64,000 nt of DNA, taken from Flavobacterium lacustre. GTDB taxonomy: Bacteria; Bacteroidota; Bacteroidia; Flavobacteriales; Flavobacteriaceae. How positions within the stretch are numbered: position 1 is the first letter of the stretch; every line of letters begins with the position of its first letter. The position numbers and the translations under genes are program-made. The notes beneath the pieces are model-generated. The model saw only the letters and a list, made by a program, of their open reading frames with translations. It was not told the DNA's origin and made no database searches. This document shows, piece by piece, positions 1 to 64,000 of the stretch. The stretch is taken from NCBI RefSeq assembly GCF_027474525.2, contig NZ_CP114882.2, positions 186,001-250,000 on the forward strand, in the 5' to 3' direction.

Positions 1-199
1 CAAGAATCGCAACTGCAGGTAGGAGAATCGTAACTACAGGCACAAGAATCATAACTAAAGGTAGGAGAATCTTAACTGCAGGCTCGAGAATCATAACTAC
101 AGGTAGGAGAATCGTAACTGCAGGCACAAGAATCATAACTAAAGGTAGGAGAATCGTAACTACAGGCACAAGAATCACAACTACAGGTAGGAGAATCGT
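1..199. repeat. 21-bp tandem repeat, about 9.5 copies
   Basis: Units of exactly 21 bp begin at 1, 22, 43 and so on to 190, with the core GAGAATCGTAACTACAGG. Two variants (opening CAAGAATC or GGAGAATC) mostly alternate, giving a 42-bp higher-order period. The first unit is at the window edge, so the array probably continues to the left. Read on the minus strand the repeat stays in frame and encodes a Cys/Ser/Tyr-rich 14-residue period (DSPTCSYDSCACSY). That frame opens at 311 and is closed at 72-74, where one base change makes a TAA in a unit that otherwise encodes Tyr. It may be a decayed or spurious reading frame; I do not call it a gene. Confidence 0.9.
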
Positions 200-203
200 G
201 GTT

Positions 204-376
204 TTGGGTTAGTCTACCCAATGCGCTAATGCTCTTATGTACGAAACGTTCTCGAAGAATTAAAGCTGGATCCATGATTTGTAGGAAAAAATGAATATAT
301 TTGAAAATCAATAAAGTCTGATGTCTATCAGACCTATCTACCCAAATAAGGGGTGATATGTCTGACTTTGTCAGAC
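204..376. other. Cluster of three short perfect hairpins
   Basis: There are three perfect small stems: 204-221 (TTGGGT, 6-nt loop, ACCCAA), 316-333 (GTCTGAT, 4-nt loop, ATCAGAC) and 360-376 (GTCTGAC, 3-nt loop, GTCAGAC). The second and third share the GTCTGA stem. They lie between the tandem repeat and the first attC-type core site at 387. Their role is unknown. They could be a terminator pair, a decayed REP-like element, or part of the left boundary of the cassette array. Confidence 0.5.
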
Positions 377-386
377 TTATTTACTA

Positions 387-395
387 GTTATATGC
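387..395 (+). repeat. Left-boundary core site (R'-like GTTATATGC)
   Basis: GTTATATGC fits the start of an attC/attI core site (GTT...). It is the exact reverse complement of GCATATAAC at 1123-1131, the R'' of the first cassette. No matching left half of an attC was found just upstream, so this may be an attI-like or secondary insertion site, or the remnant of an earlier attC. Confidence 0.6.
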
Positions 396-451
396 TACTT
401 GTGCCGAAATGACGCAGTTGAAAACATTCAGGAAATAACAATATTTGAAAA

Positions 452-943
452 ATGAAAAAACTAATTTCCGTAATAATTATAGTTTTATTAAGTAGTTGCG
501 AAAAGAAAAAAGAAAGTTGCTACACAAACTTTACTTATTCAAAAGGAAATATTAAAATGTTTTATAATTTAAAATTTAATTCATCTGATACAGTCTATTA
601 TTTAGATAAATATCCATTTGAACCAAAAGGTTTAAACTATTTCGTACTTGAAAAGAATGAAAAGAAAATATTAGATAGTTTAATATGTAAATTAAAATTT
701 CCTGTCAAAGATTCTGTCCTTATAAATAACGGAATACACGATGGAACAACAATTGCTTTCTCAATTGACAATAAAAGATTAATGCTTCACGGTCATAAAG
801 GTCCGAAAGAGTTTTGGAAATTTGAAGAGTGGATGAATTATTTGCTAAACCATAAACAATTAATACCAATTGAAAGGAAAGTAAAATTTGATAAGTTTGA
901 TAAAATGTTTCCAGGTCCTCCTCCTCCTATTGTAAAAGAATAA
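452..943 (+). CDS. Cassette 1: hypothetical lipoprotein
   Basis: This 163-residue protein has a short lipoprotein signal: MKKL, a hydrophobic stretch, then a LSSC lipobox around residue 16, so it is probably exported and lipid-anchored. The rest is hydrophilic with no domain I recognise. The C-terminus carries a proline run (PGPPPP). It shares the short motif EFWKF with the cassette 5 lipoprotein, perhaps by chance. The gene begins 64 nt after the cassette border at 387/388. About 180 bases of apparently non-coding DNA follow before its attC, unusually long for a cassette. Function unknown. Confidence 0.75.
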   Translation: MKKLISVIIIVLLSSCEKKKESCYTNFTYSKGNIKMFYNLKFNSSDTVYYLDKYPFEPKGLNYFVLEKNEKKILDSLICKLKFPVKDSVLINNGIHDGTTIAFSIDNKRLMLHGHKGPKEFWKFEEWMNYLLNHKQLIPIERKVKFDKFDKMFPGPPPPIVKE

Positions 944-1124
944 CGTTAATTGACCAATATTTGGATTCGCAGAAATATATAAAGCAGTAAAGCGAAAATT
1001 GAAATCTGCCAACAGAAATTGGAAAGTTGGAATCTAAAAAACAGAGACTTGAAAGTCAGAATACTCAACAGAAACTTGAAAAATTTTGTGGTTTAAATCG
1101 TAATTTAGAGCAAAAATAAGCAGC

Positions 1125-1249
1125 ATATAACAGCTGTTTCAATATACTTGCTGATTTAGTGGAATTACGTGCTGTTATCATAAATCCGTTCAACCAAAGC
1201 TACTCTGCTATCAAGGCAGCAAGCATCTTGAAGCAGCAGGACGTTATAG
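1125..1249 (+). repeat. attC-like site 1
   Basis: The R''-like end ATATAAC is at 1125-1131 and the R'-like end GTTATAG at 1243-1249. The arms AGCTGTTTCAA (1132-1142) and TTGAAGCAGCA (1229-1239) pair imperfectly, and CTTGCTG/CAGCAAG extends the stem. Total length is about 125 bp. Its R'' matches the opening bases of cassette 1 (387-395) exactly. Confidence 0.8.
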
Positions 1250-1264
1250 GCAATATTGACACAA

Positions 1265-1765
1265 ATGAATAAACAAGAACAAGATTTTATTTCTCTTTTA
1301 GTAATCATATTTTCTTTTGCGTATACTTTTTTCTATATGCTTAATGGGAAAGGAAATAGCCCTTTGAGTTTTAGGTACAATCAATTATTTGAGTGGAAAA
1401 GTCTAAAATATCATTTGCTTTTTGCTACAATATTTGCAATATTAGGTTTTGTAAGAATTGATTCTCTAACACTTGAAACATATTATTTTACACCAATCCT
1501 TTTTATAACTTCAACTTTAATGTGTAATTCAATCATTAAAGCTATTTACAACAGAAATATTTTAATGGAAGTGCCGAGTAGATTAGGTGATACATTTAGT
1601 AAAAATGCCAAATCTTTAGACAAGTTTTTTACGTTCATAATATTTTTAATTTCCCTGACTGTTCCTATAATTTTAAAAGCTCCGAAATTTAAAGAAATAA
1701 ATAATAGACATTTAACCGAAATAAAAAATACTGCCTATAACAGCCACTACAACGGATTTGGGTAA
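1265..1765 (+). CDS. Cassette 2: hypothetical membrane protein
   Basis: I place the start at ATG 1265 rather than the TTG at 1256, because the ATG is nearer the expected distance from the attC edge and opens a normal N-terminus (MNKQEQD). The product, about 166 residues, has roughly four hydrophobic segments (near residues 8-25, 50-65, 75-95 and 120-140), so it is probably an inner-membrane protein. The last nine or so codons (YNSHYNGFG, then TAA) lie inside the attC palindrome that follows, so the recombination site supplies the protein's tail. No family recognised. Confidence 0.7.
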   Translation: MNKQEQDFISLLVIIFSFAYTFFYMLNGKGNSPLSFRYNQLFEWKSLKYHLLFATIFAILGFVRIDSLTLETYYFTPILFITSTLMCNSIIKAIYNRNILMEVPSRLGDTFSKNAKSLDKFFTFIIFLISLTVPIILKAPKFKEINNRHLTEIKNTAYNSHYNGFG

Positions 1766-1866
1766 TAGGTTTAATGGGAAAATGGTTTTGTCTTTGGAAA
1801 TTTAGGCATAACCGAAAGATTACGCATTTTTAATCCCAAACCCGCTGTAGTGCCAGAACGTTGTGT
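1735..1866 (+). repeat. attC-like site 2
   Basis: R'' CTATAAC is at 1735-1741 and R' GTTGTGT at 1860-1866. The arm CACTACAACGGATTTGGG (from 1745) pairs with CCCAAACCCGCTGTAGTG just before CCAGAACGTT. TGCCTATAAC at 1732-1741 is the exact reverse complement of GTTATAGGCA at 1243-1252, which opens the same cassette. The site overlaps the end of the cassette 2 gene. Confidence 0.88.
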
Positions 1867-1915
1867 GCAAGCCTCACCGAACAAGACGTAATAAAAACAT
1901 ATAAAACGCAATATA

Positions 1916-2266
1916 ATGACTGGTGAATATCCTAATTTTAAAGACATTAAAGTTCATTGGACAAAATTTCATACTTTAATTGTGATGGTAATAACTTTCA
2001 GTGTAATTCTGTTTTTAATAAATCAAGCTAAATCAAAACCAATCACACTTACACAATATCTAAATGTCGCAGGATTATATTTAGATTTTTGGGGAGTTAT
2101 AATTGCTTCCTTAAAAACACCATATTATGGAGCTTTTTTCGATGCTGGAAAAATTGAAATTGAACGTCAAAAAGTGGAAAGCAAATACCTTAACATAGGG
2201 ATGATTTTAATTTTCATTGGAATGCTTTTACAAGTTTTGAGTACACTAAATAATTTTTTGACATAA
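1916..2266 (+). CDS. Cassette 3, gene 1: small membrane protein
   Basis: This 116-residue protein has about three hydrophobic segments (near residues 20-37, 48-66 and 92-112) and no recognised family. ATG 1916 lies 55 nt after the cassette edge at 1861. The next gene follows after 29 bases without an attC between them, so the two travel as one cassette. Function unknown; a membrane partner for the soluble protein encoded next is possible but unproven. Confidence 0.7.
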   Translation: MTGEYPNFKDIKVHWTKFHTLIVMVITFSVILFLINQAKSKPITLTQYLNVAGLYLDFWGVIIASLKTPYYGAFFDAGKIEIERQKVESKYLNIGMILIFIGMLLQVLSTLNNFLT

Positions 2267-2295
2267 ATACAAATATTTAATAAAACCTAATCAAA

Positions 2296-2880
2296 ATGGA
2301 AACCCTAAATATATTACTAGAAGCCATTAATACTGGCGAAGTATTGGATATAAAATATAATGGAGGTAGTCAACCTGGAGCTTTAAGAGAAATAGCCCCA
2401 ATTAGCATTTCAAATGGCAAAGTCAGTGCAAGGTGTTTAACCTCAAATTCAACAAAGACTTTCGATATAAATAAAATCGAAATATCTAAGAATTTCAACA
2501 GTGAAAATGAAGTTTGGAAAAAAGATTATATAAAAACTTTTAAGTACCAAAATTTAGATGATTTTTTTAATGCAGAATTTAATGAATTATTGAAATTAGG
2601 TTGGCATATTGAGCATACAAAAGAAAAAACATTATCACTCCATAAAATCTACAAAAATGGAAAAATAATGAAACGAAAAGAAGTTTCGTTAGAATTTGAA
2701 AAATTCGCATATGATTTTGTTGTTAACCCAGAAACAGCCGAAATAACCTGCGAAAATGAAAGAGTTAGGGAAAGACCTTGGATTGTAAGAGCCGAAAAAC
2801 ATAAAACAAATACATACGCAAATTTTGATAAAGCTCTAGAAATTTTTTTAAATTATGCTGAAAAATTAGCTACAATATAA
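2296..2880 (+). CDS. Cassette 3, gene 2: WYL-like N-terminal domain protein
   Basis: This 194-residue protein appears cytosolic. Residues 1-65 resemble a WYL-type Sm/SH3-like fold: a short helix (LLEAINTGEVLDIKYNGG), then ALREIAPISI, SARCLTSN and KTFDINKIEI, matching the usual pattern of a Y-containing strand, an R-x-I-x-P step and a final F-x-(I/L)-x-x-I strand. WYL domains are known as ligand-sensing modules in regulators of defence and stress genes. No DNA-binding HTH is evident. The C-terminal 120 residues are unrecognised. The family assignment comes from pattern memory and needs a profile search. Confidence 0.6.
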   Translation: METLNILLEAINTGEVLDIKYNGGSQPGALREIAPISISNGKVSARCLTSNSTKTFDINKIEISKNFNSENEVWKKDYIKTFKYQNLDDFFNAEFNELLKLGWHIEHTKEKTLSLHKIYKNGKIMKRKEVSLEFEKFAYDFVVNPETAEITCENERVRERPWIVRAEKHKTNTYANFDKALEIFLNYAEKLATI

Positions 2881-2900
2881 AGAGTAGTAAAAAGGCCAGC

Positions 2901-3059
2901 ACACAACAGCCGTTACACGAGATTTGGGTATTAGGCTTAATTTGAAAATGGTTTTATATTTGGGAGATTTGCTTCGCCTGTTCGCTATCGCTCGGGTGGT
3001 AAATCCGAGAATAGGGCTTAATTTAGTCCCAAACCCGCTGTATTACCAGGACGTTAGCG
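2901..3059 (+). repeat. attC-like site 3
   Basis: R'' ACACAAC is at 2901-2907 and R' GTTAGCG at 3053-3059. The arm GTTACACGAGATTTGGG pairs with CCCAAACCCGCTGTATTAC. GCACACAAC at 2899-2907 is the exact reverse complement of GTTGTGTGC at 1860-1868. Its interior resembles site 2 (GATTTGGGTA, GAAAATGGTTTT), so sites 2, 3 and 5 form a family. At about 159 bp it is long for an attC. A 67-codon frame across it is a shadow. Confidence 0.88.
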
Positions 3060-3083
3060 ATAATTATATTGAAAACCGTAAAT

Positions 3084-3980
3084 ATGAAAATTTATACATT
3101 GATTTTAGTTTCACTTTTTATAGTTAGCTGTAACATTAAAAAGCAAAATAATAAACATATTGAACATTCTGAAAAGTTATATCCAACTGTAAGTTATCTT
3201 GACCTAAAATTGGACGAATCGGGAAATTTACCCGAAAATCCATATATATTAGAATTTGAAAATGGAAAGAAAAAAATCGTCTTTTGTGGTGTAAACCATT
3301 TGACCGACAATAGCGATATTACTAATCCAATGTTTGGGAAAATTGAAAAAAAATTTTTTGATATTTCTCCAAATATTTCCATAAATGAAGGCGGCGACAT
3401 TTCCAAAAAAGTATACAAATCCAAACGAGAAGCATTATTAAAAGATGGCGAAATTGGGTTACTAAAAATAATATCTGATAGTTTAAAAATAAAAACTATT
3501 GATGGCGACATTAAAGCCAACTTAGAATTTAAAGAATTGCTAAAATATTATTCAAAAGGTGAATTTTTAGCTTACATAGTTACTGAAAGATTTATGTGGT
3601 CTTTAAAAGGAGAACGTATTAAAGACCAAAAAGAAATTGACACAAGATATTCTCAATTTATTCAAAACTATATAATGAAATTTGGAGAAGTTAAATTGAA
3701 TACGAAAGAGCAAACTCTTGATTTTTATAAAGCTAATTATGAAATGCTTCTAAATAGGAAATTTAATCTTGAAGAACTTGAGCCAACAAATCCTTTCGAT
3801 CCGATTGGAAAATTTCAAGAAATTGGCAGAAAATCAAAAGAAATTAGAGATCAATATTTGCTAAAAACGATTGACAATTTATTAGATACGAACGATAAAG
3901 TATTTATTGTTTTTGGTGGTTGGCATTTATTAACCTGCGAACCTGGATTAAAGCAAATAATTAATCGTAAACGAGAATAA
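3084..3980 (+). CDS. Cassette 4: TraB/GumN-like lipoprotein
   Basis: I choose ATG 3084 over the TTG at 3069, because it gives a clean lipoprotein signal (MKIYTLILVSLFIVSCN; lipobox IVSC). The product is about 298 residues. After the signal, FCGVNHLTDNSDI followed by SINEGG resembles the N-terminal G-x-x-H and E-G-G region of TraB/GumN (EreA/ChaN-like) proteins. The C-terminal VFIVFGGWHLL resembles their conserved G-x-x-H-L strand. These are putative metal-dependent or hydrolase-like folds of poorly known function. The gene starts 30 nt after its cassette edge. Fold assignment is by motif resemblance only. Confidence 0.65.
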   Translation: MKIYTLILVSLFIVSCNIKKQNNKHIEHSEKLYPTVSYLDLKLDESGNLPENPYILEFENGKKKIVFCGVNHLTDNSDITNPMFGKIEKKFFDISPNISINEGGDISKKVYKSKREALLKDGEIGLLKIISDSLKIKTIDGDIKANLEFKELLKYYSKGEFLAYIVTERFMWSLKGERIKDQKEIDTRYSQFIQNYIMKFGEVKLNTKEQTLDFYKANYEMLLNRKFNLEELEPTNPFDPIGKFQEIGRKSKEIRDQYLLKTIDNLLDTNDKVFIVFGGWHLLTCEPGLKQIINRKRE

Positions 3981-3984
3981 CTAT

Positions 3985-4102
3985 CGCTAACCGCAGTTAC
4001 CCGAAATTGCTGTTGTTCATCTTTTTTTCCTATTTTCGTTTTCGGTAATGGAGAAAACTCGGTTACCAAGCCGCAACTTCGGGTAGCAGCCAAACGTTAG
4101 GT
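3985..4102 (+). repeat. attC-like site 4
   Basis: R'' CGCTAAC is at 3985-3991 and R' GTTAGGT at 4096-4102. The arm TTACCCGAAATTGC pairs with GCAACTTCGGGTAGC. TATCGCTAAC at 3982-3991 is the exact reverse complement of GTTAGCGATA at 3053-3062, the first bases of the same cassette. Its arm sequence differs from sites 2, 3 and 5, while the overall architecture is the same. Confidence 0.88.
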
Positions 4103-4122
4103 ATCATTTAACCACAAAACGA

Positions 4123-4635
4123 ATGAAAAAAGGATTTTACATTATAATTTCAATTTTGTTTTTGAATTGTAGCGAAATTTCAAAATCAGACAAACGGGAT
4201 TTTGAAAAAGTAAAAATTAGTAATGAAATGTTTACTCCATATTCTCAATTTGAAAACTTATTTATTTGCAAAGATAGTATCGAAGATTTTGATACTGGAT
4301 ATTCGAAAATTGAACTAAATCAAGAGAATATTCAAATATTAAACTCTAAAAATGATGGTTACGAATCAACGCAAATTGAAATTATAATTGACAAAAACTT
4401 AAAAATTGAGACTGTTAAATATTCGTATAGCGACGATGTGGAAGATGGTTCAAAAACAGAATATGAGGTAATTGACGCTAAAATCAATATGAACAAAAAT
4501 CCATTTGAACAAAATTCAAAACAAATTACCGCGTATTATTTATTAAGAATTAGAGAAACAAATATTCCGAGCGAATTTTGGAAATTCAAAAAAGAAACTG
4601 AATATTATTTCAAAGGAAAAATTGAATGTAAATAA
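4123..4635 (+). CDS. Cassette 5: hypothetical lipoprotein
   Basis: This 170-residue protein has a short export signal (MKKGFYIIISILFLNC) ending in a lipobox-like FLNC, so it is probably a lipoprotein. The mature part is acidic and Asn/Lys/Ile-rich with no recognised domain. Near the end, EFWKFKKETEYYF resembles the EFWKFEEW of the cassette 1 protein. The ATG is 26 nt after the cassette edge. The stop is directly in front of the next attC. Function unknown. Confidence 0.72.
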   Translation: MKKGFYIIISILFLNCSEISKSDKRDFEKVKISNEMFTPYSQFENLFICKDSIEDFDTGYSKIELNQENIQILNSKNDGYESTQIEIIIDKNLKIETVKYSYSDDVEDGSKTEYEVIDAKINMNKNPFEQNSKQITAYYLLRIRETNIPSEFWKFKKETEYYFKGKIECK

Positions 4636-4640
4636 ACGAT

Positions 4641-4724
4641 ACATAACAACTACAACTGATTTGGCAAATATGAGAATAGAGCTTAATTTAGTGCCAAAAC
4701 CGCTGTAGTAGCGAAACGTTGGCA
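4641..4724 (+). repeat. attC-like site 5
   Basis: R'' ACATAAC is at 4641-4647 and R' GTTGGCA at 4718-4724. The arm CTACAACTGATTTGGCA pairs with TGCCAAAACCGCTGTAG. GATACATAAC at 4638-4647 matches the reverse complement of GTTAGGTATC (4096-4105) at 9 of 10 positions. At 84 bp it is the shortest site, and it keeps the GCTTAATTTAGT(N)CCAAA block of site 3. Confidence 0.86.
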
Positions 4725-4767
4725 ATACTAGACTACAAGACTGTAAAAGAACCAAAAACATAAGAAA

Positions 4768-5358
4768 ATGAATAAACTAAAATACATTCTTATCTGCTTT
4801 ACAATTACACTTCAAAGTTGTAACGGACAAACTACACCCAAAAAAGAAATTTACAATCAAGACTTTAAGTGGACAATTACGATACCTGAAAACTTTCAAA
4901 ATGTTAGTGCAGAAGAATGGGCAATAATGCAAAATAAAGGTGCTGATGCAATCGAAAAAACTTACGAAGCAGAAGTTATTAATCAAGCAAATACAATCTT
5001 TGTATTTAAAAGTGACCAGTTAAATTATTTTGAGTCTAACTATCAACCTTTTGACATATCAACTGACGGTGATTATTTAGAATCTTGTAAAAATGTAAAC
5101 GACATTTTATACGAAACATTTAAAACTCAAATGCCTGACATTAAAATTGACACAACAAAAATGGTTGAAAAAATTGATAATTTAGAATTTCAGACTTTTA
5201 AAATGAAAATTGAGTATCCGAATAAGATGGTTTTGAATGTATTAATGTATAGTAGACTTTTCGACAAAAAAGAATTTACAGTTAATATTATGTATTTGGA
5301 TAATAAAAAAGGTCAATTAATGCTTGAAGCTTGGAAAAAATCTAAATTCACTAAATAA
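4768..5358 (+). CDS. Cassette 6: hypothetical lipoprotein
   Basis: This 196-residue protein opens with MNKLKYILICFTITLQSC, a lipoprotein signal with lipobox LQSC. The mature chain looks like a small soluble envelope domain (FKWTITIPENFQ early, then acidic segments), but I recognise no family. Similar single-domain secreted proteins are common and uncharacterised in Flavobacteriaceae. The ATG lies 49 nt after the cassette edge. The stop is 16 bases before the next R''-like sequence. Confidence 0.72.
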   Translation: MNKLKYILICFTITLQSCNGQTTPKKEIYNQDFKWTITIPENFQNVSAEEWAIMQNKGADAIEKTYEAEVINQANTIFVFKSDQLNYFESNYQPFDISTDGDYLESCKNVNDILYETFKTQMPDIKIDTTKMVEKIDNLEFQTFKMKIEYPNKMVLNVLMYSRLFDKKEFTVNIMYLDNKKGQLMLEAWKKSKFTK

Positions 5359-5374
5359 TAAAAATGAGTACTGC

Positions 5375-5510
5375 CACTAACAGGTGTTTGACAAGATTTG
5401 GAATTTTGTGACAAATTCACGTTTCGCAAGAAATTTTATCCTAGCCGAAAGAACCCGGTTATGAAGTTCGCAACCACGCCAAGCGGAGAGACGCCAAAGG
5501 CAAGTTTAAA
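5375..5510 (+). repeat. attC-like site 6 (degenerate)
   Basis: R'' CACTAAC at 5375-5381 is clear, and GTACTGCCACTAAC resembles the reverse complement of the cassette 6 opening GTTGGCAATAC with a 2-3-nt difference. The right end is uncertain: GTTTAAA at 5504-5510 gives a weak stem (GTTTGAC with GCCAAAGGC), while GTTATGA at 5458-5464 is an alternative. The stem is poorly conserved, suggesting decay or a diverged class. Confidence 0.45.
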
Positions 5511-5519
5511 CGAATCAAT

Positions 5520-5963
5520 ATGAAAGAATATCTTTTTAAAAATGCAACAATCACATTTATAATTATGAATGTTTGGACATTATTTTTATTCTTCAATTAT
5601 CTACTTGAAGAACCCGGTTTATTTCGTGGATTAGGGACTTTAGGATTATACATATATAGCTTGGTTTTTGGAATTTTAATTGGAATAATAACATTGCTTT
5701 TAAGAATTTTAATATTTAGAAAAGCTAAAAGTGAAAAACTTAAAACCAATTTTTTCTATCTTTTTGCTGGAGTGTTTAATTTGACTCTTTTTATTACTTG
5801 GTTAACTTTAGTGTTATTAAAAATTCTTGAAGTACGTCAAGGAGAAATTCAAAATGCTGCAATTTGTAATGGTATTTTGTCCTTATTACTATTAGCTGAC
5901 TTGTTTATAGTAAAAGGAATAACTAAACCCGAAAGGAATATGGAAACCAAAGCTATTGAATAA
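5520..5963 (+). CDS. Cassette 7: hypothetical membrane protein
   Basis: This 147-residue protein has four likely membrane spans (near residues 10-28, 40-65, 80-103 and 113-132), each rich in Leu/Ile/Phe, and a charged tail. No family recognised. The ATG lies 15 nt after the proposed cassette edge at 5505. Downstream, CAATAAC (5974-5980) or TTAAAAC (5983-5989) may be the start of a truncated last attC before the chromosomal terminator at 6055. Role unknown. Confidence 0.68.
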   Translation: MKEYLFKNATITFIIMNVWTLFLFFNYLLEEPGLFRGLGTLGLYIYSLVFGILIGIITLLLRILIFRKAKSEKLKTNFFYLFAGVFNLTLFITWLTLVLLKILEVRQGEIQNAAICNGILSLLLLADLFIVKGITKPERNMETKAIE

Positions 5964-6054
5964 AAATCCGCTGCAATAACCCTTAAAACTGAGCTGTATT
6001 GTTCATTAGAAAAAAGAAATAGAATTTTTGTAAAAACGTTTCTGTTTACAACAT

Positions 6055-6092
6055 AAAAAAAAGTGTAAGAACTGAATCTTACACTTTTTTTT
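6055..6092. terminator. Bidirectional terminator between array and guaB
   Basis: AAGTGTAAGA, a six-base loop (ACTGAA) and TCTTACACTT form a perfect 10-bp stem flanked by A-runs and T-runs, so it can end transcription from either side. It separates the last cassette from the convergent guaB gene. Confidence 0.85.
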
Positions 6093-6120
6093 ATTTTAGA
6101 CCTGCCCTTTCGGACTGATT

Positions 6121-7593
6121 TTATCTTGAATAATTTGGAGCCTCTTTTGTAATGGTTACGTTGTGTGGATGGCTTTCGTTGATTCCGCTTGCTGTTATGC
6201 GAACAAAACGTCCGGTTTCCTGCAAGGTTGGAATGTCTTTTGCACCACAATATCCCATTCCGGCGCGAAGACCACCAATGAATTGTTGCATACTTTCGTT
6301 TAATTCTCCTTTGTAAGGTACACGTCCTACAATTCCTTCCGGAACTAATTTCTTAACGTCATCTTCGACATCTTGAAAATAACGGTCTTTTGATCCTTCT
6401 TGCATGGCTTCAACAGAACCCATTCCGCGGTATGATTTGAATTTTCTTCCTTCGAAGATAATCGTTTCTCCCGGAGATTCTTTGGTTCCTGCCAAAAGAG
6501 AGCCTAACATTACACAATCGGCTCCGGCAGCAATGGCTTTAGGAATATCCCCTGTGTAGCGAATTCCACCATCGGCAATTACAGGAACTCCAGTTCCTTT
6601 GATAGCCGCAGCTACTTCAAGCACTGCAGAAAACTGAGGAAAACCAACACCGGCTACAATACGAGTGGTACAGATTGAACCTGGACCAATTCCTACTTTT
6701 ACCCCATCGGCACCGTTTTCGACTAAATATTTAGCGGCTTCGGGAGTCGCAATATTCCCTACGATAACGTCTAGTTGCGGGAATTTGGCTTTTACTAATT
6801 TTAGTACATCAACCACTCCTTTTGTATGTCCGTGAGCGGTATCTATAATCACTGCGTCGACTCCGGCATTTACTAAAGCAGTTGCTCTTTCGACCGCATC
6901 GGCAGTAACGCCTAAAGCAGCAGCTACGCGCAAACGTCCGTACTTGTCTTTATTGGCATTTGGTTTCTGAGTTAATTTGGTAATGTCTCTGAAAGTGATT
7001 AAACCCACTAACTCTGATTTATCATTTACCACAGGAAGTTTTTCGATTTTATGACCTTGCAAAACAACTTCGGCTTGTTCCAGAGAAGTTCCTTCGGCAA
7101 CGGTCACTAAGTTTTGGCTGGTCATTACCTCAACGATTGGTCTTGCGTTGTTTCTTTCAAAACGCAAATCTCTATTGGTAACAATTCCTTTTAGGATTCT
7201 GTTTTCATCAACGATTGGAATTCCTCCAATTCCGTATTCCTTCATTGCATTTTTAGCATCTGCTACAGTAGAAGTCAACGGTAAAGTGACTGGATCGATA
7301 ATCATTCCTGACTCGGCACGTTTTACTTTACGTACTTTGGCAGCTTGTTGTTCGATAGTCATGTTTTTATGTAAAACACCGATTCCTCCTTCTTGTGCCA
7401 TAGCAATTGCCATTGCACTTTCGGTTACGGTATCCATAGCAGCGGATACAATAGGAACATTAAGCGTTATATTTCTTGAAAATTTTGATTGGATACTCAC
7501 TTCGCGAGGAAGCACATTCGAATAGTTAGGAACTAATAGTACATCATCGTAAGTTAATCCTTCACCGATAATCTTAGAGTTGTGTGCGATCAT
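6121..7593 (-). CDS. guaB: Inosine-5'-monophosphate dehydrogenase
   Basis: This enzyme oxidises IMP to XMP with NAD+, the first committed step of GMP synthesis, in the cytosol. At 490 residues it has the usual bacterial length. The TIM-barrel catalytic domain is split by a CBS pair (about residues 95-210). The phosphate-binding/active-site loop [11 protein letters not shown] carries the catalytic Cys at about residue 308, and the [10 protein letters not shown] motif follows near 341. The start at 7593 gives the standard N-terminus ([10 protein letters not shown]). A -7 element lies at 7624-7631. It is a single-gene unit facing the cassette array, which suggests the array was inserted beside a conserved locus. 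Confidence 0.97.
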
Positions 7594-7623
7594 TGCAATT
7601 TGTAGTTGTAGTTAAATTGCGTG

Positions 7624-7631
7624 CAAATATA
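7624..7631 (-). promoter_or_regulatory. guaB promoter -7 element
   Basis: On the minus strand this reads TATATTTG, matching the Bacteroidota TAnnTTTG -7 consensus, about 30 nt before the guaB start. A clear -33 TTG is not seen. Confidence 0.5.
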
Positions 7632-7756
7632 GACAATCTTAAGATAAAAACCATCTTAATTTTGTTTTTAATGATTAAATTGCAATACATCGAGGATTTC
7701 ATTCCTTATTTCAAACCTTGACTGTTTACAATTCATACTACCCTATTTCTTTTGAT

Positions 7757-10258
7757 ATGACAGAACAAAACCAACAAATACAAGGACTTTCTGCTGCTGA
7801 AGTAACGCAATCCCGAACTCAAAATGGTTCCAATTCATTAGACCATCAAAAGAAAAATAATTTCCTTTCCTCGGTAATAGAGATGGTCAAAGAGCCTATG
7901 TTTTTGTTACTTCTCACGGCAACAAGCATTTACTTTATCATCGGCGAATATGGAAATGGTATTTTTATGGCTGTTGCTATTGCCTTAGTCTCTACGATTT
8001 CGTTATACCAAGAATCTAAAAGCAGAAATGCCATAGAAGCCTTAGAAAAATTGACGCAACCCAAAAGTAAAGTCATCCGAAATGGTGCAGTTCTTGAAAT
8101 TCCAAGTGAAGAAATCGTATTGGGAGATTATATCCAAACAGAAGAAGGCACTTTTATTCCGGCCGACGGAATCATCATACAATCGAATGATTTTTCAGTA
8201 AATGAATCTATCTTAACCGGAGAATCCTTTACGGTTTTTAAAAATGAAAAGTCAGAAGACAATAAGGTTTATCAAGGAACGATTGCTGCCAGCGGACTCG
8301 CGATTTGTCAAGTAACCGCCATTGGTAGCTTAACACAACTGGGGAAAATAGGGAAAAGTTTAGATACAATTGTGGAGGAAAAGACGCCTTTGCAAAAGCA
8401 AATGGAAAACTTTGTCACCAAAATGTCTTTGGTAGGATTGGTTATTTTTGCAATTGTATGGGCTATCAATTACTGGAATTCCAGACTGATTTTGGACAGT
8501 TTATTAAAAGCATTGACCTTGGCCATGAGCATTATTCCGGAAGAAATTCCTGTGGCTTTTACCACCTTTATGGCTTTGGGCGCTTGGCGCTTAATGAAAA
8601 TGGGGATTATCGTTAAGCAAATACGAACCGTAGAAACACTGGGAGGCGCTACTGTAATTTGCACTGATAAAACCGGAACCATTACAGAGAACAAAATGAG
8701 TCTGGCACAATGGTATACTTTATCATCGAATGTTATTTCGGATTCAAAAGAAAAAAGCAGCGAGGAAGAGCAAGAATTACTGAGCCTCTCGATGTGGGCG
8801 AGCGAACCCATTCCTTTTGATGCGATGGAAATTGCTTTGCATGATGCTTATGGGAAATTAGCATTAGAAGACGAGCGCTCCAACTTTAAACTCGTACACG
8901 AATATCCTTTGAGCGGAAAACCGCCCATGATGACGCATGTTTTTGAAAATCAAAACGGCGTAAGAATCATCGCTGCCAAAGGTGCGCCAGAAGCACTAAT
9001 GGCGTGTTCTGATTTATCTGAAGAGGAATCCCAAAACATACTTTCAGCCATAGAAACGATGACCAATGAAGGTTTTCGTGTTTTAGGTGTTGGTGTTGCC
9101 AAATTCTACGGAACAGATTATCCTAAAAAACAGCAGGAATTTACGTTTCAGTTCAAAGGGTTGGTCGCTTTTTATGACCCACCAAAAGAAAATATAAAAA
9201 CTGTTTTTGAGACTTTTTACAACGCTGGAATTGAAGTAAAAATAATAACCGGAGATAATGCGGCTACGACCTCCACCATTGCCAAGCAAATTGGTTTTAA
9301 AAATCCTGAAAAAGTGCTGAATGGTGATGACTTGATGGACATGGACGAAGCGACTTTAAAATCAAAAGTTATGGAAACAACCATTTTCACCCGAATGTTT
9401 CCGGAAGCCAAACTCAAAATCATTAAAGCTTTAAAAGACAACAATCAGATTGTAGCCATGACAGGCGACGGCGTAAACGATGGTCCTGCTTTAAAATCAG
9501 CTCATATTGGGATTGCGATGGGTAAAAAAGGGACTGAAATTGCTAAACAAGCCGCTAATTTAATTCTGATAGACGATGATTTTGCTAAAATGACGGACGC
9601 CATTGCTATGGGAAGAAAAATTTATATCAACCTCAAGAAAGCCATTCAATATATCATTTCGATTCACATTCCTATTATCTTGATTGTTTTCATTCCGCTG
9701 GCATTGGGATGGATTTATCCTAATATTTTTTCACCGGTACATATCATTTTTCTGGAAATTATAATGGGTCCAACGTGTTCCATCATTTACGAGAACGAAC
9801 CTATGGAAGACAATTTGATGTTGCAAAAACCAAGACCTTTAACGACTACTTTTTTTAATTTAAAAGAAATCACCATCAGTATCATTCAGGGGCTTGCTAT
9901 CACATTAGGGTTACTTTTTGTCTATCAATATTGCATCCGTGAGAATTGTACCGAAAATGCTACCCGAACCATTGTGTTTTTGACTTTGATTGCTTCAAAT
10001 ATATTCCTGACGCTTGCCAATCGTTCGTTTTACTATTCGATATTTACTACAATAAAATACAAAAATAATTTGGTTCTGCTCATTATCGGAGTAACGCTTT
10101 TCATTACGGTTTTGCTGTTATTTGTTCCGCAATTCTCCCAATTCTTTATGTTTGATACTGTTTCCATTCAACATATAGGTTTGAGTATTTTAGTTGGAGG
10201 AATTTCAGTGTTTTGGATTGAAATTTACAAAGGATTTAAACGTTTAAAAAAGGAGTAG
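7757..10258 (+). CDS. Cation-translocating P-type ATPase
   Basis: This is a membrane ion pump driven by ATP through an aspartyl-phosphate intermediate. I start it at ATG 7757 (MTEQNQQ, 833 residues) rather than the in-frame TTG at 7718. Motifs in order: TGES (about residues 154-157) in the actuator domain; IPEEIPVAFT in the ion-binding fourth helix; DKTGTITENK with the phosphorylated Asp near 304; and TGDGVNDGPAL in the hinge. There is no N-terminal metal-binding CxxC and no CPC motif, so it is not a heavy-metal pump. The PEEIP motif and six or more C-terminal spans suggest a P2-like Ca2+ or other cation ATPase. The ion is not determined by the sequence. Monocistronic; convergent with the DUF5723 gene one base away. 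Confidence 0.92.
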   Translation: MTEQNQQIQGLSAAEVTQSRTQNGSNSLDHQKKNNFLSSVIEMVKEPMFLLLLTATSIYFIIGEYGNGIFMAVAIALVSTISLYQESKSRNAIEALEKLTQPKSKVIRNGAVLEIPSEEIVLGDYIQTEEGTFIPADGIIIQSNDFSVNESILTGESFTVFKNEKSEDNKVYQGTIAASGLAICQVTAIGSLTQLGKIGKSLDTIVEEKTPLQKQMENFVTKMSLVGLVIFAIVWAINYWNSRLILDSLLKALTLAMSIIPEEIPVAFTTFMALGAWRLMKMGIIVKQIRTVETLGGATVICTDKTGTITENKMSLAQWYTLSSNVISDSKEKSSEEEQELLSLSMWASEPIPFDAMEIALHDAYGKLALEDERSNFKLVHEYPLSGKPPMMTHVFENQNGVRIIAAKGAPEALMACSDLSEEESQNILSAIETMTNEGFRVLGVGVAKFYGTDYPKKQQEFTFQFKGLVAFYDPPKENIKTVFETFYNAGIEVKIITGDNAATTSTIAKQIGFKNPEKVLNGDDLMDMDEATLKSKVMETTIFTRMFPEAKLKIIKALKDNNQIVAMTGDGVNDGPALKSAHIGIAMGKKGTEIAKQAANLILIDDDFAKMTDAIAMGRKIYINLKKAIQYIISIHIPIILIVFIPLALGWIYPNIFSPVHIIFLEIIMGPTCSIIYENEPMEDNLMLQKPRPLTTTFFNLKEITISIIQGLAITLGLLFVYQYCIRENCTENATRTIVFLTLIASNIFLTLANRSFYYSIFTTIKYKNNLVLLIIGVTLFITVLLLFVPQFSQFFMFDTVSIQHIGLSILVGGISVFWIEIYKGFKRLKKE

Positions 10259-10259
10259 C

Positions 10260-11654
10260 TTATTTGTCGTTGAAAATAACATTCAATCCCAATTGAAAAG
10301 AGAAACTGTTTGATTTTGTAATGTCTTTATATTCCAAAAGATTGTCCGCCAATACATAGAAATTAACAGGCCCTAATTTGCTCGACAAACCCAAACCTAT
10401 GTTCGTATATGAAAACGAATCTAAAGTGTAGGTTGCTTTCAATTGCAATCCGTTGGAAATTTTTCTTCGATAATAGGTTGTAAAAGCGACCAAAGGCGTT
10501 CTTGGTGTAGTCATCACAAATAATTGGGCGCCAACTGCGTTTTTATAAACGGTTTCCGAATCGAAACCTTGACAATTGCATTCTTCATCGGATCGTTCTT
10601 CTCCAAAAGAATATTGAATCGAAGAATTAAATTTTGCAGGACGCCAAGTTGTATATTTAGTATATACGGTATCCAAAGGAATCGCATCTTTAAATTCCTG
10701 ATACGCATCCGAAACCTGACTTGGATCTAAAAAATTAGGTTTCACACCTTCGAACTTATAGTATCCTTTATAGCGCAACCCTTCTACTTCTTTAGTATGG
10801 TTTATGAATCCAATATCGACTGCACTAGCTGTAAATTGGATGTTTTTTTGAGGATAATAGGTTAATCCTAAATCAATTCCTACTCCTAAATTGCCTCCCA
10901 ATAAAACTTTTTTTCTAATGTCGCTTGCTACATCAGCCGTATAATTTTCATCATCATATTGGGCAATTCCTGACGTATTTAATTGTAAATCCGAATAAAT
11001 AACTTGTTCATAAACCGAATTACCAGCTGACGGAATGGTATAAATATATCCGGAATTCTTAGTTGAAGTAGCGTTAAAAACACTGGAATAAATTTTACCG
11101 CGAACTCCCAAAATAAGATTCTCCTTTATATTTTTATGGTAACCAACATGCAGTACCGAAAGCATTTCGGCCTTGACATTCAAATCTCCCAAATCAAATA
11201 CTTTTCCTAAATAATCTTTATTGCCATCAATAGCCAATACGGCAATATCTTTAGGCATGTACGACAACATATCAAATTCCTGATACATCCCGAAAGAGAT
11301 GTAGGCTTTCTTTTCATCGGGTCCTATTCTGAAACCTCCACTAAACAATTCGATTTGCTCGTTTACAGCAACCTTATCTTTTTTGGTAGTAGAGAAAAGC
11401 ACATTTCTCAATTTATCATTAAAATCGACTCCATTATCCGCAAATAAATCATAGGCAGAAAACCCGCTCGACCCAACATTTGCAGAAACACCGGACAATA
11501 GAGGAACTCCAAAATACCATTTATACTTGACATCCGAACCGGGATTGGTCATCATGGATTGCGGAATTGAAGTGAAGTTATATAGAATTTGTTTATTCTG
11601 CGAAAAACAACTCATTGCAATAAACAAAGTAAAAATCAATGCTTTTTTTCTCAT
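10260..11654 (-). CDS. DUF5723 family outer-membrane-type protein
   Basis: This 464-residue secreted protein has a cleavable signal (MRKKALIFTLFIAMSCFSQ) and then alternating strand-like segments ending in an aromatic-rich terminus (FSFQLGLNVIFNDK), as in outer-membrane beta-barrels. The ILYNFTSIPQSMMTNPG start is typical of the Bacteroidota DUF5723 family, related in style to PorP/SprF proteins. Its start codon overlaps the stop of the upstream lipoprotein gene (ATGA at 11651-11654), which indicates translational coupling and probably a joint envelope role. The exact function is unknown. The family name is from memory of the pattern. Confidence 0.8.
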   Translation of the reverse strand: MRKKALIFTLFIAMSCFSQNKQILYNFTSIPQSMMTNPGSDVKYKWYFGVPLLSGVSANVGSSGFSAYDLFADNGVDFNDKLRNVLFSTTKKDKVAVNEQIELFSGGFRIGPDEKKAYISFGMYQEFDMLSYMPKDIAVLAIDGNKDYLGKVFDLGDLNVKAEMLSVLHVGYHKNIKENLILGVRGKIYSSVFNATSTKNSGYIYTIPSAGNSVYEQVIYSDLQLNTSGIAQYDDENYTADVASDIRKKVLLGGNLGVGIDLGLTYYPQKNIQFTASAVDIGFINHTKEVEGLRYKGYYKFEGVKPNFLDPSQVSDAYQEFKDAIPLDTVYTKYTTWRPAKFNSSIQYSFGEERSDEECNCQGFDSETVYKNAVGAQLFVMTTPRTPLVAFTTYYRRKISNGLQLKATYTLDSFSYTNIGLGLSSKLGPVNFYVLADNLLEYKDITKSNSFSFQLGLNVIFNDK

Positions 11655-12202
11655 TCTATTATAAAATAGGCGGTTACACCTGAGCGTAATTTTATACTTC
11701 CCAAGCTATTTTCGGTTAATGCAGGACCTGATGCCATTCTAAGTAAGAAAGCCATTTTTGTTGTCCTTTTTAATATATTTAATTGGGTATTCTCAAATGT
11801 TTCCGTTGTTGAAACCAAGTTTTCTGTTCCTGTGTAAGCAGGAATACTAAAGTTAACACTATGAATGGGAGAATCATTAACATCGAGAAACGTTATTTCT
11901 AAGGTATAAGCACGGTTAATGGTATTGTTAATTTCAAAATCTAAACCAGCTTTGACCAAATTATTTCTAAAAAAGGAATCATTGAATATGTCAACGGTTG
12001 GCACGGCATAAATTACATTTTGTTCTACACCGCCTGTAACAAAATCTTTTGCAGGAATCTCGAAAGAAGCTAAATTCGAAACGAAAACAGGTTCTAATTT
12101 GACATCATTTACTTGATTAAAATCTAAATCACTGGCACAAGAAAAACATACTATTACCAGTAACAACAATCCCGAAAATTTTTTAAAAACTGTATTTTTC
12201 AT
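11651..12202 (-). CDS. Hypothetical lipoprotein coupled to DUF5723 gene
   Basis: An upstream in-frame ATG exists at 12241, but I choose 12202 because MKNTVFKKFSGLLLLVIVCF followed by SCAS is a proper lipoprotein signal with a lipobox ending at Cys. The mature product is about 165 residues, with a strand-rich middle (LEITFLDVNDSPIHSVNFSI) suggesting a beta-sandwich. It overlaps the next gene by four bases. It is probably an outer-membrane lipoprotein working with the DUF5723 barrel; the pairing is inferred from coupling only. Confidence 0.75.
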   Translation of the reverse strand: MKNTVFKKFSGLLLLVIVCFSCASDLDFNQVNDVKLEPVFVSNLASFEIPAKDFVTGGVEQNVIYAVPTVDIFNDSFFRNNLVKAGLDFEINNTINRAYTLEITFLDVNDSPIHSVNFSIPAYTGTENLVSTTETFENTQLNILKRTTKMAFLLRMASGPALTENSLGSIKLRSGVTAYFIIE

Positions 12203-12296
12203 AACTTTAAAATAAAAAAGTACTCCTTCTCGAATGGGCATTCATTCGGTTGAAATAGCGTATTGTTGAAACGCTTAACTATAGCAATTATTGCCG

Positions 12297-13160
12297 TCAA
12301 TGAAAGGTTCCAAATAATTTTGAAGCTTCGTTGTAGGCACTTTCAAAACTCATGGGGCTCAAATTCGTATTCTCTTTTTTGGAAGTAAAATAAGAAAGCA
12401 ACTTTTCGGTAGGCATATTTCCCGTTAATTGATCTGTAGCCATCGGGCAACCGCCAAAACCTTGAATCGCGCCGTCAAAACGTCGACAACCGGCATTGTA
12501 AGCAGCATCTATTTTTTCAAACCATTTGTCCGGAGTGGTATGGAGATGTGCTCCAAACTCAATCTGAGGATATTTAGGAATCAAATTCGAAAATAAATAA
12601 CCAATCACATCTGGAGTTGAACTGCCAACGGTATCCGAAAGCGAAAGTATTTTCACTCCCATATCGGCTAATTTCTCCGTCCACTCACCTACTATTTCAG
12701 TATTCCAAGGGTCTCCATACGGATTTCCAAAACCCATAGAAAGATAGGCAACCACTTCTTTATTACTTTGATTGGCAATCGCTAAAATTTCACGCAAGGT
12801 AATGATCGATTCGGCTATCGTTTTGTGTGTATTTCGCATTTGGAAATTCTCAGAAATAGAAAATGGGAATCCTAAATATTGAATTTCAGGAAAAGCAGCT
12901 GCTGCAATTGCGCCTTGCGTATTAGCAATTATAGCTAATAATTTACTTTTTGTTTGGGACAAATCAAGTTGTGCAAGGACTTCGGCAGTATCCTGCATTT
13001 GAGGAATCGCTTTTGCGGAAACAAAACTACCAAAATCGATAGTGTCAAAACCAACACGCAATAATGATTGAATGTAAGCCACTTTATTTGCCGTAGGAAT
13101 AAAGGCTTTTATGCCTTGCATGGCATCGCGTGGACATTCGATAATTTTTACTGTTTCCAT
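12297..13160 (-). CDS. Hydroxymethylglutaryl-CoA lyase
   Basis: This enzyme cleaves HMG-CoA to acetyl-CoA and acetoacetate, the last step of leucine breakdown and ketogenesis. The 287-residue protein has the HMGL-like TIM barrel: CPRDAMQG at the N-terminus (the Arg-Asp active-site pair), GAHLHTTPDKW with the metal-binding HxH, and GGCPMATDQLTGN with the family's catalytic Cys loop. A -7 element (CAAAGATA on the + strand, 13168-13175) lies just before the start. Fatty-acid and leucine catabolism fits the acyl-CoA dehydrogenase elsewhere in the window, but there is no operon link. Confidence 0.93.
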   Translation of the reverse strand: METVKIIECPRDAMQGIKAFIPTANKVAYIQSLLRVGFDTIDFGSFVSAKAIPQMQDTAEVLAQLDLSQTKSKLLAIIANTQGAIAAAAFPEIQYLGFPFSISENFQMRNTHKTIAESIITLREILAIANQSNKEVVAYLSMGFGNPYGDPWNTEIVGEWTEKLADMGVKILSLSDTVGSSTPDVIGYLFSNLIPKYPQIEFGAHLHTTPDKWFEKIDAAYNAGCRRFDGAIQGFGGCPMATDQLTGNMPTEKLLSYFTSKKENTNLSPMSFESAYNEASKLFGTFH

Positions 13161-13167
13161 AGCGGTT

Positions 13168-13175
13168 CAAAGATA
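13168..13175 (-). promoter_or_regulatory. -7 element of HMG-CoA lyase gene
   Basis: Read on the minus strand it is TATCTTTG, fitting TAnnTTTG, 7 nt upstream of the ATG, so the leader would be very short or absent. Confidence 0.4.
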
Positions 13176-13330
13176 GGGGAAACAATTATAAATTAAAAAA
13201 CTTTAGAAACATTCAGAGTACGGCATTTTGAAAAGAATCAAAACACACCACAAGATTAATACTATCAAACAGTTAAAAAATCACATTCCTTTCAAAAGTG
13301 ATAATTAATGCTCGTTTTCAAACAGCTAAA

Positions 13331-14353
13331 CTATTTTAATCGCTCTAAAATTTTCTTATTTATGGCTTTTACTAAAGAGGGGCCTTCGTAAATAAAACCA
13401 GTATAAAGTTGTACCAGACTTGCTCCGGCTTCTAATTTTTCTATAGCATCTTCGGCAGAATGAATTCCTCCTACTCCAATAATTGGGAATGCTTTATTGC
13501 TTTTTTCAGATAAAAAACGAATTACTTCGGTAGAACGATGTGCTAATGGTTTTCCAGACATTCCGCCAGTTTCCACTTTATTTTCTGATTGTAAACCTTC
13601 TCTTGAAAGCGTTGTATTTGTAGCAATTACTCCCGCGATTTTGGTTTGTTTGACAATATCAATAATGTCTAACAATTGCTCATCGGTCAAATCAGGTGCT
13701 ATTTTTAATAAAATTGGCTTTTGCTTTGGCTTAGCCAAATTCTTGTTTTCTAATGTCTGAAGCAGTTGCGTTAAAGGCTCTTTGTCTTGTAAGGCGCGTA
13801 AATTTGGAGTGTTTGGCGAACTTACATTCACTACAAAATAGTCCACATAATCAAACAATGCGTCAAAACAAATTTCGTAATCTGAAGTAGCTTCTTCGTT
13901 TGGCGTCAACTTGTTTTTACCAATGTTTCCACCAATCAGCACTCCATTATTCTTTTTTAATCGAACGATTGCTTCTTGAACACCACCGTTATTGAAACCC
14001 ATTCTGTTAATAATAGCCTGATCTTCTTTTAAACGGAACAAGCGTTTTTTTGGATTCCCTTCTTGTCCTTTTGGCGTAAGCGTACCGATTTCGATAAAGC
14101 CAAAACCAAAATTAGAAAGTTCTTTGTACAAGGAAGCGTCTTTGTCAAATCCTGCTGCCAATCCAACGGGATTTTTAAATTTTAAACCAAAAACTTCTGT
14201 TTCTAACCGACTGTCATTGACTTCGTAAAGCGCTTTGAAAAGAGATGGAAAACCTGGGATTTTCGAAACTAATCGTATTAATGAAAAGGTAAAATAATGC
14301 ACTTTTTCTGGATCAAAACAAAAAAGTATCGGACGAATTAGTAGTTTGTACAT
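13331..14353 (-). CDS. pyrD: Dihydroorotate dehydrogenase (quinone)
   Basis: This class 2, membrane-associated FMN enzyme oxidises dihydroorotate to orotate in pyrimidine synthesis and passes electrons to quinone. It has 340 residues, normal for class 2. The amphipathic N-terminus ([21 protein letters not shown]) is the membrane-docking helix pair. [11 protein letters not shown] is the FMN-loop start. [11 protein letters not shown] holds the class 2 catalytic Ser. [11 protein letters not shown] is the phosphate-binding end. A -7 element (TACTTTTG on the minus strand, 14374-14381) precedes it. It is divergent from thrS across 245 bases. Confidence 0.96.
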
Positions 14354-14373
14354 GGTTATTATATTGTGTGGTG

Positions 14374-14381
14374 CAAAAGTA
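14374..14381 (-). promoter_or_regulatory. -7 element of pyrD
   Basis: TACTTTTG on the minus strand fits TAnnTTTG, 20 nt before the pyrD ATG. A small CCGA-AACT-TCGG hairpin lies 18 bases further upstream (14399-14410). Confidence 0.45.
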
Positions 14382-14545
14382 AAGAATAGTTTTCAGTCCC
14401 GAAACTTCGGAAGGAGTTTTTACGATGTAAATACCTCATAAAAAAATAGTAAAAGAAAAATACACGCTTCGGAATTGAAAAATCTTTGTTCGAAAATCCA
14501 AAAAGGACTTTATTATGCTTTAACCGCATACAAACCTTGTTTATA

Positions 14546-14578
14546 TTTTGTATGTGTTTTTGCAATGACCTATATTTG
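14546..14578 (+). promoter_or_regulatory. thrS operon promoter
   Basis: A TTTTG (14546-14550) is followed after 20 bases by TATATTTG (14571-14578), matching the Bacteroidota -33 TTTG / -7 TAnnTTTG pattern. Transcription would begin near 14585, giving a leader of only about 15 nt before the thrS ATG at 14599. That leaves no room for a long attenuator or tRNA-sensing leader. Confidence 0.65.
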
Positions 14579-14598
14579 CATTCCTAAAATAATAAAAA

Positions 14599-16545
14599 AT
14601 GATTAAGATTACTTTGCCCGATGGGTCAGTTAAAGAGTTTGCGCCTGGGATTACTCCTATGGATGTTGCTAAAAGCATTAGCGAAGGATTTGCCAGAAAC
14701 GTAATTTCGGCTTCTTTTGATGGTACAATTGTTGAAACAACGACTCCTTTAACCACAGACGGCAGTCTTATTTTATATACTTGGAATGACGAAGGTGGTA
14801 AAAAAGCATTTTGGCATTCTACTTCACACGTAATGGCGCAAGTTCTTGAGGAAATGTATCCTGGAATCAAATTAACGCTTGGACCTGCAATCGCTAATGG
14901 GTTTTATTATGATGTGGATTTTGAAGAGCATAAAATCACCGATGCCGATTTCAAAAAAATCGAAGATCGTGTTTTAGAAATTTCAAGAGGAAAATTCGAA
15001 TTCAAATTGCGTCCGGTATCTAAAGCAGAAGCTCTAGAAACCTACAAAGACAATGTTTATAAAACCGAATTAATTTCGAATCTTGAAGATGGAACCATCA
15101 CGTTTTGTGACCACTCTACTTTCACCGATTTATGTCGTGGTGGACATATTCCTAACACCGGAATCATCAAAGCGATGAAAATCATGAGCGTTGCCGGAGC
15201 GTATTGGAGAGGAGACGAAAAGAACAAACAGTTGACACGTGTTTACGGAATTTCGTTCCCTAAACAAAAAGACTTAACAGAATACCTGGAATTATTGGAA
15301 GAGGCAAAACGTCGCGACCATAGAAAACTAGGAAAAGAATTAGAATTGTTTGCGTTTTCACAAAAAGTAGGTGCAGGTTTGCCATTGTGGTTACCAAAAG
15401 GCGCCGCTTTGAGAGATCGTTTAGAGCAATTCTTGAAAAAAGCACAGAAAAAAGCAGGATACGAACAAGTAGTTACACCACATATTGGTCAAAAAGAATT
15501 GTATGTAACTTCGGGTCATTATGCAAAATATGGTGCCGATAGTTTCCAACCGATAAATACTCCTGCTGAAGGTGAAGAGTTTTTATTGAAACCGATGAAC
15601 TGTCCTCACCACTGCGAAATTTATAATGTACGTCCTTGGTCTTACAAAGATTTACCAAAACGTTACGCTGAATTTGGAACGGTTTACAGATACGAACAAA
15701 GTGGTGAATTACACGGTTTGACTCGTGTACGTGGCTTTACTCAGGATGATGCTCATATTTTCTGTACACCAGAACAATTAGACGAAGAGTTCAAAAAAGT
15801 AATTGACTTGGTACTTTATGTATTTGGTTCATTAGGGTTTGAAAACTTTACCGCTCAGATTTCTTTAAGAGACAAAGAAAACAAAGATAAATACATTGGT
15901 ACAGACGAAAATTGGGAGAAAGCAGAAAATGCAATCATCAATGCTGCTGCCGATAAAGGACTAAATACAGTAGTTGAATACGGAGAAGCCGCTTTCTATG
16001 GTCCAAAGCTGGATTTCATGGTAAAAGATGCTTTGGGAAGACAATGGCAATTAGGAACAATTCAAGTTGATTATAACTTGCCAGAACGTTTTGAATTGAC
16101 TTACAAAGGATCTGACAATGAATTACATAGACCCGTGATGATTCACAGAGCTCCATTTGGTTCAATGGAACGTTTTATCGCTATTTTACTAGAACACACG
16201 GCAGGAAATTTCCCACTCTGGTTAATGCCTGAACAAGCTATAATATTGTCTTTGAGCGAGAAATATGAAATATATGCCAAAAAAGTTTTAGATTTGCTAG
16301 AAAATCACGAAATTCGCGCCCTCATTGATAATAGAAACGAGACAATCGGTAAGAAAATTAGAGATGCCGAAATGCAAAAAACACCGTTTATGTTGATTGT
16401 AGGTGAAGAAGAAGAGAAAAACGGTACCATTTCTATCCGTCGTCATGGACAAGAAGGTAAAGGAAATATCAGCGTTACAATAGAAGAATTTGCTGCTATT
16501 GTAAACGAAGAGATTAGCAAAACATTAAAAGTATTTACAGTTTAA
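14599..16545 (+). CDS. thrS: Threonine-tRNA ligase
   Basis: This enzyme charges tRNA-Thr with threonine. At 648 residues it is full length. An N-terminal TGS domain ([14 protein letters not shown], about 1-60) is followed by the editing/SAD domain with HSTSHVMAQ (H-x-x-x-H) and CRGGH. The class II core begins near 240 with motif 2 around [26 protein letters not shown] carries the zinc-binding Cys, and [11 protein letters not shown] is motif 3. The C-terminal anticodon-binding domain starts near residue 545. It heads an operon with infC, rpmI and rplT; infC follows 16 bases later. The two tRNA-Thr genes lie at 60143 and 60447. Confidence 0.97.
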
Positions 16546-16561
16546 CTTAAATTATAAAGTC

Positions 16562-17119
16562 ATAGCAATAAGAAGCAACAGAGGTTACCAACCTCGCGTA
16601 GAAAAAAAAGATGCACACAGAATAAATAATTTTATTCGTGGTGTACAAGAAGTAAGACTTGTAGGTGAAAACATTGAGCCTGGAGTTTTTAAACTTGCAG
16701 AAGCTTTAAGATTAGCGGACCAATTTGAATTGGATTTGGTTGAAATTTCACCAAATGCTGATCCACCAGTTTGTAAAATCATGGATTACAAGAAATTTGT
16801 TTACGAACAAAAGAAACGTGATAAGGTTTTAAAAGCCAAATCTACACAAGTAGTTGTGAAAGAAATCCGTTTTGGCCCTCAAACAGATGAGCATGATTAT
16901 GAATTTAAGAGAAAGAACGCGGAGAAATTCCTAAAAGAAGGCGCAAAATTAAAAGCTTTTGTATTCTTCAAAGGACGTTCGATTATCTATAAAGATCAAG
17001 GTCAAATCTTGTTATTAAGATTAGCTACAGATCTTGAAGAATTTGGTAAAGTAGAAGCGATGCCAGTTCTTGAAGGAAAGAGAATGATTATGTTCATTGC
17101 TCCTAAAAAGAAAAAATAA
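16562..17119 (+). CDS. infC: Translation initiation factor IF-3 (ATA start)
   Basis: IF-3 binds the 30S subunit, blocks premature 50S joining and checks the start codon. The frame from 16562 encodes 185 residues: the N-domain [12 protein letters not shown], then [11 protein letters not shown], the linker helix, and the C-domain from about [17 protein letters not shown] to [11 protein letters not shown]. No ATG, GTG or TTG is in frame before residue 57 (the TTG at 16730), which would remove the N-domain. The natural start is therefore the ATA at 16562, giving the usual family N-terminus (M)AIRSNRG. A non-standard start is known for infC in other bacteria (AUU in E. coli), where IF-3 represses its own start, so autoregulation is likely. 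The gene lies 16 bases after thrS. Confidence 0.9.
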
Positions 17120-17193
17120 GTCTTAAAGTCGAAAGTCTTAAAGTAAAAAGTCAGCAACTGACATTCAAACTTTAGACGTTCAAACTTTAGACT
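17120..17193. repeat. AAAGTC/GACTTT palindromic intergenic repeat, copy 1
   Basis: GTCTTAAAGTC and related blocks in the left half face CAAACTTTAGAC blocks in the right half, forming a long imperfect hairpin between infC and rpmI. Related copies lie at 17441-17514 and 51446-51519. Confidence 0.65.
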
Positions 17194-17234
17194 AAAGATA
17201 AGTAAGTAAGAATAAATTAAAACACTAGGAAAAA

Positions 17235-17432
17235 ATGCCTAAAATGAAAACCAAATCTAGCGCCAAGAAACGTTTCAAAGTTACTGGTTCTGGAAAGATT
17301 AAAAGAAAGCATGCTTTTAAAAGTCACATCTTGACTAAAAAATCTAAAAAACGTAAATTAGCTTTGACACACTCAGCGCTAGTTCACTCTACAGATATGA
17401 AAAGCATCAAACAACAATTAAGAATTATTTAA
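17235..17432 (+). CDS. rpmI: 50S ribosomal protein L35
   Basis: This 65-residue basic protein of the large subunit begins [20 protein letters not shown], the standard bL35 start, and includes [19 protein letters not shown]. It sits between infC and rplT, the order conserved across bacteria. It is separated from both neighbours by palindromic AAAGTC repeats. Confidence 0.97.
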
Positions 17433-17440
17433 TTAAGTAT

Positions 17441-17514
17441 TAAAGTTGCAAAGTCAAAGGTCATAAAGACTTTCGACATTCGACTTGAAAAACTTTTGAC
17501 TAAATAGTCTTTAG
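17441..17514. repeat. AAAGTC/GACTTT palindromic intergenic repeat, copy 2
   Basis: TTAAAGTTGCAAAGTC faces GACTTTCGACATTCGACTT and TAGTCTTTAG, a more decayed copy of the repeat between infC and rpmI. It lies between rpmI and rplT and may act as a processing or mRNA-stability hairpin. Confidence 0.55.
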
Positions 17515-17603
17515 GTTAAAACAATTTCAATAACCTTGGAGTATGGCTTTTAAGTTCTCTTGATTAAATTCGGGACGCCTGCTACAAAAAAACAGTAAAA
17601 ATT

Positions 17604-17948
17604 ATGCCAAGATCGGTAAATTCAGTTGCTAAAAGAGCAAGAAGAAAAAAAATAATGAAGCAAGCCAAAGGTTTCTTTGGTAGACGTAAAAACGTTTGGA
17701 CAGTTGCTAAGAATGCGGTAGAGAAAGCAATGTGCTACGCTTACCGTGACAGAAAAGTGAATAAAAGAAATTTCCGTGCTTTATGGATTCAACGTATCAA
17801 CGCTGGAGCTAGATTGGAAGGAATGTCTTATTCTCAATTCATGGGGAAAGTAAAAGCTAACAATATCGAATTGAACCGTAAAGTTCTTGCAGATTTAGCG
17901 ATGAACCACCCAGAAGCTTTCAAAGCAATACTTAATAAAGTAAAATAA
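17604..17948 (+). CDS. rplT: 50S ribosomal protein L20
   Basis: This 114-residue early-assembly protein of the large subunit begins [20 protein letters not shown] and contains [20 protein letters not shown] and [20 protein letters not shown], all typical of bL20. In other bacteria L20 represses this operon by binding its mRNA; whether that holds here is not visible. It is the last gene of thrS-infC-rpmI-rplT and is followed by a strong terminator. Confidence 0.97.
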
Positions 17949-17988
17949 ACGTTTTATCAACTCAATTTAGATTACTTACTTATATAGA

Positions 17989-18017
17989 AAAACCCATTCG
18001 TTCTGCGAATGGGTTTT
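17989..18017 (+). terminator. rplT operon terminator
   Basis: AAAACCCATTCG, a loop TTCTG and CGAATGGGTTTT form a 12-bp perfect stem after rplT. Confidence 0.85.
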
Positions 18018-18048
18018 CTGGTTTATAATAACCTTTATCATCAAAAAA

Positions 18049-18900
18049 TCACTTATTTGTAATATACTTTTTTATAATATAAGGACTTATTTTCTTTAAT
18101 GTTTTTCCGGTTATAGGATGAAGACCGGGTTGGGAAAAATATTCATATTTCCCTGTTATTGGTTCTTTCCCATACCAAACCATTGGTAAATCATGCAATC
18201 CATTTTTAAAAAAAGTAGTGGTATCACAAACCGATATCTTCCTGAAATGATCTACTTCAAATTGATTAATAGGCTTTACATCTTCCTTATTCTTAACCTC
18301 ATCATAACCTACTACTTCATAATGATTCTCAACCCATATCATTCCGTTTTTATTTGGAAAACAAATACTCTTTAAGCTATACCCCAGCGAAGTAAATAAC
18401 AAAAGAACAAAAAAACCAATTATTACCTTTCCTCTAAAAGAAAACCTTTTTACAGGCTCAAGACCTTGAATGAAATCTGTTACATTCAATTTATTCTTAC
18501 CCCCACTTATTTTTACACTTACAATTCCTTTATTATCATCATAATCTCCGTTTCGAAACTTGACGTAAGGTCTTGGACTAAAATCAACCAAAACAGCTAT
18601 CAAATTCAAACTTTCAATCTGAGTAATATCAGTATTCTTAATCAAAAAATTTATAAAAGGTCTGAACTTATCAGTATCAAACTTTTCTATTTGTTTGATT
18701 TTATCTTCCTTTTCTTCAAAATTGAAAAACCGATCAAAAATCCCCTTATCAACCAAGTCCTTATTTATTTCAAAAATCAAAGCACATAATTTTTTAATTT
18801 TTGCAGGAGAAGGATTTATTAAATAATCCGAAAAATCACCAGATTTTACTCCTTCGTATTTTTCCTTAATAGCCTTTTTATATCCATCAAGTGTATTCAT
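18049..18900 (-). CDS. Hypothetical one-TM protein
   Basis: This 283-residue protein has a cytosolic N-half of about 155 residues, largely helical and Lys/Asp-rich. One membrane span lies near residues 160-178 (VIIGFFVLLLFTSLGYSL), followed by an extracytoplasmic C-half ending in PITGKYEYFSQPGLHPITGK and then ISPYIIKKYI. The G-x-H-P-x-T-G ending recalls a C-terminal tail I have seen on unrelated flavobacterial hypotheticals, from memory. No function is known. It is a single-gene unit convergent with rplT. Confidence 0.75.
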   Translation of the reverse strand: MNTLDGYKKAIKEKYEGVKSGDFSDYLINPSPAKIKKLCALIFEINKDLVDKGIFDRFFNFEEKEDKIKQIEKFDTDKFRPFINFLIKNTDITQIESLNLIAVLVDFSPRPYVKFRNGDYDDNKGIVSVKISGGKNKLNVTDFIQGLEPVKRFSFRGKVIIGFFVLLLFTSLGYSLKSICFPNKNGMIWVENHYEVVGYDEVKNKEDVKPINQFEVDHFRKISVCDTTTFFKNGLHDLPMVWYGKEPITGKYEYFSQPGLHPITGKTLKKISPYIIKKYITNK

Positions 18901-18913
18901 GTTAAGTCAGTTT

Positions 18914-18972
18914 ATTGGAATTATTTGGAATCTGCCGGAATTGGGTGGAATCATTGGAATGATTGGAATTCC
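18914..18972. repeat. GGAAT short tandem repeat
   Basis: Six NNGGAAT blocks are spaced 9-10 bases apart just upstream of the minus-strand gene at 18049-18900. Their spacing is near one helical turn. The 352-base gap 18901-19252 holds nothing else I can support; an 89-codon minus frame there looks spurious. Confidence 0.6.
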
Positions 18973-19252
18973 ATACCATTTCCTCTTCATAATCAGCATT
19001 CCTTTGCCTTAGAATTAGTTTTTGTCTTATCCTGCAATTAAGACAAATGTACGAAACTAGTTTCAAAAAAGGTGTCGCTAAACAGTACAGAAAATTTATC
19101 CGGGAAGTATAAATCATTCTATTCTGTTTTAGCACACTCACTTCCCAAAAAGAATAAAAGAGCAGTCCCAAAAAAAAGGATTTCCAGCTCAGCTAAGCTT
19201 CGATTTCAATTTCGAACAGCACAACTTATGTCTAATTTTTAATTCCAAAAAA

Positions 19253-19420
19253 ATGAAAAAAGTATTTTTAGCCTCAATGTTTCTTTTAATAAGCACAATA
19301 ATGGCATCCTGCACTAATGACGAGGTCGAAACTAAGCCAAACAATTCTAAAACACAAATAACCGCAGAAACCGGAGGAGATTCCAGTGGGCAAACTCCAA
19401 TAAGTCCACCTAAAAGATAA
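19253..19420 (+). CDS. Small lipoprotein (55 residues)
   Basis: The frame ATG 19253 to TAA 19420 gives a signal peptide MKKVFLASMFLLISTIMASC with lipobox MASC, then a short mature tail rich in Thr/Asn/Ser/Pro ending in SPPKR, with no fold. It lies 59 bases upstream of a TPR histidine kinase gene on the same strand, so it may be co-transcribed. Tiny lipoproteins in front of such kinases could act as envelope signals or be bystanders. No family is recognised. Confidence 0.7.
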   Translation: MKKVFLASMFLLISTIMASCTNDEVETKPNNSKTQITAETGGDSSGQTPISPPKR

Positions 19421-19479
19421 TACAAATATTGTTAATTAGAAAAGTGCACAATTTTAATTAATTTCAGTAATTTCGGGAA

Positions 19480-21204
19480 ATGATACTCAAAAAGTTCCAT
19501 TTCCCGATTTTTCTATTAGTACCAATCCTACTAATGACTTTGCAATCCTGTAAAAAAGAACAACACATTAGTCCGGAGTCAAAATCCAATTTTGATTATG
19601 ATAAAATTTTAGATCTGGCAGAAAAAAATTTAGAGTCTCAAAATTTTGACAGTGCCTTTTATTACTATAATAAAATTAAATCAAATTGCGACCCAAATAA
19701 AGAACAAGATGAAATTATCTATGCTTTATTACGAATGGCTTACATCCAACAAACGCAAGGTGACTACTCTAGTAGCGAAACCAGTGCGACAGAAGCAATT
19801 TCTTATTTCAAAAAAAATACAGACTCTTATTATAAAGTAGCCAGCTATAATTTATTAGCTATAAATTACAAACAGTTATTTGATTTTAACAACAGTATCT
19901 ATTACTACAAGCAAGCTTTAAATTTAGCAGAAGATGAATTACAAAAGGCAGTTATTCTAAACAATATTGCTGTTGTATATATGGATAAGGACAAATATTC
20001 CCACGCTATAAAAATTCTTATGCCTTTATCCTTAAAAAAAGAGGTTATAAATAATTCAGATAATTATGCCAGGGTCTTAGATAACTTAGGTCGTTGCTAT
20101 TATAAAATTGGAAATCACAAAAGCATTGATTATCTAAAACAATCCTTAGCTATTAGAAACAAATTCAAAAATGACTACGGATTAACCACCAGTTATCTTA
20201 ATATTTCTGAATTTTATGAAAAAACTCAACCCCACATCGCGACTAAATATGCCAAATTAGCTTATGAAAAAGCAACTATAGTTAATAATGTTGATGACCG
20301 TCTGAAAGCATTAGCTTCAATAATCAGAAACAGCGACGGAGATCAGTCTAAAACCTATTCTGCAGCCTACCTCTACATTAACGACAGCATCAATAAAATA
20401 AGACAGAAAGCGAAAAATCAATTTGCTAAAATTAAATATGACTCTAAAAAAGAACGAGATGAAAATTTAAAACTCAAAACTCAAAGAGCAGAAAATGCAC
20501 TTCAATTAGAACAACAAAAAAACAGCAATCTCTTTTTATCTTTTGTTATTGTTCTTGGTATTATTGCTACACTTTTTCTAATTTATTTTTTTAAAGAAAG
20601 AAGTAAAAAAGAAAAAATTAAAACATCTTATGATACAGAAACCCGAATTTCAAAAAAATTACATGATGAACTGGCCAATGATGTTTACCACGCAATGGCT
20701 TTTGCCGAAACCCAAGATTTATCTTCGAGTGAGAATAAAGAATTATTACTTACGAACCTTGATACCATTTATTCAAGAACGCGGAATATTTCAAAAGAAA
20801 ACAGTGCGATAGAAACCAGAATTAATTTTGTGGGAAACCTAAAAGAAATGATGGCTGCTTTCAATACCCAAGAAGTAAATATTTTAGTCAACGGATGGGA
20901 AGCTTGTCCTTGGAACATTTTAAAAGATGAAACAAAAATAACACTCTATCGCGTGCTACAAGAATTATTAGTTAACATGAAAAAACACAGTAAATGCAGT
21001 TTAGTCGTAATTACTTTTAAAAAAAATAAAAATAAATTAGAAATAGATTACAGTGATAACGGGCTTGGAGCAACATCTGAAGAAATAAATATGAAGAATG
21101 GACTTCAAAATGTGGAAAACCGTATTCTTGGTATAAAAGGAACTATTACTTTTGACACAGTATCCAAAAAAGGATTCAAAGCAAGTCTCACATTACCCAT
21201 TTAA
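19480..21204 (+). CDS. TPR-containing sensor histidine kinase
   Basis: This 574-residue two-component kinase opens with a lipoprotein-like signal (lipobox LQSC, Cys near residue 24). Tetratricopeptide repeats follow at about 45-300 (ALLRMAYIQQTQGDYSSSE, YNLLAINYKQLFDFNNSIYY). A coiled-coil stretch at 305-350, a membrane span at about 351-371 and a NarX/DesK-like HisKA_3 box (ISKKLHDELAND, His near 395) come next. The HATPase domain has YSDNGLGATSEEIN and NGLQNVENRI. The TPR part is periplasmic and probably senses a peptide or protein partner. Its response regulator follows after 12 bases. Confidence 0.88.
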   Translation: MILKKFHFPIFLLVPILLMTLQSCKKEQHISPESKSNFDYDKILDLAEKNLESQNFDSAFYYYNKIKSNCDPNKEQDEIIYALLRMAYIQQTQGDYSSSETSATEAISYFKKNTDSYYKVASYNLLAINYKQLFDFNNSIYYYKQALNLAEDELQKAVILNNIAVVYMDKDKYSHAIKILMPLSLKKEVINNSDNYARVLDNLGRCYYKIGNHKSIDYLKQSLAIRNKFKNDYGLTTSYLNISEFYEKTQPHIATKYAKLAYEKATIVNNVDDRLKALASIIRNSDGDQSKTYSAAYLYINDSINKIRQKAKNQFAKIKYDSKKERDENLKLKTQRAENALQLEQQKNSNLFLSFVIVLGIIATLFLIYFFKERSKKEKIKTSYDTETRISKKLHDELANDVYHAMAFAETQDLSSSENKELLLTNLDTIYSRTRNISKENSAIETRINFVGNLKEMMAAFNTQEVNILVNGWEACPWNILKDETKITLYRVLQELLVNMKKHSKCSLVVITFKKNKNKLEIDYSDNGLGATSEEINMKNGLQNVENRILGIKGTITFDTVSKKGFKASLTLPI

Positions 21205-21216
21205 TCATTTAATTCT

Positions 21217-21885
21217 ATGTTCAACAAAGTTTTAGTTGCAGAAGATTTAGACACTATCAATTTGTCAATGGTTCAGGCGCTCAAAGACCTCAATGTTAAC
21301 GAAATTCACTATGCTAAATACTGTGACGAAGCCTATCTGAAAATCAAGAGAGCATTACATGATAAGACTCCATATGATTTATTAATCAGCGATTTATCAT
21401 TTAAAACAGACCATCGGGAAAGTCAATTAAATTCAGGAGACGAACTTATAGAAGCAGCAAAAAAAGCGCAACCTGACTTAAAAACTATCGTTTTCTCTAT
21501 TGAAGATAAATCCTTCAAAATAAAATCCCTTTTTAATACATTAGGAATTAATGCTTATGTTTGTAAAGGTCGTAATAGCATTCCTGAACTAAAAAAAGCA
21601 GTCCAACGCATTTATGACAACGACGAAAAAACTATTTCTACTGAATTATCCCACGCTCTGAGAGATAACTCACTTTATGAGATTGAAGCCTTTGATATTG
21701 CACTGCTAAAATCATTATCTAAAGGACTTACTATTGAAGATATTTCATTAGAATTTAAAGATTCAGGGGCATTTCCTTCAAGCTATAGCAGCTTAGAAAA
21801 GCGCATTAATAAGCTAAAAATATATTTTAAAGCGAACAACAAAGTACATCTCATTGCCCTTGCCAAAGATTTTGGATTAGTATAA
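21217..21885 (+). CDS. Response regulator with C-terminal HTH
   Basis: This 222-residue receiver protein has an acidic pair ED at residues 9-10, a phospho-acceptor Asp near 59 (DLLISDL) and a conserved Lys near 117 (YVCKG). The C-terminal 80 residues (DIALLKSLSKGLTIEDISLE, then SLEKRINKLKIYFKANN) look like a LuxR/NarL-type DNA-binding domain, though divergent. It lies 12 bases after the kinase gene, so the two form an operon. Target genes are unknown; nearby small secreted proteins are candidates. Confidence 0.85.
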   Translation: MFNKVLVAEDLDTINLSMVQALKDLNVNEIHYAKYCDEAYLKIKRALHDKTPYDLLISDLSFKTDHRESQLNSGDELIEAAKKAQPDLKTIVFSIEDKSFKIKSLFNTLGINAYVCKGRNSIPELKKAVQRIYDNDEKTISTELSHALRDNSLYEIEAFDIALLKSLSKGLTIEDISLEFKDSGAFPSSYSSLEKRINKLKIYFKANNKVHLIALAKDFGLV

Positions 21886-22233
21886 TCACTTTAAAAAATA
21901 GCTACTATTTAATAGCAAATTGAGTGAAAATTAAGTTAATTTTATTACAAGATTATATTCTTTAAAAACAGGTCCCAAAACTGTATTATAACGAATAAAA
22001 ACACAGATTAACGATTTAATACTTCTTTTAGAATTATTTTATTTTACTTTATATATGAGTTTTTTCGTATGCAAGAAAAACAAATGTAAAATTGATTTTT
22101 TAGGAATTATAAAATATACTTACAAAAGTACAACTATCATTTTTAAGTCATTTTTATCCTTGATAAACTTACTTTTTTTGCCTTAAGTTTGTAATAAAAA
22201 TTACATTCTTTAATCTAAAATTAAAAAAAAAGA
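21886..22233. other. 348-bp AT-rich intergenic region
   Basis: No gene or RNA is visible. The last part is a likely promoter region for the small lipoprotein at 22234, but I see no confident -33/-7 pair. Confidence 0.4.
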
Positions 22234-22593
22234 ATGAAAAATTTCACTCTAAAACTATCACTGTTTTTAATGATTCTGTTAACATCTTGTACTCAAAAAA
22301 CTGAGATTGTTAATCTAAAAAGTTCTTTTTATATTCCCTCTCAGGATAAAACATGTGCATTAAAAAACGGTATTCATAAGGGCTCAATGTATTACTATGA
22401 CAAAAAAACAGCTTATTCCAGAACCTATATTTCAGAAATTGAAATCCATGATTGCGAAATAAATAAAATAATTTTTGAAGATGGAACTTCTCTCAACAAA
22501 AACCAGATCTATTCTACACCTATAGACAAAAAAGGAAAAGTTACTATCACTACTGATAAAGGTATAATCTATGAAGTTTCCATAAAAAAATAA
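22234..22593 (+). CDS. Small hypothetical lipoprotein
   Basis: This 119-residue protein begins MKNFTLKLSLFLMILLTSC, a lipoprotein signal with lipobox LTSC. The mature part, about 100 residues, has strand-like segments (YISEIEIHDCEINKIIFEDG, GKVTITTDKGIIYEVSIKK) and may form a small beta domain. No family recognised. It is an isolated gene between the two-component pair and a 376-base gap. Confidence 0.7.
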   Translation: MKNFTLKLSLFLMILLTSCTQKTEIVNLKSSFYIPSQDKTCALKNGIHKGSMYYYDKKTAYSRTYISEIEIHDCEINKIIFEDGTSLNKNQIYSTPIDKKGKVTITTDKGIIYEVSIKK

Positions 22594-22683
22594 AAAAAAA
22601 GATATTTATTTTAATGAAATGAGGAAAACCGTAAAATAATATTTTTTTATCATGGTAAGTTTACCAAACTAATAAACCTCTCC

Positions 22684-22797
22684 ATGGAAATCTTAAATTT
22701 TTCTAGTACTGATTACTTATTAATGCTCGAATTAGTTGTACTTTTTTTGAGTATATTCGTTATAATCTTTTTACTATATAAAATCCGAAAAAAATAG
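22684..22797 (+). CDS. Possible 37-residue small membrane protein
   Basis: ATG 22684 to TAG 22797 encodes 37 residues: a short polar start (MEILNFSSTDY), one strongly hydrophobic helix (about residues 12-32) and a basic end (YKIRKK), the classic positive-inside layout of single-span small proteins. It sits in an otherwise empty 376-base gap (22594-22969). There is no homology evidence and the AT-rich DNA could give this by chance. Confidence 0.35.
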   Translation: MEILNFSSTDYLLMLELVVLFLSIFVIIFLLYKIRKK

Positions 22798-22969
22798 TAC
22801 TAAAATTAAAAGCTAAAAATGTATTCTTACCTGTAAACCGTACTTCGTTTTATACAGGCAATCTATATAAACGTTTCAAAAAAATTCACATAAAAGCTAT
22901 AAGATAAAATCAAAACTATCCAATAAAAATAATATTTTAGCTTTATAATAACACCCCAAATTTTAAAAA

Positions 22970-23773
22970 TTGAAACCTCTTTACTGCTTACTATTTTTCC
23001 TAATTTCCTTTACTGCTTTCTCCCAAACGAAAATCTTATCTTGGAATTTGGAGAATTTTGGACAATCAAAATCAGAATCAACAATACTTTATATTGCTAA
23101 CCTACTTCGTAATTATGACCTCATCGCTATTCAAGAAGTAGTCGCAGGTTATGGTGGCGCACAAGCTGTAGCAAAACTAGCTGATGAACTCAATCGGAAA
23201 GGTGCCAAATGGGATTATGTGATTAGTGACCCAACCAGCAGCAATGCATACAAAACAGAACGTTATGCTTTCATCTGGAAAACGAATAAACTAAAAAAAA
23301 TAGGTCGCCCTTGGCTAGAAAAAAAATACCATCTTGAAATTGACAGGGAACCATTTTATTGCACCTTTCAATATGAAAATAAACAATTTACTATCGTTAA
23401 TTTTCATGCCATAACCAAAAGCAAACAACCCGAAACTGAGATTAAATATTTTAAGTTTTTACCAGACTTATACCCAACCCTAAATTTAATTTTTGCAGGT
23501 GATTTTAATTGTCCTCAATCGCATACTGTCTTTAATCCTTTGAAAAAAATAGGATATACCTCAATTTTGATTAATCAAAAAACATCTTTAAAGCTAGAAT
23601 GCAGAAACGAGAATTGTCTTGCTTCAGAATTCGATAATATCTATTTTAATACTTCAAAATTCAATACTATTCAATCCGGTTATATTCCTTTTTATAAAAA
23701 TTTTAATTCATTGAAAGAAGCAAGAACAGTTTCTGATCATATTCCAATTTGGTTTGAATTTTCTTTAAATTAA
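22970..23773 (+). CDS. Secreted endonuclease/exonuclease/phosphatase family protein
   Basis: This 267-residue protein belongs to the DNase I-like fold. It starts at TTG 22970; no ATG is near, and the signal peptide (KPLYCLLFFLISFTAFSQ) begins directly. Motifs are ILSWNLENFG (metal and phosphate site), IAIQEV (catalytic Glu), VNFHA, GDFNC (Asp/Asn pair) and SDHIPIWFEF (final catalytic Asp-His). These match the five conserved patches of the family. It is probably a periplasmic or extracellular nuclease, though a phosphodiesterase role is possible. A hairpin at 23784-23817 follows. Confidence 0.87.
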   Translation: MKPLYCLLFFLISFTAFSQTKILSWNLENFGQSKSESTILYIANLLRNYDLIAIQEVVAGYGGAQAVAKLADELNRKGAKWDYVISDPTSSNAYKTERYAFIWKTNKLKKIGRPWLEKKYHLEIDREPFYCTFQYENKQFTIVNFHAITKSKQPETEIKYFKFLPDLYPTLNLIFAGDFNCPQSHTVFNPLKKIGYTSILINQKTSLKLECRNENCLASEFDNIYFNTSKFNTIQSGYIPFYKNFNSLKEARTVSDHIPIWFEFSLN

Positions 23774-23783
23774 TTGCTTCAAA

Positions 23784-23817
23784 AAACCTGACAGTCTTAG
23801 AATAACAAATCAGGTTT
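23784..23817. terminator. Hairpin between nuclease and SDR genes
   Basis: AAACCTGA and TCAGGTTT pair across an 18-base loop, between convergent genes. The stem is short for the loop size. Confidence 0.5.
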
Positions 23818-23853
23818 GTATTTAACACTAAAAGGATTTAAAAAAATTAATTT

Positions 23854-24618
23854 CTACAAATACATTCCTCCGGAAGCTTCAATCCTTTGGGCGGTAATCC
23901 AACCTGCAGATTCTGAACAAACGAAAGCTACAATACCACCTATATCTGTGGGCAACCCTACTCTACCCAATGCAGTAATTGAAGCTACGTATTTTTCGAG
24001 TTCGGGATGTGCCGCAAAAGCTGCTTTTGTAAAATTAGTTTTCATAATTCCAGGCACTACTAAATTGGCAGTAATTTTTCGGTGTCCCAATTCTTTTGCT
24101 AAGTATTTAGTCAAAACTTCAACCGCTCCTTTCATAGCAGCGTAGGCAGCATAACCTGGAGTAGCAAAACGGGTTAATCCAGTTGAAATATTTACAATTC
24201 TACCATTATCCGCTATAAGAGGCAATGCACGTTGAGTGAAAAAATAGACTCCTTTAAAATGCACATTCATCAAATTATCAAAATCATCTTCAGTAGTGTC
24301 CGGAAATAAGGAATATGCATCATGTCCAGCATTGTTAACGAGAAAATCAAAAGTATTTCGATTCCAATTTTCATTCAAAATGACAGATAATTTATTGTAA
24401 AATGCATCAAATGTGAATGTCTTTGCAATATCTAATTGCATCGCAACAGCAGTTCTCCCTATACTTTTAATTTCGCTGACCACTTCATCAGCTTCCTCAT
24501 TATTATTGCGATACACTACAATAACATCAGAACCGGATTGGGCAAGTTTTAATGCCATGTCTTTACCTAAACCTCTATTTGCTCCGGTAACTAAAGCAAT
24601 TTTGTTATTTGTCTCCAT
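23854..24618 (-). CDS. SDR family oxidoreductase
   Basis: This 254-residue short-chain dehydrogenase has the Rossmann motif TGANRGLG near residue 14, NNAGHD in the NNAG position, a catalytic Ser region (VNISTG) and YAAMK as the YxxxK active-site motif. It ends in a FabG-like IEASGGMYL. It is a NAD(P)-dependent reductase; the substrate cannot be told from the sequence. A -7-like CAAAAATA lies at 24649-24656. Confidence 0.9.
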   Translation of the reverse strand: METNNKIALVTGANRGLGKDMALKLAQSGSDVIVVYRNNNEEADEVVSEIKSIGRTAVAMQLDIAKTFTFDAFYNKLSVILNENWNRNTFDFLVNNAGHDAYSLFPDTTEDDFDNLMNVHFKGVYFFTQRALPLIADNGRIVNISTGLTRFATPGYAAYAAMKGAVEVLTKYLAKELGHRKITANLVVPGIMKTNFTKAAFAAHPELEKYVASITALGRVGLPTDIGGIVAFVCSESAGWITAQRIEASGGMYL

Positions 24619-24656
24619 CTTTATCTTTTTTTAATTGTTTTGATGTTACAAAAATA

Positions 24657-24986
24657 AAAGTAGGTCCATTGTAGATTATGGCAATTGGCTCTATAAAAAA
24701 TCGAATTCCTATAAGAAATCAATACTAATTTAGCGCAGAGGGGCAAGTGTTTTCTATAGAATTTAAGTAATTCTTTACGTTTATATTAATGAATAAAAGT
24801 ATATCAAATTTAATGTATTTAAAATACAATTTGAAGATTTAGAAGAAATAATAATCAGATTTCAATCATCAAAAAGAAACAAAACGAAACTCGAACAATA
24901 ATATATGCAAAATTACACATATCTGATTATGAGCCGTTAAACAATTTAGACTAAATAAAAAGCAGCGATAAAGAATTTAGAACTGC
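24657..24986. other. 330-bp intergenic region, nothing recognised
   Basis: AT-rich DNA between the SDR gene start and the 3' end of the next minus-strand gene. No reading frame, RNA or strong hairpin is apparent. Confidence 0.4.
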
Positions 24987-26249
24987 TTACGTTTTCATTT
25001 TTTTCTTTTTGGCTGCAGGGAACAATACATTATTTAAAATCAAGCGATACCCCGGAGAATTTGGGTGTAAATCTAAAACGGTAGCAGGGTCTCCCACCTG
25101 ATGCTGAAAATCTTCAGGATCATGTCCGGAATAATATGTAAACATGCCTTTTCCTTTTTCGCCATGGATATAACGGGCTTCTCCATTGAGTTCACAAGTC
25201 CCCATAATCAACACATTCGATTTGATAAGTTCTGCATCAAATGCAGTGGTTTGCCCCATAAACCCCTTTACTAATTGTGTATGATTTTGGCACAGCATGC
25301 TGGGAATAGGATCCCATTTTGCTGAAAATTCCATTAAAGTAAAATAATCTTTCTCCATAGGAATTCTGCGTTTCATAGTCATATCAATATCGGAGAACTC
25401 ATATTGTTCGGGTCTTCTTTCTAATGTAAAATCTTTGAAAGCAAAAGAATTTCCATAATTCATTTTTGATTGATAGTTTGCTGTACTCGCATCACCATCA
25501 AACATTGATTCACAAATATCAATACCATCTGCTGCCAAAGCTATATCAAAACTATCTGTTGCAGAACACATGGCAAACATAAACCCCCCGCCTATAACAA
25601 AATCCCTGATTTTTTTGGCCACAGCACCTTTCTCTTGTGAGACTTTAGAATATCCTAAATTAGTTGCTAAAACTTCGGCATCTTTCTTTTGCTCTATATA
25701 CCAAGGTGTGTTTTTATATGCACCGTAAAATTTCCCGTAGTGCCCGGTAAAGTCTTCATGATGCAAATGCAACCAATCATAAAGCAGTAATTGATCGCTA
25801 AGCACTTCTTCGTCATAAATGGGTGTAAACGGTATTTCTGCATAAGTTAAGACCAAGGTGACTGCGTCGTCCCAAGGTTGTTTCCCTTTTGGTGTATAAA
25901 CCGCTATTTTAGGCGCTTTTTCTAACACAACCGATTCCATGTTTTGAGAAGGACTTGAGATCTCGTTCAAAATAGTTGTTTCTTCATTGTCTGACAAAAT
26001 TTCAAAACTCACACCGCGGATTTGACATTCTTTACGAATTTCTGCAGCATCTGGCAACAAAAATGAGCCTCCGCGATAATTGAGTAACCAACTGGCTTTG
26101 TAATTTTTGTCTAAACACCAATAGGTAATTCCATATGCTTTAAGATGATTTTGTTGCGAAGTTTCATCCATTGGCAACAAAATAAAGGATGCTTTTGCTG
26201 AAAAGGAAATAAAAATTAGAAAAATATAAAGTGACTTTCTGAAAGGCAT
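24987..26249 (-). CDS. Secreted protein of the type often labelled 'asparagine synthetase B'
   Basis: This 420-residue protein has a signal peptide (MPFRKSLYIFLIFISFSAKA). I see no AsnB N-terminal Cys glutaminase or ATP-pyrophosphatase motif, so the common database label is probably wrong. Instead KIAVYTPKGKQPWDDAVTLV followed later by GGGFMFAMCSATDSFD looks like a glutamine-amidotransferase-like Rossmann fold with a Cys in the nucleophile elbow. The C-terminal GKGMFTYYSGHDPEDF supports a ThuA/GATase-like reading. The substrate is unknown and probably extracytoplasmic. A -7-like CAAAGATA precedes it near 26264. Confidence 0.7.
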   Translation of the reverse strand: MPFRKSLYIFLIFISFSAKASFILLPMDETSQQNHLKAYGITYWCLDKNYKASWLLNYRGGSFLLPDAAEIRKECQIRGVSFEILSDNEETTILNEISSPSQNMESVVLEKAPKIAVYTPKGKQPWDDAVTLVLTYAEIPFTPIYDEEVLSDQLLLYDWLHLHHEDFTGHYGKFYGAYKNTPWYIEQKKDAEVLATNLGYSKVSQEKGAVAKKIRDFVIGGGFMFAMCSATDSFDIALAADGIDICESMFDGDASTANYQSKMNYGNSFAFKDFTLERRPEQYEFSDIDMTMKRRIPMEKDYFTLMEFSAKWDPIPSMLCQNHTQLVKGFMGQTTAFDAELIKSNVLIMGTCELNGEARYIHGEKGKGMFTYYSGHDPEDFQHQVGDPATVLDLHPNSPGYRLILNNVLFPAAKKKKMKT

Positions 26250-26298
26250 TACTGTTTTTTATTTCAAAGATAACCGTTTTTAAGCGATGATATTCATA

Positions 26299-26323
26299 AA
26301 AAAATCCGCTATTGAAGCGGATT
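26299..26323 (-). terminator. dnaB terminator
   Basis: On the minus strand AATCCGCT, a five-base loop and AGCGGATT are followed by a T-run. Confidence 0.85.
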
Positions 26324-26334
26324 AAATCGATATA

Positions 26335-27879
26335 TTAAAAAGGTACATCACTATCATCATCAAGATTATTCAAATTACTTCCGAAAGCTTCATTGGCAGA
26401 AGGCAAATTTTTAGTAATAAATGAATTCTCATCTTGGTTCATGCTTGAAGGCAAGTCGTCATAACCACCACTGTAATCTTCGAGATTATCAAATTTACCC
26501 AAATTACCAATAAATTTCAATCGAACATTTTCTATACTACCATTACGGTGTTTTGCGATCATTATCTCTGCCTGACCTGCAGTTGGCGAAGCCTCATCAT
26601 CATCCCATTCGTCAATTTTATAATATTCAGGACGATATAAAAACGAAACAATATCAGCATCTTGCTCAATCGCTCCCGATTCACGAAGGTCAGAAAGCAA
26701 CGGTCTTTTACTAGAACCACGGGTCTCCACCGCACGAGATAATTGAGAAAGTGCAATAACAGGAACATTTAATTCCTTGGCTAGTGCTTTTAAGTTTCGG
26801 GAAATTGTTGAAATCTCCTGTTCTCTGTTCCCTCCGCCTTTTCCGTTTCCTCCGGCCGTCATCAATTGCAAATAATCCACAATGATAATTCGGATACCAT
26901 GTTGGGAAACCAAACGTCTGGCTTTTGCTCTCAAATCAAAAATGGATAATGAAGGTGTATCATCAATAAAAAGTGGCGCTTTTTCCAGGTTTTTGACTTT
27001 GGTACTCAATTGTTCCCACTCGTGTTTTTCTAATTTTCCTGTACGTAATTTTTCTGATGACAAGCCTGTTTCCGAAGAAATTAAACGGGTAATTAACTGA
27101 ACTGATGCCATTTCTAAAGAAAATAAAGCAACAGGCATTCCAAAATCAATAGCCATATTTCTGGCCATCGATAATACAAATGCAGTTTTCCCCATCGCTG
27201 GTCTGGCTGCAATAATGATTAAATCACTTGGCTGCCAACCAGATGTAATCTTATCTAATTTATCAAAACCAGTCGCAACACCACTCAATCCTTCCTGACC
27301 GGCAATTTCTTCAATTCGTTTTTTAGCTTGTAATACTAAACTTTGTGCCGTTTCGGAACTACGTTTAATATTTCCTTGTGTTACTTCATATAATTTTGAT
27401 TCGGCTCTATCTAATAAATCAAAAACATCTGTTGTTTCATCGTAAGATTCTTCAATAATTTCAGATGAAATACGAATCAGACTGCGTTGAATAAATTTTT
27501 GAAGAATAATTCTGGAGTGAAATTCAATGTGTGCAGAAGAAGATATTTTCTGAGTTAATTGAATTAAGTAAAAATCACCTCCAGCCAACTCCAATTTTGC
27601 ATTTTTCTTGAGTTGAGCAGAAACGGTTAATAAGTCAATGGGCTGCGTTTCTGTAAACAGTTGAACGATAGCCTCAAAAATATGTTTGTGAGCGTCTTTG
27701 TAAAAAGCATCAGGTTGTAAAATGTCGATGACATCATCTACTCCTTTTTTGTCAATCATCATCGCACCAAGTACAGCTTCTTCTAGCTCTAACACTTGGG
27801 GAGGTAACTTTCCTTTTTCAAGACTTATGATAGTCGATTTATCTACCTTCACAGGATTTATATTTCTGAAATTTTCCAT
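26335..27879 (-). CDS. dnaB: Replicative DNA helicase
   Basis: DnaB is the hexameric 5'-3' helicase that unwinds the chromosome at the replication fork. At 514 residues it has normal length. The N-terminal dimerisation domain starts near PPQVLELEEAVLGAMM. A linker leads to the RecA-like motor with Walker A (ARPAMGKTAF, about 228-237) and Walker B (IIIVDYLQLM), then LSQLSRAVETR and DLRESGAIEQDADIV. The acidic tail (DDDSDVPF) is usual. No intein is present. It is followed by its own terminator. Confidence 0.97.
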   Translation of the reverse strand: MENFRNINPVKVDKSTIISLEKGKLPPQVLELEEAVLGAMMIDKKGVDDVIDILQPDAFYKDAHKHIFEAIVQLFTETQPIDLLTVSAQLKKNAKLELAGGDFYLIQLTQKISSSAHIEFHSRIILQKFIQRSLIRISSEIIEESYDETTDVFDLLDRAESKLYEVTQGNIKRSSETAQSLVLQAKKRIEEIAGQEGLSGVATGFDKLDKITSGWQPSDLIIIAARPAMGKTAFVLSMARNMAIDFGMPVALFSLEMASVQLITRLISSETGLSSEKLRTGKLEKHEWEQLSTKVKNLEKAPLFIDDTPSLSIFDLRAKARRLVSQHGIRIIIVDYLQLMTAGGNGKGGGNREQEISTISRNLKALAKELNVPVIALSQLSRAVETRGSSKRPLLSDLRESGAIEQDADIVSFLYRPEYYKIDEWDDDEASPTAGQAEIMIAKHRNGSIENVRLKFIGNLGKFDNLEDYSGGYDDLPSSMNQDENSFITKNLPSANEAFGSNLNNLDDDSDVPF

Positions 27880-27969
27880 GGAGCGAAAGTAACAAAAATT
27901 AAAAAATTATGACCACTGAGTTATTACAAAAATTTGTTGATAAGTAACTATTTTTTGTTTATAACCCAA

Positions 27970-27999
27970 AAAAAATCCGAAACCACAAGGCTTCGGATT
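27970..27999 (-). terminator. accA terminator
   Basis: On the minus strand AATCCGAA, a ten-base loop and TTCGGATT are followed by a T-run. Confidence 0.85.
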
Positions 28000-28019
28000 G
28001 TATATAATTTTGTAAGATT

Positions 28020-28973
28020 TTATTCTTTAAAATCGCCCATTTTACAGTATTTATCCATTCTTTGAGCAACTAATTCTGTTGTTGATAAGTCTTTTAACTC
28101 ATTAAATCCTTTCATGATATATTGCTCCACTGTTTTGAATGTACTGGCTCTGTCATAATGAGCCCCACCAAGTGGTTCAGGTATAATATCATCAATTAAT
28201 TTTTGTTTTTTCATGTCAGTAGAAGTTAATTTCAAAGCTTCGGCAGCTTGTTCTTTATACTCCCAACTTTTCCATAAAATAGAAGAGCAAGATTCTGGAG
28301 AAATTACTGAATACCATGTGTTTTCAAGCATATAAACGCGATCTCCAACACCTATTCCCAAAGCTCCTCCCGATGCACCTTCACCAACAATAACAGTTAT
28401 AATAGGCACTTTTAAACGAACCATTTCAAAAATATTTCTTGCAATGGCTTCTCCTTGTCCGCGTTCTTCGGCTTCAAGTCCAGGATAAGCTCCCGGAGTA
28501 TCAACCAAAGTCAATACCGGAATTCCGAATTTCTCGGCCATTTTCATTAAACGCAATGCCTTTCTATATCCTTCAGGATTTGCCATCCCAAAGTTTCTGT
28601 ATTGACGGGTTTTAGTGTTGAATCCTTTTTGTTGACCTACAATCATAAAAGATTGTCCATCTATTTTACCTAAACCACCAATCATGGCTTTATCATCTTT
28701 AAATCCTCTGTCTCCGTGAAGTTCCAGAAAAGTATCTCCGCAAAGTGCTTTGATATGATCTAAGGTATAAGGTCTGCTTGGATGTCTTGATAATTGTACA
28801 CGTTGCCAAGCCGTCAGGTTTTTATAGATATGTCGTTTGGTTTCTTCTAGTTTCTTGTTGATTTGTTTACAAGTATTCGTCACATCAACATCTGATTCCT
28901 GACCAATAACAACACATTTTTCTAACTGTTCTTCCAGTTCTTTTATAGGAAGCTCAAAATCTAAATATTCCAT
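28020..28973 (-). CDS. accA: Acetyl-CoA carboxylase carboxyltransferase subunit alpha
   Basis: This is half of the carboxyltransferase that makes malonyl-CoA for fatty-acid synthesis, paired with AccD. It has 317 residues, typical. The N-terminal coiled coil ([13 protein letters not shown]) is followed by the crotonase-like core with [27 protein letters not shown] and [20 protein letters not shown] glycine-rich motifs ([15 protein letters not shown]). [15 protein letters not shown] is a family signature. AccD is not in the window. A -7-like CAAATATA is at 29010-29017. Confidence 0.97.
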
Positions 28974-29092
28974 AGGATTTTTGCTTTATTTTTTTCTGAT
29001 TTGGAAATGCAAATATAAAATTTAAAATCGTTTGATGAGGGATATTTTCTATTTAAGTGCAAATATTACCTCTTAACCACATAAACTTCTTA

Positions 29093-29977
29093 TTACTCTT
29101 TGTCTTTTTGGTAATGTTTAATAACGCCATTGAGAATTACAGTAATTACAATTATCAGGGCTCCAATATAAAATTCTTTACTCATTTTTTCTTTTCCACC
29201 AAGGATAAAATAAGCTAAAATAATCCCATAAACCGGCTCTAAATTTGTCGTTAACATAACCGTATATGGTGATAATTTCTGCATGACTTTCACAGAAGCG
29301 GTAAATGCATAAGCGGTACAAACAGAAGCTAATATCAAAATCAATACCCAATTATTTACGGTTAAAACAAAAAAATCAAAGGAGAATTTTTGTTGGAACA
29401 AAAAGTAGAAAGTTATAAAAACAAAACCGGCTAAAAATTCATAAAAAGAAATTACCGACGGATCATGACGCTCGATTAATTTACCGTTCATTAACGTGAA
29501 TAAAACGCCTAAAATAATAGAAGTTAAAGCATAAAGCATCCCATCCAAATAATTAATTTCGACTTGCATAATGAGTGCCAATCCTGCAATAATAATTAAT
29601 CCGAAGAAAACTTCATACCAAAGCACTTTTCTGCCATAAAAAATAGGTTCCAACAAAGAGGCAAAAAAAGCTCCCAATGAAAAAACCGATAGTGTAATGG
29701 ATACATTCGAAACATGAATGGCTTTAAAGAAAAAGATCCAATGTAGGGCAATCAGCAAGCCGACAAACACTAATTTCAATAATGAGCGTACCGGAATCTG
29801 GAAGGATTTTTTTTTGAAAACAATAAAAATAGCCAGAAAAAAACCGGCAAAAAGCATTCGATACCATACCAAAGCATCTGCAGTGATTGTGATCAAAGCT
29901 CCCAAAATAGCAGTAAAACCCCAAATAAATACTATTAAATGAAGATTTAAGTAACTCTTTAAATTATCGTTTCGCAT
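29093..29977 (-). CDS. EamA/DMT family transporter
   Basis: This 294-residue inner-membrane protein has ten hydrophobic spans arranged as two EamA repeats (roughly residues 8-140 and 150-285). VFSLGAFFASLLEPIFYGRK and TTNLEPVYGIILAYFILGG are the usual repeat endings with a Glu-Pro. DMT carriers export metabolites such as amino acids or nucleosides, but the substrate is not predictable. Its start overlaps the end of the LptF/LptG-type gene by 14 bases, so the two are co-transcribed. Confidence 0.92.
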   Translation of the reverse strand: MRNDNLKSYLNLHLIVFIWGFTAILGALITITADALVWYRMLFAGFFLAIFIVFKKKSFQIPVRSLLKLVFVGLLIALHWIFFFKAIHVSNVSITLSVFSLGAFFASLLEPIFYGRKVLWYEVFFGLIIIAGLALIMQVEINYLDGMLYALTSIILGVLFTLMNGKLIERHDPSVISFYEFLAGFVFITFYFLFQQKFSFDFFVLTVNNWVLILILASVCTAYAFTASVKVMQKLSPYTVMLTTNLEPVYGIILAYFILGGKEKMSKEFYIGALIIVITVILNGVIKHYQKDKE

Positions 29978-31052
29978 TGCGCAATAAGTAAATGGCTAAA
30001 ATTCCGAAGGCTATATTAGGTAACCAAACGGCCAACATTGGAGGAATACTTGATTTTTCGGCTAATACTCCGAAGATTTTATCAAAAAAGACAAATGCAA
30101 AAGCAAGTGCAATTCCTATTGCTAAATTAGTTCCCATTCCTCCTCTTCGTTTCATAGAAGAAACTGCAACAGCAATAACTGTAAGTATAAATGCAGAAAC
30201 CGGAATACTATATTTTTTGTATAAAACAACCAAATACACATTGATATTTGAAGAACCACGACTCTTTTCTTTTTCAATAAAAGCATTTAATTTACCTAAA
30301 CTTAAAGTCTCTGCAATGTAAACTACTGGTGTTAAATCTTCTAAATCAAAAATAAATTTAGCCTTTTTTTCAGGTACTTTTTCTATTTTGTCACCCAGTT
30401 TCCCCACGGTTCTTTTCGTATAATCATAGAGTGTGTAGGTACTATCTTTTGGATTCCATTTAATTCTGCTTGCCGTTATTTTATGTACCAGTTTCTCTTC
30501 TTTAAACTTTTCTAACGAAAAATTAAATGCAGTCTTAGATTCGGTATTAAAACTATTTACATAAATAAATTCATCATCACTAATTTGTCTGTAAACATCT
30601 GTATTATCGCCCATCATAGCTTGCTTTCCATCATTCCTCAGATAAGTGTATCTAAAGCTGTTGAAACCTTCACTGGAAGCAGGAACAATAAAAAAACCCA
30701 TTAACAACACAAAAACAGATATAATAGACGCACCAATAATATAGGGTCTTAAAAAACGAGTAAAAGATATTCCGGAACTTAGAATAGCTATAATTTCGGT
30801 ATTATTTGCCAATTTAGAAGTAAACCAAATCACCGATAAAAACAGAAATATCGGAAATAGCATGTTAGCGAAATAAACTGTAAAATGATAATAATAGATA
30901 GCAATTTCAAGGAATGGAACTTTATTTTCCAACATTTTATTGATCTTCTCCGAAACATCAATAACAATTCCTATTGGGATAAACAATAACAACATAACCG
31001 CAAAAGTGGCTAAATATCGCTTAAGAATGTATTTATCTATAATTGTTAACAT
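29964..31052 (-). CDS. LptF/LptG family permease
   Basis: This is an inner-membrane part of the LptB2FG ABC complex that pulls lipopolysaccharide from the membrane to the periplasmic bridge. At 362 residues it has the YjgP/YjgQ layout: three N-terminal spans (from MLTIIDKYILKRYLATFAVM), a periplasmic beta-jellyroll-like middle (about 120-265) and three C-terminal spans ending LRNAKR. I cannot tell LptF from LptG by eye. It lies between tgt and the EamA gene, probably one operon. Confidence 0.9.
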   Translation of the reverse strand: MLTIIDKYILKRYLATFAVMLLLFIPIGIVIDVSEKINKMLENKVPFLEIAIYYYHFTVYFANMLFPIFLFLSVIWFTSKLANNTEIIAILSSGISFTRFLRPYIIGASIISVFVLLMGFFIVPASSEGFNSFRYTYLRNDGKQAMMGDNTDVYRQISDDEFIYVNSFNTESKTAFNFSLEKFKEEKLVHKITASRIKWNPKDSTYTLYDYTKRTVGKLGDKIEKVPEKKAKFIFDLEDLTPVVYIAETLSLGKLNAFIEKEKSRGSSNINVYLVVLYKKYSIPVSAFILTVIAVAVSSMKRRGGMGTNLAIGIALAFAFVFFDKIFGVLAEKSSIPPMLAVWLPNIAFGILAIYLLRNAKR

Positions 31053-31112
31053 GATTTTGGGGTGTTGGGTTCTGGTTATCAGGTCTTAAAACCTGATAGC
31101 AAAACCTAATAT

Positions 31113-32243
31113 TTATAATCTCTGACTCATATTTTTCACCATCATTTCTTTCCAAGGTCTGAAATCTCCTGCTAAGATATGTTTTCTGGCTTCACGAACC
31201 AACCACATATAAAACCCAAGATTATGAATAGTGGCAATTTGTTTCCCCAAATATTCATTGGCAGCAAACAAGTGACGTAGATATGCTTTTGTATATTCCG
31301 TGTCCACGAAAGTGATTCCCATTTCGTCTATTGGAGAAAAATCAGCTTCCCACTTTTTGTTTTTGATGTTAATAGAACCATTTGCAGTAAAAAGCATTCC
31401 GTTTCTGGCATTTCTAGTAGGCATCACACAATCGAACATATCAATTCCAAGTGCAATATTTTCGAGAATGTTTATTGGCGTCCCAACTCCCATCAAATAA
31501 CGAGGCTTGTCTTCCGGAAGAATTTCGCAAACCACTTCGGTCATCGCATACATTTCCTCGGCAGGTTCTCCAACAGAAAGTCCGCCAATGGCATTTCCCT
31601 GCTGTCCAGAATTAGCAATATATTCTGCCGATTGTCTACGTAAATCTTTATAAGTACTTCCTTGAACAATAGGAAAAAATGTTTGTTCATAACCATATTT
31701 CATTGGCACTTTATCCAAATGACTGATACAACGATCCAGCCAACGGTGTGTCATATGCATCGAGCGTTGTGCATACCGATAATCACAAGGATATGGCGTA
31801 CATTCGTCAAAAGCCATGATGATATCAGCGCCAATTGTACGTTGAATTTCCATTACATTCTCTGGCGTAAAAAAATGATACGAACCATCGATATGCGATT
31901 TGAACTTCACTCCTTCTTCCTTGATTTTTCTATTGGCCGAAAGAGAGTATACTTGATAACCTCCGGAATCAGTCAAGATATTGCGATCCCAATTCATGAA
32001 TTTGTGCAAACCACCGGCTTTTTCGAGGATTTCGGTTTGAGGGCGTAAGTATAAATGATAGGTGTTTCCCAGAATAATATCTGGATTGATATCGTCTTTT
32101 AGCTCCCGCTGATGCACTCCTTTTACAGAGGCTACGGTCCCTACAGGCATAAAAATTGGAGTTTCAATCACACCGTGATCTGTGGTAATACTTCCCGCTC
32201 TAGCTTTTGACTGCGGATCTTTTTGTAATAAATCAAACTTCAT
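31113..32243 (-). CDS. tgt: Queuine tRNA-ribosyltransferase
   Basis: This enzyme swaps guanine 34 of GUN-anticodon tRNAs for the queuosine precursor preQ1 (including tRNA-Tyr, which the window encodes). It has 376 residues. LTDSGGYQVYSL holds the general-acid Asp, and FDCVMPTRNARNG holds the nucleophile Asp and the QRI-type site. Oddly, the C-terminal zinc motif CxCxxC of canonical TGT is missing: the matching stretch, DEMGITFVDTEYTKAYLRHL, has no Cys, while the later His (TIHNLGFY) is kept. I recall this as a Bacteroidota-wide variant. A -7-like CAAAGATA lies at 32276-32283. Confidence 0.95.
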   Translation of the reverse strand: MKFDLLQKDPQSKARAGSITTDHGVIETPIFMPVGTVASVKGVHQRELKDDINPDIILGNTYHLYLRPQTEILEKAGGLHKFMNWDRNILTDSGGYQVYSLSANRKIKEEGVKFKSHIDGSYHFFTPENVMEIQRTIGADIIMAFDECTPYPCDYRYAQRSMHMTHRWLDRCISHLDKVPMKYGYEQTFFPIVQGSTYKDLRRQSAEYIANSGQQGNAIGGLSVGEPAEEMYAMTEVVCEILPEDKPRYLMGVGTPINILENIALGIDMFDCVMPTRNARNGMLFTANGSINIKNKKWEADFSPIDEMGITFVDTEYTKAYLRHLFAANEYLGKQIATIHNLGFYMWLVREARKHILAGDFRPWKEMMVKNMSQRL

Positions 32244-32283
32244 AGATACATTTTTCTCCCAACTGTTCGGGACGGCAAAGATA

Positions 32284-32658
32284 GGTTAATTTGAAAATTA
32301 GATAATTACTTAATTTAAAAATTTAATTAAGATTTGGGAATTCGCATACAATCCCGATTTTTTTAAAGAAGATAATCCATTCCCATATAACGAAAAGCAT
32401 TGCCTTTACAGCAAATTTTAAAAAAAAGCTCGTTTAAGCGATTCATTTCTTAAAAATTTTCGAACAAATACTTTATTTTTGTGTTCTCCTAATGCAATTT
32501 ATTTTTAAGTATTAGCTCTAATAAATTCTATCTAAAATGTATATTTGCCAAGCATTTGAGAGAACTAGAGTTCGTTACTTTTTTTAATTTTATAAAAGTC
32601 ATCAACCCTTTTTACTGCTTAATTGAAATGTTATTTTAATAAATAATTGCGAACAATC
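32284..32658. other. Divergent intergenic region tgt / glycosyltransferase
   Basis: No gene is seen. TATATTTG at 32540-32547 fits a -7 element for the + strand glycosyltransferase gene and would give a leader of about 105 nt. No matching -33 is clear. Confidence 0.45.
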
Positions 32659-33708
32659 ATGAGTACTTTAAAAAAAATAAATGTAGTAAGAAGAGCATTA
32701 ATGCAAGGTCTTACTAAAAACATTGGTAACACAAACTCAACAAAAAATATTAAATTAACAGATAAAACTACTATTAAAAAAGTTTTAATCAGCAGACCAA
32801 ATCAAAGGCTGGGTAATTTATTATTGATTACACCATTAATTCAAGAAGTTACAAACACTTTTCCAGGATGCAAAATTGACTTGTTCGTAAAAGGAACGAT
32901 TGCTCCTATTGTGTTTGAAAATTATGAAAACATAAATAACGTGGTTGAATTGCCTAAAAAACCTTTTAAAGAAACCCTGAATTATATTAAAGTCTGGATA
33001 AAACTAAAAAAACAACACTACGACATTGCAATTAACGTAGATAAAAATTCTTCGTCAGGGAGATTATCAGTACAATTTGCCAATGCGACCTACAAGTTTT
33101 TTGGCGAGGCAAGCGAAGATATTGAATCAAAATACAAAGATTACGAACACATTGCAAAATATCCTATCTACAACTTCAGAAGCTTTTTGACGCAGTTAGG
33201 TCTAGATAAAAACGAAAGTCCAATTCCATCTTTGGATCTCAAATTAAGCAATTCCGAAATCGCTAATGGTCAAAAATTATTAAAAGACATCGTCAACAAC
33301 GAAAAAAAGACCATTTGTATCTTTACTTATGCAACCGGTGACAAATGTTATTCAGAAACTTGGTGGGAAGTATTTTATGAAAGACTAAAAGCAGAATATC
33401 AAAATAATTATAATATCATCGAAGTTTTACCTGTTGAAAATATTTCTAAAATTGGATTTAAAGCGCCCACTTTTTACAGCAAAGATGTTCGTGAAATTGG
33501 CTCTTTAATTGCTAACAGCGTTTTATTTATTGGTGCAGATAGCGGCATCATGCATTTGTCCAGCGCTTCAAAAACGCCTACTGTCGGACTGTTTTCTAAA
33601 GATAATATCAGAAAATACGAACCTTATAACAACAATAGTGTAGCTATAAACACTAACGATTCTACAGTTGACGATTGGATTAAAGTGATAAATAAAATTC
33701 TCTCCTAG
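32659..33708 (+). CDS. Glycosyltransferase family 9 protein
   Basis: The ATG at 32659 (MSTLKKINVV) is preferred over TTG 32647, giving 349 residues. It shows the GT-B heptosyltransferase pattern: VLISRPNQRLGNLLLITPLI near residue 46 (the R-x-x-x-x-G-D/N-x-L step), then IGADSGIMHLSSASKTPTVG near 290 (G-x-D-S-G-x-x-H). Such enzymes add heptose or other sugars to LPS core or surface polysaccharide at the inner-membrane face. The actual donor is unknown. Monocistronic. Confidence 0.9.
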   Translation: MSTLKKINVVRRALMQGLTKNIGNTNSTKNIKLTDKTTIKKVLISRPNQRLGNLLLITPLIQEVTNTFPGCKIDLFVKGTIAPIVFENYENINNVVELPKKPFKETLNYIKVWIKLKKQHYDIAINVDKNSSSGRLSVQFANATYKFFGEASEDIESKYKDYEHIAKYPIYNFRSFLTQLGLDKNESPIPSLDLKLSNSEIANGQKLLKDIVNNEKKTICIFTYATGDKCYSETWWEVFYERLKAEYQNNYNIIEVLPVENISKIGFKAPTFYSKDVREIGSLIANSVLFIGADSGIMHLSSASKTPTVGLFSKDNIRKYEPYNNNSVAINTNDSTVDDWIKVINKILS

Positions 33709-33772
33709 TATTCAAAACGCATTGAAGAAACACGTTATAAAACAAAAAAACACGAAGAAATTCTGCCAGAAA

Positions 33773-35494
33773 TTATTGTAAAACTCTGTTGATTTGAGTA
33801 AAATTTTTCTCGTAGTATTTCTCTTTGGTAGACGAAATAATTACTCCGCTACTCACTGAAGAATGTATGAATTTTATTTCCCCATCACATACCTCAACTA
33901 CCATTCCGACATGGTTTATTTGTCTTCGACCATTTGTTTTAAAAAAGATTAAATCGCCTTTTTGTGCATTTTCGGTGTCAATTTTAGAACCAAAATTAGC
34001 TTGCTCAAAAGAAGATCTTGGCAACTTAATATCAAATGCACCAAAAGTAGTACACATCAAACCAGAACAATCAAAACCATTCTTTGAGGTTCCTCCGGTT
34101 CTGTATCTCGTCCCAATATTATCGGAAGCAATGCGAATTAATTGATCAACCAATTCAACGTTGCTGGTTGGTCTTATAAAACTATTTGATTCTGAGGTTT
34201 GATTTTTTTCAGTTTCTGTTTTTTCTACTATTGCATTTTCTACAGTACTATTTGGATTACGGATGGTTAATTTATAACCTACAAGTAATTTTTTGACAAT
34301 TCCTGGATTTTGCTTTTCTAATTCTTCAACAGAAATTCCATATTGTTTTGCAATACCGAATTTAGTTTCCTTCGGTAAAACTTCTCTCGTTATTACCGTA
34401 TTTAGTTCCGAAACAGCTTCTTTTGATGGAGTCGCTACAACAACTTCCGCTTTTGATGTTTCTTTTATTGAAATGGCTGGCGCTTCAATACTTTTTGCCG
34501 ATTCATTTTCTGCTAAAAAGTTTGCTTTAGTTCCTTCTTTTACTGGAATATTTATTTTTTGACCAATTTTAAGAGATCCTTTTTCTACTGTCGGATTGGC
34601 TTTATCTATAGCTGTTATTGAAATTCCATATTGTTTAGCAATGGCATATTTTGTCTGATTTTGCAACACTTCATGCACTATAATTTCCGTTTTTTCTTCG
34701 GTAATTTCTTTTTCAGGAGTTACTGTAACTGTCTCTAATTTCAGAACGTCTTTAGTTGGAGTAACTATCTTTTCAACTATCTTAACTGGTTCTTTTTCTA
34801 AAATCGGATTTGCATTGATTCCTTCTTTTGCCGGAATATTAATTTTCTGACCTATTTTAAGCGATTGCTTTTCTAATTTCGGATTAGCGTTGTACAAATC
34901 TGTAATCGAAATTCCGTATTGTTTTGCTATAGCATATTTCGTCTCATTTTGGGCGACTTCATGAATACTATTTTCAAGAACAACCTCGCTTTTAGAAACT
35001 AAAATTGGTGTCTTTAATTTTTCTTTTGAAGGAGTTGCGGTTTCTTCAACTATTTTTACTTGTTCGTTTTCTAAAACCGGATTCGCATTTTGTGGAATAG
35101 CAATCTTCTGACCCTTTTTTAATCCTGAAGTTCCTATTTTTGGATTGGCTTTATTCAAATCATCAACCGTAAGTCCGTATTGTTTCGCGATTCCAAAAAG
35201 AGTTTCTTTCGCTAAAACTTCATGTGTTCTTTCACTTTTAACTGAGGCTACCTCAACAGCATCATTCCTTTTATTTGCATTTTGAGAAGGAATCAATAAA
35301 ACGGAGTTTAGTTTTAAAACTCCTCGGCAATCTGGATTTAATTCGTAAATAACACTCGATTTTATCTTATATTTTTGTGCAATACTTGATATTGTTTCGC
35401 CTTTTGAGATGGTGTGCTTCGTATACTTTTCTTGCGCAAAAATACTTATGCTGCTAAAAAATACCATTATTAAAATTAATTTGAAATACCTCAT
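33773..35494 (-). CDS. Five-LysM NlpC/P60 (C40) peptidase
   Basis: This 573-residue exported cell-wall hydrolase has a signal peptide (MRYFKLILIMVFFSSISIFA) and then five LysM peptidoglycan-binding repeats. They start near residues 25, 88, 177, 277 and 380, each opening with an H-x-x-x-x-x-E/Q-T pattern. Low-complexity KEP/EKT linkers separate them. The NlpC/P60 domain fills the last 130 residues with NGFDCSGLM (catalytic Cys), INHVGMV (catalytic His) and FIHSS. It probably cuts stem-peptide bonds in the periplasm. The near-identical LysM repeats (KYAIAKQYGISIT appears in two) point to recent duplication. Confidence 0.92.
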   Translation of the reverse strand: MRYFKLILIMVFFSSISIFAQEKYTKHTISKGETISSIAQKYKIKSSVIYELNPDCRGVLKLNSVLLIPSQNANKRNDAVEVASVKSERTHEVLAKETLFGIAKQYGLTVDDLNKANPKIGTSGLKKGQKIAIPQNANPVLENEQVKIVEETATPSKEKLKTPILVSKSEVVLENSIHEVAQNETKYAIAKQYGISITDLYNANPKLEKQSLKIGQKINIPAKEGINANPILEKEPVKIVEKIVTPTKDVLKLETVTVTPEKEITEEKTEIIVHEVLQNQTKYAIAKQYGISITAIDKANPTVEKGSLKIGQKINIPVKEGTKANFLAENESAKSIEAPAISIKETSKAEVVVATPSKEAVSELNTVITREVLPKETKFGIAKQYGISVEELEKQNPGIVKKLLVGYKLTIRNPNSTVENAIVEKTETEKNQTSESNSFIRPTSNVELVDQLIRIASDNIGTRYRTGGTSKNGFDCSGLMCTTFGAFDIKLPRSSFEQANFGSKIDTENAQKGDLIFFKTNGRRQINHVGMVVEVCDGEIKFIHSSVSSGVIISSTKEKYYEKNFTQINRVLQ

Positions 35495-35965
35495 TCTATT
35501 TTTTTAAATTATTATTGCAAGTTTTTAATGCTAATGGTTTTCAGGATTTAATTTCTGAATCACCTAGCCCTTACCTTCTTAATTGCGATAAGAAATAAAG
35601 TTTGTAGTATTATTTCACAAAGAAATAAAAACAGGGAAATTTTTACAAAATTTGGAATTTAAGTCAATTCCAAAATATCCCGATGAAATAGTTGAATTTC
35701 TACAAAAAGCTAATTTAAGCATAAAAAATAAAAAAACCTCCTTTTCGAATGGTAATTTTTAAAAATCCGCACATAAAACTTCTCTTTTTTAGTAAAAGCT
35801 TACATAATGGACTTGAAAAATTGCAAAGGAATTGAACTCTTTTTTTTAGCTGATTGCAAAGTTCCCTTATTAAAGCCATAAGTCCAATGTTTTTAAGAAA
35901 ATTTTAGAAATAAATTATGATACTCGAGAAGGTGATGTATGCCTATATTAATTCAGAGCAAACTG

Positions 35966-36116
35966 TCCTAGCCCTGATCGCAGTGAAAAGCCTTTTTTGA
36001 AATGGTCTTGACTTTTTTCTTGACGAAAAAGAGCGACCGGAGGAAGCTCCTTTTTAGTCTTAGAAAAAGCAAGAACAGGAAAAAAGCTTGTAACGAAGAG
36101 CGGGAAATTGCTCCTA
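35966..36116. other. Structured intergenic element
   Basis: This element sits in the 675-base gap 35495-36169, which has no gene. It begins TCCTAGCCCTGATCGCAGTG and ends GAGCGGGAAATTGCTCC. Inside, TCTTGACTTTTTTCT pairs with AGAAAAAGCAAGA, and AAAAAGAGC pairs with GCTCCTTTTT across a GACCGGAGGAA loop, making a long hairpin. I recall closely similar blocks repeated in Flavobacterium intergenic regions. It could be a small RNA, a structured UTR or a mobile REP-like unit. The strand is not determined. Confidence 0.5.
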
Positions 36117-36118
36117 AA

Positions 36119-36148
36119 AAAAAGCTCCCCTTAAAAAAGAGAAGCTTT
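36119..36148 (-). terminator. Aconitase (36170) terminator
   Basis: On the minus strand AAAGCTTCTC and GGGGAGCTTT pair, with G-T wobbles, across a nine-base loop. A T-run follows. Confidence 0.75.
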
Positions 36149-36169
36149 CATGAAACTATATTGAATTAC

Positions 36170-38437
36170 TTATGCTTTTCCGGCAGCAGCAATCAAATTT
36201 AATGCTGAACCAGCAACAAACCAACCAATTTGCCCTTCGTTATAGGTGTGGTTTGCCAATATAATATCTTTGGTTCCATCAGTATGAACGAACTCTAACG
36301 TTAATGGTTTTCCTGGAGCAAAATCTACTAAATCTGTAATGTTGATGGTGTCATCTTCTTGGATTTTATCGTAATCTGCTTCGTTAGCAAATGTCAATCC
36401 TAAAAGACCTTGTTTTTTAAGGTTTGTTTCATGGATACGTGCAAATGATTTCACCAATACCGCTTGAACCCCCAAGAAACGTGGCTCCATAGCCGCATGC
36501 TCACGAGAAGAACCTTCACCATAATTGTGGTCTCCCACTACGATTGATGGAACTCCAGCTGCTTTATAAGCACGAGCAACTGCAGGAACTGCATCGTACT
36601 GACCTGTTAATTGATTTTTAACCGAATTTGTTTTTTCTGTAAAAGCATTTACGGCTCCAATCAACATATTGTTTGAAATATTATCTAAGTGACCACGGAA
36701 ACGCAACCAAGGCCCAGCCATAGAAATATGATCTGTAGTACATTTTCCGAAAGCTTTAATCAATAATTTAGCTCCCATAATATTTTTTCCGTCCCAAGGT
36801 TCGAATGGCGCCAATAATTGCAATCTATCCGAAGTTTTGCTTACCAAAATTTGAACTCCCGAACCATCGGCAGCTGGTGCTTGGAACCCTGCATCTTCTA
36901 CAGCGAATCCTTTTTTAGGTAATTCATCACCAAAAGGGGCAGTCAATCTTACTTCTTCACCGTTGTCGTTAATCAAAGTATCCGTAATAGGATTGAAATC
37001 CAAACGCCCTGAAATTGCTAATGCAGCAACCATTTCTGGAGACGTTACAAAAGCGTGCGTGTTTGGGTTACCATCGGCACGTTTTGAAAAGTTACGGTTA
37101 AAAGAATGAACAATTGTATTTTTCTCCCCTTTATCCGCTCCAGCTCTATCCCATTGTCCGATACAAGGTCCACAAGCATTGGTAAACACTTTGGTTCCCA
37201 TTTTTTCGAAAGTGGCGATGATTCCGTCTCTTTCGATAGTATATCTAATTTGTTCCGAACCTGGATTGATACCAAACTCCGCTTTAGGACTAATTCCTAA
37301 TTCAACCGCTTGATTCACGATTGACGCAGCGCGAGCCATATCTTCGTAAGAAGAGTTAGTACAAGAACCAATTAATCCCCATTCTACTTTAATTGGCCAT
37401 CCGTTTGCAGCAGCTTCTTCTTTCATTTTAGAAACCGGAGTTCCTCTGTCTGGAGTGAAAGGCCCATTAATATGTGGCTCTAATTCCGAAAGATTAATTT
37501 CGATTACTTGATCAAAATATGTTTCTGGATTAGCGTAAACTTCTGGATCGGCAGTTAAGTATGAGGCTACTTTATCGGCAGCATCAACCACGTCTTGACG
37601 ACCAGTTGCAGAAAGATATCTTCTCATAGACTCGTCATAACCAAATGTAGATGTAGTTGCACCAATTTCGGCTCCCATATTACAAATAGTTCCTTTTCCG
37701 GTACATGACATTGAAGTAGCGCCTTCTCCAAAATATTCAACAATAGCGCCTGTTCCTCCCTTTACCGTAAGAATATCGGCTACTTTAAGAATTACGTCTT
37801 TTGGCGCTGTCCAACCCGATAATTTTCCGGTTAGTTTTACACCTATTAATTTTGGAAATTTCAATTCCCACGACATTCCTGACATTACATCTACCGCATC
37901 AGCACCACCAACACCGATAGCTAACATTCCGAGTCCACCTGCATTTACAGTATGCGAATCAGTACCAATCATCAAACCTCCGGGAAACGCGTAGTTTTCT
38001 AAAACGATTTGGTGAATAATTCCTGAACCTGGTTTCCAAAAACCAATTCCATATTTATCAGACACTGAAGAAAGAAAATCAAAAACTTCTTTGGATTGTG
38101 TATTTGCTGCAGCCAAATCAAATTCAGCTCCATTTTTAGCCAAAATCAAATGATCACAATGTACTGTTGTGGGAACGGCAACCGTTTTCTTTCCAGCGTG
38201 CATAAATTGCAATAAAGCCATTTGAGCAGTAGCATCTTGACACGCTACTCTGTCTGGAGCAAAATCTACATAATCCACACCTCTTCCGTATACTTGCTTA
38301 GCAACGCCGTCCCAAAGGTGATTGTATAAAATTTTCTCCGTTAAAGTAAGCGGACGACCAACTATTTCACGTGCAACATCAACACGACTCGTCATGTTGT
38401 TATACACTTTTTTAATCATTTCAATATCAAAAGCCAT
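36170..38437 (-). CDS. Aconitate hydratase, mitochondrial-type
   Basis: This [4Fe-4S] enzyme interconverts citrate and isocitrate in the TCA cycle. The 755-residue protein starts [20 protein letters not shown], resembling mitochondrial aconitase rather than E. coli AcnA. Cluster ligands are visible in [11 protein letters not shown] and [11 protein letters not shown] (C-x-x-C). The C-terminal swivel domain contains [19 protein letters not shown], with the active-site Ser/Arg. It lies directly downstream of acnB on the same strand but is separated from it by a strong terminator, so the two are probably transcribed independently. Confidence 0.95.
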
Positions 38438-38500
38438 AATGTTTTAGATGTTTTTGTTATTATATTTTGAACATTACAAGGTACAAAAAAATAGAGTACA

Positions 38501-38533
38501 AAAAAAAGCCTGAGTCATATGACTCAGGCTTTT
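38501..38533 (-). terminator. acnB terminator
   Basis: AAAGCCTGAGTCATATGACTCAGGCTTT is a perfect palindrome followed, on the minus strand, by a T-run. It lies between the two aconitase genes. Confidence 0.85.
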
Positions 38534-38559
38534 ACATTATAATTAACTAATTATATGAA

Positions 38560-41331
38560 TTATTTAACTAATAACTTATGAGAAGGCGCAAATTTAGTTA
38601 GGTTGATACCTTCTACCGCCGCTTTATATTCTTCAATTGTTGGAGTTCTACCAAGGATTGTAGATAATACCACAACTGGTGTAGATGAAAGCAATGACTC
38701 TCCTTTTTTACCGTCAGTATCTTCAACAACTCTTCCTTGGAAAAGACGAGTAGATGTTGCCATAACCGTATCTCCTTTGGCTGCTTTTTCTTGGTTACCC
38801 ATACAAAGGTTACAACCTGGACGCTCTAGATACAACATCTTTTCATATGAAGTTCGTGCCGCAGCTTTAGGAACATTATCGTCAAATTCGAAACCAGAAT
38901 ATTTTTGTAAAATTTCCCAGTCACCTTCTGCTTTTAATTCATCTACGATATTGTAAGTAGGAGGAGCTACAACTAAAGGCGCTTTAAACTCTACTTTGCC
39001 GTTTTGCTCATCAATATTCTTAAGCATATGAGCTAGAATTTTCATGTCCCCTTTGTGAACCATACAAGATCCGATAAACCCAAGATCTACTTGTTTAACC
39101 CCACCATAGAAAGATAGAGGTCTAATGGTATCATGAGTATATCTTTTAGAAACATCAGCATTATTCACATCTGGATCAGCAATCATTGGCTCAGCAATTT
39201 GATCCAAATCAACAACAACTTCAGCGTAATACTTAGCGTTTGCATCTGGTCTTAAAGCAGGTTTCTCACCTGAAATAATCTCAGCGATTCTCTTATCTGC
39301 AATAGCAATCAATCCTTTCAGCACTTGATTTTTATTATCCATTCCCTTGTCGATCATAATCTGAATTCTACCTTTCGCCATTTCTAACGATTCAATTAAG
39401 GTATAATCTTCAGAAATACAGATAGAAGCTTTTGCTTTCATTTCTGCAGTCCAGTCCGTAAACGTAAACGCTTGATCCGCATTAAGAGTTCCTAAGTGAA
39501 CCTCAATAATTCTTCCTTGGAATACATTCTCTCCACCAAATGTTTTAAGCATCTGAGATTGTGTAGCATGAACTACATCACGGAAATCCATATACCCTTT
39601 CATGTCCCCTTTGAATGTTACTTTCACAGATTCTGGAATTGGCATTGAAGCCTCACCAGTAGCCAATGCAAGAGCAACTGTTCCTGAGTCAGCACCAAAA
39701 GCAACACCTTTTGACATTCTGGTATGAGAGTCACCACCAATGATGATTGCCCATTCGTTTACAGTAATATCATTCAATACTTTATGAATTACATCCGTCA
39801 TGGAGTGATAAACACCTTTCGGGTCACGAGCTGTGATCAATCCGAAATCGTTCATAAATTTCATTAACCTAGGAATATTAGCTTTAGATTTATTATCCCA
39901 AACCGAAGCTGTGTGACAACCTGATTGGTATGCACCATCAACAATTGGAGAAATCACAGTAGCTGCCATAGACTCTAATTCTTGAGAAGTCATCAAACCA
40001 GTTGTATCTTGTGAACCAACAATATTTACGGTAACACGAACATCAGAACCAGCGTGTAACACTTTACCTGGTGTTGTTCCAACCGCATTTTTATTAAATA
40101 TTTTTTCTACAGCTGTAAGACCTTGCCCTTCAACAGAAACTTCTTTTGACGGAGCATATACAGGTACAATATCAATACCAAGAGTCTTTGATGCAAATGT
40201 TTGTAATTTTTTTCCAAACACAATTGCATAAGAACCTCCCGCTTTTATAAATTCAATTTTCTGAGGCGTAAATGCTTTAGAAATATCAATCAATTCTTTA
40301 TCTCCACTATACAATTTCTTTGTCTTTGTATTGATGGTAAGAACTGTACCAGTAGCAACAGAGTAAACTTCTTCTAAAATAGGATCTCCACTTTCATTGC
40401 GAACAGGATTACCATTTTCATCTAATTTTTTTACCCAGTTTTTAAGGTCCAGACCAATACCACCAGTAACATCTACAGTAGTAAGGAAAATTGGCGAAAT
40501 ACCGTTTGTTCCTGCAACAATTGGAGCAAAGTTTACAAACGGAACATAAGGACTTGCTTGTTTACCTGTCCAAAGTGCCACGTTATTTACACCTGACATT
40601 CTTGAAGAACCAACTCCCATTGTACCTTTTTCAGCAATTAACATTACCGATTTGTCTGGATGCTGTGCTTGTAATGCTTTAATCTCGGCTTGTGCTTCAG
40701 GTGTAATCATACATTTACCGTGCAATTCACGATCTGAACGCGAGTGTGCTTGGTTTCCTGGAGAAAGTAAATCTGTAGAAATATCTCCTTCACCAGCAAT
40801 AAAAGTAACTACCTTAATTTCTTCTGCAATTTCAGGTAATTTAGTAAAGAACTCAGCCTTAGCATAACTCTCTAGAATTTCTTTTGCTATTTCGTTACCA
40901 CTTTTAAACGCATTAACTAAACGGTCTGTATCTGCCTCATAAAGATATACTTGTGTTTTAAGAACTTTTGCTGCTTCTTTTGCAATTACAACATCATTTC
41001 CTAATGCCAAATCAAGAAGTACTTCAATTGAAGAACCCCCTTTCATGTGAGATAATAATTCTAAAGCAAAGGCAGGTGTAATTTCAGCAACTACTGATTG
41101 ACCTAAAACGATTTCCTTTAAAAACTTAGCTTTCACATTGGCAGCAGGAGTAGTCCCTGGAACAACATTATAAATAAAAAATTTAAGAGAATCTTCTCTG
41201 TACTCGTTACTCAAATCTTTAATTTGCGCAATGATTTCGCTTAGTAATTCAGCGCCATCAATTGGTTTTGGGTGAAGACCTTGGCCTTTTCGCTCTTCAA
41301 TCTCTTGAATGTAATCGTTATAAGTGTTCAT
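38560..41331 (-). CDS. acnB: Bifunctional aconitate hydratase 2 / 2-methylisocitrate dehydratase
   Basis: This 923-residue aconitase of the AcnB class has an N-terminal HEAT-like domain (about 1-155) and the swivel domain placed early (around 160-390, with GVGSSRMSGVNN), the reverse order to AcnA. Cluster ligands are in LGFIGSCMVHKGDM and ERPGCNLCMGNQ (C-x-x-C). AcnB works in the TCA cycle and, with 2-methylisocitrate, in propionate breakdown. Having it beside a mitochondrial-type aconitase means two non-orthologous enzymes for one step. The -7-like CAAATTTA at 41415-41422 is a probable promoter. Confidence 0.95.
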   Translation of the reverse strand: MNTYNDYIQEIEERKGQGLHPKPIDGAELLSEIIAQIKDLSNEYREDSLKFFIYNVVPGTTPAANVKAKFLKEIVLGQSVVAEITPAFALELLSHMKGGSSIEVLLDLALGNDVVIAKEAAKVLKTQVYLYEADTDRLVNAFKSGNEIAKEILESYAKAEFFTKLPEIAEEIKVVTFIAGEGDISTDLLSPGNQAHSRSDRELHGKCMITPEAQAEIKALQAQHPDKSVMLIAEKGTMGVGSSRMSGVNNVALWTGKQASPYVPFVNFAPIVAGTNGISPIFLTTVDVTGGIGLDLKNWVKKLDENGNPVRNESGDPILEEVYSVATGTVLTINTKTKKLYSGDKELIDISKAFTPQKIEFIKAGGSYAIVFGKKLQTFASKTLGIDIVPVYAPSKEVSVEGQGLTAVEKIFNKNAVGTTPGKVLHAGSDVRVTVNIVGSQDTTGLMTSQELESMAATVISPIVDGAYQSGCHTASVWDNKSKANIPRLMKFMNDFGLITARDPKGVYHSMTDVIHKVLNDITVNEWAIIIGGDSHTRMSKGVAFGADSGTVALALATGEASMPIPESVKVTFKGDMKGYMDFRDVVHATQSQMLKTFGGENVFQGRIIEVHLGTLNADQAFTFTDWTAEMKAKASICISEDYTLIESLEMAKGRIQIMIDKGMDNKNQVLKGLIAIADKRIAEIISGEKPALRPDANAKYYAEVVVDLDQIAEPMIADPDVNNADVSKRYTHDTIRPLSFYGGVKQVDLGFIGSCMVHKGDMKILAHMLKNIDEQNGKVEFKAPLVVAPPTYNIVDELKAEGDWEILQKYSGFEFDDNVPKAAARTSYEKMLYLERPGCNLCMGNQEKAAKGDTVMATSTRLFQGRVVEDTDGKKGESLLSSTPVVVLSTILGRTPTIEEYKAAVEGINLTKFAPSHKLLVK

Positions 41332-41661
41332 AATCTTTTCAATGTTAATGGCAAATTTTCTTAATTAATTCAAAATCAAATGCCCTATTTTAAGGTGTTT
41401 TTATTTTTTGTACGCAAATTTAGGAATTAAAGATGATAATTTAAAGAAATTTAATAGAAGTACGCTTTTTAAAAATTATTATTGCAAAATAACGAATTAC
41501 ACTGCGTTTAATTACGAAAACACTATATTATATCCATAAAACTAAACAATCAATAATATAGAATTGAATTTCTAACAAAGTTAAAATGTATTGTTACACC
41601 TAAAAAGCACGAATTATGCATTTATACGCAATTCGTTTCCTAAATTATTATTTATTCTTCA
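41332..41661. promoter_or_regulatory. Upstream region of acnB
   Basis: This 330-base gene-free stretch includes a -7-like element (TAAATTTG on the minus strand) at 41415-41422 about 85 nt before the acnB start. The rest is AT-rich with no other visible feature. Confidence 0.4.
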
Positions 41662-42615
41662 TTAAATTAGTTTTTCAATAATCATTTCTTCGGTAATTCC
41701 TTCCGCATCAGCTTTGTAGTTTTTGATGATTCTATGACGAAGGATTCCCGTAGCTACTGCTTTCACATCTTCTATATCTGGAGAAAATTTTCCATTGAAA
41801 GCTGCATTGGCTTTGGCTGCCAAAATCAAGTTTTGCGAAGCTCTTGGTCCTGCTCCCCAATCGAGATAATTTTTTACAAATTCGTTCGATAACGGATTAT
41901 CTGGACGTGTTTTACTAACCAAAGTAACAGCATATTCTATAACATTATCCGCAACAGGAATTCTACGAATCAAATGTTGAAAATCAATTATTTCTTGTGC
42001 CGTAAATAATGGATTTATAGTCTTTTTCACATCTGAAGTCGTCTGTTTCACCACCTGAACTTCTTCTAAAAAAGAAGGATATTCAAGTTTTACAGCAAAC
42101 ATAAAACGGTCCAACTGTGCTTCTGGCAAAGGATAAGTTCCTTCTTGCTCTATTGGGTTTTGAGTGGCTAATACAAAATAAGGCAAATCTAACTTATGGT
42201 TTTCACCCGCAATAGTTACAGAACGTTCCTGCATTGCCTCCAATAAAGCTGCTTGTGTTTTTGGCGGCGTTCTGTTTATTTCATCCGCCAAAATGATATT
42301 GGAAAAAATAGGCCCTTTTATAAATTTAAATTGACGATTTTCATCTAATATTTCACTTCCCAAAATGTCCGAAGGCATCAAATCAGGCGTAAATTGAATT
42401 CTTTTAAAATCCAGTCCCAAAGCTTGCGCAAGCGTATTGACCATTAATGTTTTTGCCAATCCCGGAACACCTACCAACAAAGCATGTCCGCCAGAAAAAA
42501 TACAAAGTAAAATCTGGTCCACTACAGCATCTTGACCAACAATAATTTTGGCAATTTCTTTTTTTAACTCGTTTCGTTTCTCAACTAAATTATGTATTGC
42601 TGCTACGTCAGACAT
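41662..42615 (-). CDS. MoxR family AAA+ ATPase
   Basis: This 317-residue chaperone-like ATPase of the MoxR/RavA group has Walker A in VGVPGLAKTLMVN (about residues 49-61), Walker B in IILADEINRTPP, sensor 1 in FVLATQNPIEQEGTYPLPEA and an arginine region near GAGPRASQNL. MoxR proteins work with VWA-domain and DUF58 proteins, usually adjacent. None is seen here, as the next gene on this strand is acnB, 330 bases away. The cofactor or client is therefore unknown. Confidence 0.92.
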   Translation of the reverse strand: MSDVAAIHNLVEKRNELKKEIAKIIVGQDAVVDQILLCIFSGGHALLVGVPGLAKTLMVNTLAQALGLDFKRIQFTPDLMPSDILGSEILDENRQFKFIKGPIFSNIILADEINRTPPKTQAALLEAMQERSVTIAGENHKLDLPYFVLATQNPIEQEGTYPLPEAQLDRFMFAVKLEYPSFLEEVQVVKQTTSDVKKTINPLFTAQEIIDFQHLIRRIPVADNVIEYAVTLVSKTRPDNPLSNEFVKNYLDWGAGPRASQNLILAAKANAAFNGKFSPDIEDVKAVATGILRHRIIKNYKADAEGITEEMIIEKLI

Positions 42616-42635
42616 TTTAAAAAGTATTTTAAATT

Positions 42636-42676
42636 AAAAAGAGTTAGTCTTATTACTTATAAAACTAACTCTTTTT
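42636..42676 (-). terminator. Terminator after SurA-like gene
   Basis: AAAAAGAGTTAGT and ACTAACTCTTTTT form a perfect 13-bp stem around a 15-base loop. Confidence 0.8.
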
Positions 42677-42692
42677 ATTTATTTAATAAAAA

Positions 42693-44102
42693 TTATTTTT
42701 TCAACCAGTTGTTTGTAAAAGTACAATCTCTGTATTCTCCGATAATTTTAATGTACGTCTCTTTTATTTTTTCATCAAACCATTTTCCAATGGTTTTAAT
42801 TTGTTTTTCTTTCAACGCTAATTCTTTAATTTTGATATAATCTTTTGCGTAATCAGCGGTATGCTCATTAATTCTGTTTGTTACAGTAATCAACTTGAAT
42901 TTTTTCTTCCCTTGTTGTTCTTCGTCTAAATAAGGTGCTGAAATTTCATTTTCTTTTAAATTTGAAACTCTGCTGTATAAACTTGGATCCATTTTTGTCA
43001 ACTCAAAACGAGTATCTTGTGTTTTTGGATTGATTAAAGCTCCACCATTTGCTCTGGTTTCTTTTTCATCAGACATGGTTCTGGCTGCTTCCGCAAAAGT
43101 GATTTCCTTATCTTCAATTCGTTTCTTAATCAAAGCAATTTTTTCTTTAGCTTCTTTCAAAGCATCTTCGGATACATTTGGTGCTAATAAAATATGGCGC
43201 AATTCAACTTCTTGCCCTTTTATTTTTTCTACATAAATAATATGAAATCCAAAATCGGTTTCAAAAGGAGCCGAAATTTCACCTTCAGCAAGACTAAAAG
43301 CAACCTCTTTAAACTCTTTTACAAAAGGTGTTTTTCGATTCATTTTATAATATCCACCATTTGATCTAGAACCTGGATCCTGTGAATACAAAACTGCTTT
43401 TGTTGCAAAACTCGATCCTTCCTGAATATCTTTTTTGAAACCATTTAATTTATCAATTACCTTTTGTTTATCCGCCTCAGAAACTTTTGGCTCTACAACA
43501 ATTTGTGCTACTTCCATTTCTGCTCCAAAAACTGGCAAATCTGCAACTGGAATTGTTTTGAAAAAATTACGAACTTCCTCTGGCGTTATCTCTACCTCAT
43601 CAATGATTTTCTTTTGCATTTCAGAAGTTAACTTTTGTTCTTTCAAGATATCAAAGAAATAGGTTCTGAATTCCTCTTCTGAATTCTTTTTGTAATATTT
43701 CACTACTTTTTCCATAGAACCAATTTGTTCTACCATATAGTTCAATCTATCATCCATCAATCCTTTTACCTCTGCATCAGTCACCTTAACACTATCCTGA
43801 ATGGCTTGATGCGCATACAATTTATCTTCAAGTAATTTCCCTAACATCTGACATCTTGAAATATCTTTTACAGAACCTCCTTGGCTGGAAATTTCTAAAT
43901 AAGACTTATCAATATCCGAATCTAATATGATGTAATCCCCTACTGTTGCAATAACTCCGTCAACTTTAAGCTTCTGATTTGAAGAAATTTTAGGCGCTGC
44001 AACAACTGCACCATCCTTTATTATTTCTTGTGCATTGCTGACAACGCTTGAAAAAATTCCAAGAAAAAAAGTAAGTACAATTCTATTTTTTATGGATTTC
44101 AT
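42693..44102 (-). CDS. SurA-like peptidylprolyl isomerase
   Basis: I start it at 44102 (MKSIKNR) rather than the upstream ATG 44123, since this gives a normal signal peptide (LTFFLGIFSSVVSNAQ). The protein has about 469 residues. A SurA-type chaperone N-domain (GVIATVGDYIILDSDIDKSY) precedes two parvulin-like domains. The first is near residues 170-275 (GGYYKMNRKTPF, FETDFGFHIIYVE) and the second near 280-390 (ELRHILLAP). It acts in the periplasm to fold outer-membrane proteins. An AT-rich 450-base region separates it from prfC. Confidence 0.9.
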   Translation of the reverse strand: MKSIKNRIVLTFFLGIFSSVVSNAQEIIKDGAVVAAPKISSNQKLKVDGVIATVGDYIILDSDIDKSYLEISSQGGSVKDISRCQMLGKLLEDKLYAHQAIQDSVKVTDAEVKGLMDDRLNYMVEQIGSMEKVVKYYKKNSEEEFRTYFFDILKEQKLTSEMQKKIIDEVEITPEEVRNFFKTIPVADLPVFGAEMEVAQIVVEPKVSEADKQKVIDKLNGFKKDIQEGSSFATKAVLYSQDPGSRSNGGYYKMNRKTPFVKEFKEVAFSLAEGEISAPFETDFGFHIIYVEKIKGQEVELRHILLAPNVSEDALKEAKEKIALIKKRIEDKEITFAEAARTMSDEKETRANGGALINPKTQDTRFELTKMDPSLYSRVSNLKENEISAPYLDEEQQGKKKFKLITVTNRINEHTADYAKDYIKIKELALKEKQIKTIGKWFDEKIKETYIKIIGEYRDCTFTNNWLKK

Positions 44103-44552
44103 TGGTATTGATTTTAATAGCATTTCTTGAAATTTTATTTTATTTAGTAATATAAAATATTTTTGTTTTTTATTACAATCCTATTTTAAACTGATTCTGT
44201 TAATTTTGGTCAAATATACGTTTAAAGTATCAAGAAATCGAATTGTTTTTACAATCTCAATCCTATTGAATTCTTTATAGTTATAGCAAACAAAAATAGC
44301 AATTCAATTACATAATACAAGTTTCATTAGTAGTATTAACAAAAAATTATAAAGCCTTTATTTATTATTATGTTACCATTATAAATCTCTATTTAAATTT
44401 AATTGTAGCATCTACTTTCAAAAGAATTGATTTTTAAAAAATAAAAATTTTATTCTCCTTTGAAAAACCAAAACCAGATACACAAACCACTCTTGTATTT
44501 ATTTTTAATTAGCATTTATAAATAGTACTTTTGCAAACTATTTATATGAAAT
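44103..44552. promoter_or_regulatory. Divergent intergenic region before prfC
   Basis: This 450-base AT-rich region has no gene. TACTTTTG at 44526-44533 matches a -7 element for prfC, which would give a leader of about 12-20 nt. Nothing else is recognised. Confidence 0.45.
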
Positions 44553-46142
44553 ATGAGTTTTTTAGAAGAAATAAAAAGAAGAAGAACATTCGGTATTATA
44601 TCACATCCCGATGCCGGAAAAACAACACTTACAGAAAAACTGTTACTTTTTGGTGGTGCGATTCAAGAAGCGGGTGCGGTAAAAAATAATAAAATTAAAA
44701 AAGGAGCCACGAGTGATTTCATGGAAATTGAACGTCAGAGAGGAATTTCGGTTTCAACATCTGTATTGGCCTTTAATTATAAGGACAAGAAAATAAACAT
44801 TCTTGACACACCCGGTCACAAGGATTTTGCCGAAGATACCTTTAGAACATTAACTGCGGTAGACAGCGTAATTGTTGTTATTGACGTTGCAAAAGGGGTT
44901 GAGGAACAAACCGAAAAACTGGTTGCAGTATGTAGAATGCGAAAAATTCCTATCATTGTTTTCATTAATAAATTAGACCGTGAAGGAAAAGATGCTTTCG
45001 ATTTGATGGATGAAGTGGAGCAAAAATTAGGTTTAACTGTTACTCCATTAAGTTTTCCGATAGGAATGGGATATGATTTTCAAGGAATCTATAACTTATG
45101 GGAACAAAACATAAACTTATTTAGCGGAGACAGTAGAAAAAATATAGAAGAAACTATTGCTTTTTCTGATGTTCAAAGTCCTGAATTAGAAAAAATAATT
45201 GGTCAAAAACCAGCTGACAAATTACGGGAAGAATTAGAGTTAATAGATGAAGTTTATCCAAAATTTGATCGTCAGGATTATTTAGACGGAAAATTACAAC
45301 CTGTATTTTTTGGTTCTGCTTTAAATAACTTTGGAGTTAGAGAATTATTAGATTGCTTTGTAGCGATTGCTCCTTCACCAAGACCCAAAGATTCAGAAAC
45401 CCGATTAGTTGACCCAACAGAAGAAAAAATGTCTGGTTTTGTGTTCAAAATCCATGCTAATATGGATCCAAAACACAGAGACAGATTAGCCTTTATAAAA
45501 ATAGTTTCGGGAACTTTTGAAAGAAACAAACCGTATTATCACGTTCGCCAAAAAAAGAATTTAAAATTTTCTAGTCCAAATGCCTTTTTCGCTGAGAAAA
45601 AAGAAATTGTAGACATCTCCTATCCTGGAGACATTGTTGGCTTACACGATACTGGAAATTTTAAAATCGGAGATACTTTAACCGAAGGGGAAATCATGAG
45701 TTTCAAAGGAATTCCAAGTTTCTCACCGGAACATTTCAGATACATCAATAATGCGGATCCAATGAAAGCGAAACAACTCGATAAAGGAGTTGATCAGTTA
45801 ATGGACGAAGGTGTTGCTCAATTATTCACCTTAGAAATGAATAACAGAAAAGTTATTGGAACTGTAGGAGCGCTTCAATATGAAGTAATTCAGTACCGAT
45901 TAGAACATGAATATGGTGCAAAATGTACGTATGAAAATTTTCCTGTTCATAAAGCATGCTGGGTAAAACCAGATGATGCAAAAAATGACGAGTTTAAAGA
46001 ATTCAAGCGGATTAAGCAAAAATTCTTGGCAAAAGACAAGTACAACCAGCTTGTTTTCTTGGCTGATTCTGATTTTACTATTCAAATGACGCAAAACAAA
46101 TACCCAAGTGTCAAATTATTTTTCACTTCAGAATTCGAATAA
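44553..46142 (+). CDS. prfC: Peptide chain release factor 3
   Basis: RF3 is a GTPase that recycles RF1/RF2 from the ribosome after termination. It has 529 residues, full length. G1 is HPDAGKTT near residues 18-25, switch II is ILDTPGHKDFAED, and NKLDREG is G4. Domain II begins near SGFVFKIHANMDPKHRDR, with a C-terminal EF-G-like domain after LFTLEMNNRKVIGTVG. It starts with MSFLEEIKRRRTFGIISHPD, the usual N-terminus. A strong terminator follows. Confidence 0.97.
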   Translation: MSFLEEIKRRRTFGIISHPDAGKTTLTEKLLLFGGAIQEAGAVKNNKIKKGATSDFMEIERQRGISVSTSVLAFNYKDKKINILDTPGHKDFAEDTFRTLTAVDSVIVVIDVAKGVEEQTEKLVAVCRMRKIPIIVFINKLDREGKDAFDLMDEVEQKLGLTVTPLSFPIGMGYDFQGIYNLWEQNINLFSGDSRKNIEETIAFSDVQSPELEKIIGQKPADKLREELELIDEVYPKFDRQDYLDGKLQPVFFGSALNNFGVRELLDCFVAIAPSPRPKDSETRLVDPTEEKMSGFVFKIHANMDPKHRDRLAFIKIVSGTFERNKPYYHVRQKKNLKFSSPNAFFAEKKEIVDISYPGDIVGLHDTGNFKIGDTLTEGEIMSFKGIPSFSPEHFRYINNADPMKAKQLDKGVDQLMDEGVAQLFTLEMNNRKVIGTVGALQYEVIQYRLEHEYGAKCTYENFPVHKACWVKPDDAKNDEFKEFKRIKQKFLAKDKYNQLVFLADSDFTIQMTQNKYPSVKLFFTSEFE

Positions 46143-46164
46143 TTCATTTCTGTATACAAAAACA

Positions 46165-46198
46165 AAAAACGCTAACTTTAATAAGTTAGCGTTTTTTT
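46165..46198 (+). terminator. prfC terminator
   Basis: AAAAACGCTAACTT, a TAAT loop and AAGTTAGCGTTTTTTT form a 13-bp stem with a T-run. Confidence 0.88.
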
Positions 46199-46225
46199 AT
46201 GCTTTGAAAATTTTATTTAAACTTG

Positions 46226-46579
46226 TTAGGATAATGTATTCTCTAAATTTATTGCTTTTTTCAAAAAAGTCTTTATCAACAAACGGTTTGGAGCCATTCC
46301 AGAAGTCATAATTTGCTTTTTTGCATTTGTTTTATCTGAAGAAATAACAGTATTAGGATCTTGTTTTGAACCCATAAACCATAAAACAAAATTCATATTT
46401 GATGATACTGATGAAGATTCAACACTTTCAGCAACTGAAATTTTTTCGAAATTATCGATAGAAACAAGACTTTCTTTAGATTGAGCAAAAACAGAAAAAT
46501 TAGCAAACAACAAAAAAAACAAAATCAGACTAACCGATTTTGTATTTATAGTATTGTATATATGAAACTGCGACATCAA
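46226..46579 (-). CDS. Small secreted hypothetical protein
   Basis: This 117-residue protein has an N-terminal signal around residues 14-33 (VSLILFFLLFANFSVFAQ). The mature part is Ser/Asn-rich with no recognised domain and ends KTFLKKAINLENTLS. The start could be either of two adjacent Met codons (46579 or 46576). It is convergent with prfC. Function unknown. Confidence 0.65.
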   Translation of the reverse strand: MMSQFHIYNTINTKSVSLILFFLLFANFSVFAQSKESLVSIDNFEKISVAESVESSSVSSNMNFVLWFMGSKQDPNTVISSDKTNAKKQIMTSGMAPNRLLIKTFLKKAINLENTLS

Positions 46580-46737
46580 AGATATTTTTAGTGCAAATTC
46601 AAATATAAAATAATGGTTCAGTAGTAAAAAAAATTATCGATGAAACACCATAATAGTCGTTTAAGCTACATACTTTTAGATTTAAAAATACCCGAAAATC
46701 AATTGAGTAAAAAATAACAAACTATAATTAAAATAAA

Positions 46738-46761
46738 AAAGGCTCCATTTCTGGAGCCTTT
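46738..46761 (-). terminator. Terminator of rpoBC operon
   Basis: AAAGGCTCCA, a TTTC loop and TGGAGCCTTT form a perfect 10-bp stem, and a T-run follows on the minus strand. It lies downstream of the DUF3467 gene. Confidence 0.87.
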
Positions 46762-46770
46762 ATATTTCAA

Positions 46771-47082
46771 TTAAGCTTGTCCTGCGGGACCAAAATTCAA
46801 AGGAATTGGAGCTTGTTCGGTGTCTTTTATTTCGCCATGAGCGACTTCAAAACGGTGAATGTTTTCTCCAATAGCTTTCAACAACCTTTTGGCATGTTGC
46901 GGTGTCAAGACAATTCTTGATTTTACCTTGGCTTTAGGAATACCAGGCATAATACTTACAAAATCTAAAACAAATTCTGAAGAAGAATGATTAATGATAG
47001 CCAAATTAGAATAAATCCCTTCGGCAATTTTTTCATCCAACTCAATGTTGATTTGCTCTTGTTGTTGGTTAGAATTAGCCAT
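46771..47082 (-). CDS. DUF3467 domain-containing protein
   Basis: This 103-residue protein begins with a polar start (NSNQQQEQINIELDEK) and continues with NLAIINHSSSEFVLDFVSIM, SRIVLTPQHAKRLLKAIGEN and an acidic/proline ending, the DUF3467 pattern. It is placed three bases after rpoC, a linkage I recall as conserved in Bacteroidota. Operon context suggests a link to RNA polymerase or co-regulation with it, but no function is established to my knowledge. The terminator at 46738-46761 closes the operon. Confidence 0.88.
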   Translation of the reverse strand: MANSNQQQEQINIELDEKIAEGIYSNLAIINHSSSEFVLDFVSIMPGIPKAKVKSRIVLTPQHAKRLLKAIGENIHRFEVAHGEIKDTEQAPIPLNFGPAGQA

Positions 47083-47085
47083 GTC

Positions 47086-50000
47086 TTAGTAAATGTACTC
47101 TTCTTTATTAGCCATCATTTCATTATAATCTTCTTTAGATCCTACAATTGTATGATCATATTCTCTCATACCTGTACCGGCAGGAATTCTATGACCTACA
47201 ATTACATTTTCTTTCAATCCTTCTAAGTAATCAACTTTACCTGCAACAGCAGCTTCGTTTAATACTTTAGTTGTTTCTTGGAAAGATGCAGCAGAAATAA
47301 ATGATTTCGTTTGAAGTGACGCTCTTGTAATACCTTGTAATACTGGTGTTGCAGTTGCAGTAACTACATCACGGGCAACAACAAGATTTTTATCTGTACG
47401 TTTCAAAAGAGAGTTTTCATCACGCAACTCACGAGGCGTGATAATTTGTCCTTCTTTTAAAGCACTAGAATCTCCAGCATCTTCAACCACTTTCATACCG
47501 TATAATTTATCATTTTGAACGATAAAGTCTTTAGTGTGAATTAATTGATCTTCTAAGAATAAAGTATCACCTGGATCTTGTACTCTTACTTTACGCATCA
47601 TTTGACGTATTACTACTTCAAAGTGTTTGTCATTGATTTTTACCCCTTGTAAACGGTATACTTCTTGAATTTCATTAACCAAATACTGTTGAACAGCTGC
47701 TGGTCCTTGAATTCTTAAAATATCGTCTGGAGTAATTGCACCATCAGACAATGGAACTCCTGCTCTTACGAAGTCATTTTCTTGAACTAGAATTTGGCTT
47801 GATAATTTAACCAAGTATTTTCTAATATCTCCAAATTTAGATTCGATAACGATCTCACGGTTACCTCTTTTAATTTTTCCAAAAGAAACAACACCATCAA
47901 TTTCAGAAACTACCGCTGGGTTTGAAGGATTACGAGCTTCTAACAACTCTGTAATTCTAGGTAAACCTCCAGTAATATCTCCTGATTTAGAAGAACGACG
48001 TGGAATTTTTACCAATACTTTACCTGCTTTAATTTTCTCACCGTTTTCAACCATCAAGTGGGCTCCAACTGGTAAGTTATATGAACGAATTAGTTCCCCT
48101 TCTTTACCGTAAACCAATAAAGTTGGAATTAATTTTTTAGCTCTGGATTCAGAAATTACTTTTTCTTGGAAACCGGTTTGCTCATCAATTTCAACCATGA
48201 ATGATTGACCTTGCTCTAAATCTTCGTAAGCAATTTTACCTGTAAACTCAGAAACGATAACTCCATTATATGGATCCCATTTACAGATTACATCTCCTTT
48301 TACAACAGACTGACCGTCTTTTACAAAAATACTTGAACCGTAAGGAATATTATTAGTACTCAAAAGAATACCTGTTTTCTCGTCAATTAATTTCAACTCT
48401 GTAGAACGAGACACAACGATATCAACAGCGTTTCCTTCGTTATCTTCTCCTTTAACAGTTTTTAAATCTTCAATTTCAAGCTTACCGTTGAATCTTGTAA
48501 CAATACTGGATTCTTCAGATATACCACCCGCAACCCCACCAACGTGGAATGTACGTAATGTTAACTGTGTACCTGGCTCTCCAATAGATTGAGCAGCGAT
48601 AACTCCTACTGCCTCACCTCTTTGTGTCATTTTTCCGGTAGCTAAGTTTCTACCGTAACATTTAGCACAAATACCTTTCAACGCTTCACAAGTTAATGGA
48701 GAACGCACTTCCACTTTCTCAACCGGAGAAGCTTCAATTGCTTTCATTATAGCTTCTGTGATTTGTTCACCAGATTTAACTAAAATCTCACTATTCAAAG
48801 GATTAATTACGTCTTGTAATGCAACACGTCCTAAAATTCTTTCTCCTAGTGATTCTACGATTTCTTCGTTTTTCTTCAATGCAGAAACTTCGACACCTCT
48901 TAAAGTACCACAATCCTCAATGTTAACAATAACGTCTTGAGAAACATCATGTAATCTTCTTGTCAAGTATCCAGCATCCGCTGTTTTAAGAGCCGTATCC
49001 GCAAGACCTTTACGCGCACCGTGAGTAGAGATAAAGTACTCAAGGATAGAAAGACCTTCTTTAAAGTTAGAAAGAATCGGGTTTTCAATAATTTCACCAC
49101 CACCAGCATTTGATTTTTTAGGCTTAGCCATCAAACCACGCATACCAGTTAACTGACGAATTTGTTCTTTTGAACCCCTTGCTCCAGAATCAAGCATCAT
49201 ATACACAGAGTTGAAACCTTGTTGGTCTTCTCTAATGTTTTTCATAGCTAACTCTGTCAATTGAGCATTTGTTGAAGTCCATACATCAATAACTTGGTTG
49301 TAACGTTCGTTATTGGTAATAAGACCCATATTATAATTTGCAGAAATTCCTTCAACTTGCTCTCTGGCATCTGCAATTAATTCTCCTTTTCTTTCCGGAA
49401 TTTTGATATCTCCTAATGAGAATGACAATCCACCTTTAAATGCGAATTTGTATCCCATATCTTTCATATTGTCCAAGAAAGCAGCTGTAGTTGGAACATT
49501 CGTAACACTTAATACGTGTCCGATAATGTCTCTAAGGTTTTTCTTAGTCAATACATCATTGATATATCCTGCAGCTTCTGGAACTACTTCATTAAACAAT
49601 ACACGACCTGCAGTTGTTTTTACGATTTGGTAAACCAACTCTCCAGCTTCATTAAAATCTTTTGCTCTAATTTTCACAGAAGCATTCAATTCTAATTTTC
49701 CTTCGTTTAATGCAATATTTACTTCTTCAGCAGAATAAAAAGTTAAGCCTTCACCTAAAATTTTCAATTCTGGAGTTGACAAACGCTCTTTGGTCATATA
49801 GTATAGACCAAGTACCATGTCCTGAGAAGGTACCGTAATCGGAGCACCATTAGCAGGATTCAAGATATTGTGAGAAGCCAACATTAACAATTGAGCTTCT
49901 AAAATAGCCTCTGGTCCTAACGGCAAGTGAACCGCCATTTGATCCCCATCAAAATCCGCATTAAATGCCGTACAAACTAAAGGGTGTAATTGGATTGCTT

Positions 50001-51396
50001 TTCCTTCAATTAATTTTGGTTGGAATGCCTGAATACCAAGTCTGTGCAAAGTAGGTGCACGATTCAGTAATATTGGGTGACCTTTGATAACATTTTCAAG
50101 GATATCCCAAACTACAGGCTCTTTTTTGTCTATTATTTTCTTAGCTGATTTAACCGTTTTAACAATACCTCTTTCAATCAATTTACGGATAACAAAAGGT
50201 TTGTATAGTTCAGATGCCATATCTTTCGGAATACCACATTCGAACAATTTCAATTCAGGTCCAACAACAATTACCGAACGAGCAGAATAATCCACACGTT
50301 TTCCAAGTAAGTTTTGACGGAAACGTCCTTGCTTACCTTTTAAGGAATCAGATAATGATTTTAATGGTCTGTTTGATTCTGTTTTTACAGCAGATGCTTT
50401 ACGAGTATTATCGAAAAGTGAATCTACAGATTCTTGCAACATACGTTTTTCGTTTCTCAAGATCACTTCTGGAGCTTTAATCTCCATTAATCTTTTCAAA
50501 CGGTTGTTACGTATAATTACGCGACGGTATAAGTCATTTAAATCTGAAGTTGCAAAACGACCTCCATCAAGTGGAACTAATGGACGCAATTCTGGTGGAA
50601 TAACTGGTACCACTTTCATAATCATCCATTCTGGACGATTCTCACGGTTCAAGTTAGACTCACGGAAAGATTCAACAACTTGTAATCTTTTTAATGCTTC
50701 CGTTTTACGTTGTTTAGACGTTTCGTTGTTTGCATTATGTCTCAATTGGTAAGACAATGCATCTAAATCAATTCTTGCTAATAAATCCATGATACATTCT
50801 GCTCCCATTTTGGCAACAAATTTATTAGGATCAAAATCATCAAGATACTGATTGTCTGCAGGAAGAGTATCTAAAATATTCAAATATTCTTCTTCAGTCA
50901 AAAAGTCTAATCTTTGTAATGATTCTCCATCAGCATTTTTAGCAATACCAGCTTGGATTACTACGTATCTTTCGTAATAAATAATCATATCTAATTTCTT
51001 AGATGGAAGACCAAGGATATAACCAATTTTGTTAGGAAGAGAACGGAAATACCAAATATGAGCAATTGGCACAACAAGATTGATGTGACCAACTCTGTCT
51101 CTACGTACTTTTTTCTCAGTAACTTCAACACCACAACGGTCACAAATGATTCCTTTATAGCGAATTCTTTTATATTTACCACAAGCACATTCAAAATCTT
51201 TTACTGGTCCGAAAATTCTTTCGCAGAAAAGACCATCACGCTCTGGTTTGTGCGTTCTGTAGTTGATAGTTTCTGGCTTCAATACTTCACCTCTTGATTC
51301 TTTCAAGATAGATTCAGGAGAAGCTAGTCCTATGGAAATTTTGTTGAATCTTTTTACAGGATTCTTATCTTTATTATTATTTCTATTATTCATCAT
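47086..51396 (-). CDS. rpoC: DNA-directed RNA polymerase subunit beta'
   Basis: This is the catalytic large subunit of RNA polymerase, 1436 residues. Zinc motifs appear near residues 65-85 ([20 protein letters not shown]) and later in [16 protein letters not shown]. The catalytic loop [12 protein letters not shown] carries the three Mg-binding Asp near 463. The trigger-loop region lies near [15 protein letters not shown]. It follows rpoB after 300 bases rather than being tightly coupled, with the palindromic AAAGTC repeat and a hairpin between them. Confidence 0.98.
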
Positions 51397-51445
51397 AGTT
51401 TTTACTATTGATTTATTTGCAATTAAAAAATTGATTTTAGTTATT

Positions 51446-51519
51446 AGTCTAAAGTCAAATGTCGTAAAGTAGTAAAGTCTCGATTGACTTTGGACTTTGG
51501 ACTTTCAAACTTTGGACTT
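51446..51519. repeat. AAAGTC/GACTTT palindromic intergenic repeat, copy 3
   Basis: AGTCTAAAGTCAAATGTCG faces TGACTTTGGACTTTGGACTT and more GGACTT blocks, a clear copy of the family seen at 17120 and 17441. It lies in the 300-base gap between rpoB and rpoC, just upstream of the rpoC start. Confidence 0.65.
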
Positions 51520-51659
51520 AAAACACTACCTCGGATTACTTCTCTAAACTTTCAAAAAAGATATTTTGAAGTGCTAATTATAAAACCCATATTGGTTTAC
51601 ATAAAAAATCGGAACGGGTTACGGGTATAAATCCTAAAAACTCTTATAAATGAGTAATC

Positions 51660-51679
51660 AGCCCCGAAAAATCGGGACT
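51660..51679 (-). terminator. Hairpin after rpoB (partial terminator?)
   Basis: AGCCCCGA and TCGGGACT pair across a four-base loop. No long T-run follows, so rpoC may be read by incomplete termination. The adjoining AGTTTTCAGTCCCGA (reverse complement, 51672-51686) also occurs at 14388-14402. Confidence 0.5.
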
Positions 51680-51696
51680 GAAAACTAAATTTTTTG

Positions 51697-54600
51697 TTAT
51701 TCTTCTAATCTAATGTCTAATCCAAGACCTTTCAATTCATGCATCAATACATTGAATGATTCAGGTAATCCTGGCTCTGGCATAGACTCTCCCTTAACGA
51801 TTGCTTCGTAAGTTTTAGCTCTACCAATAACATCATCAGATTTAACAGTCAAGATTTCTCTAAGTGTACTTGATGCTCCATAAGCTTCAAGTGCCCAAAC
51901 CTCCATCTCTCCAAAACGTTGACCTCCAAATTGAGCTTTACCTCCAAGTGGTTGTTGTGTAATCAACGAGTATGGTCCGATTGAACGTGCGTGCATCTTA
52001 TCATCAACCATGTGTCCTAATTTCAACATATAGATTACACCAACAGTCGCTGCTTGATGGAAACGCTCTCCAGTTCCACCATCATAAAGATGTGTGTGTC
52101 CAAAACGTGGTACTCCTGCTTCATCAGTCAATGCATTGATTTGATCAAGAGAAGCTCCGTCGAAAATTGGTGTAGCAAATTTTCTACCCAAGTTTTGTCC
52201 AGCCCAACCAAGAACAGTTTCATAAATTTGACCGATGTTCATACGTGAAGGCACCCCAAGTGGATTCAACACGATATCAACTGGTGTTCCGTCTTCCAAG
52301 AAAGGCATATCTTCATGACGAACGATACGAGCAACAATACCTTTGTTACCGTGACGTCCTGCCATTTTATCCCCAACTTTCAGTTTACGTTTTTTAGCAA
52401 TATATACTTTAGCTAATTTCAAAATTCCTGCTGGCAATTCATCTCCAACAGTAATTGTGAATTTCTCTCTACGTAATGCTCCTTGTAAATCGTTCAATTT
52501 AATTTTATAGTTATGAATTAAATCATTAACCATTTTATTAGTTACATCATCTGCAACCCATTGACCTTTACTTAAGTGAGCGAAATCTTCAACAGCATAA
52601 AGCATTTTTTGAGTATATTTTTTACCTTTTGGTAAAACTTCTTCACCCAAATCATTCATTACACCTTGAGAGGTTTTCCCGTTTACGATCAAGAAAAGTT
52701 TTTCTACCAATCTGTCTTTTAATTCAACAAATTTAACTTCAAACTCCATTTCAAGTGCTCCTAAAGCATCTTTATCTTGAGTACGTTTACGTTTATCTTT
52801 TACTGCTCTTGCAAACAATTTTTTGTCTAAAACAACACCGTGTAAAGATGGAGACGCTTTCAATGAAGCATCTTTTACATCCCCTGCTTTATCCCCGAAG
52901 ATTGCACGAAGCAATTTTTCTTCCGGAGTAGGATCTGATTCTCCTTTTGGTGTAATTTTTCCGATAAGAATGTCGCCAGGTTTAACCTCAGCTCCAATTC
53001 TGATCATACCATTTTCATCTAAATCTTTAGTAGCTTCTTCAGAAACGTTAGGAATATCGTTTGTTAACTCTTCATTTCCTAACTTAGTATCTCTAACCTC
53101 TAATGAATAATCATCAACATGAATAGAAGTAAAAATATCGTCACGAACTACTTTTTCAGAAATAACAATCGCATCCTCAAAGTTATACCCTTTCCATGGC
53201 ATGAACGCTACTTTTAGGTTACGACCTAAAGCTAATTCCCCATTTTGAGTTGCATATCCTTCAGACAATACTTGACCAAGAACTACTCTGTCCCCTTTTC
53301 TTACGATAGGTTTCAAGTTGATACTTGTACCTTGATTGGTTTTTCTAAATTTAATTAGATTGTATGTTTTATCATCTGATTCAAAACTCACCATTCTTTC
53401 TTCTTCAGAACGATCGTATTTGATAGTGATAATATTAGCATCTACATATTCTACTGTTCCGTTTCCTTCAGCATTGATTAAAACTCTGGAATCAGAAGCA
53501 ACTTGACGCTCCAATCCAGTTCCAACAATAGGAGCTTCAGGACGAATTAATGGTACAGCTTGACGCATCATGTTAGATCCCATCAAGGCTCTATTCGCAT
53601 CATCATGTTCCAAGAACGGAATCAACGAAGCTGAAATAGAAGCAATTTGATTTGGAGCAACGTCAGTATAATCAACATTAGTTGGTTCAATTACTGGGAA
53701 ATCACCTTCTTGACGAGCAATTACGTTATCAGCAGTAATTTTTCCTGTAGCATCCATTTCGATATTTGCTTGCGCAATCATCATTCCTTCTTCTTCTTCA
53801 GCACTTAAGTAAATTGGAGTAGATTCTAAATCTACAATTCCATTAGTCACTTTACGGTAAGGTGTTTCAATGAAACCCATTCCGTTTACTTTAGCATAAA
53901 CACCAAGAGATGAAATCAAACCAATATTTGGTCCCTCAGGAGTTTCAATTGGACATAAACGTCCGTAGTGCGTATAGTGAACGTCACGAACCTCAAATCC
54001 AGCTCTTTCTCTCGAAAGTCCACCTGGTCCTAGCGCAGATAATCTTCTTTTGTGCGTAATCTCAGCTAATGGATTCGTTTGATCCATAAATTGAGACAAC
54101 TGGTTTGTACCAAAGAAAGAATTGATAACTGATGATAATGTTTTAGCATTAATCAAATCAATTGGTGTAAACACCTCGTTATCTCTAACGTTCATACGCT
54201 CTCTAATAGTTCTAGCCATACGAGCTAAACCAACACCGAATTGTTGAGACAATTGTTCTCCAACTGTTCTAACACGACGGTTTGATAAGTGATCAATATC
54301 ATCAATCTCTGCTTTAGAGTTGATCAATTCAATCAAATATTTTACAATGGTAATGATATCTTCTTTGGTAAGCACTTGCTTTTCCATCGGAATATCTAAA
54401 CCAAGTTTTTTATTCATCCTGTAACGACCTACTTCACCTAAGTTATAACGTTGGTCAGAGAAGAATAATTTATCTATAATACCACGAGCAGTTTCTTCAT
54501 CAGGCGGTTCTGCGTTACGCAATTGTCTGTAGATATGCTCAACAGCTTCTTTTTCAGAGTTTGTTGGATCTTTTTGTAACGTATTGTGAATGATTGCATA

Positions 54601-55512
54601 ATCACCTTGATTTGCATCTTCTTTATGTAACAAAATAGATTTAACGTTAGAATCAATGATTTCTTCCACATTATCTTTGTCGATAATAGTATCTCTATCA
54701 AGGATTATTTCGTTACGTTCGATAGAAACTACTTCACCAGTATCTTCATCAACGAAATCTTCATGCCATGTATTCAATACACGTGCAGCTAATTTTCTAC
54801 CGATATATTTTTTAAGTCCTGTTTTAGAAACTTTAATTTCCTCAGCAAGATCAAAAATCTCAAGAATATCTTTATCTCTTTCGAAACCAATTGCACGGAA
54901 TAAAGTAGTAACCGGCAATTTTTTCTTTCTATCAATATAAGCATACATTACGCTGTTTATATCTGTAGAAAATTCTATCCAAGAACCTTTAAAAGGAATT
55001 ACTCTGGCAGAATATAATTTTGTTCCATTTGCATGGAATGATTGTCCGAAGAAAACACCAGGAGAACGGTGCAATTGCGAAACAACAACACGTTCAGCGC
55101 CATTGATAACAAAAGTACCACTAGGAGTCATATAAGGAATTGTACCAAGATATACATCTTGAACAATAGTTTCAAAATCTTCATGTTCTGGATCTGTACA
55201 GTACAGTTTTAACCTAGCTTTTAAAGGTACACTATAAGTAAGACCGCGTTCAATACATTCTTGAATTGTGTAACGCGGAGGATCAACAAAATAATCAAGG
55301 AATTCCAATACAAAGTTATTTCTTGTATCTGTAATAGGAAAGTTTTCCATGAAGGTATTGTATAGCCCTTCGTCGCCTCTTTCGTCAGATTTAGTTTCTA
55401 ATTGAAAAAAATCTTTAAACGATTTAACCTGAACATCTAGAAAATCTGGATATTGAGGTATGTTTTTTGTTGAGGCAAAATTCAATCTTTCAGTCTGATT
55501 TGTTATCATCAA
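51697..55512 (-). CDS. rpoB: DNA-directed RNA polymerase subunit beta
   Basis: This is the second large subunit of RNA polymerase, 1271 residues. The rifampicin-pocket region is intact and shows a sensitive-type sequence ([19 protein letters not shown], then [13 protein letters not shown]). The [20 protein letters not shown] loop contacts the active site. The C-terminus has [20 protein letters not shown]. The start is at 55512 or the next Met at 55509. It follows rplL by 277 bases that contain a strong hairpin. Confidence 0.98.
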
Positions 55513-55729
55513 TGGACAAAATTTTGATTAAAAAAAGTAATTTTTTGTGTAAAACACTATTTATTTTATAAAACAATCAATACTTTTTATTTATAATCAA
55601 TACCTCTTTAAAAATAACTCAAGAGCTTACTCTTTCATTGATTTTCTTTCATCGTATTGATTTAAAAACCTTTTCGTATTTTAAACTATTTTATAATAAA
55701 ATTTGATATAATTTTATTATACGAAAAAT

Positions 55730-55767
55730 GGTTTAGGTCATTGAAAGTATATTTCAAGACCTAAACC
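55730..55767 (-). terminator. rplL-rpoB intercistronic hairpin
   Basis: GGTTTAGGTC and GACCTAAACC pair exactly. The inner TTGAAA and TTTCAA also pair, giving a 16-bp stem with a single bulge. On the minus strand ATTTTTC follows. In E. coli the same position holds an attenuator and an RNase III site that set the ribosomal-protein to polymerase ratio. A similar role here is inferred. Confidence 0.65.
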
Positions 55768-55789
55768 TAGTTCTCTAAAGCGAGTTGAA

Positions 55790-56158
55790 TTATTTTAATT
55801 CAACAACAGCTCCAGCTTCTTCTAAAGATTTTTTAAGCCCTTCAGCTTCTTCTTTAGAAACACCTTCTTTAACGTTACTTGGTGCGCTATCTACTACATC
55901 TTTAGCTTCTTTCAAACCTAAACCTGTAAGTTCTTTAACTAATTTTACAACTGCTAATTTAGAAGCTCCAGCTTCTTTTAATACAACTGTAAATTCAGTT
56001 TGAACATCTTCAACAGCAGCGTCACCACCACCTGAAACTACTACTGCAGCAGCAGCTGGTTCGATACCGTACTCATCTTTTAATATTGTTGCTAATTCGT
56101 TAACTTCTTTTACTGTTAGGTTAACTAATTGTTCTGCGAATTGTTTCAAATCTGCCAT
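55790..56158 (-). CDS. rplL: 50S ribosomal protein L7/L12
   Basis: This stalk protein, which recruits translation GTPases, has 122 residues. The N-terminal dimerisation helices are followed by an Ala/Val/Gly hinge ([16 protein letters not shown]) and the C-domain [20 protein letters not shown] with [16 protein letters not shown]. It lies 91 bases after rplJ, in the usual order. Confidence 0.98.
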
Positions 56159-56249
56159 TTTTTCTATCGTTTTAAAATGATTTGTAAAAATATAATTTAT
56201 TTATTGTGCGCTTTTTAAAATAAAACTTAGACTATTAAAGTCGGTTTTA

Positions 56250-56762
56250 TTATGCTTCCACTTCTTCTGTAGCCTCTTCGCTGTTTGCGAATTGATTTTG
56301 AAGAGCAGAAATAACTCTTTGTGCTGGTGATTGCAACAATCCAATGATTTCGCCAATAAGCTCTTCTTTAGATTTAATAGTTGCTAATGCATCTAATTGA
56401 TCATCTCCAATGTAAACTTCTGCATTAATGTAAGCTCCTTTTAAAATAGGTTTAGCTGATTTTTTGCGGAAATCTTTGATTATTTTTCCAGGTGCATTTG
56501 CAACATCTGAAATAAATATAGCGCTATTACCTGTCAATACAGAAGGTAAATCTCCATAATCATTATCAGAAGCTTCCATTGCTTTTGCAAGCAAAGTGTT
56601 TTTTACAACCTCTAATTTTATACCTGCTTTAAAACAAGCTCTTCTTAAATTTGAAGTTGTTTCTGCATTTAATCCAGAAATATCAGATACATAAATAATA
56701 TTTGTACCAGCTAACTGTGCAGTTAAATCTTCAATCGCGATTGATTTTTCTTCTCTAGTCAT
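56250..56762 (-). CDS. rplJ: 50S ribosomal protein L10
   Basis: This 170-residue stalk base protein holds the L7/L12 dimers. It starts MTREEKSIAIEDLTAQLAGT, includes LRRACFKAGIKLEVVKNTLL, and has a C-terminal L12-binding helix ending in an acidic tail (EEATEEVEA). It lies between rplA and rplL. L10-L12 represses this operon in other bacteria; the 91-base leader of rplL shows no clear target. Confidence 0.97.
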   Translation of the reverse strand: MTREEKSIAIEDLTAQLAGTNIIYVSDISGLNAETTSNLRRACFKAGIKLEVVKNTLLAKAMEASDNDYGDLPSVLTGNSAIFISDVANAPGKIIKDFRKKSAKPILKGAYINAEVYIGDDQLDALATIKSKEELIGEIIGLLQSPAQRVISALQNQFANSEEATEEVEA

Positions 56763-56784
56763 ACTAAAAATTATTAACTACCAA

Positions 56785-57474
56785 TTATACTGCTTTAGGA
56801 TCCAACGCAATTGCTGGACTCATTGTGCTTGTAAGGTGAATTCCTTTAATGTAGGTACCTTTAGCAGCAGTTGGTTTAAGTTTGATTAATGTTTGAATAA
56901 TTTCGTGTGCATTGTCATAAATTTGCTCAGCTCCAAAAGAAACTTTACCAATTCCTGCATGTACGATACCAGTTTTATCAACTTTGAAATCGATTTTACC
57001 AGCTTTAACTTCTTGAACAGCTTTTGCAACATCCATAGTTACAGTTCCTGTTTTAGGGTTTGGCATTAAACCTCTAGGTCCTAATATACGACCTAATGGA
57101 CCTAATTTACCCATAACAGAAGGCATTGTGATGATTACATCAACATCTGTCCAACCATCTTTGATTTTTTGTAAATAATCATCAAGACCAACATAGTCTG
57201 CTCCTGCTGCCAAAGCTTCCGCTTCTTTATCTGGAGTAACCAATGCTAATACTTTAACATCTTTACCAGTTCCATGAGGTAATGTTACCACACCTCTAAC
57301 CATTTGATTCGCTTTTCTTGGATCTACACCCAAACGAACTGCGATATCAACAGACTCATCAAATTTTGCAGAAGCTATAACTTTAATCAATGCAGCAGCA
57401 TCTTTCAAAGAGTATAGTTTATTCTTTTCAATTTTTGAAGCAGCCTCTTTTTGCTTTTTTGTCAATTTTGCCAT
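56785..57474 (-). CDS. rplA: 50S ribosomal protein L1
   Basis: This 229-residue protein of the L1 stalk helps release deacylated tRNA and, in other bacteria, represses rplKA. It contains [39 protein letters not shown] and the ending [14 protein letters not shown], all family signatures. Thirteen bases separate it from rplK. Confidence 0.97.
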
Positions 57475-57487
57475 GTCTTTCTCTTAA

Positions 57488-57925
57488 TTAAAAAGGAGCT
57501 TCTCCTGATACAGTTATACCCATAGATCTAGCTGTTCCAGCAACCATACTCATTGCAGACTCCATTGTGAATGCATTTAAGTCAGGCATTTTGTCTTCAG
57601 CAATTGCTCTAATTTGTTCCCAAGTAACACTAGCTACTTTTTTACGATTAGGCTCACCAGAACCAGATTTTAGCTTTGCAGCTTCCATTAACTGAACTGC
57701 TGCTGGAGGAGTTTTTACAACAAAATCAAATGATTTGTCTTTATACACAGTAATTTGTACTGGGCATATTTTGCCGGGTTTATCTTGAGTTCTAGCATTA
57801 AATTGCTTACAAAACTCCATGATGTTTACCCCAGCAGCTCCTAAAGCAGGTCCAACCGGTGGCGACGGATTCGCTGCACCTCCCTTAACTTGTAGTTTAA
57901 CTACCTTACTAATTTCTTTAGCCAT
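57488..57925 (-). CDS. rplK: 50S ribosomal protein L11
   Basis: This 145-residue protein of the GTPase centre has [20 protein letters not shown] at the N-terminus, [14 protein letters not shown] in the middle, and a C-terminal rRNA-binding domain with [20 protein letters not shown]. It lies after nusG with 68 bases between. Confidence 0.98.
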
Positions 57926-57993
57926 TTTTTAAAAAATTTAACACTGCAATCATTGGAAGCGATTGCAATGGATATTATAGATGTAACAAAAAA

Positions 57994-58545
57994 TTATACT
58001 TTTTCAACTTGCATAAAACTCAATTCTAATGGAGTTTTTCTTCCGAAAATTTTCACCATTACTTCTAGTTTACGCTTTTCTTCATTTATTTTTTCAACCG
58101 TACCGTTAAAACCATTAAAAGGACCATCAATAACCTTTATAGTTTCACCTAAGTTAAATGGTATTGCACGAGTATCTGTATTAACAGCCAACTCATCTAC
58201 TTTACCTAACATTCTGTTTACCTCAGAAACTCTCAACGGAACAGGTTCTCCATTTTTTGTCTCTCCTAAAAAACCAATAACACTTGTTATAGACTTAATA
58301 ATATGAGGAATTTCTCCAACTAGGTTTGCTTCTATCATTACATAACCAGGAAAATAAACTTTATCCTTAATTATTTTTTTCCCCTCTTTTACAGTTACTA
58401 CTTTTTCAGTAGGCACTAAAACTTGAGAAACATAATCTCCCATACCTAATCTAGCGATTTCTGTCTCAATGTAAGCTTTCACTTTATTCTCTTGTCCGCT
58501 TACTGCTCGAACGACATACCACTTTTTTATATTATTATCTGTCAT
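57994..58545 (-). CDS. nusG: Transcription termination/antitermination factor NusG
   Basis: This 183-residue protein binds RNA polymerase with its NGN domain (WYVVRAVSGQENKVKAYIET, VLVPTEKVV, YVMIEANLVGE). Its KOW domain follows (GETIKVIDGPFNGFNGTVEK), contacting ribosome or Rho. It lies ten bases after secE. Confidence 0.97.
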   Translation of the reverse strand: MTDNNIKKWYVVRAVSGQENKVKAYIETEIARLGMGDYVSQVLVPTEKVVTVKEGKKIIKDKVYFPGYVMIEANLVGEIPHIIKSITSVIGFLGETKNGEPVPLRVSEVNRMLGKVDELAVNTDTRAIPFNLGETIKVIDGPFNGFNGTVEKINEEKRKLEVMVKIFGRKTPLELSFMQVEKV

Positions 58546-58555
58546 AACAAAAAGA

Positions 58556-58756
58556 TTACGCTTGTTTTAACCAGTTAAAAAATCCAGCCAATGCTTTTGC
58601 AAAAACTTCATCCACTCCCCATGTTGCCAAGGCGAATACTACTGAAAAAACAGCAACAATAATTGTTAGACGTTGTACTTCTGCCCAAGCTGGCCAAGTT
58701 ACATTTGACTTTAATTCTTCAAACGCTTCTGATATGTAATTAACAACTTTTGTCAT
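58556..58756 (-). CDS. secE: Preprotein translocase subunit SecE
   Basis: This 66-residue single-span SecE, the short bacterial form, is a partner of SecY and SecG. An amphipathic helix (YISEAFEELKSNVTWPAWAE) is followed by one transmembrane helix (TIIVAVFSVVFALATWGVDE). It lies between tRNA-Trp and nusG, the usual place in bacteria. Confidence 0.96.
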   Translation of the reverse strand: MTKVVNYISEAFEELKSNVTWPAWAEVQRLTIIVAVFSVVFALATWGVDEVFAKALAGFFNWLKQA

Positions 58757-58772
58757 TATGATATATTTTTTG

Positions 58773-58843
58773 CACGGGCGGAGGGATTCGAACCCCCATC
58801 AACGGTTTTGGAGACCGCTATTCTACCCTTGAACTACGCCCGT
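58773..58843 (-). tRNA. tRNA-Trp (CCA)
   Basis: A cloverleaf on the minus strand has acceptor ACGGGCG/CGCCCGT with a G discriminator, the anticodon loop CTCCAAA, and the T arm GGGGGTTCGAATCCC. CCA is not encoded. It lies between tuf and secE. Confidence 0.95.
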
Positions 58844-58850
58844 TTGTTAA

Positions 58851-58882
58851 AAGCCAGCAACAACCAAAGGCTATGCTGGCTT
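58851..58882 (-). terminator. tuf terminator-like hairpin
   Basis: AAGCCAGCA and TGCTGGCTT pair across 14 bases, with TTTTAAC following on the minus strand. It sits between tuf and tRNA-Trp and may also be a processing site. Confidence 0.65.
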
Positions 58883-58900
58883 AATAATTATTTTATAGGA

Positions 58901-60085
58901 TTATGCAATTTCAGTTACCTGACCTGCACCTACTGTTCTACCACCCTCACGGATAGCGAAGCGTAGACCAACATTTAATGCAATTGCACTTAACAATTTA
59001 ACATCAATAGTTAAGTTGTCCCCTGGCATAACCATTTCTACACCTGTAGGCAAAGTAATGATTCCAGTTACGTCAGTTGTACGTACATAGAACTGTGGAC
59101 GGTAGTTATTATGAAATGGAGTGTGACGTCCACCTTCTTCTTTTTTCAAGATATAAACCTCAGCTTTAAAAGTATCGTGTGGTTTAACAGAACCTGGTTT
59201 ACAGATTACCATCCCTCTTTTGATATCTTCTTTTTGAATACCTCTCAAAAGGATACCTACGTTATCTCCAGCTTCACCTCTATCAAGGATTTTACGGAAC
59301 ATTTCAACTCCAGTAATTGTTGAAGTCAATTTTTCAGCTCCCATACCAATGATTTCAACCGCATCTCCAGTATTAGCAACTCCTGTTTCGATACGACCTG
59401 TAGCAACAGTTCCACGACCAGTGATTGAGAATACATCTTCAACAGGCATCAAGAAAGGTTTTGCAACGTCTCTTACAGGCTCTTCAATCCAAGCATCAAC
59501 AGCTTCCATCAATTCAAGAATTTTTGGTACCCAAGCTGGATCATTATTCAATCCACCTAAAGCTGAACCTTGAACAACAGGACCATTATCTCCATCATAT
59601 TCGTAGAAAGATAATAAATCTCTAATTTCCATTTCAACAAGTTCCAACAATTCCTCATCATCAACCATATCCACTTTATTCATGAATACAACCATTCTAG
59701 GAATACCTACTTGACGACCTAAAAGGATATGCTCACGTGTTTGTGGCATTGGCCCATCAGTAGCAGCAACAACTAAAATAGCACCATCCATTTGAGCAGC
59801 TCCTGTAACCATGTTTTTTACGTAATCCGCGTGACCTGGACAGTCAACGTGAGCGTAGTGACGATTAGCAGTTTCATACTCAACGTGAGATGTATTAATT
59901 GTAATACCTCTTTCTTTCTCCTCTGGAGCGTTATCAATTTGATCAAACGATTTTGCTTGACAGTAACCAGCATCAGATAATACTTTCGTTATTGCAGCAG
60001 TTAAAGTAGTTTTTCCGTGATCTACGTGTCCAATTGTACCTATATTTAAGTGCGGTTTGGAACGATTAAAATTTTCTTTTGCCAT
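58901..60085 (-). CDS. tuf: Elongation factor Tu
   Basis: This GTPase delivers aminoacyl-tRNA to the ribosome. It has 394 residues. G1 is GHVDHGKTT, switch I is [10 protein letters not shown]3 is DCPGH and G4 is NKVD. Domain II includes [13 protein letters not shown], and the C-terminus has [15 protein letters not shown]. Here it has tRNAs on both sides, resembling the E. coli tufB cluster. A second tuf is not in the window. Confidence 0.98.
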
Positions 60086-60142
60086 TTTACTTAATTTTTA
60101 ATCTTAGTTATATATTTATTAGTGTTCAAATATTCTATTTTG

Positions 60143-60214
60143 AGCCAATGTCGGGAATTGAACCCGAGACCTCTTCCTTACCAAGGAAGCACTCTACCCC
60201 TGAGCTACACCGGC
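60143..60214 (-). tRNA. tRNA-Thr (GGT)
   Basis: A minus-strand cloverleaf has acceptor GCCGGTG/CATTGGC with G-T pairs, the anticodon loop TTGGTAA and the T arm CGGGTTCAATTCCCG. It reads ACC/ACT. Confidence 0.93.
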
Positions 60215-60222
60215 AGAGAGTT

Positions 60223-60295
60223 AATTTTAGATTTTTGATTTCAGAACTTAGACTTCAGATTATTAATCCTAATTCTAAATTTTAAAATCTAAAAT
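60223..60295. repeat. Inverted repeat between tRNA-Thr and tRNA-Tyr
   Basis: ATTTTAGATTTT at the left and AAAATCTAAAAT at the right are exact reverse complements, framing degenerate TTAGA/TTCAGA blocks. It resembles the intergenic palindromes elsewhere but with different letters. In E. coli a tRNA-Gly occupies this place; none is seen here. Confidence 0.55.
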
Positions 60296-60304
60296 AAATT
60301 CTTG

Positions 60305-60385
60305 TGGGGAGAGCAGGATTCGAACCTGCGAAGTTCACACAGCAGATTTACAGTCTGCCCTCGTTGGCCGCTTGAGTATCTCCCC
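60305..60385 (-). tRNA. tRNA-Tyr (GTA)
   Basis: A minus-strand class II tRNA has acceptor GGGGAGA/TCTCCCC, the anticodon loop CTGTAAA, a long variable arm and the T arm GCAGGTTCGAATCCTGC. Its G34 is a substrate of tgt, also in the window. Confidence 0.95.
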
Positions 60386-60446
60386 AATAATTATTAATTT
60401 CAATTTTTAAAAGAACATATTTCAAATCGCATTTGAAATAAAAAAG

Positions 60447-60520
60447 AGCCGGTGGAGGGACTCGAACCCACGACCTGCTGATTACAAATCAGCTGCTCTA
60501 GCCAACTGAGCTACACTGGC
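60447..60520 (-). tRNA. tRNA-Thr (TGT)
   Basis: A minus-strand cloverleaf has acceptor GCCAGTG/CACCGGC, the anticodon loop TTTGTAA and the T arm GTGGGTTCGAGTCCC. It reads ACA and wobble codons and is first in the tRNA-tuf cluster. Confidence 0.94.
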
Positions 60521-60530
60521 AATATCAATA

Positions 60531-60557
60531 AAAAAAGTCCGCTATTTCTAACGGACT
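60531..60557 (-). terminator. hpf terminator
   Basis: AGTCCG and CGGACT pair around a ten-base interior that can also partly pair. A T-run follows on the minus strand. Confidence 0.75.
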
Positions 60558-60611
60558 GCAAATGTATAGATTTTATCTCTCAATCAAAACATTTTTTAAA
60601 AAAAATTTGTA

Positions 60612-60914
60612 TTAAATATGAGAACTTAATTTTTCTTTCCTTTTTATCAACAATCGCTCTAAAGATTCTGCCGAAAGTTCTATTGCTTCTTCAAATGTTT
60701 TACACTGTTTTTTCACCATAAAATCATCCCCAGGAACATTAATTTTAACCTCCGCGATTTTATTTTCTTTATCACTAGTTTTTTCAACCTTCAGAAAAAC
60801 GTCAGATGAAACTATCTTGCCATAGTATTTTTCCAACCTATCCATTCTTTCTTGAACAAAATCAACTAGCTTTTTGTCAACAGTAAAGTTAACTGCATGA
60901 ACATTTACCTTCAT
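60612..60914 (-). CDS. hpf: Ribosome hibernation-promoting factor (short HPF/RaiA type)
   Basis: This 100-residue protein binds the small subunit decoding site in resting cells. It has the beta-alpha-beta-beta-alpha fold with VHAVNFTVDKKLVDFVQERM at the start and FEEAIELSAESLERLLIKRK in the last helix. It lacks the C-terminal dimerisation domain of long HPF. It follows the Xer-type recombinase gene on the same strand after 30 bases and may be co-transcribed with it. Confidence 0.9.
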   Translation of the reverse strand: MKVNVHAVNFTVDKKLVDFVQERMDRLEKYYGKIVSSDVFLKVEKTSDKENKIAEVKINVPGDDFMVKKQCKTFEEAIELSAESLERLLIKRKEKLSSHI

Positions 60915-60944
60915 AATCTTTTATTTTAATGGTTATACATTGAA

Positions 60945-61841
60945 TCATTTTTGACCTCTTGGATGCGCTTCTTGATATACTTTTTTTAGTTCTGATAAAC
61001 TATTATGCGTGTATATCTGTGTAGACGCTAAACTAGAATGTCCCAATAATTCTTTCACTGAATTCAAATCGGCCCCGTTGTTTAATAAATGAGTCGCAAA
61101 TGTATGTCTTAATATATGAGGACTTTTTTTTACTTTCTCGGAGACAGTACTAAAGTAAGAATTTATTAATCGATACACAAAGGAATCGTTTAATTTTAAC
61201 CCTTTTTTTGTGAGAAAAAAATAATCTGCATCAACAATCACAGCTAAATTCAGCCGTTCTTGACCGTATAACAAAAACTGATTTGCCACAATTGGCAAAA
61301 GAGGAAGAATCCGTTCTTTGTTTCTTTTACCAAGAACCTTGATTGTATTCTTAGCCAAATCAACATTAATCTTCTTCAAATGAATAAGTTCCGTTCTCCG
61401 CACACCTGTAGTATAAAACAAATCAACAATAAGCTTGTTTCTAATAGCTTCAAAACCCTGTGGATTTTGCATTTGACTTAGCGCTTCTTCAACTTCTTTC
61501 TCCGAAAATGGAATTTGTAGCGTTTTTGGAACTTTTAACGCCTTGTGTTTTAACAACGGATTTATTTCTATTTGTTTAATTTTCAACAGAAATTTATAAA
61601 ATGCTTTTAAGGAAGCTATCTTTCTATTCACAGAGCTATTAGAAATACCACTATCTACAAGCGACACTATCCAATTTCTAATTTGACCGTAATTTACTTG
61701 CTCTACATTTTCTTGGTCAAAATGAATTGCATTAAACGACTCGAAACTAATCACATCATTTAAATAAGCATTCACAGTATGAGGAGAATATTTTTTCTCC
61801 AATTGCAAATAATCACTGAATGCATCTTTATTAGTAGTCAT
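60945..61841 (-). CDS. XerC/D-type tyrosine recombinase
   Basis: This 298-residue protein is normal for XerC/D, with an N-terminal SAM-like DNA-binding domain ([13 protein letters not shown]) and the catalytic domain from about residue 110. Active-site residues are Arg near 148 ([10 protein letters not shown]), HILRH with His 242 and Arg 245, His 268 in LLGHSS and the nucleophile Tyr 277 in TQIYTH. The position between hpf and rpsU suggests a housekeeping dimer resolvase. I see no obvious integron-type insert between the second and third catalytic patches, and it is over 50 kb from the cassette array. Confidence 0.92.
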
Positions 61842-61847
61842 AAAAAA

Positions 61848-61888
61848 ACCGTTAGCATCAAATTTATAAAATTATGATGACTAACGGT
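61848..61888 (-). terminator. rpsU terminator
   Basis: On the minus strand ACCGTTAG...CTAACGGT with inner CATCA/TGATG pairs is followed by a T-run. It lies just before the recombinase start codon, so rpsU and the recombinase are mostly separate units. Confidence 0.8.
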
Positions 61889-61910
61889 AATTTATTTTAA
61901 TAGATATTGA

Positions 61911-62105
61911 CTAACTCTCTAAGTTATCTCTCATATTTTGGATATAAGCCGCTTTTTGAATTTTGATTCTATTTGTTACTGATGGCTTTATAAAAGCAGT
62001 ACGTGCTCTTAGTTGACGAACAGTTCCAGTTTTATCAAACTTTCTTTTGTAACGTTTTAACGCTCTATCGATATTTTCTCCGTCTTTAATTGGTATAATT
62101 AACAT
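61911..62105 (-). CDS. rpsU: 30S ribosomal protein S21
   Basis: This 64-residue basic protein of the small-subunit platform begins MLIIPIKDGENIDRALKRYK and has RQLRARTAFIKPSVTNRIKI. In Flavobacterium, bS21 with bS6 and bS18 is known to hide the 16S anti-Shine-Dalgarno tail, so most mRNAs do not use it. This gene is an exception, with a near-perfect Shine-Dalgarno sequence upstream (62112-62124). That fits autoregulation: ribosomes lacking bS21 would translate rpsU best. Confidence 0.96.
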   Translation of the reverse strand: MLIIPIKDGENIDRALKRYKRKFDKTGTVRQLRARTAFIKPSVTNRIKIQKAAYIQNMRDNLES

Positions 62106-62111
62106 AATTTT

Positions 62112-62124
62112 ATCACCCCCTTTC
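62112..62124 (-). promoter_or_regulatory. Extended Shine-Dalgarno of rpsU
   Basis: On the minus strand GAAAGGGGGTGAT stands six bases before the ATG. It pairs along 13 bases with the standard 16S 3' tail (AUCACCUCCUUUC), with one G-U pair. No comparable sequence precedes the other genes I inspected. Confidence 0.85.
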
Positions 62125-62214
62125 GTTAAGAGCGCAAAAGTATATTTTTATTTTGAATTTTGAATCATAAATTATCAATTATTTTAAAGAAGAAAGATAA
62201 AAGATTAAAACCTG

Positions 62215-63357
62215 TTACTCTTTCAAAATATTTCTGGAAATCACTATCTTTTGAATCTCAGTAGTTCCTTCCCCAATAGTACATAATTTAGAATCTCTGT
62301 AGAATTTTTCAACAGGATAATCCTTAGTATATCCATAACCTCCATGAATTTGAATCGCTTCGTTTGATACTTTGACACAAACTTCGGAAGCATACATTTT
62401 TGCCATTGCCCCCATTGTGGTAACTGGTTTATGCTGTTCTTTAAGGAAAGCAGCTTTATACAATAATAATTCTGACGCTTCGATTTCAGTTGCCATATCA
62501 GCCAGTTTAAAGGCAATTCCTTGAAACTCGGAAATTGCTTTCCCAAACTGATGTCTTTCTTTCGAATATTTTAAAGCGGCTTCATAAGCGCCTTTTGCAA
62601 TTCCTAACGACAATGCTCCAATTGATATTCTGCCGCCATCAAGAATTTTCATCGCCTGAATAAAACCTTGCCCAACATCACCTAACCGATTAGCATCAGG
62701 TATTTTGCAATTATCAAATATCAATTCAGCCGTTTCGCTGGCACGCATTCCTAATTTATTTTCTTTTTTCCCGGAACTAAATCCCGGCATTCCTTTTTCA
62801 AATACAAAAGCGGTCATTCCTTTTGAATCTCCTTTTTCACCCGTACGAACAATTACAACAGCAATATCTCCGGAAATGGCATGCGTAATAAAATTTTTAG
62901 AACCATTAACAATCCAAGAATCACCGTCTTTTACCGCCGTAGTATTCATTCCTCCAGCATCCGAACCCGTGCCATGTTCCGTCAATCCCCAAGCACCAAT
63001 ATGTTCACCAGAAGCTAGTTTTGGAATCCATTTTTTCTTTTGCTCTTCGTTTCCAAAGGTCAAAATATGATTAACGCATAATGAATTATGAGCCGCGACT
63101 GACAAACCAATTGAGGGATCTACTTTTGAAATTTCCTCCACAATGGTAACATATTCATGATATCCTAAACCGGAACCTCCCAGTTCATGAGGAACTAAAA
63201 TCCCCATAAATCCCATTTTCCCCAGTTTTTTAAACAAAGGAACAGGAAATATCTGAGCTTCATCCCAATCCATTATATAAGGTCTGATATTATGTTCCGC
63301 GAAATCTCGTATAGATTGTGCAATCAAAGACTGTGTTTCGTTGTAATCGAAGTTCAT
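62215..63357 (-). CDS. Acyl-CoA dehydrogenase
   Basis: This 380-residue FAD enzyme introduces the first double bond into acyl-CoA. The N-terminal helical domain (MNFDYNETQSLIAQSIRDFA) is followed by the FAD/acyl-binding middle (GAWGLTEHGTGSDAGGM, WIVNGSKNFITHA). The C-domain has the ending YRDSKLCTIGEGTTEIQKIV, with the catalytic Glu in IGEG. QIHGGYGYTKDYPVEKFYRD is the signature. The length fits a short/branched-chain or butyryl-CoA-type enzyme; substrate is not certain. A promoter with TTG and TATATTTG lies at 63384-63415, inside the end of the next gene. Confidence 0.95.
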   Translation of the reverse strand: MNFDYNETQSLIAQSIRDFAEHNIRPYIMDWDEAQIFPVPLFKKLGKMGFMGILVPHELGGSGLGYHEYVTIVEEISKVDPSIGLSVAAHNSLCVNHILTFGNEEQKKKWIPKLASGEHIGAWGLTEHGTGSDAGGMNTTAVKDGDSWIVNGSKNFITHAISGDIAVVIVRTGEKGDSKGMTAFVFEKGMPGFSSGKKENKLGMRASETAELIFDNCKIPDANRLGDVGQGFIQAMKILDGGRISIGALSLGIAKGAYEAALKYSKERHQFGKAISEFQGIAFKLADMATEIEASELLLYKAAFLKEQHKPVTTMGAMAKMYASEVCVKVSNEAIQIHGGYGYTKDYPVEKFYRDSKLCTIGEGTTEIQKIVISRNILKE

Positions 63358-63374
63358 CGTAATCGTTTTTGTTT

Positions 63375-64000
63375 TTAAAAGTCCAAATATAAGCCAATTA
63401 TATTTGCTTTTTCAACAGGAAAACCCTTAATTTTTATTAAATCCTCAACATTCTTAATATCTCCATTCATACTTCGGAACGTTACGATTTGTTTAGCAAG
63501 CGGATATTTGAAATAAGGAAATTGTGAAAGTTCTTTTAAAGAAGCATTATTTATATCTATTTTCTTCAGATTGGGAAGTACCAGAACTTTAAAATGAGCA
63601 TTCAAGTTTTCAACAACTTCGGGCGAAAGTCCCCAAACGTCATTCATTTGTTCCATAGATACAAATCCGCCTAAACTTTCTTTTTGTTTTAAAATTCGAA
63701 GTGAAATCGCCTCTCCTATTCCGTATATTTTAATTAAATCCTCTTGTGAAGCTTTGTTAATGTCTATCAAAACTATCTTTTCTTTTTTGGCGAAAGCCGT
63801 ATTTGAAAATTTCTTAAAATCCTTAGAATCCTTTTTAGCGTTAACCCAATCCGGAAATTTAAAATACGGAGTTATTTTTTTTAATAAAGAATCAGAAACT
63901 TTTGTGACATTTTGAAATTCCTGCGGAGAATTGACATATTTATTTTCTTTTCTAAAAGCCAGCAATCGGTCTATTTCCTGCACAGACATCCCTAATTTAT
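63375..64000 (-). CDS. Helix-hairpin-helix (ComEA-like) protein, partial
   Basis: The frame continues without a stop through position 64000, so the N-terminus is outside the window and the internal Met at 63989 is not the start. About 208 residues are visible. They hold repeated HhH modules: LGMSVQEIDRLLAFRKENKY; VLIDINKASQEDLIKIYGIG followed by EAISLRILKQKESLGGF; and IDINNASLKELSQFPYFKYP then DLIKIKGFPVEKANIIGLYL. Such proteins bind DNA non-specifically; in Flavobacterium they are sometimes called ComEA-like. The role is unknown. Confidence 0.85.
   Translation of the reverse strand, partial: KLGMSVQEIDRLLAFRKENKYVNSPQEFQNVTKVSDSLLKKITPYFKFPDWVNAKKDSKDFKKFSNTAFAKKEKIVLIDINKASQEDLIKIYGIGEAISLRILKQKESLGGFVSMEQMNDVWGLSPEVVENLNAHFKVLVLPNLKKIDINNASLKELSQFPYFKYPLAKQIVTFRSMNGDIKNVEDLIKIKGFPVEKANIIGLYLDF
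63384..63415 (-). promoter_or_regulatory. Acyl-CoA dehydrogenase promoter
   Basis: On the minus strand TTG (63413-63415) and TATATTTG (63384-63391) are 21 bases apart, matching the -33/-7 Bacteroidota spacing. It lies within the 3' coding end of the helix-hairpin-helix gene. Confidence 0.6.

Follow-up and report, generated by a model that had tools for sequence, protein, structure and literature searches.

Background

The closest described counterparts of the array reported here are the IntI integrons (classes 1-3 and sedentary chromosomal), which combine a recombinase, an attI site and one attC per cassette with a GTT/AAC core. In these integrons attI adjoins the integrase gene, a promoter-like element precedes the array, the start of each cassette is complementary to its own end, and both cassette ends together form one attC. 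All of these features recur in the system we describe, with attI beside the gene in relatives and without it in the window, by which we mean the whole 64,000-nt stretch of Flavobacterium lacustre DNA that was analysed. The new system differs in its recombinase, which falls outside the IntI clade and lacks the IntI insertion (the additional I2 domain near patch III), in the recombinase gene, which is co-directional with the cassettes in the cases read, in its palindromic attI, and in its attC, whose folded bottom strand carries fixed wobbles in place of extrahelical bases.

Two further systems resemble parts of the enzyme. XerA-type recombinases, which resolve chromosomes at dif, are the top NCBIfam match of three such recombinases and include best or near-best structural matches, although the new gene heads cassette arrays and carries an extra N-terminal domain. 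The HARP domain of SMARCAL1 (PF07443) is the top PDB match of a profile of 15 such N-termini, but here the domain resembling it is joined to a recombinase rather than a helicase.

CALINs, clusters of attC sites that lack an integron integrase, have been described without IntI close by (PMC8618304). The window array is like them in having at least two attC sites (six by the independent model R3, below) and in lacking an integrase, both in the window and in the genome as a whole. It is unlike them in that an attI-like site remains, with what seem to be the tail codons of an integrase, and in an attC that differs from the IntI type.

Results

The ORF listing of the window shows eight ORFs from 452 to 5963, all of them on the + strand. 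The array opens with an attI-like site (359-389; 317..389 in Table 1), continues with seven ORFs and six attC sites, and closes with one trailing ORF (Table 1). The original prediction of eight genes on one strand broken up by palindromic AAC...GTT sites describes the locus well, except that no site separates the two ORFs of cassette 3. Its count of seven cassettes does not hold: six attC sites were found, which gives six cassettes bearing an attC; none was detected after the last ORF, and the sixth site lacks its terminal GTT. The 3' end of the array and cassette 6 are degenerate. The 21-bp minisatellite occurs at about nine places genome-wide, three of them upstream of attI heads, and GATTTGTAG is present at two other heads in the genome. 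The second ORF of cassette 3 has a weak WYL match (PADLOC E 9e-5, the sole PADLOC hit), and the cassette 4 ORF has a weak TraB/PrgY/GumN match below the cut-off (Pfam E 0.0036).

Table 1. Features at the head of the window, in order of position
Feature	Position	Strand	Remarks
21-bp minisatellite	1..200	none	directly 5' of array head
GATTTGTAG, read as last two codons and stop of a lost integrase gene	276..284	+	position matches recombinase 3' end in relatives
TATATTTG, promoter-like -7 element	296..303	+	motif TANNTTTG
attI-like site	317..389	+	palindrome 359-377, junction GTT 387-389
Cassette 1, ORF 452-943 (lipoprotein-like by eye)	387..1242	+	own-end match 10/11
attC site 1	1129..1245	+	R3 50.4 bits
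Cassette 2, ORF 1265-1765	1243..1859	+	own-end match 11/11
attC site 2	1739..1862	+	R3 118.6 bits
Cassette 3, ORFs 1916-2266 and 2296-2880	1860..3052	+	own-end match 10/11
attC site 3	2905..3055	+	R3 66.3 bits
Cassette 4, ORF 3084-3980	3053..4095	+	own-end match 11/11
attC site 4	3989..4098	+	R3 52.7 bits
Cassette 5, ORF 4123-4635	4096..4717	+	own-end match 10/11
attC site 5 (short)	4645..4720	+	R3 20.5 bits, E 0.074, at 4642-4720; R2 56.7 bits by construction
Cassette 6, ORF 4768-5358	4718..5495	+	own-end match 4/11; 3-nt indel would restore it (by eye)
attC site 6, degenerate	5379..5495	+	R3 40.4 bits; ends GCC, terminal GTT lost
Trailing ORF	5520..5963	+	R3: no attC match 3' of ORF

Sites were identified with covariance models. 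Model R1, with a short loop, gave a full score at just two of five sites and was replaced. R2 was built from attC sites 1-5 of the window, which it finds by construction, while R3 was built from 28 sites of other genomes only and is independent of the window. R3 recovers these five sites and the sixth; its sole additional match in the 64-kb window is at 30755-30866 (E 0.68). The sites originally predicted at 1125, 1735, 2901, 3985 and 4641 each lie 4 nt from the R2 starts, and R3 finds all five. Counts of attC were taken from covariance-model hits, a noisy first stem scanner having been discarded. A whole-genome covariance search missed three of the five known sites, and BLAST with one attC was used in its place.

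The two ends of a cassette tend to fit each other. Cassettes 1-5 begin with the reverse complement of their own ends at 10-11 of 11 scored positions, a level (10/11) that random GTT/AAC pairs in the window reach at 4.5e-5; the summed score of cassettes 1-6 (10, 11, 10, 11, 10 and 4 of 11) is reached by 1 of 720 pairings. In other arrays the match was found for 117 of 171 cassettes (13 arrays), against 169 of 3,782 control pairings. The complementarity extends over 15 nt, position 11 being a fixed mismatch, whereas the IntI-type core is 7 nt, GTTRRRY. Read from the sequence, own-end complementarity is the apparent mark of a circular intermediate.

Whole-cassette matches between arrays numbered 49, most of them belonging to one short cassette family, and none had a homologous neighbour. 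Fixed gene order across species, named beforehand as counter-evidence to mobile cassettes, was thus not seen, although no window cassette is among the 49. At the DNA level, none of the 171 cassettes compared is homologous to a window cassette. A homologue of cassette 4 occurs in just 5 of 239 genus genomes, G000 included; in G046 it sits inside another attC array, and in three of the four genomes besides G000 no attC was found within 1.5 kb.

Colinear, tightly packed genes with palindromes at their ends might also be expected of a normal operon with repetitive intergenic palindromes of the terminator or REP-like kind. That explanation, to which we give an extremely small probability, does not account for the complementarity between the 5' end of a gene and its own 3' end, which lies 500-1000 nt away, nor for the changed neighbours of matched cassettes. 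A fixed operon is rejected by the own-end matches together with the 49 inter-array matches.

The attC stem is conserved in structure. Compensatory changes were seen at 16 of 17 pairs among the 28 sites, and an exact AAC...GTT was present in 174 of 184 model hits. In 25 of the 28 sites the two arms of the stem align with no bulged base; the other three (L087, L088 and L099) have one inserted base. A fixed A.C mismatch, equivalent to a G.T wobble on the bottom strand, is found in all 28, and an unpaired 5-nt stretch adjoins GTT on one side. The fixed wobble pairs are at position 11 of the cassette end and at position 18 of the stem. Folding favours the bottom strand over the top in just 121 of 184 sites, with a mean gain of about 1 kcal/mol.

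The original prediction saw no integron integrase in the window, and this extends to the complete F. lacustre genome: TIGR02249 gives no match above its cut-off of 265 bits, the highest-scoring single stretch reaching 73 bits, by which a canonical IntI is rejected. More arrays without an integrase are present in the genome.

Relatives from the same genus have the same attI and arrays, there preceded by a tyrosine recombinase gene that is not IntI. The gene stands directly before attI and the array in G108 and G167, and is broken in G149. At 17 of 30 recombinase loci attC lies downstream, with none upstream. The motif TANNTTTG of the promoter-like -7 element stands close to the recombinase stop in 29 of 37 relatives; among background windows, 131 of 1,902 contain it. 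The attI palindrome covaries between species and varies in step within a genome's own head; one duplicate was merged in this count, and 9 of 37 loci were left out because the pattern found no clean junction.

The enzyme falls outside the IntI clade. Its spacing from KGxxxR to xLRH is 58-59 residues, compared with 100-101 in IntI, and so the IntI insertion is absent. Cognate recombinases score 198-228 bits against TIGR02249. The best match of three of them is NF040815 (XerA), at 219.1, 220.5 and 236.6 bits, where the cut-off is 220 and the XerD of F. lacustre itself scores 218.7. The solved structures 5hxy and 4a8e are best or near-best matches. The predicted fold had a pLDDT of 67.9 at first and 87.2 with a more diverse alignment. 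These sequence comparisons indicate an XerA-like tyrosine recombinase family without the IntI insertion. The prediction had left the moving enzyme unnamed; relatives now supply the family name, and the F. lacustre genome has no gene for such a recombinase, so that activity here cannot be claimed.

Two other sources of recombinase were considered. In an ordinary IntI-system CALIN the cassettes would have been placed by IntI acting from elsewhere, and CALINs without nearby IntI are known (PMC8618304). IntI over the cut-off was found in none of 397 family genomes nor in the one own genome, another recombinase heads such arrays, and the attC stems mostly lack bulged bases (25 of 28); we judge this explanation extremely improbable. 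Movement by host XerC and XerD is favoured by the nearest tyrosine recombinases left in the F. lacustre genome, XerD (162 bits) and an XerC-like protein (117 bits, both with profile A4). However, a dedicated recombinase adjoins attI in relatives, and attI palindromes vary in step within a genome's own head, unlike Xer sites, which are conserved. This too is very unlikely.

The N-terminal domain of the recombinase appears to resemble HARP. A profile of 15 N-termini, L205 included, had 4o66 (SMARCAL1 HARP) as its best PDB match (E 1.8e-4; next, 0.078). Searched with PF07443 singly, 1 of 10 relatives exceeded the gathering cut-off of 25 (L205, 29.4 bits), three others were weak and six gave none; L095 had a weak match, while L056, which is array-linked, and L092 had none. 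In a structure comparison of the recombinase, few among the matches listed reach residues 1-66, and none of those listed is a HARP structure.

The system was found in several families of Bacteroidota. It also occurs on a plasmid of Chryseobacterium, where five attC hits follow downstream; on plasmid L176 the integrase is present and no attC matched at a useful E-value. Across 249 genomes, the recombinase occurs in 35 of 54 with the attC pattern versus 88 of 195 others (p 0.014), and in 34 of 54 versus 62 of 195 when matches under about 55% identity are left out (p 6e-5). At E 1e-60, 19 of the 54 have no recombinase. No array was seen in the DNA stretches examined for some close relatives of the recombinase (L089-L092 and L096). 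Matches to the recombinase profile at E 1e-70 or better were obtained in 113 of 395 sampled phylum genomes, a count that takes in relatives without arrays.

Discussion

The array very probably belongs to a Bacteroidota integron class with a non-IntI tyrosine recombinase, parallel to IntI integrons, and is present here as an integrase-less remnant. This reading rests on the anatomy, covariation, distribution and changed neighbours described above. Of the predicted CALIN, the integrase-less, integron-type cassette array stands; the attI-like site and apparent last integrase codons at its head suggest that it is therefore an integron that lost its integrase, and not a bare attC cluster.

From these observations we infer a reaction in which the bottom strand of attC would be the one used. 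In complete members, the order is the recombinase gene, a promoter-like element at its 3' end, an attI-like palindrome ending in the GTT junction, and attC-ended cassettes. The bottom strand of attC would form a hairpin, with G.T wobbles closing its stem. The recombinase would recognise this hairpin and join it at GTT to double-stranded attI, so that new cassettes would enter beside the promoter. During excision, renewed pairing between the two 15-nt ends of a cassette would rebuild the attC that belongs to it. Binding of the folded strand may be aided by the HARP-like domain. Because the recombinase gene is gone from F. lacustre, its array would be a remnant that only an enzyme acting in trans could rearrange.

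With moderate confidence, we propose a broader conclusion: a phylum-wide Bacteroidota integron lineage in which folded single strands are recombined by a tyrosine recombinase that has a HARP domain and lacks the I2 insertion, with attC sites that lack extrahelical bases and a strand choice set by fixed wobbles. We found no description of such a system in the literature searched, where integrons are IntI-defined. If the proposal is true, integron-type cassette capture exists in two independent forms, and neither I2 nor extrahelical bases are required for cassette recombination. The existence of a second recombinase lineage, equipped with attI and attC types of its own, would mean that surveys using IntI and its attC model miss large cassette pools, and it would offer a natural control for the strand-specificity of cassette recombination.

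Array structure and attC sites

The window covers positions 186001-250000 of its source genome, which is complete (3.45 Mb), and the array spans 359-5963 of the window, with an attI-like site, eight ORFs that all lie on a single strand, as originally predicted, and six palindromic sites. No recombinase match was found in the 20 kb to the left of the array, where the long ORFs appear chromosomal by eye.

A covariance model built from five of the window's sites (R2) gave 275 matches at E ≤ 0.05, mirror matches on the opposite strand included, in 18 stretches of eleven other genomes. As a stricter, reverse test, a second model (R3) was built exclusively from 28 sites of other genomes; it recovered every one of the six sites in the window, the short one with 20.5 bits and the remaining five with 40-119 bits. 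The palindromic sites are thus attC sites, as the original prediction held. Compensatory changes, in which both sides changed and the pair was kept, were seen in 16 of the 17 consensus stem pairs of the R3 sites.

Across 13 arrays with 184 sites, the AAC...GTT layout is exact in 174. Top-strand stem mismatches in those 174 sites are mostly A.C (347, against 60 G.T and 157 others), and position 18 of the stem is A.C in 165 of them as well as in all 28 of the aligned sites. Read on the bottom strand, such A.C mismatches become G.T wobbles, a feature that does not appear in the portions of the integron literature examined. Extrahelical bottom-strand bases are important for recognition by IntI (PMC3053210), and a role in accommodating them is ascribed to the I2 domain (PMC4792948). 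The stem arms of the Bacteroidota sites need no inserted base to align in 25 of 28 cases. The bottom strand folds better than the top in just 121 of 184 sites, with a mean gain of about 1 kcal/mol, which weakens a simple energy argument for strand choice.

Cassette ends and exchange

In an integron cassette, the start and the cassette's own end once formed one attC. The cassettes studied here have the ends of circles. When the first 15 nt of window cassettes 1 to 5 are compared with the reverse complement of their last 15 nt, 10-11 of 11 scored positions agree; cassette 6 agrees at 4 of 11, and by eye improves with a 3-nt indel. The summed score is attained by only one of 720 pairings, the true one. 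Over the 13 arrays, an own-end match of at least 9 out of 13 positions is found for 117 of 171 cassettes. Control pairings of a cassette with others from its array reach this level in 169 of 3782 cases, and many of these 169 are attributed to a repeated cassette present in several copies in the relative G212. Agreement falls sharply beyond 15 nt, and position 11 carries a fixed difference: in 108 of 116 well-matched cassettes the start has A where the complemented end has G. The G212 array (contig C30, stretches L045 and L046) has 41 sites and about ten copies of a 328-nt cassette, which apparently lacks a long ORF and has relatives in genomes G167 and G150.

Between arrays, 49 pairs among the 171 cassettes match over most of their length, none with homologous neighbours. 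The majority represent one short cassette family with 15 members; one pair, from two species, is 92.9% identical over 817 nt. Window cassettes take part in none of the 49 pairs. A relative of window cassette 4 sits in an attC array of genome G046, which has no match to any other window cassette protein, and for three other copies of cassette 4 (genomes G196, G067 and G140) no attC was found within 1.5 kb.

The recombinase and its attI-like site

In relatives G108 and G167 the array is preceded by a gene for a tyrosine recombinase about 347 residues long; the gene is broken in G149. NCBI calls the protein "site-specific tyrosine recombinase/integron integrase", and the XerA model NF040815 has this as its product name. 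At 30 recombinase loci, where 38 to about 1500 nt of downstream sequence was examined, R2 attC sites lie downstream in 17 and upstream in none. Close to the recombinase stop codon, a TANNTTTG element occurs in 29 of 37 loci versus 131 of 1902 background windows, and the attI-like site comes next. The attI-like palindrome varies in sequence among species yet covaries: in 28 distinct sequences (9 of the 37 loci, without a clean junction, were excluded), 84.7% of cells are paired and 55 are changed on both sides, versus at most 50.5% and 13 when the palindrome is slid. At loci L061 and L148, the attI junction is followed directly by strong, GC-rich hairpins whose loops resemble CTTCGGG. The window keeps the same attI-like site without a recombinase gene, and its positions 276-284 look like the remaining last codons and stop of the integrase gene.

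Most matches leave the N-terminal 65 residues of the recombinase uncovered. Among ten relatives tested, the HARP family scores above the Pfam cut-off in one (L205, 29.4 bits), weakly in three (and in L095), and not at all in the other six, nor in L056 and L092. The best PDB match of a profile of 15 N-termini is the SMARCAL1 HARP structure 4o66 (E 1.8e-4; next, 0.078). An annealing helicase that works at replication forks takes its name from the HARP domain (PMC4035279). We infer that the HARP-like N-terminus helps to read the folded attC.

Distribution

Named relatives of the recombinase of same-genus genomes are mostly from Flavobacterium. At E 1e-60 the family is present in 123 of 249 genus genomes. 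The narrow attC pattern, for which no row gave a control match, turns up in 54 of the 249, and its presence is associated with that of the recombinase. R2 attC sites accompany 8 of 16 loci with mostly divergent recombinases and 7 of 20 in a second set, most from other families and classes, in which a model-free scan found own-end matches at further loci. Of 80 named loci, 54 were searched with R2 and ten matched, nine of them downstream on the same strand and the tenth (L201) upstream on the other; they include Algoriphagus ornithinivorans, Cyclobacterium sp., Flavobacterium aciduliphilum, Algibacter onchidii and Winogradskyella ursingii. Recombinase relatives L089-L092 and L096 had no R2 match within the stretches searched. 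On a plasmid of Chryseobacterium sp. SNU WT5 the recombinase has five attC matches downstream. The plasmid cassette array (L175) contains a group II intron reverse transcriptase (18768-20084) and an IS110 transposase (16302-17303).

IntegronFinder 2.0 lists one Bacteroidetes with a complete integron, Salinibacter ruber M1 (PMC9024848). No description of integrons such as these was found in the literature searched, where most subscription papers and preprints were outside coverage, and an earlier description elsewhere is possible.

Integrase-less arrays in the same genome

Features of the window and of its source genome
Feature	Position	Remark
21-bp minisatellite	window 1-200	also at about eight other places in the genome; ahead of three attI heads, and elsewhere too
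IMP dehydrogenase-like gene	window 6121-7593	right of array; named by eye
Flavo-1 RNA (Rfam)	window 35966-36111	57.2 bits
attC sites	about 1.324-1.330 Mb	five sites
attC sites	2.313-2.317 Mb	
attC sites	3.331-3.340 Mb	
attC sites, weaker	1.187-1.189 Mb	
attC sites, single	near 2.269 and 2.367 Mb	
attI-like head without integrase	1.186 Mb	G000:C1 (source genome)
attI-like head without integrase	1.332 Mb	G000:C1
attI-like head without integrase	2.312 Mb	G000:C1
attI-like head without integrase	3.330 Mb	G000:C1; palindrome weak

Searched with the recombinase profile, the source genome yields only XerD, a XerC-like protein and five more distant recombinases. Four or five of its arrays, that of the window included, have attI-like heads, near which no integrase match occurs in the stretches searched; the leaders of the window array and the 1.332 Mb array are identical over 58 nt. 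With attI heads that stand without an integrase and no such recombinase in the genome, we therefore conclude that this genome has lost its integrase, and that several attI heads persist.
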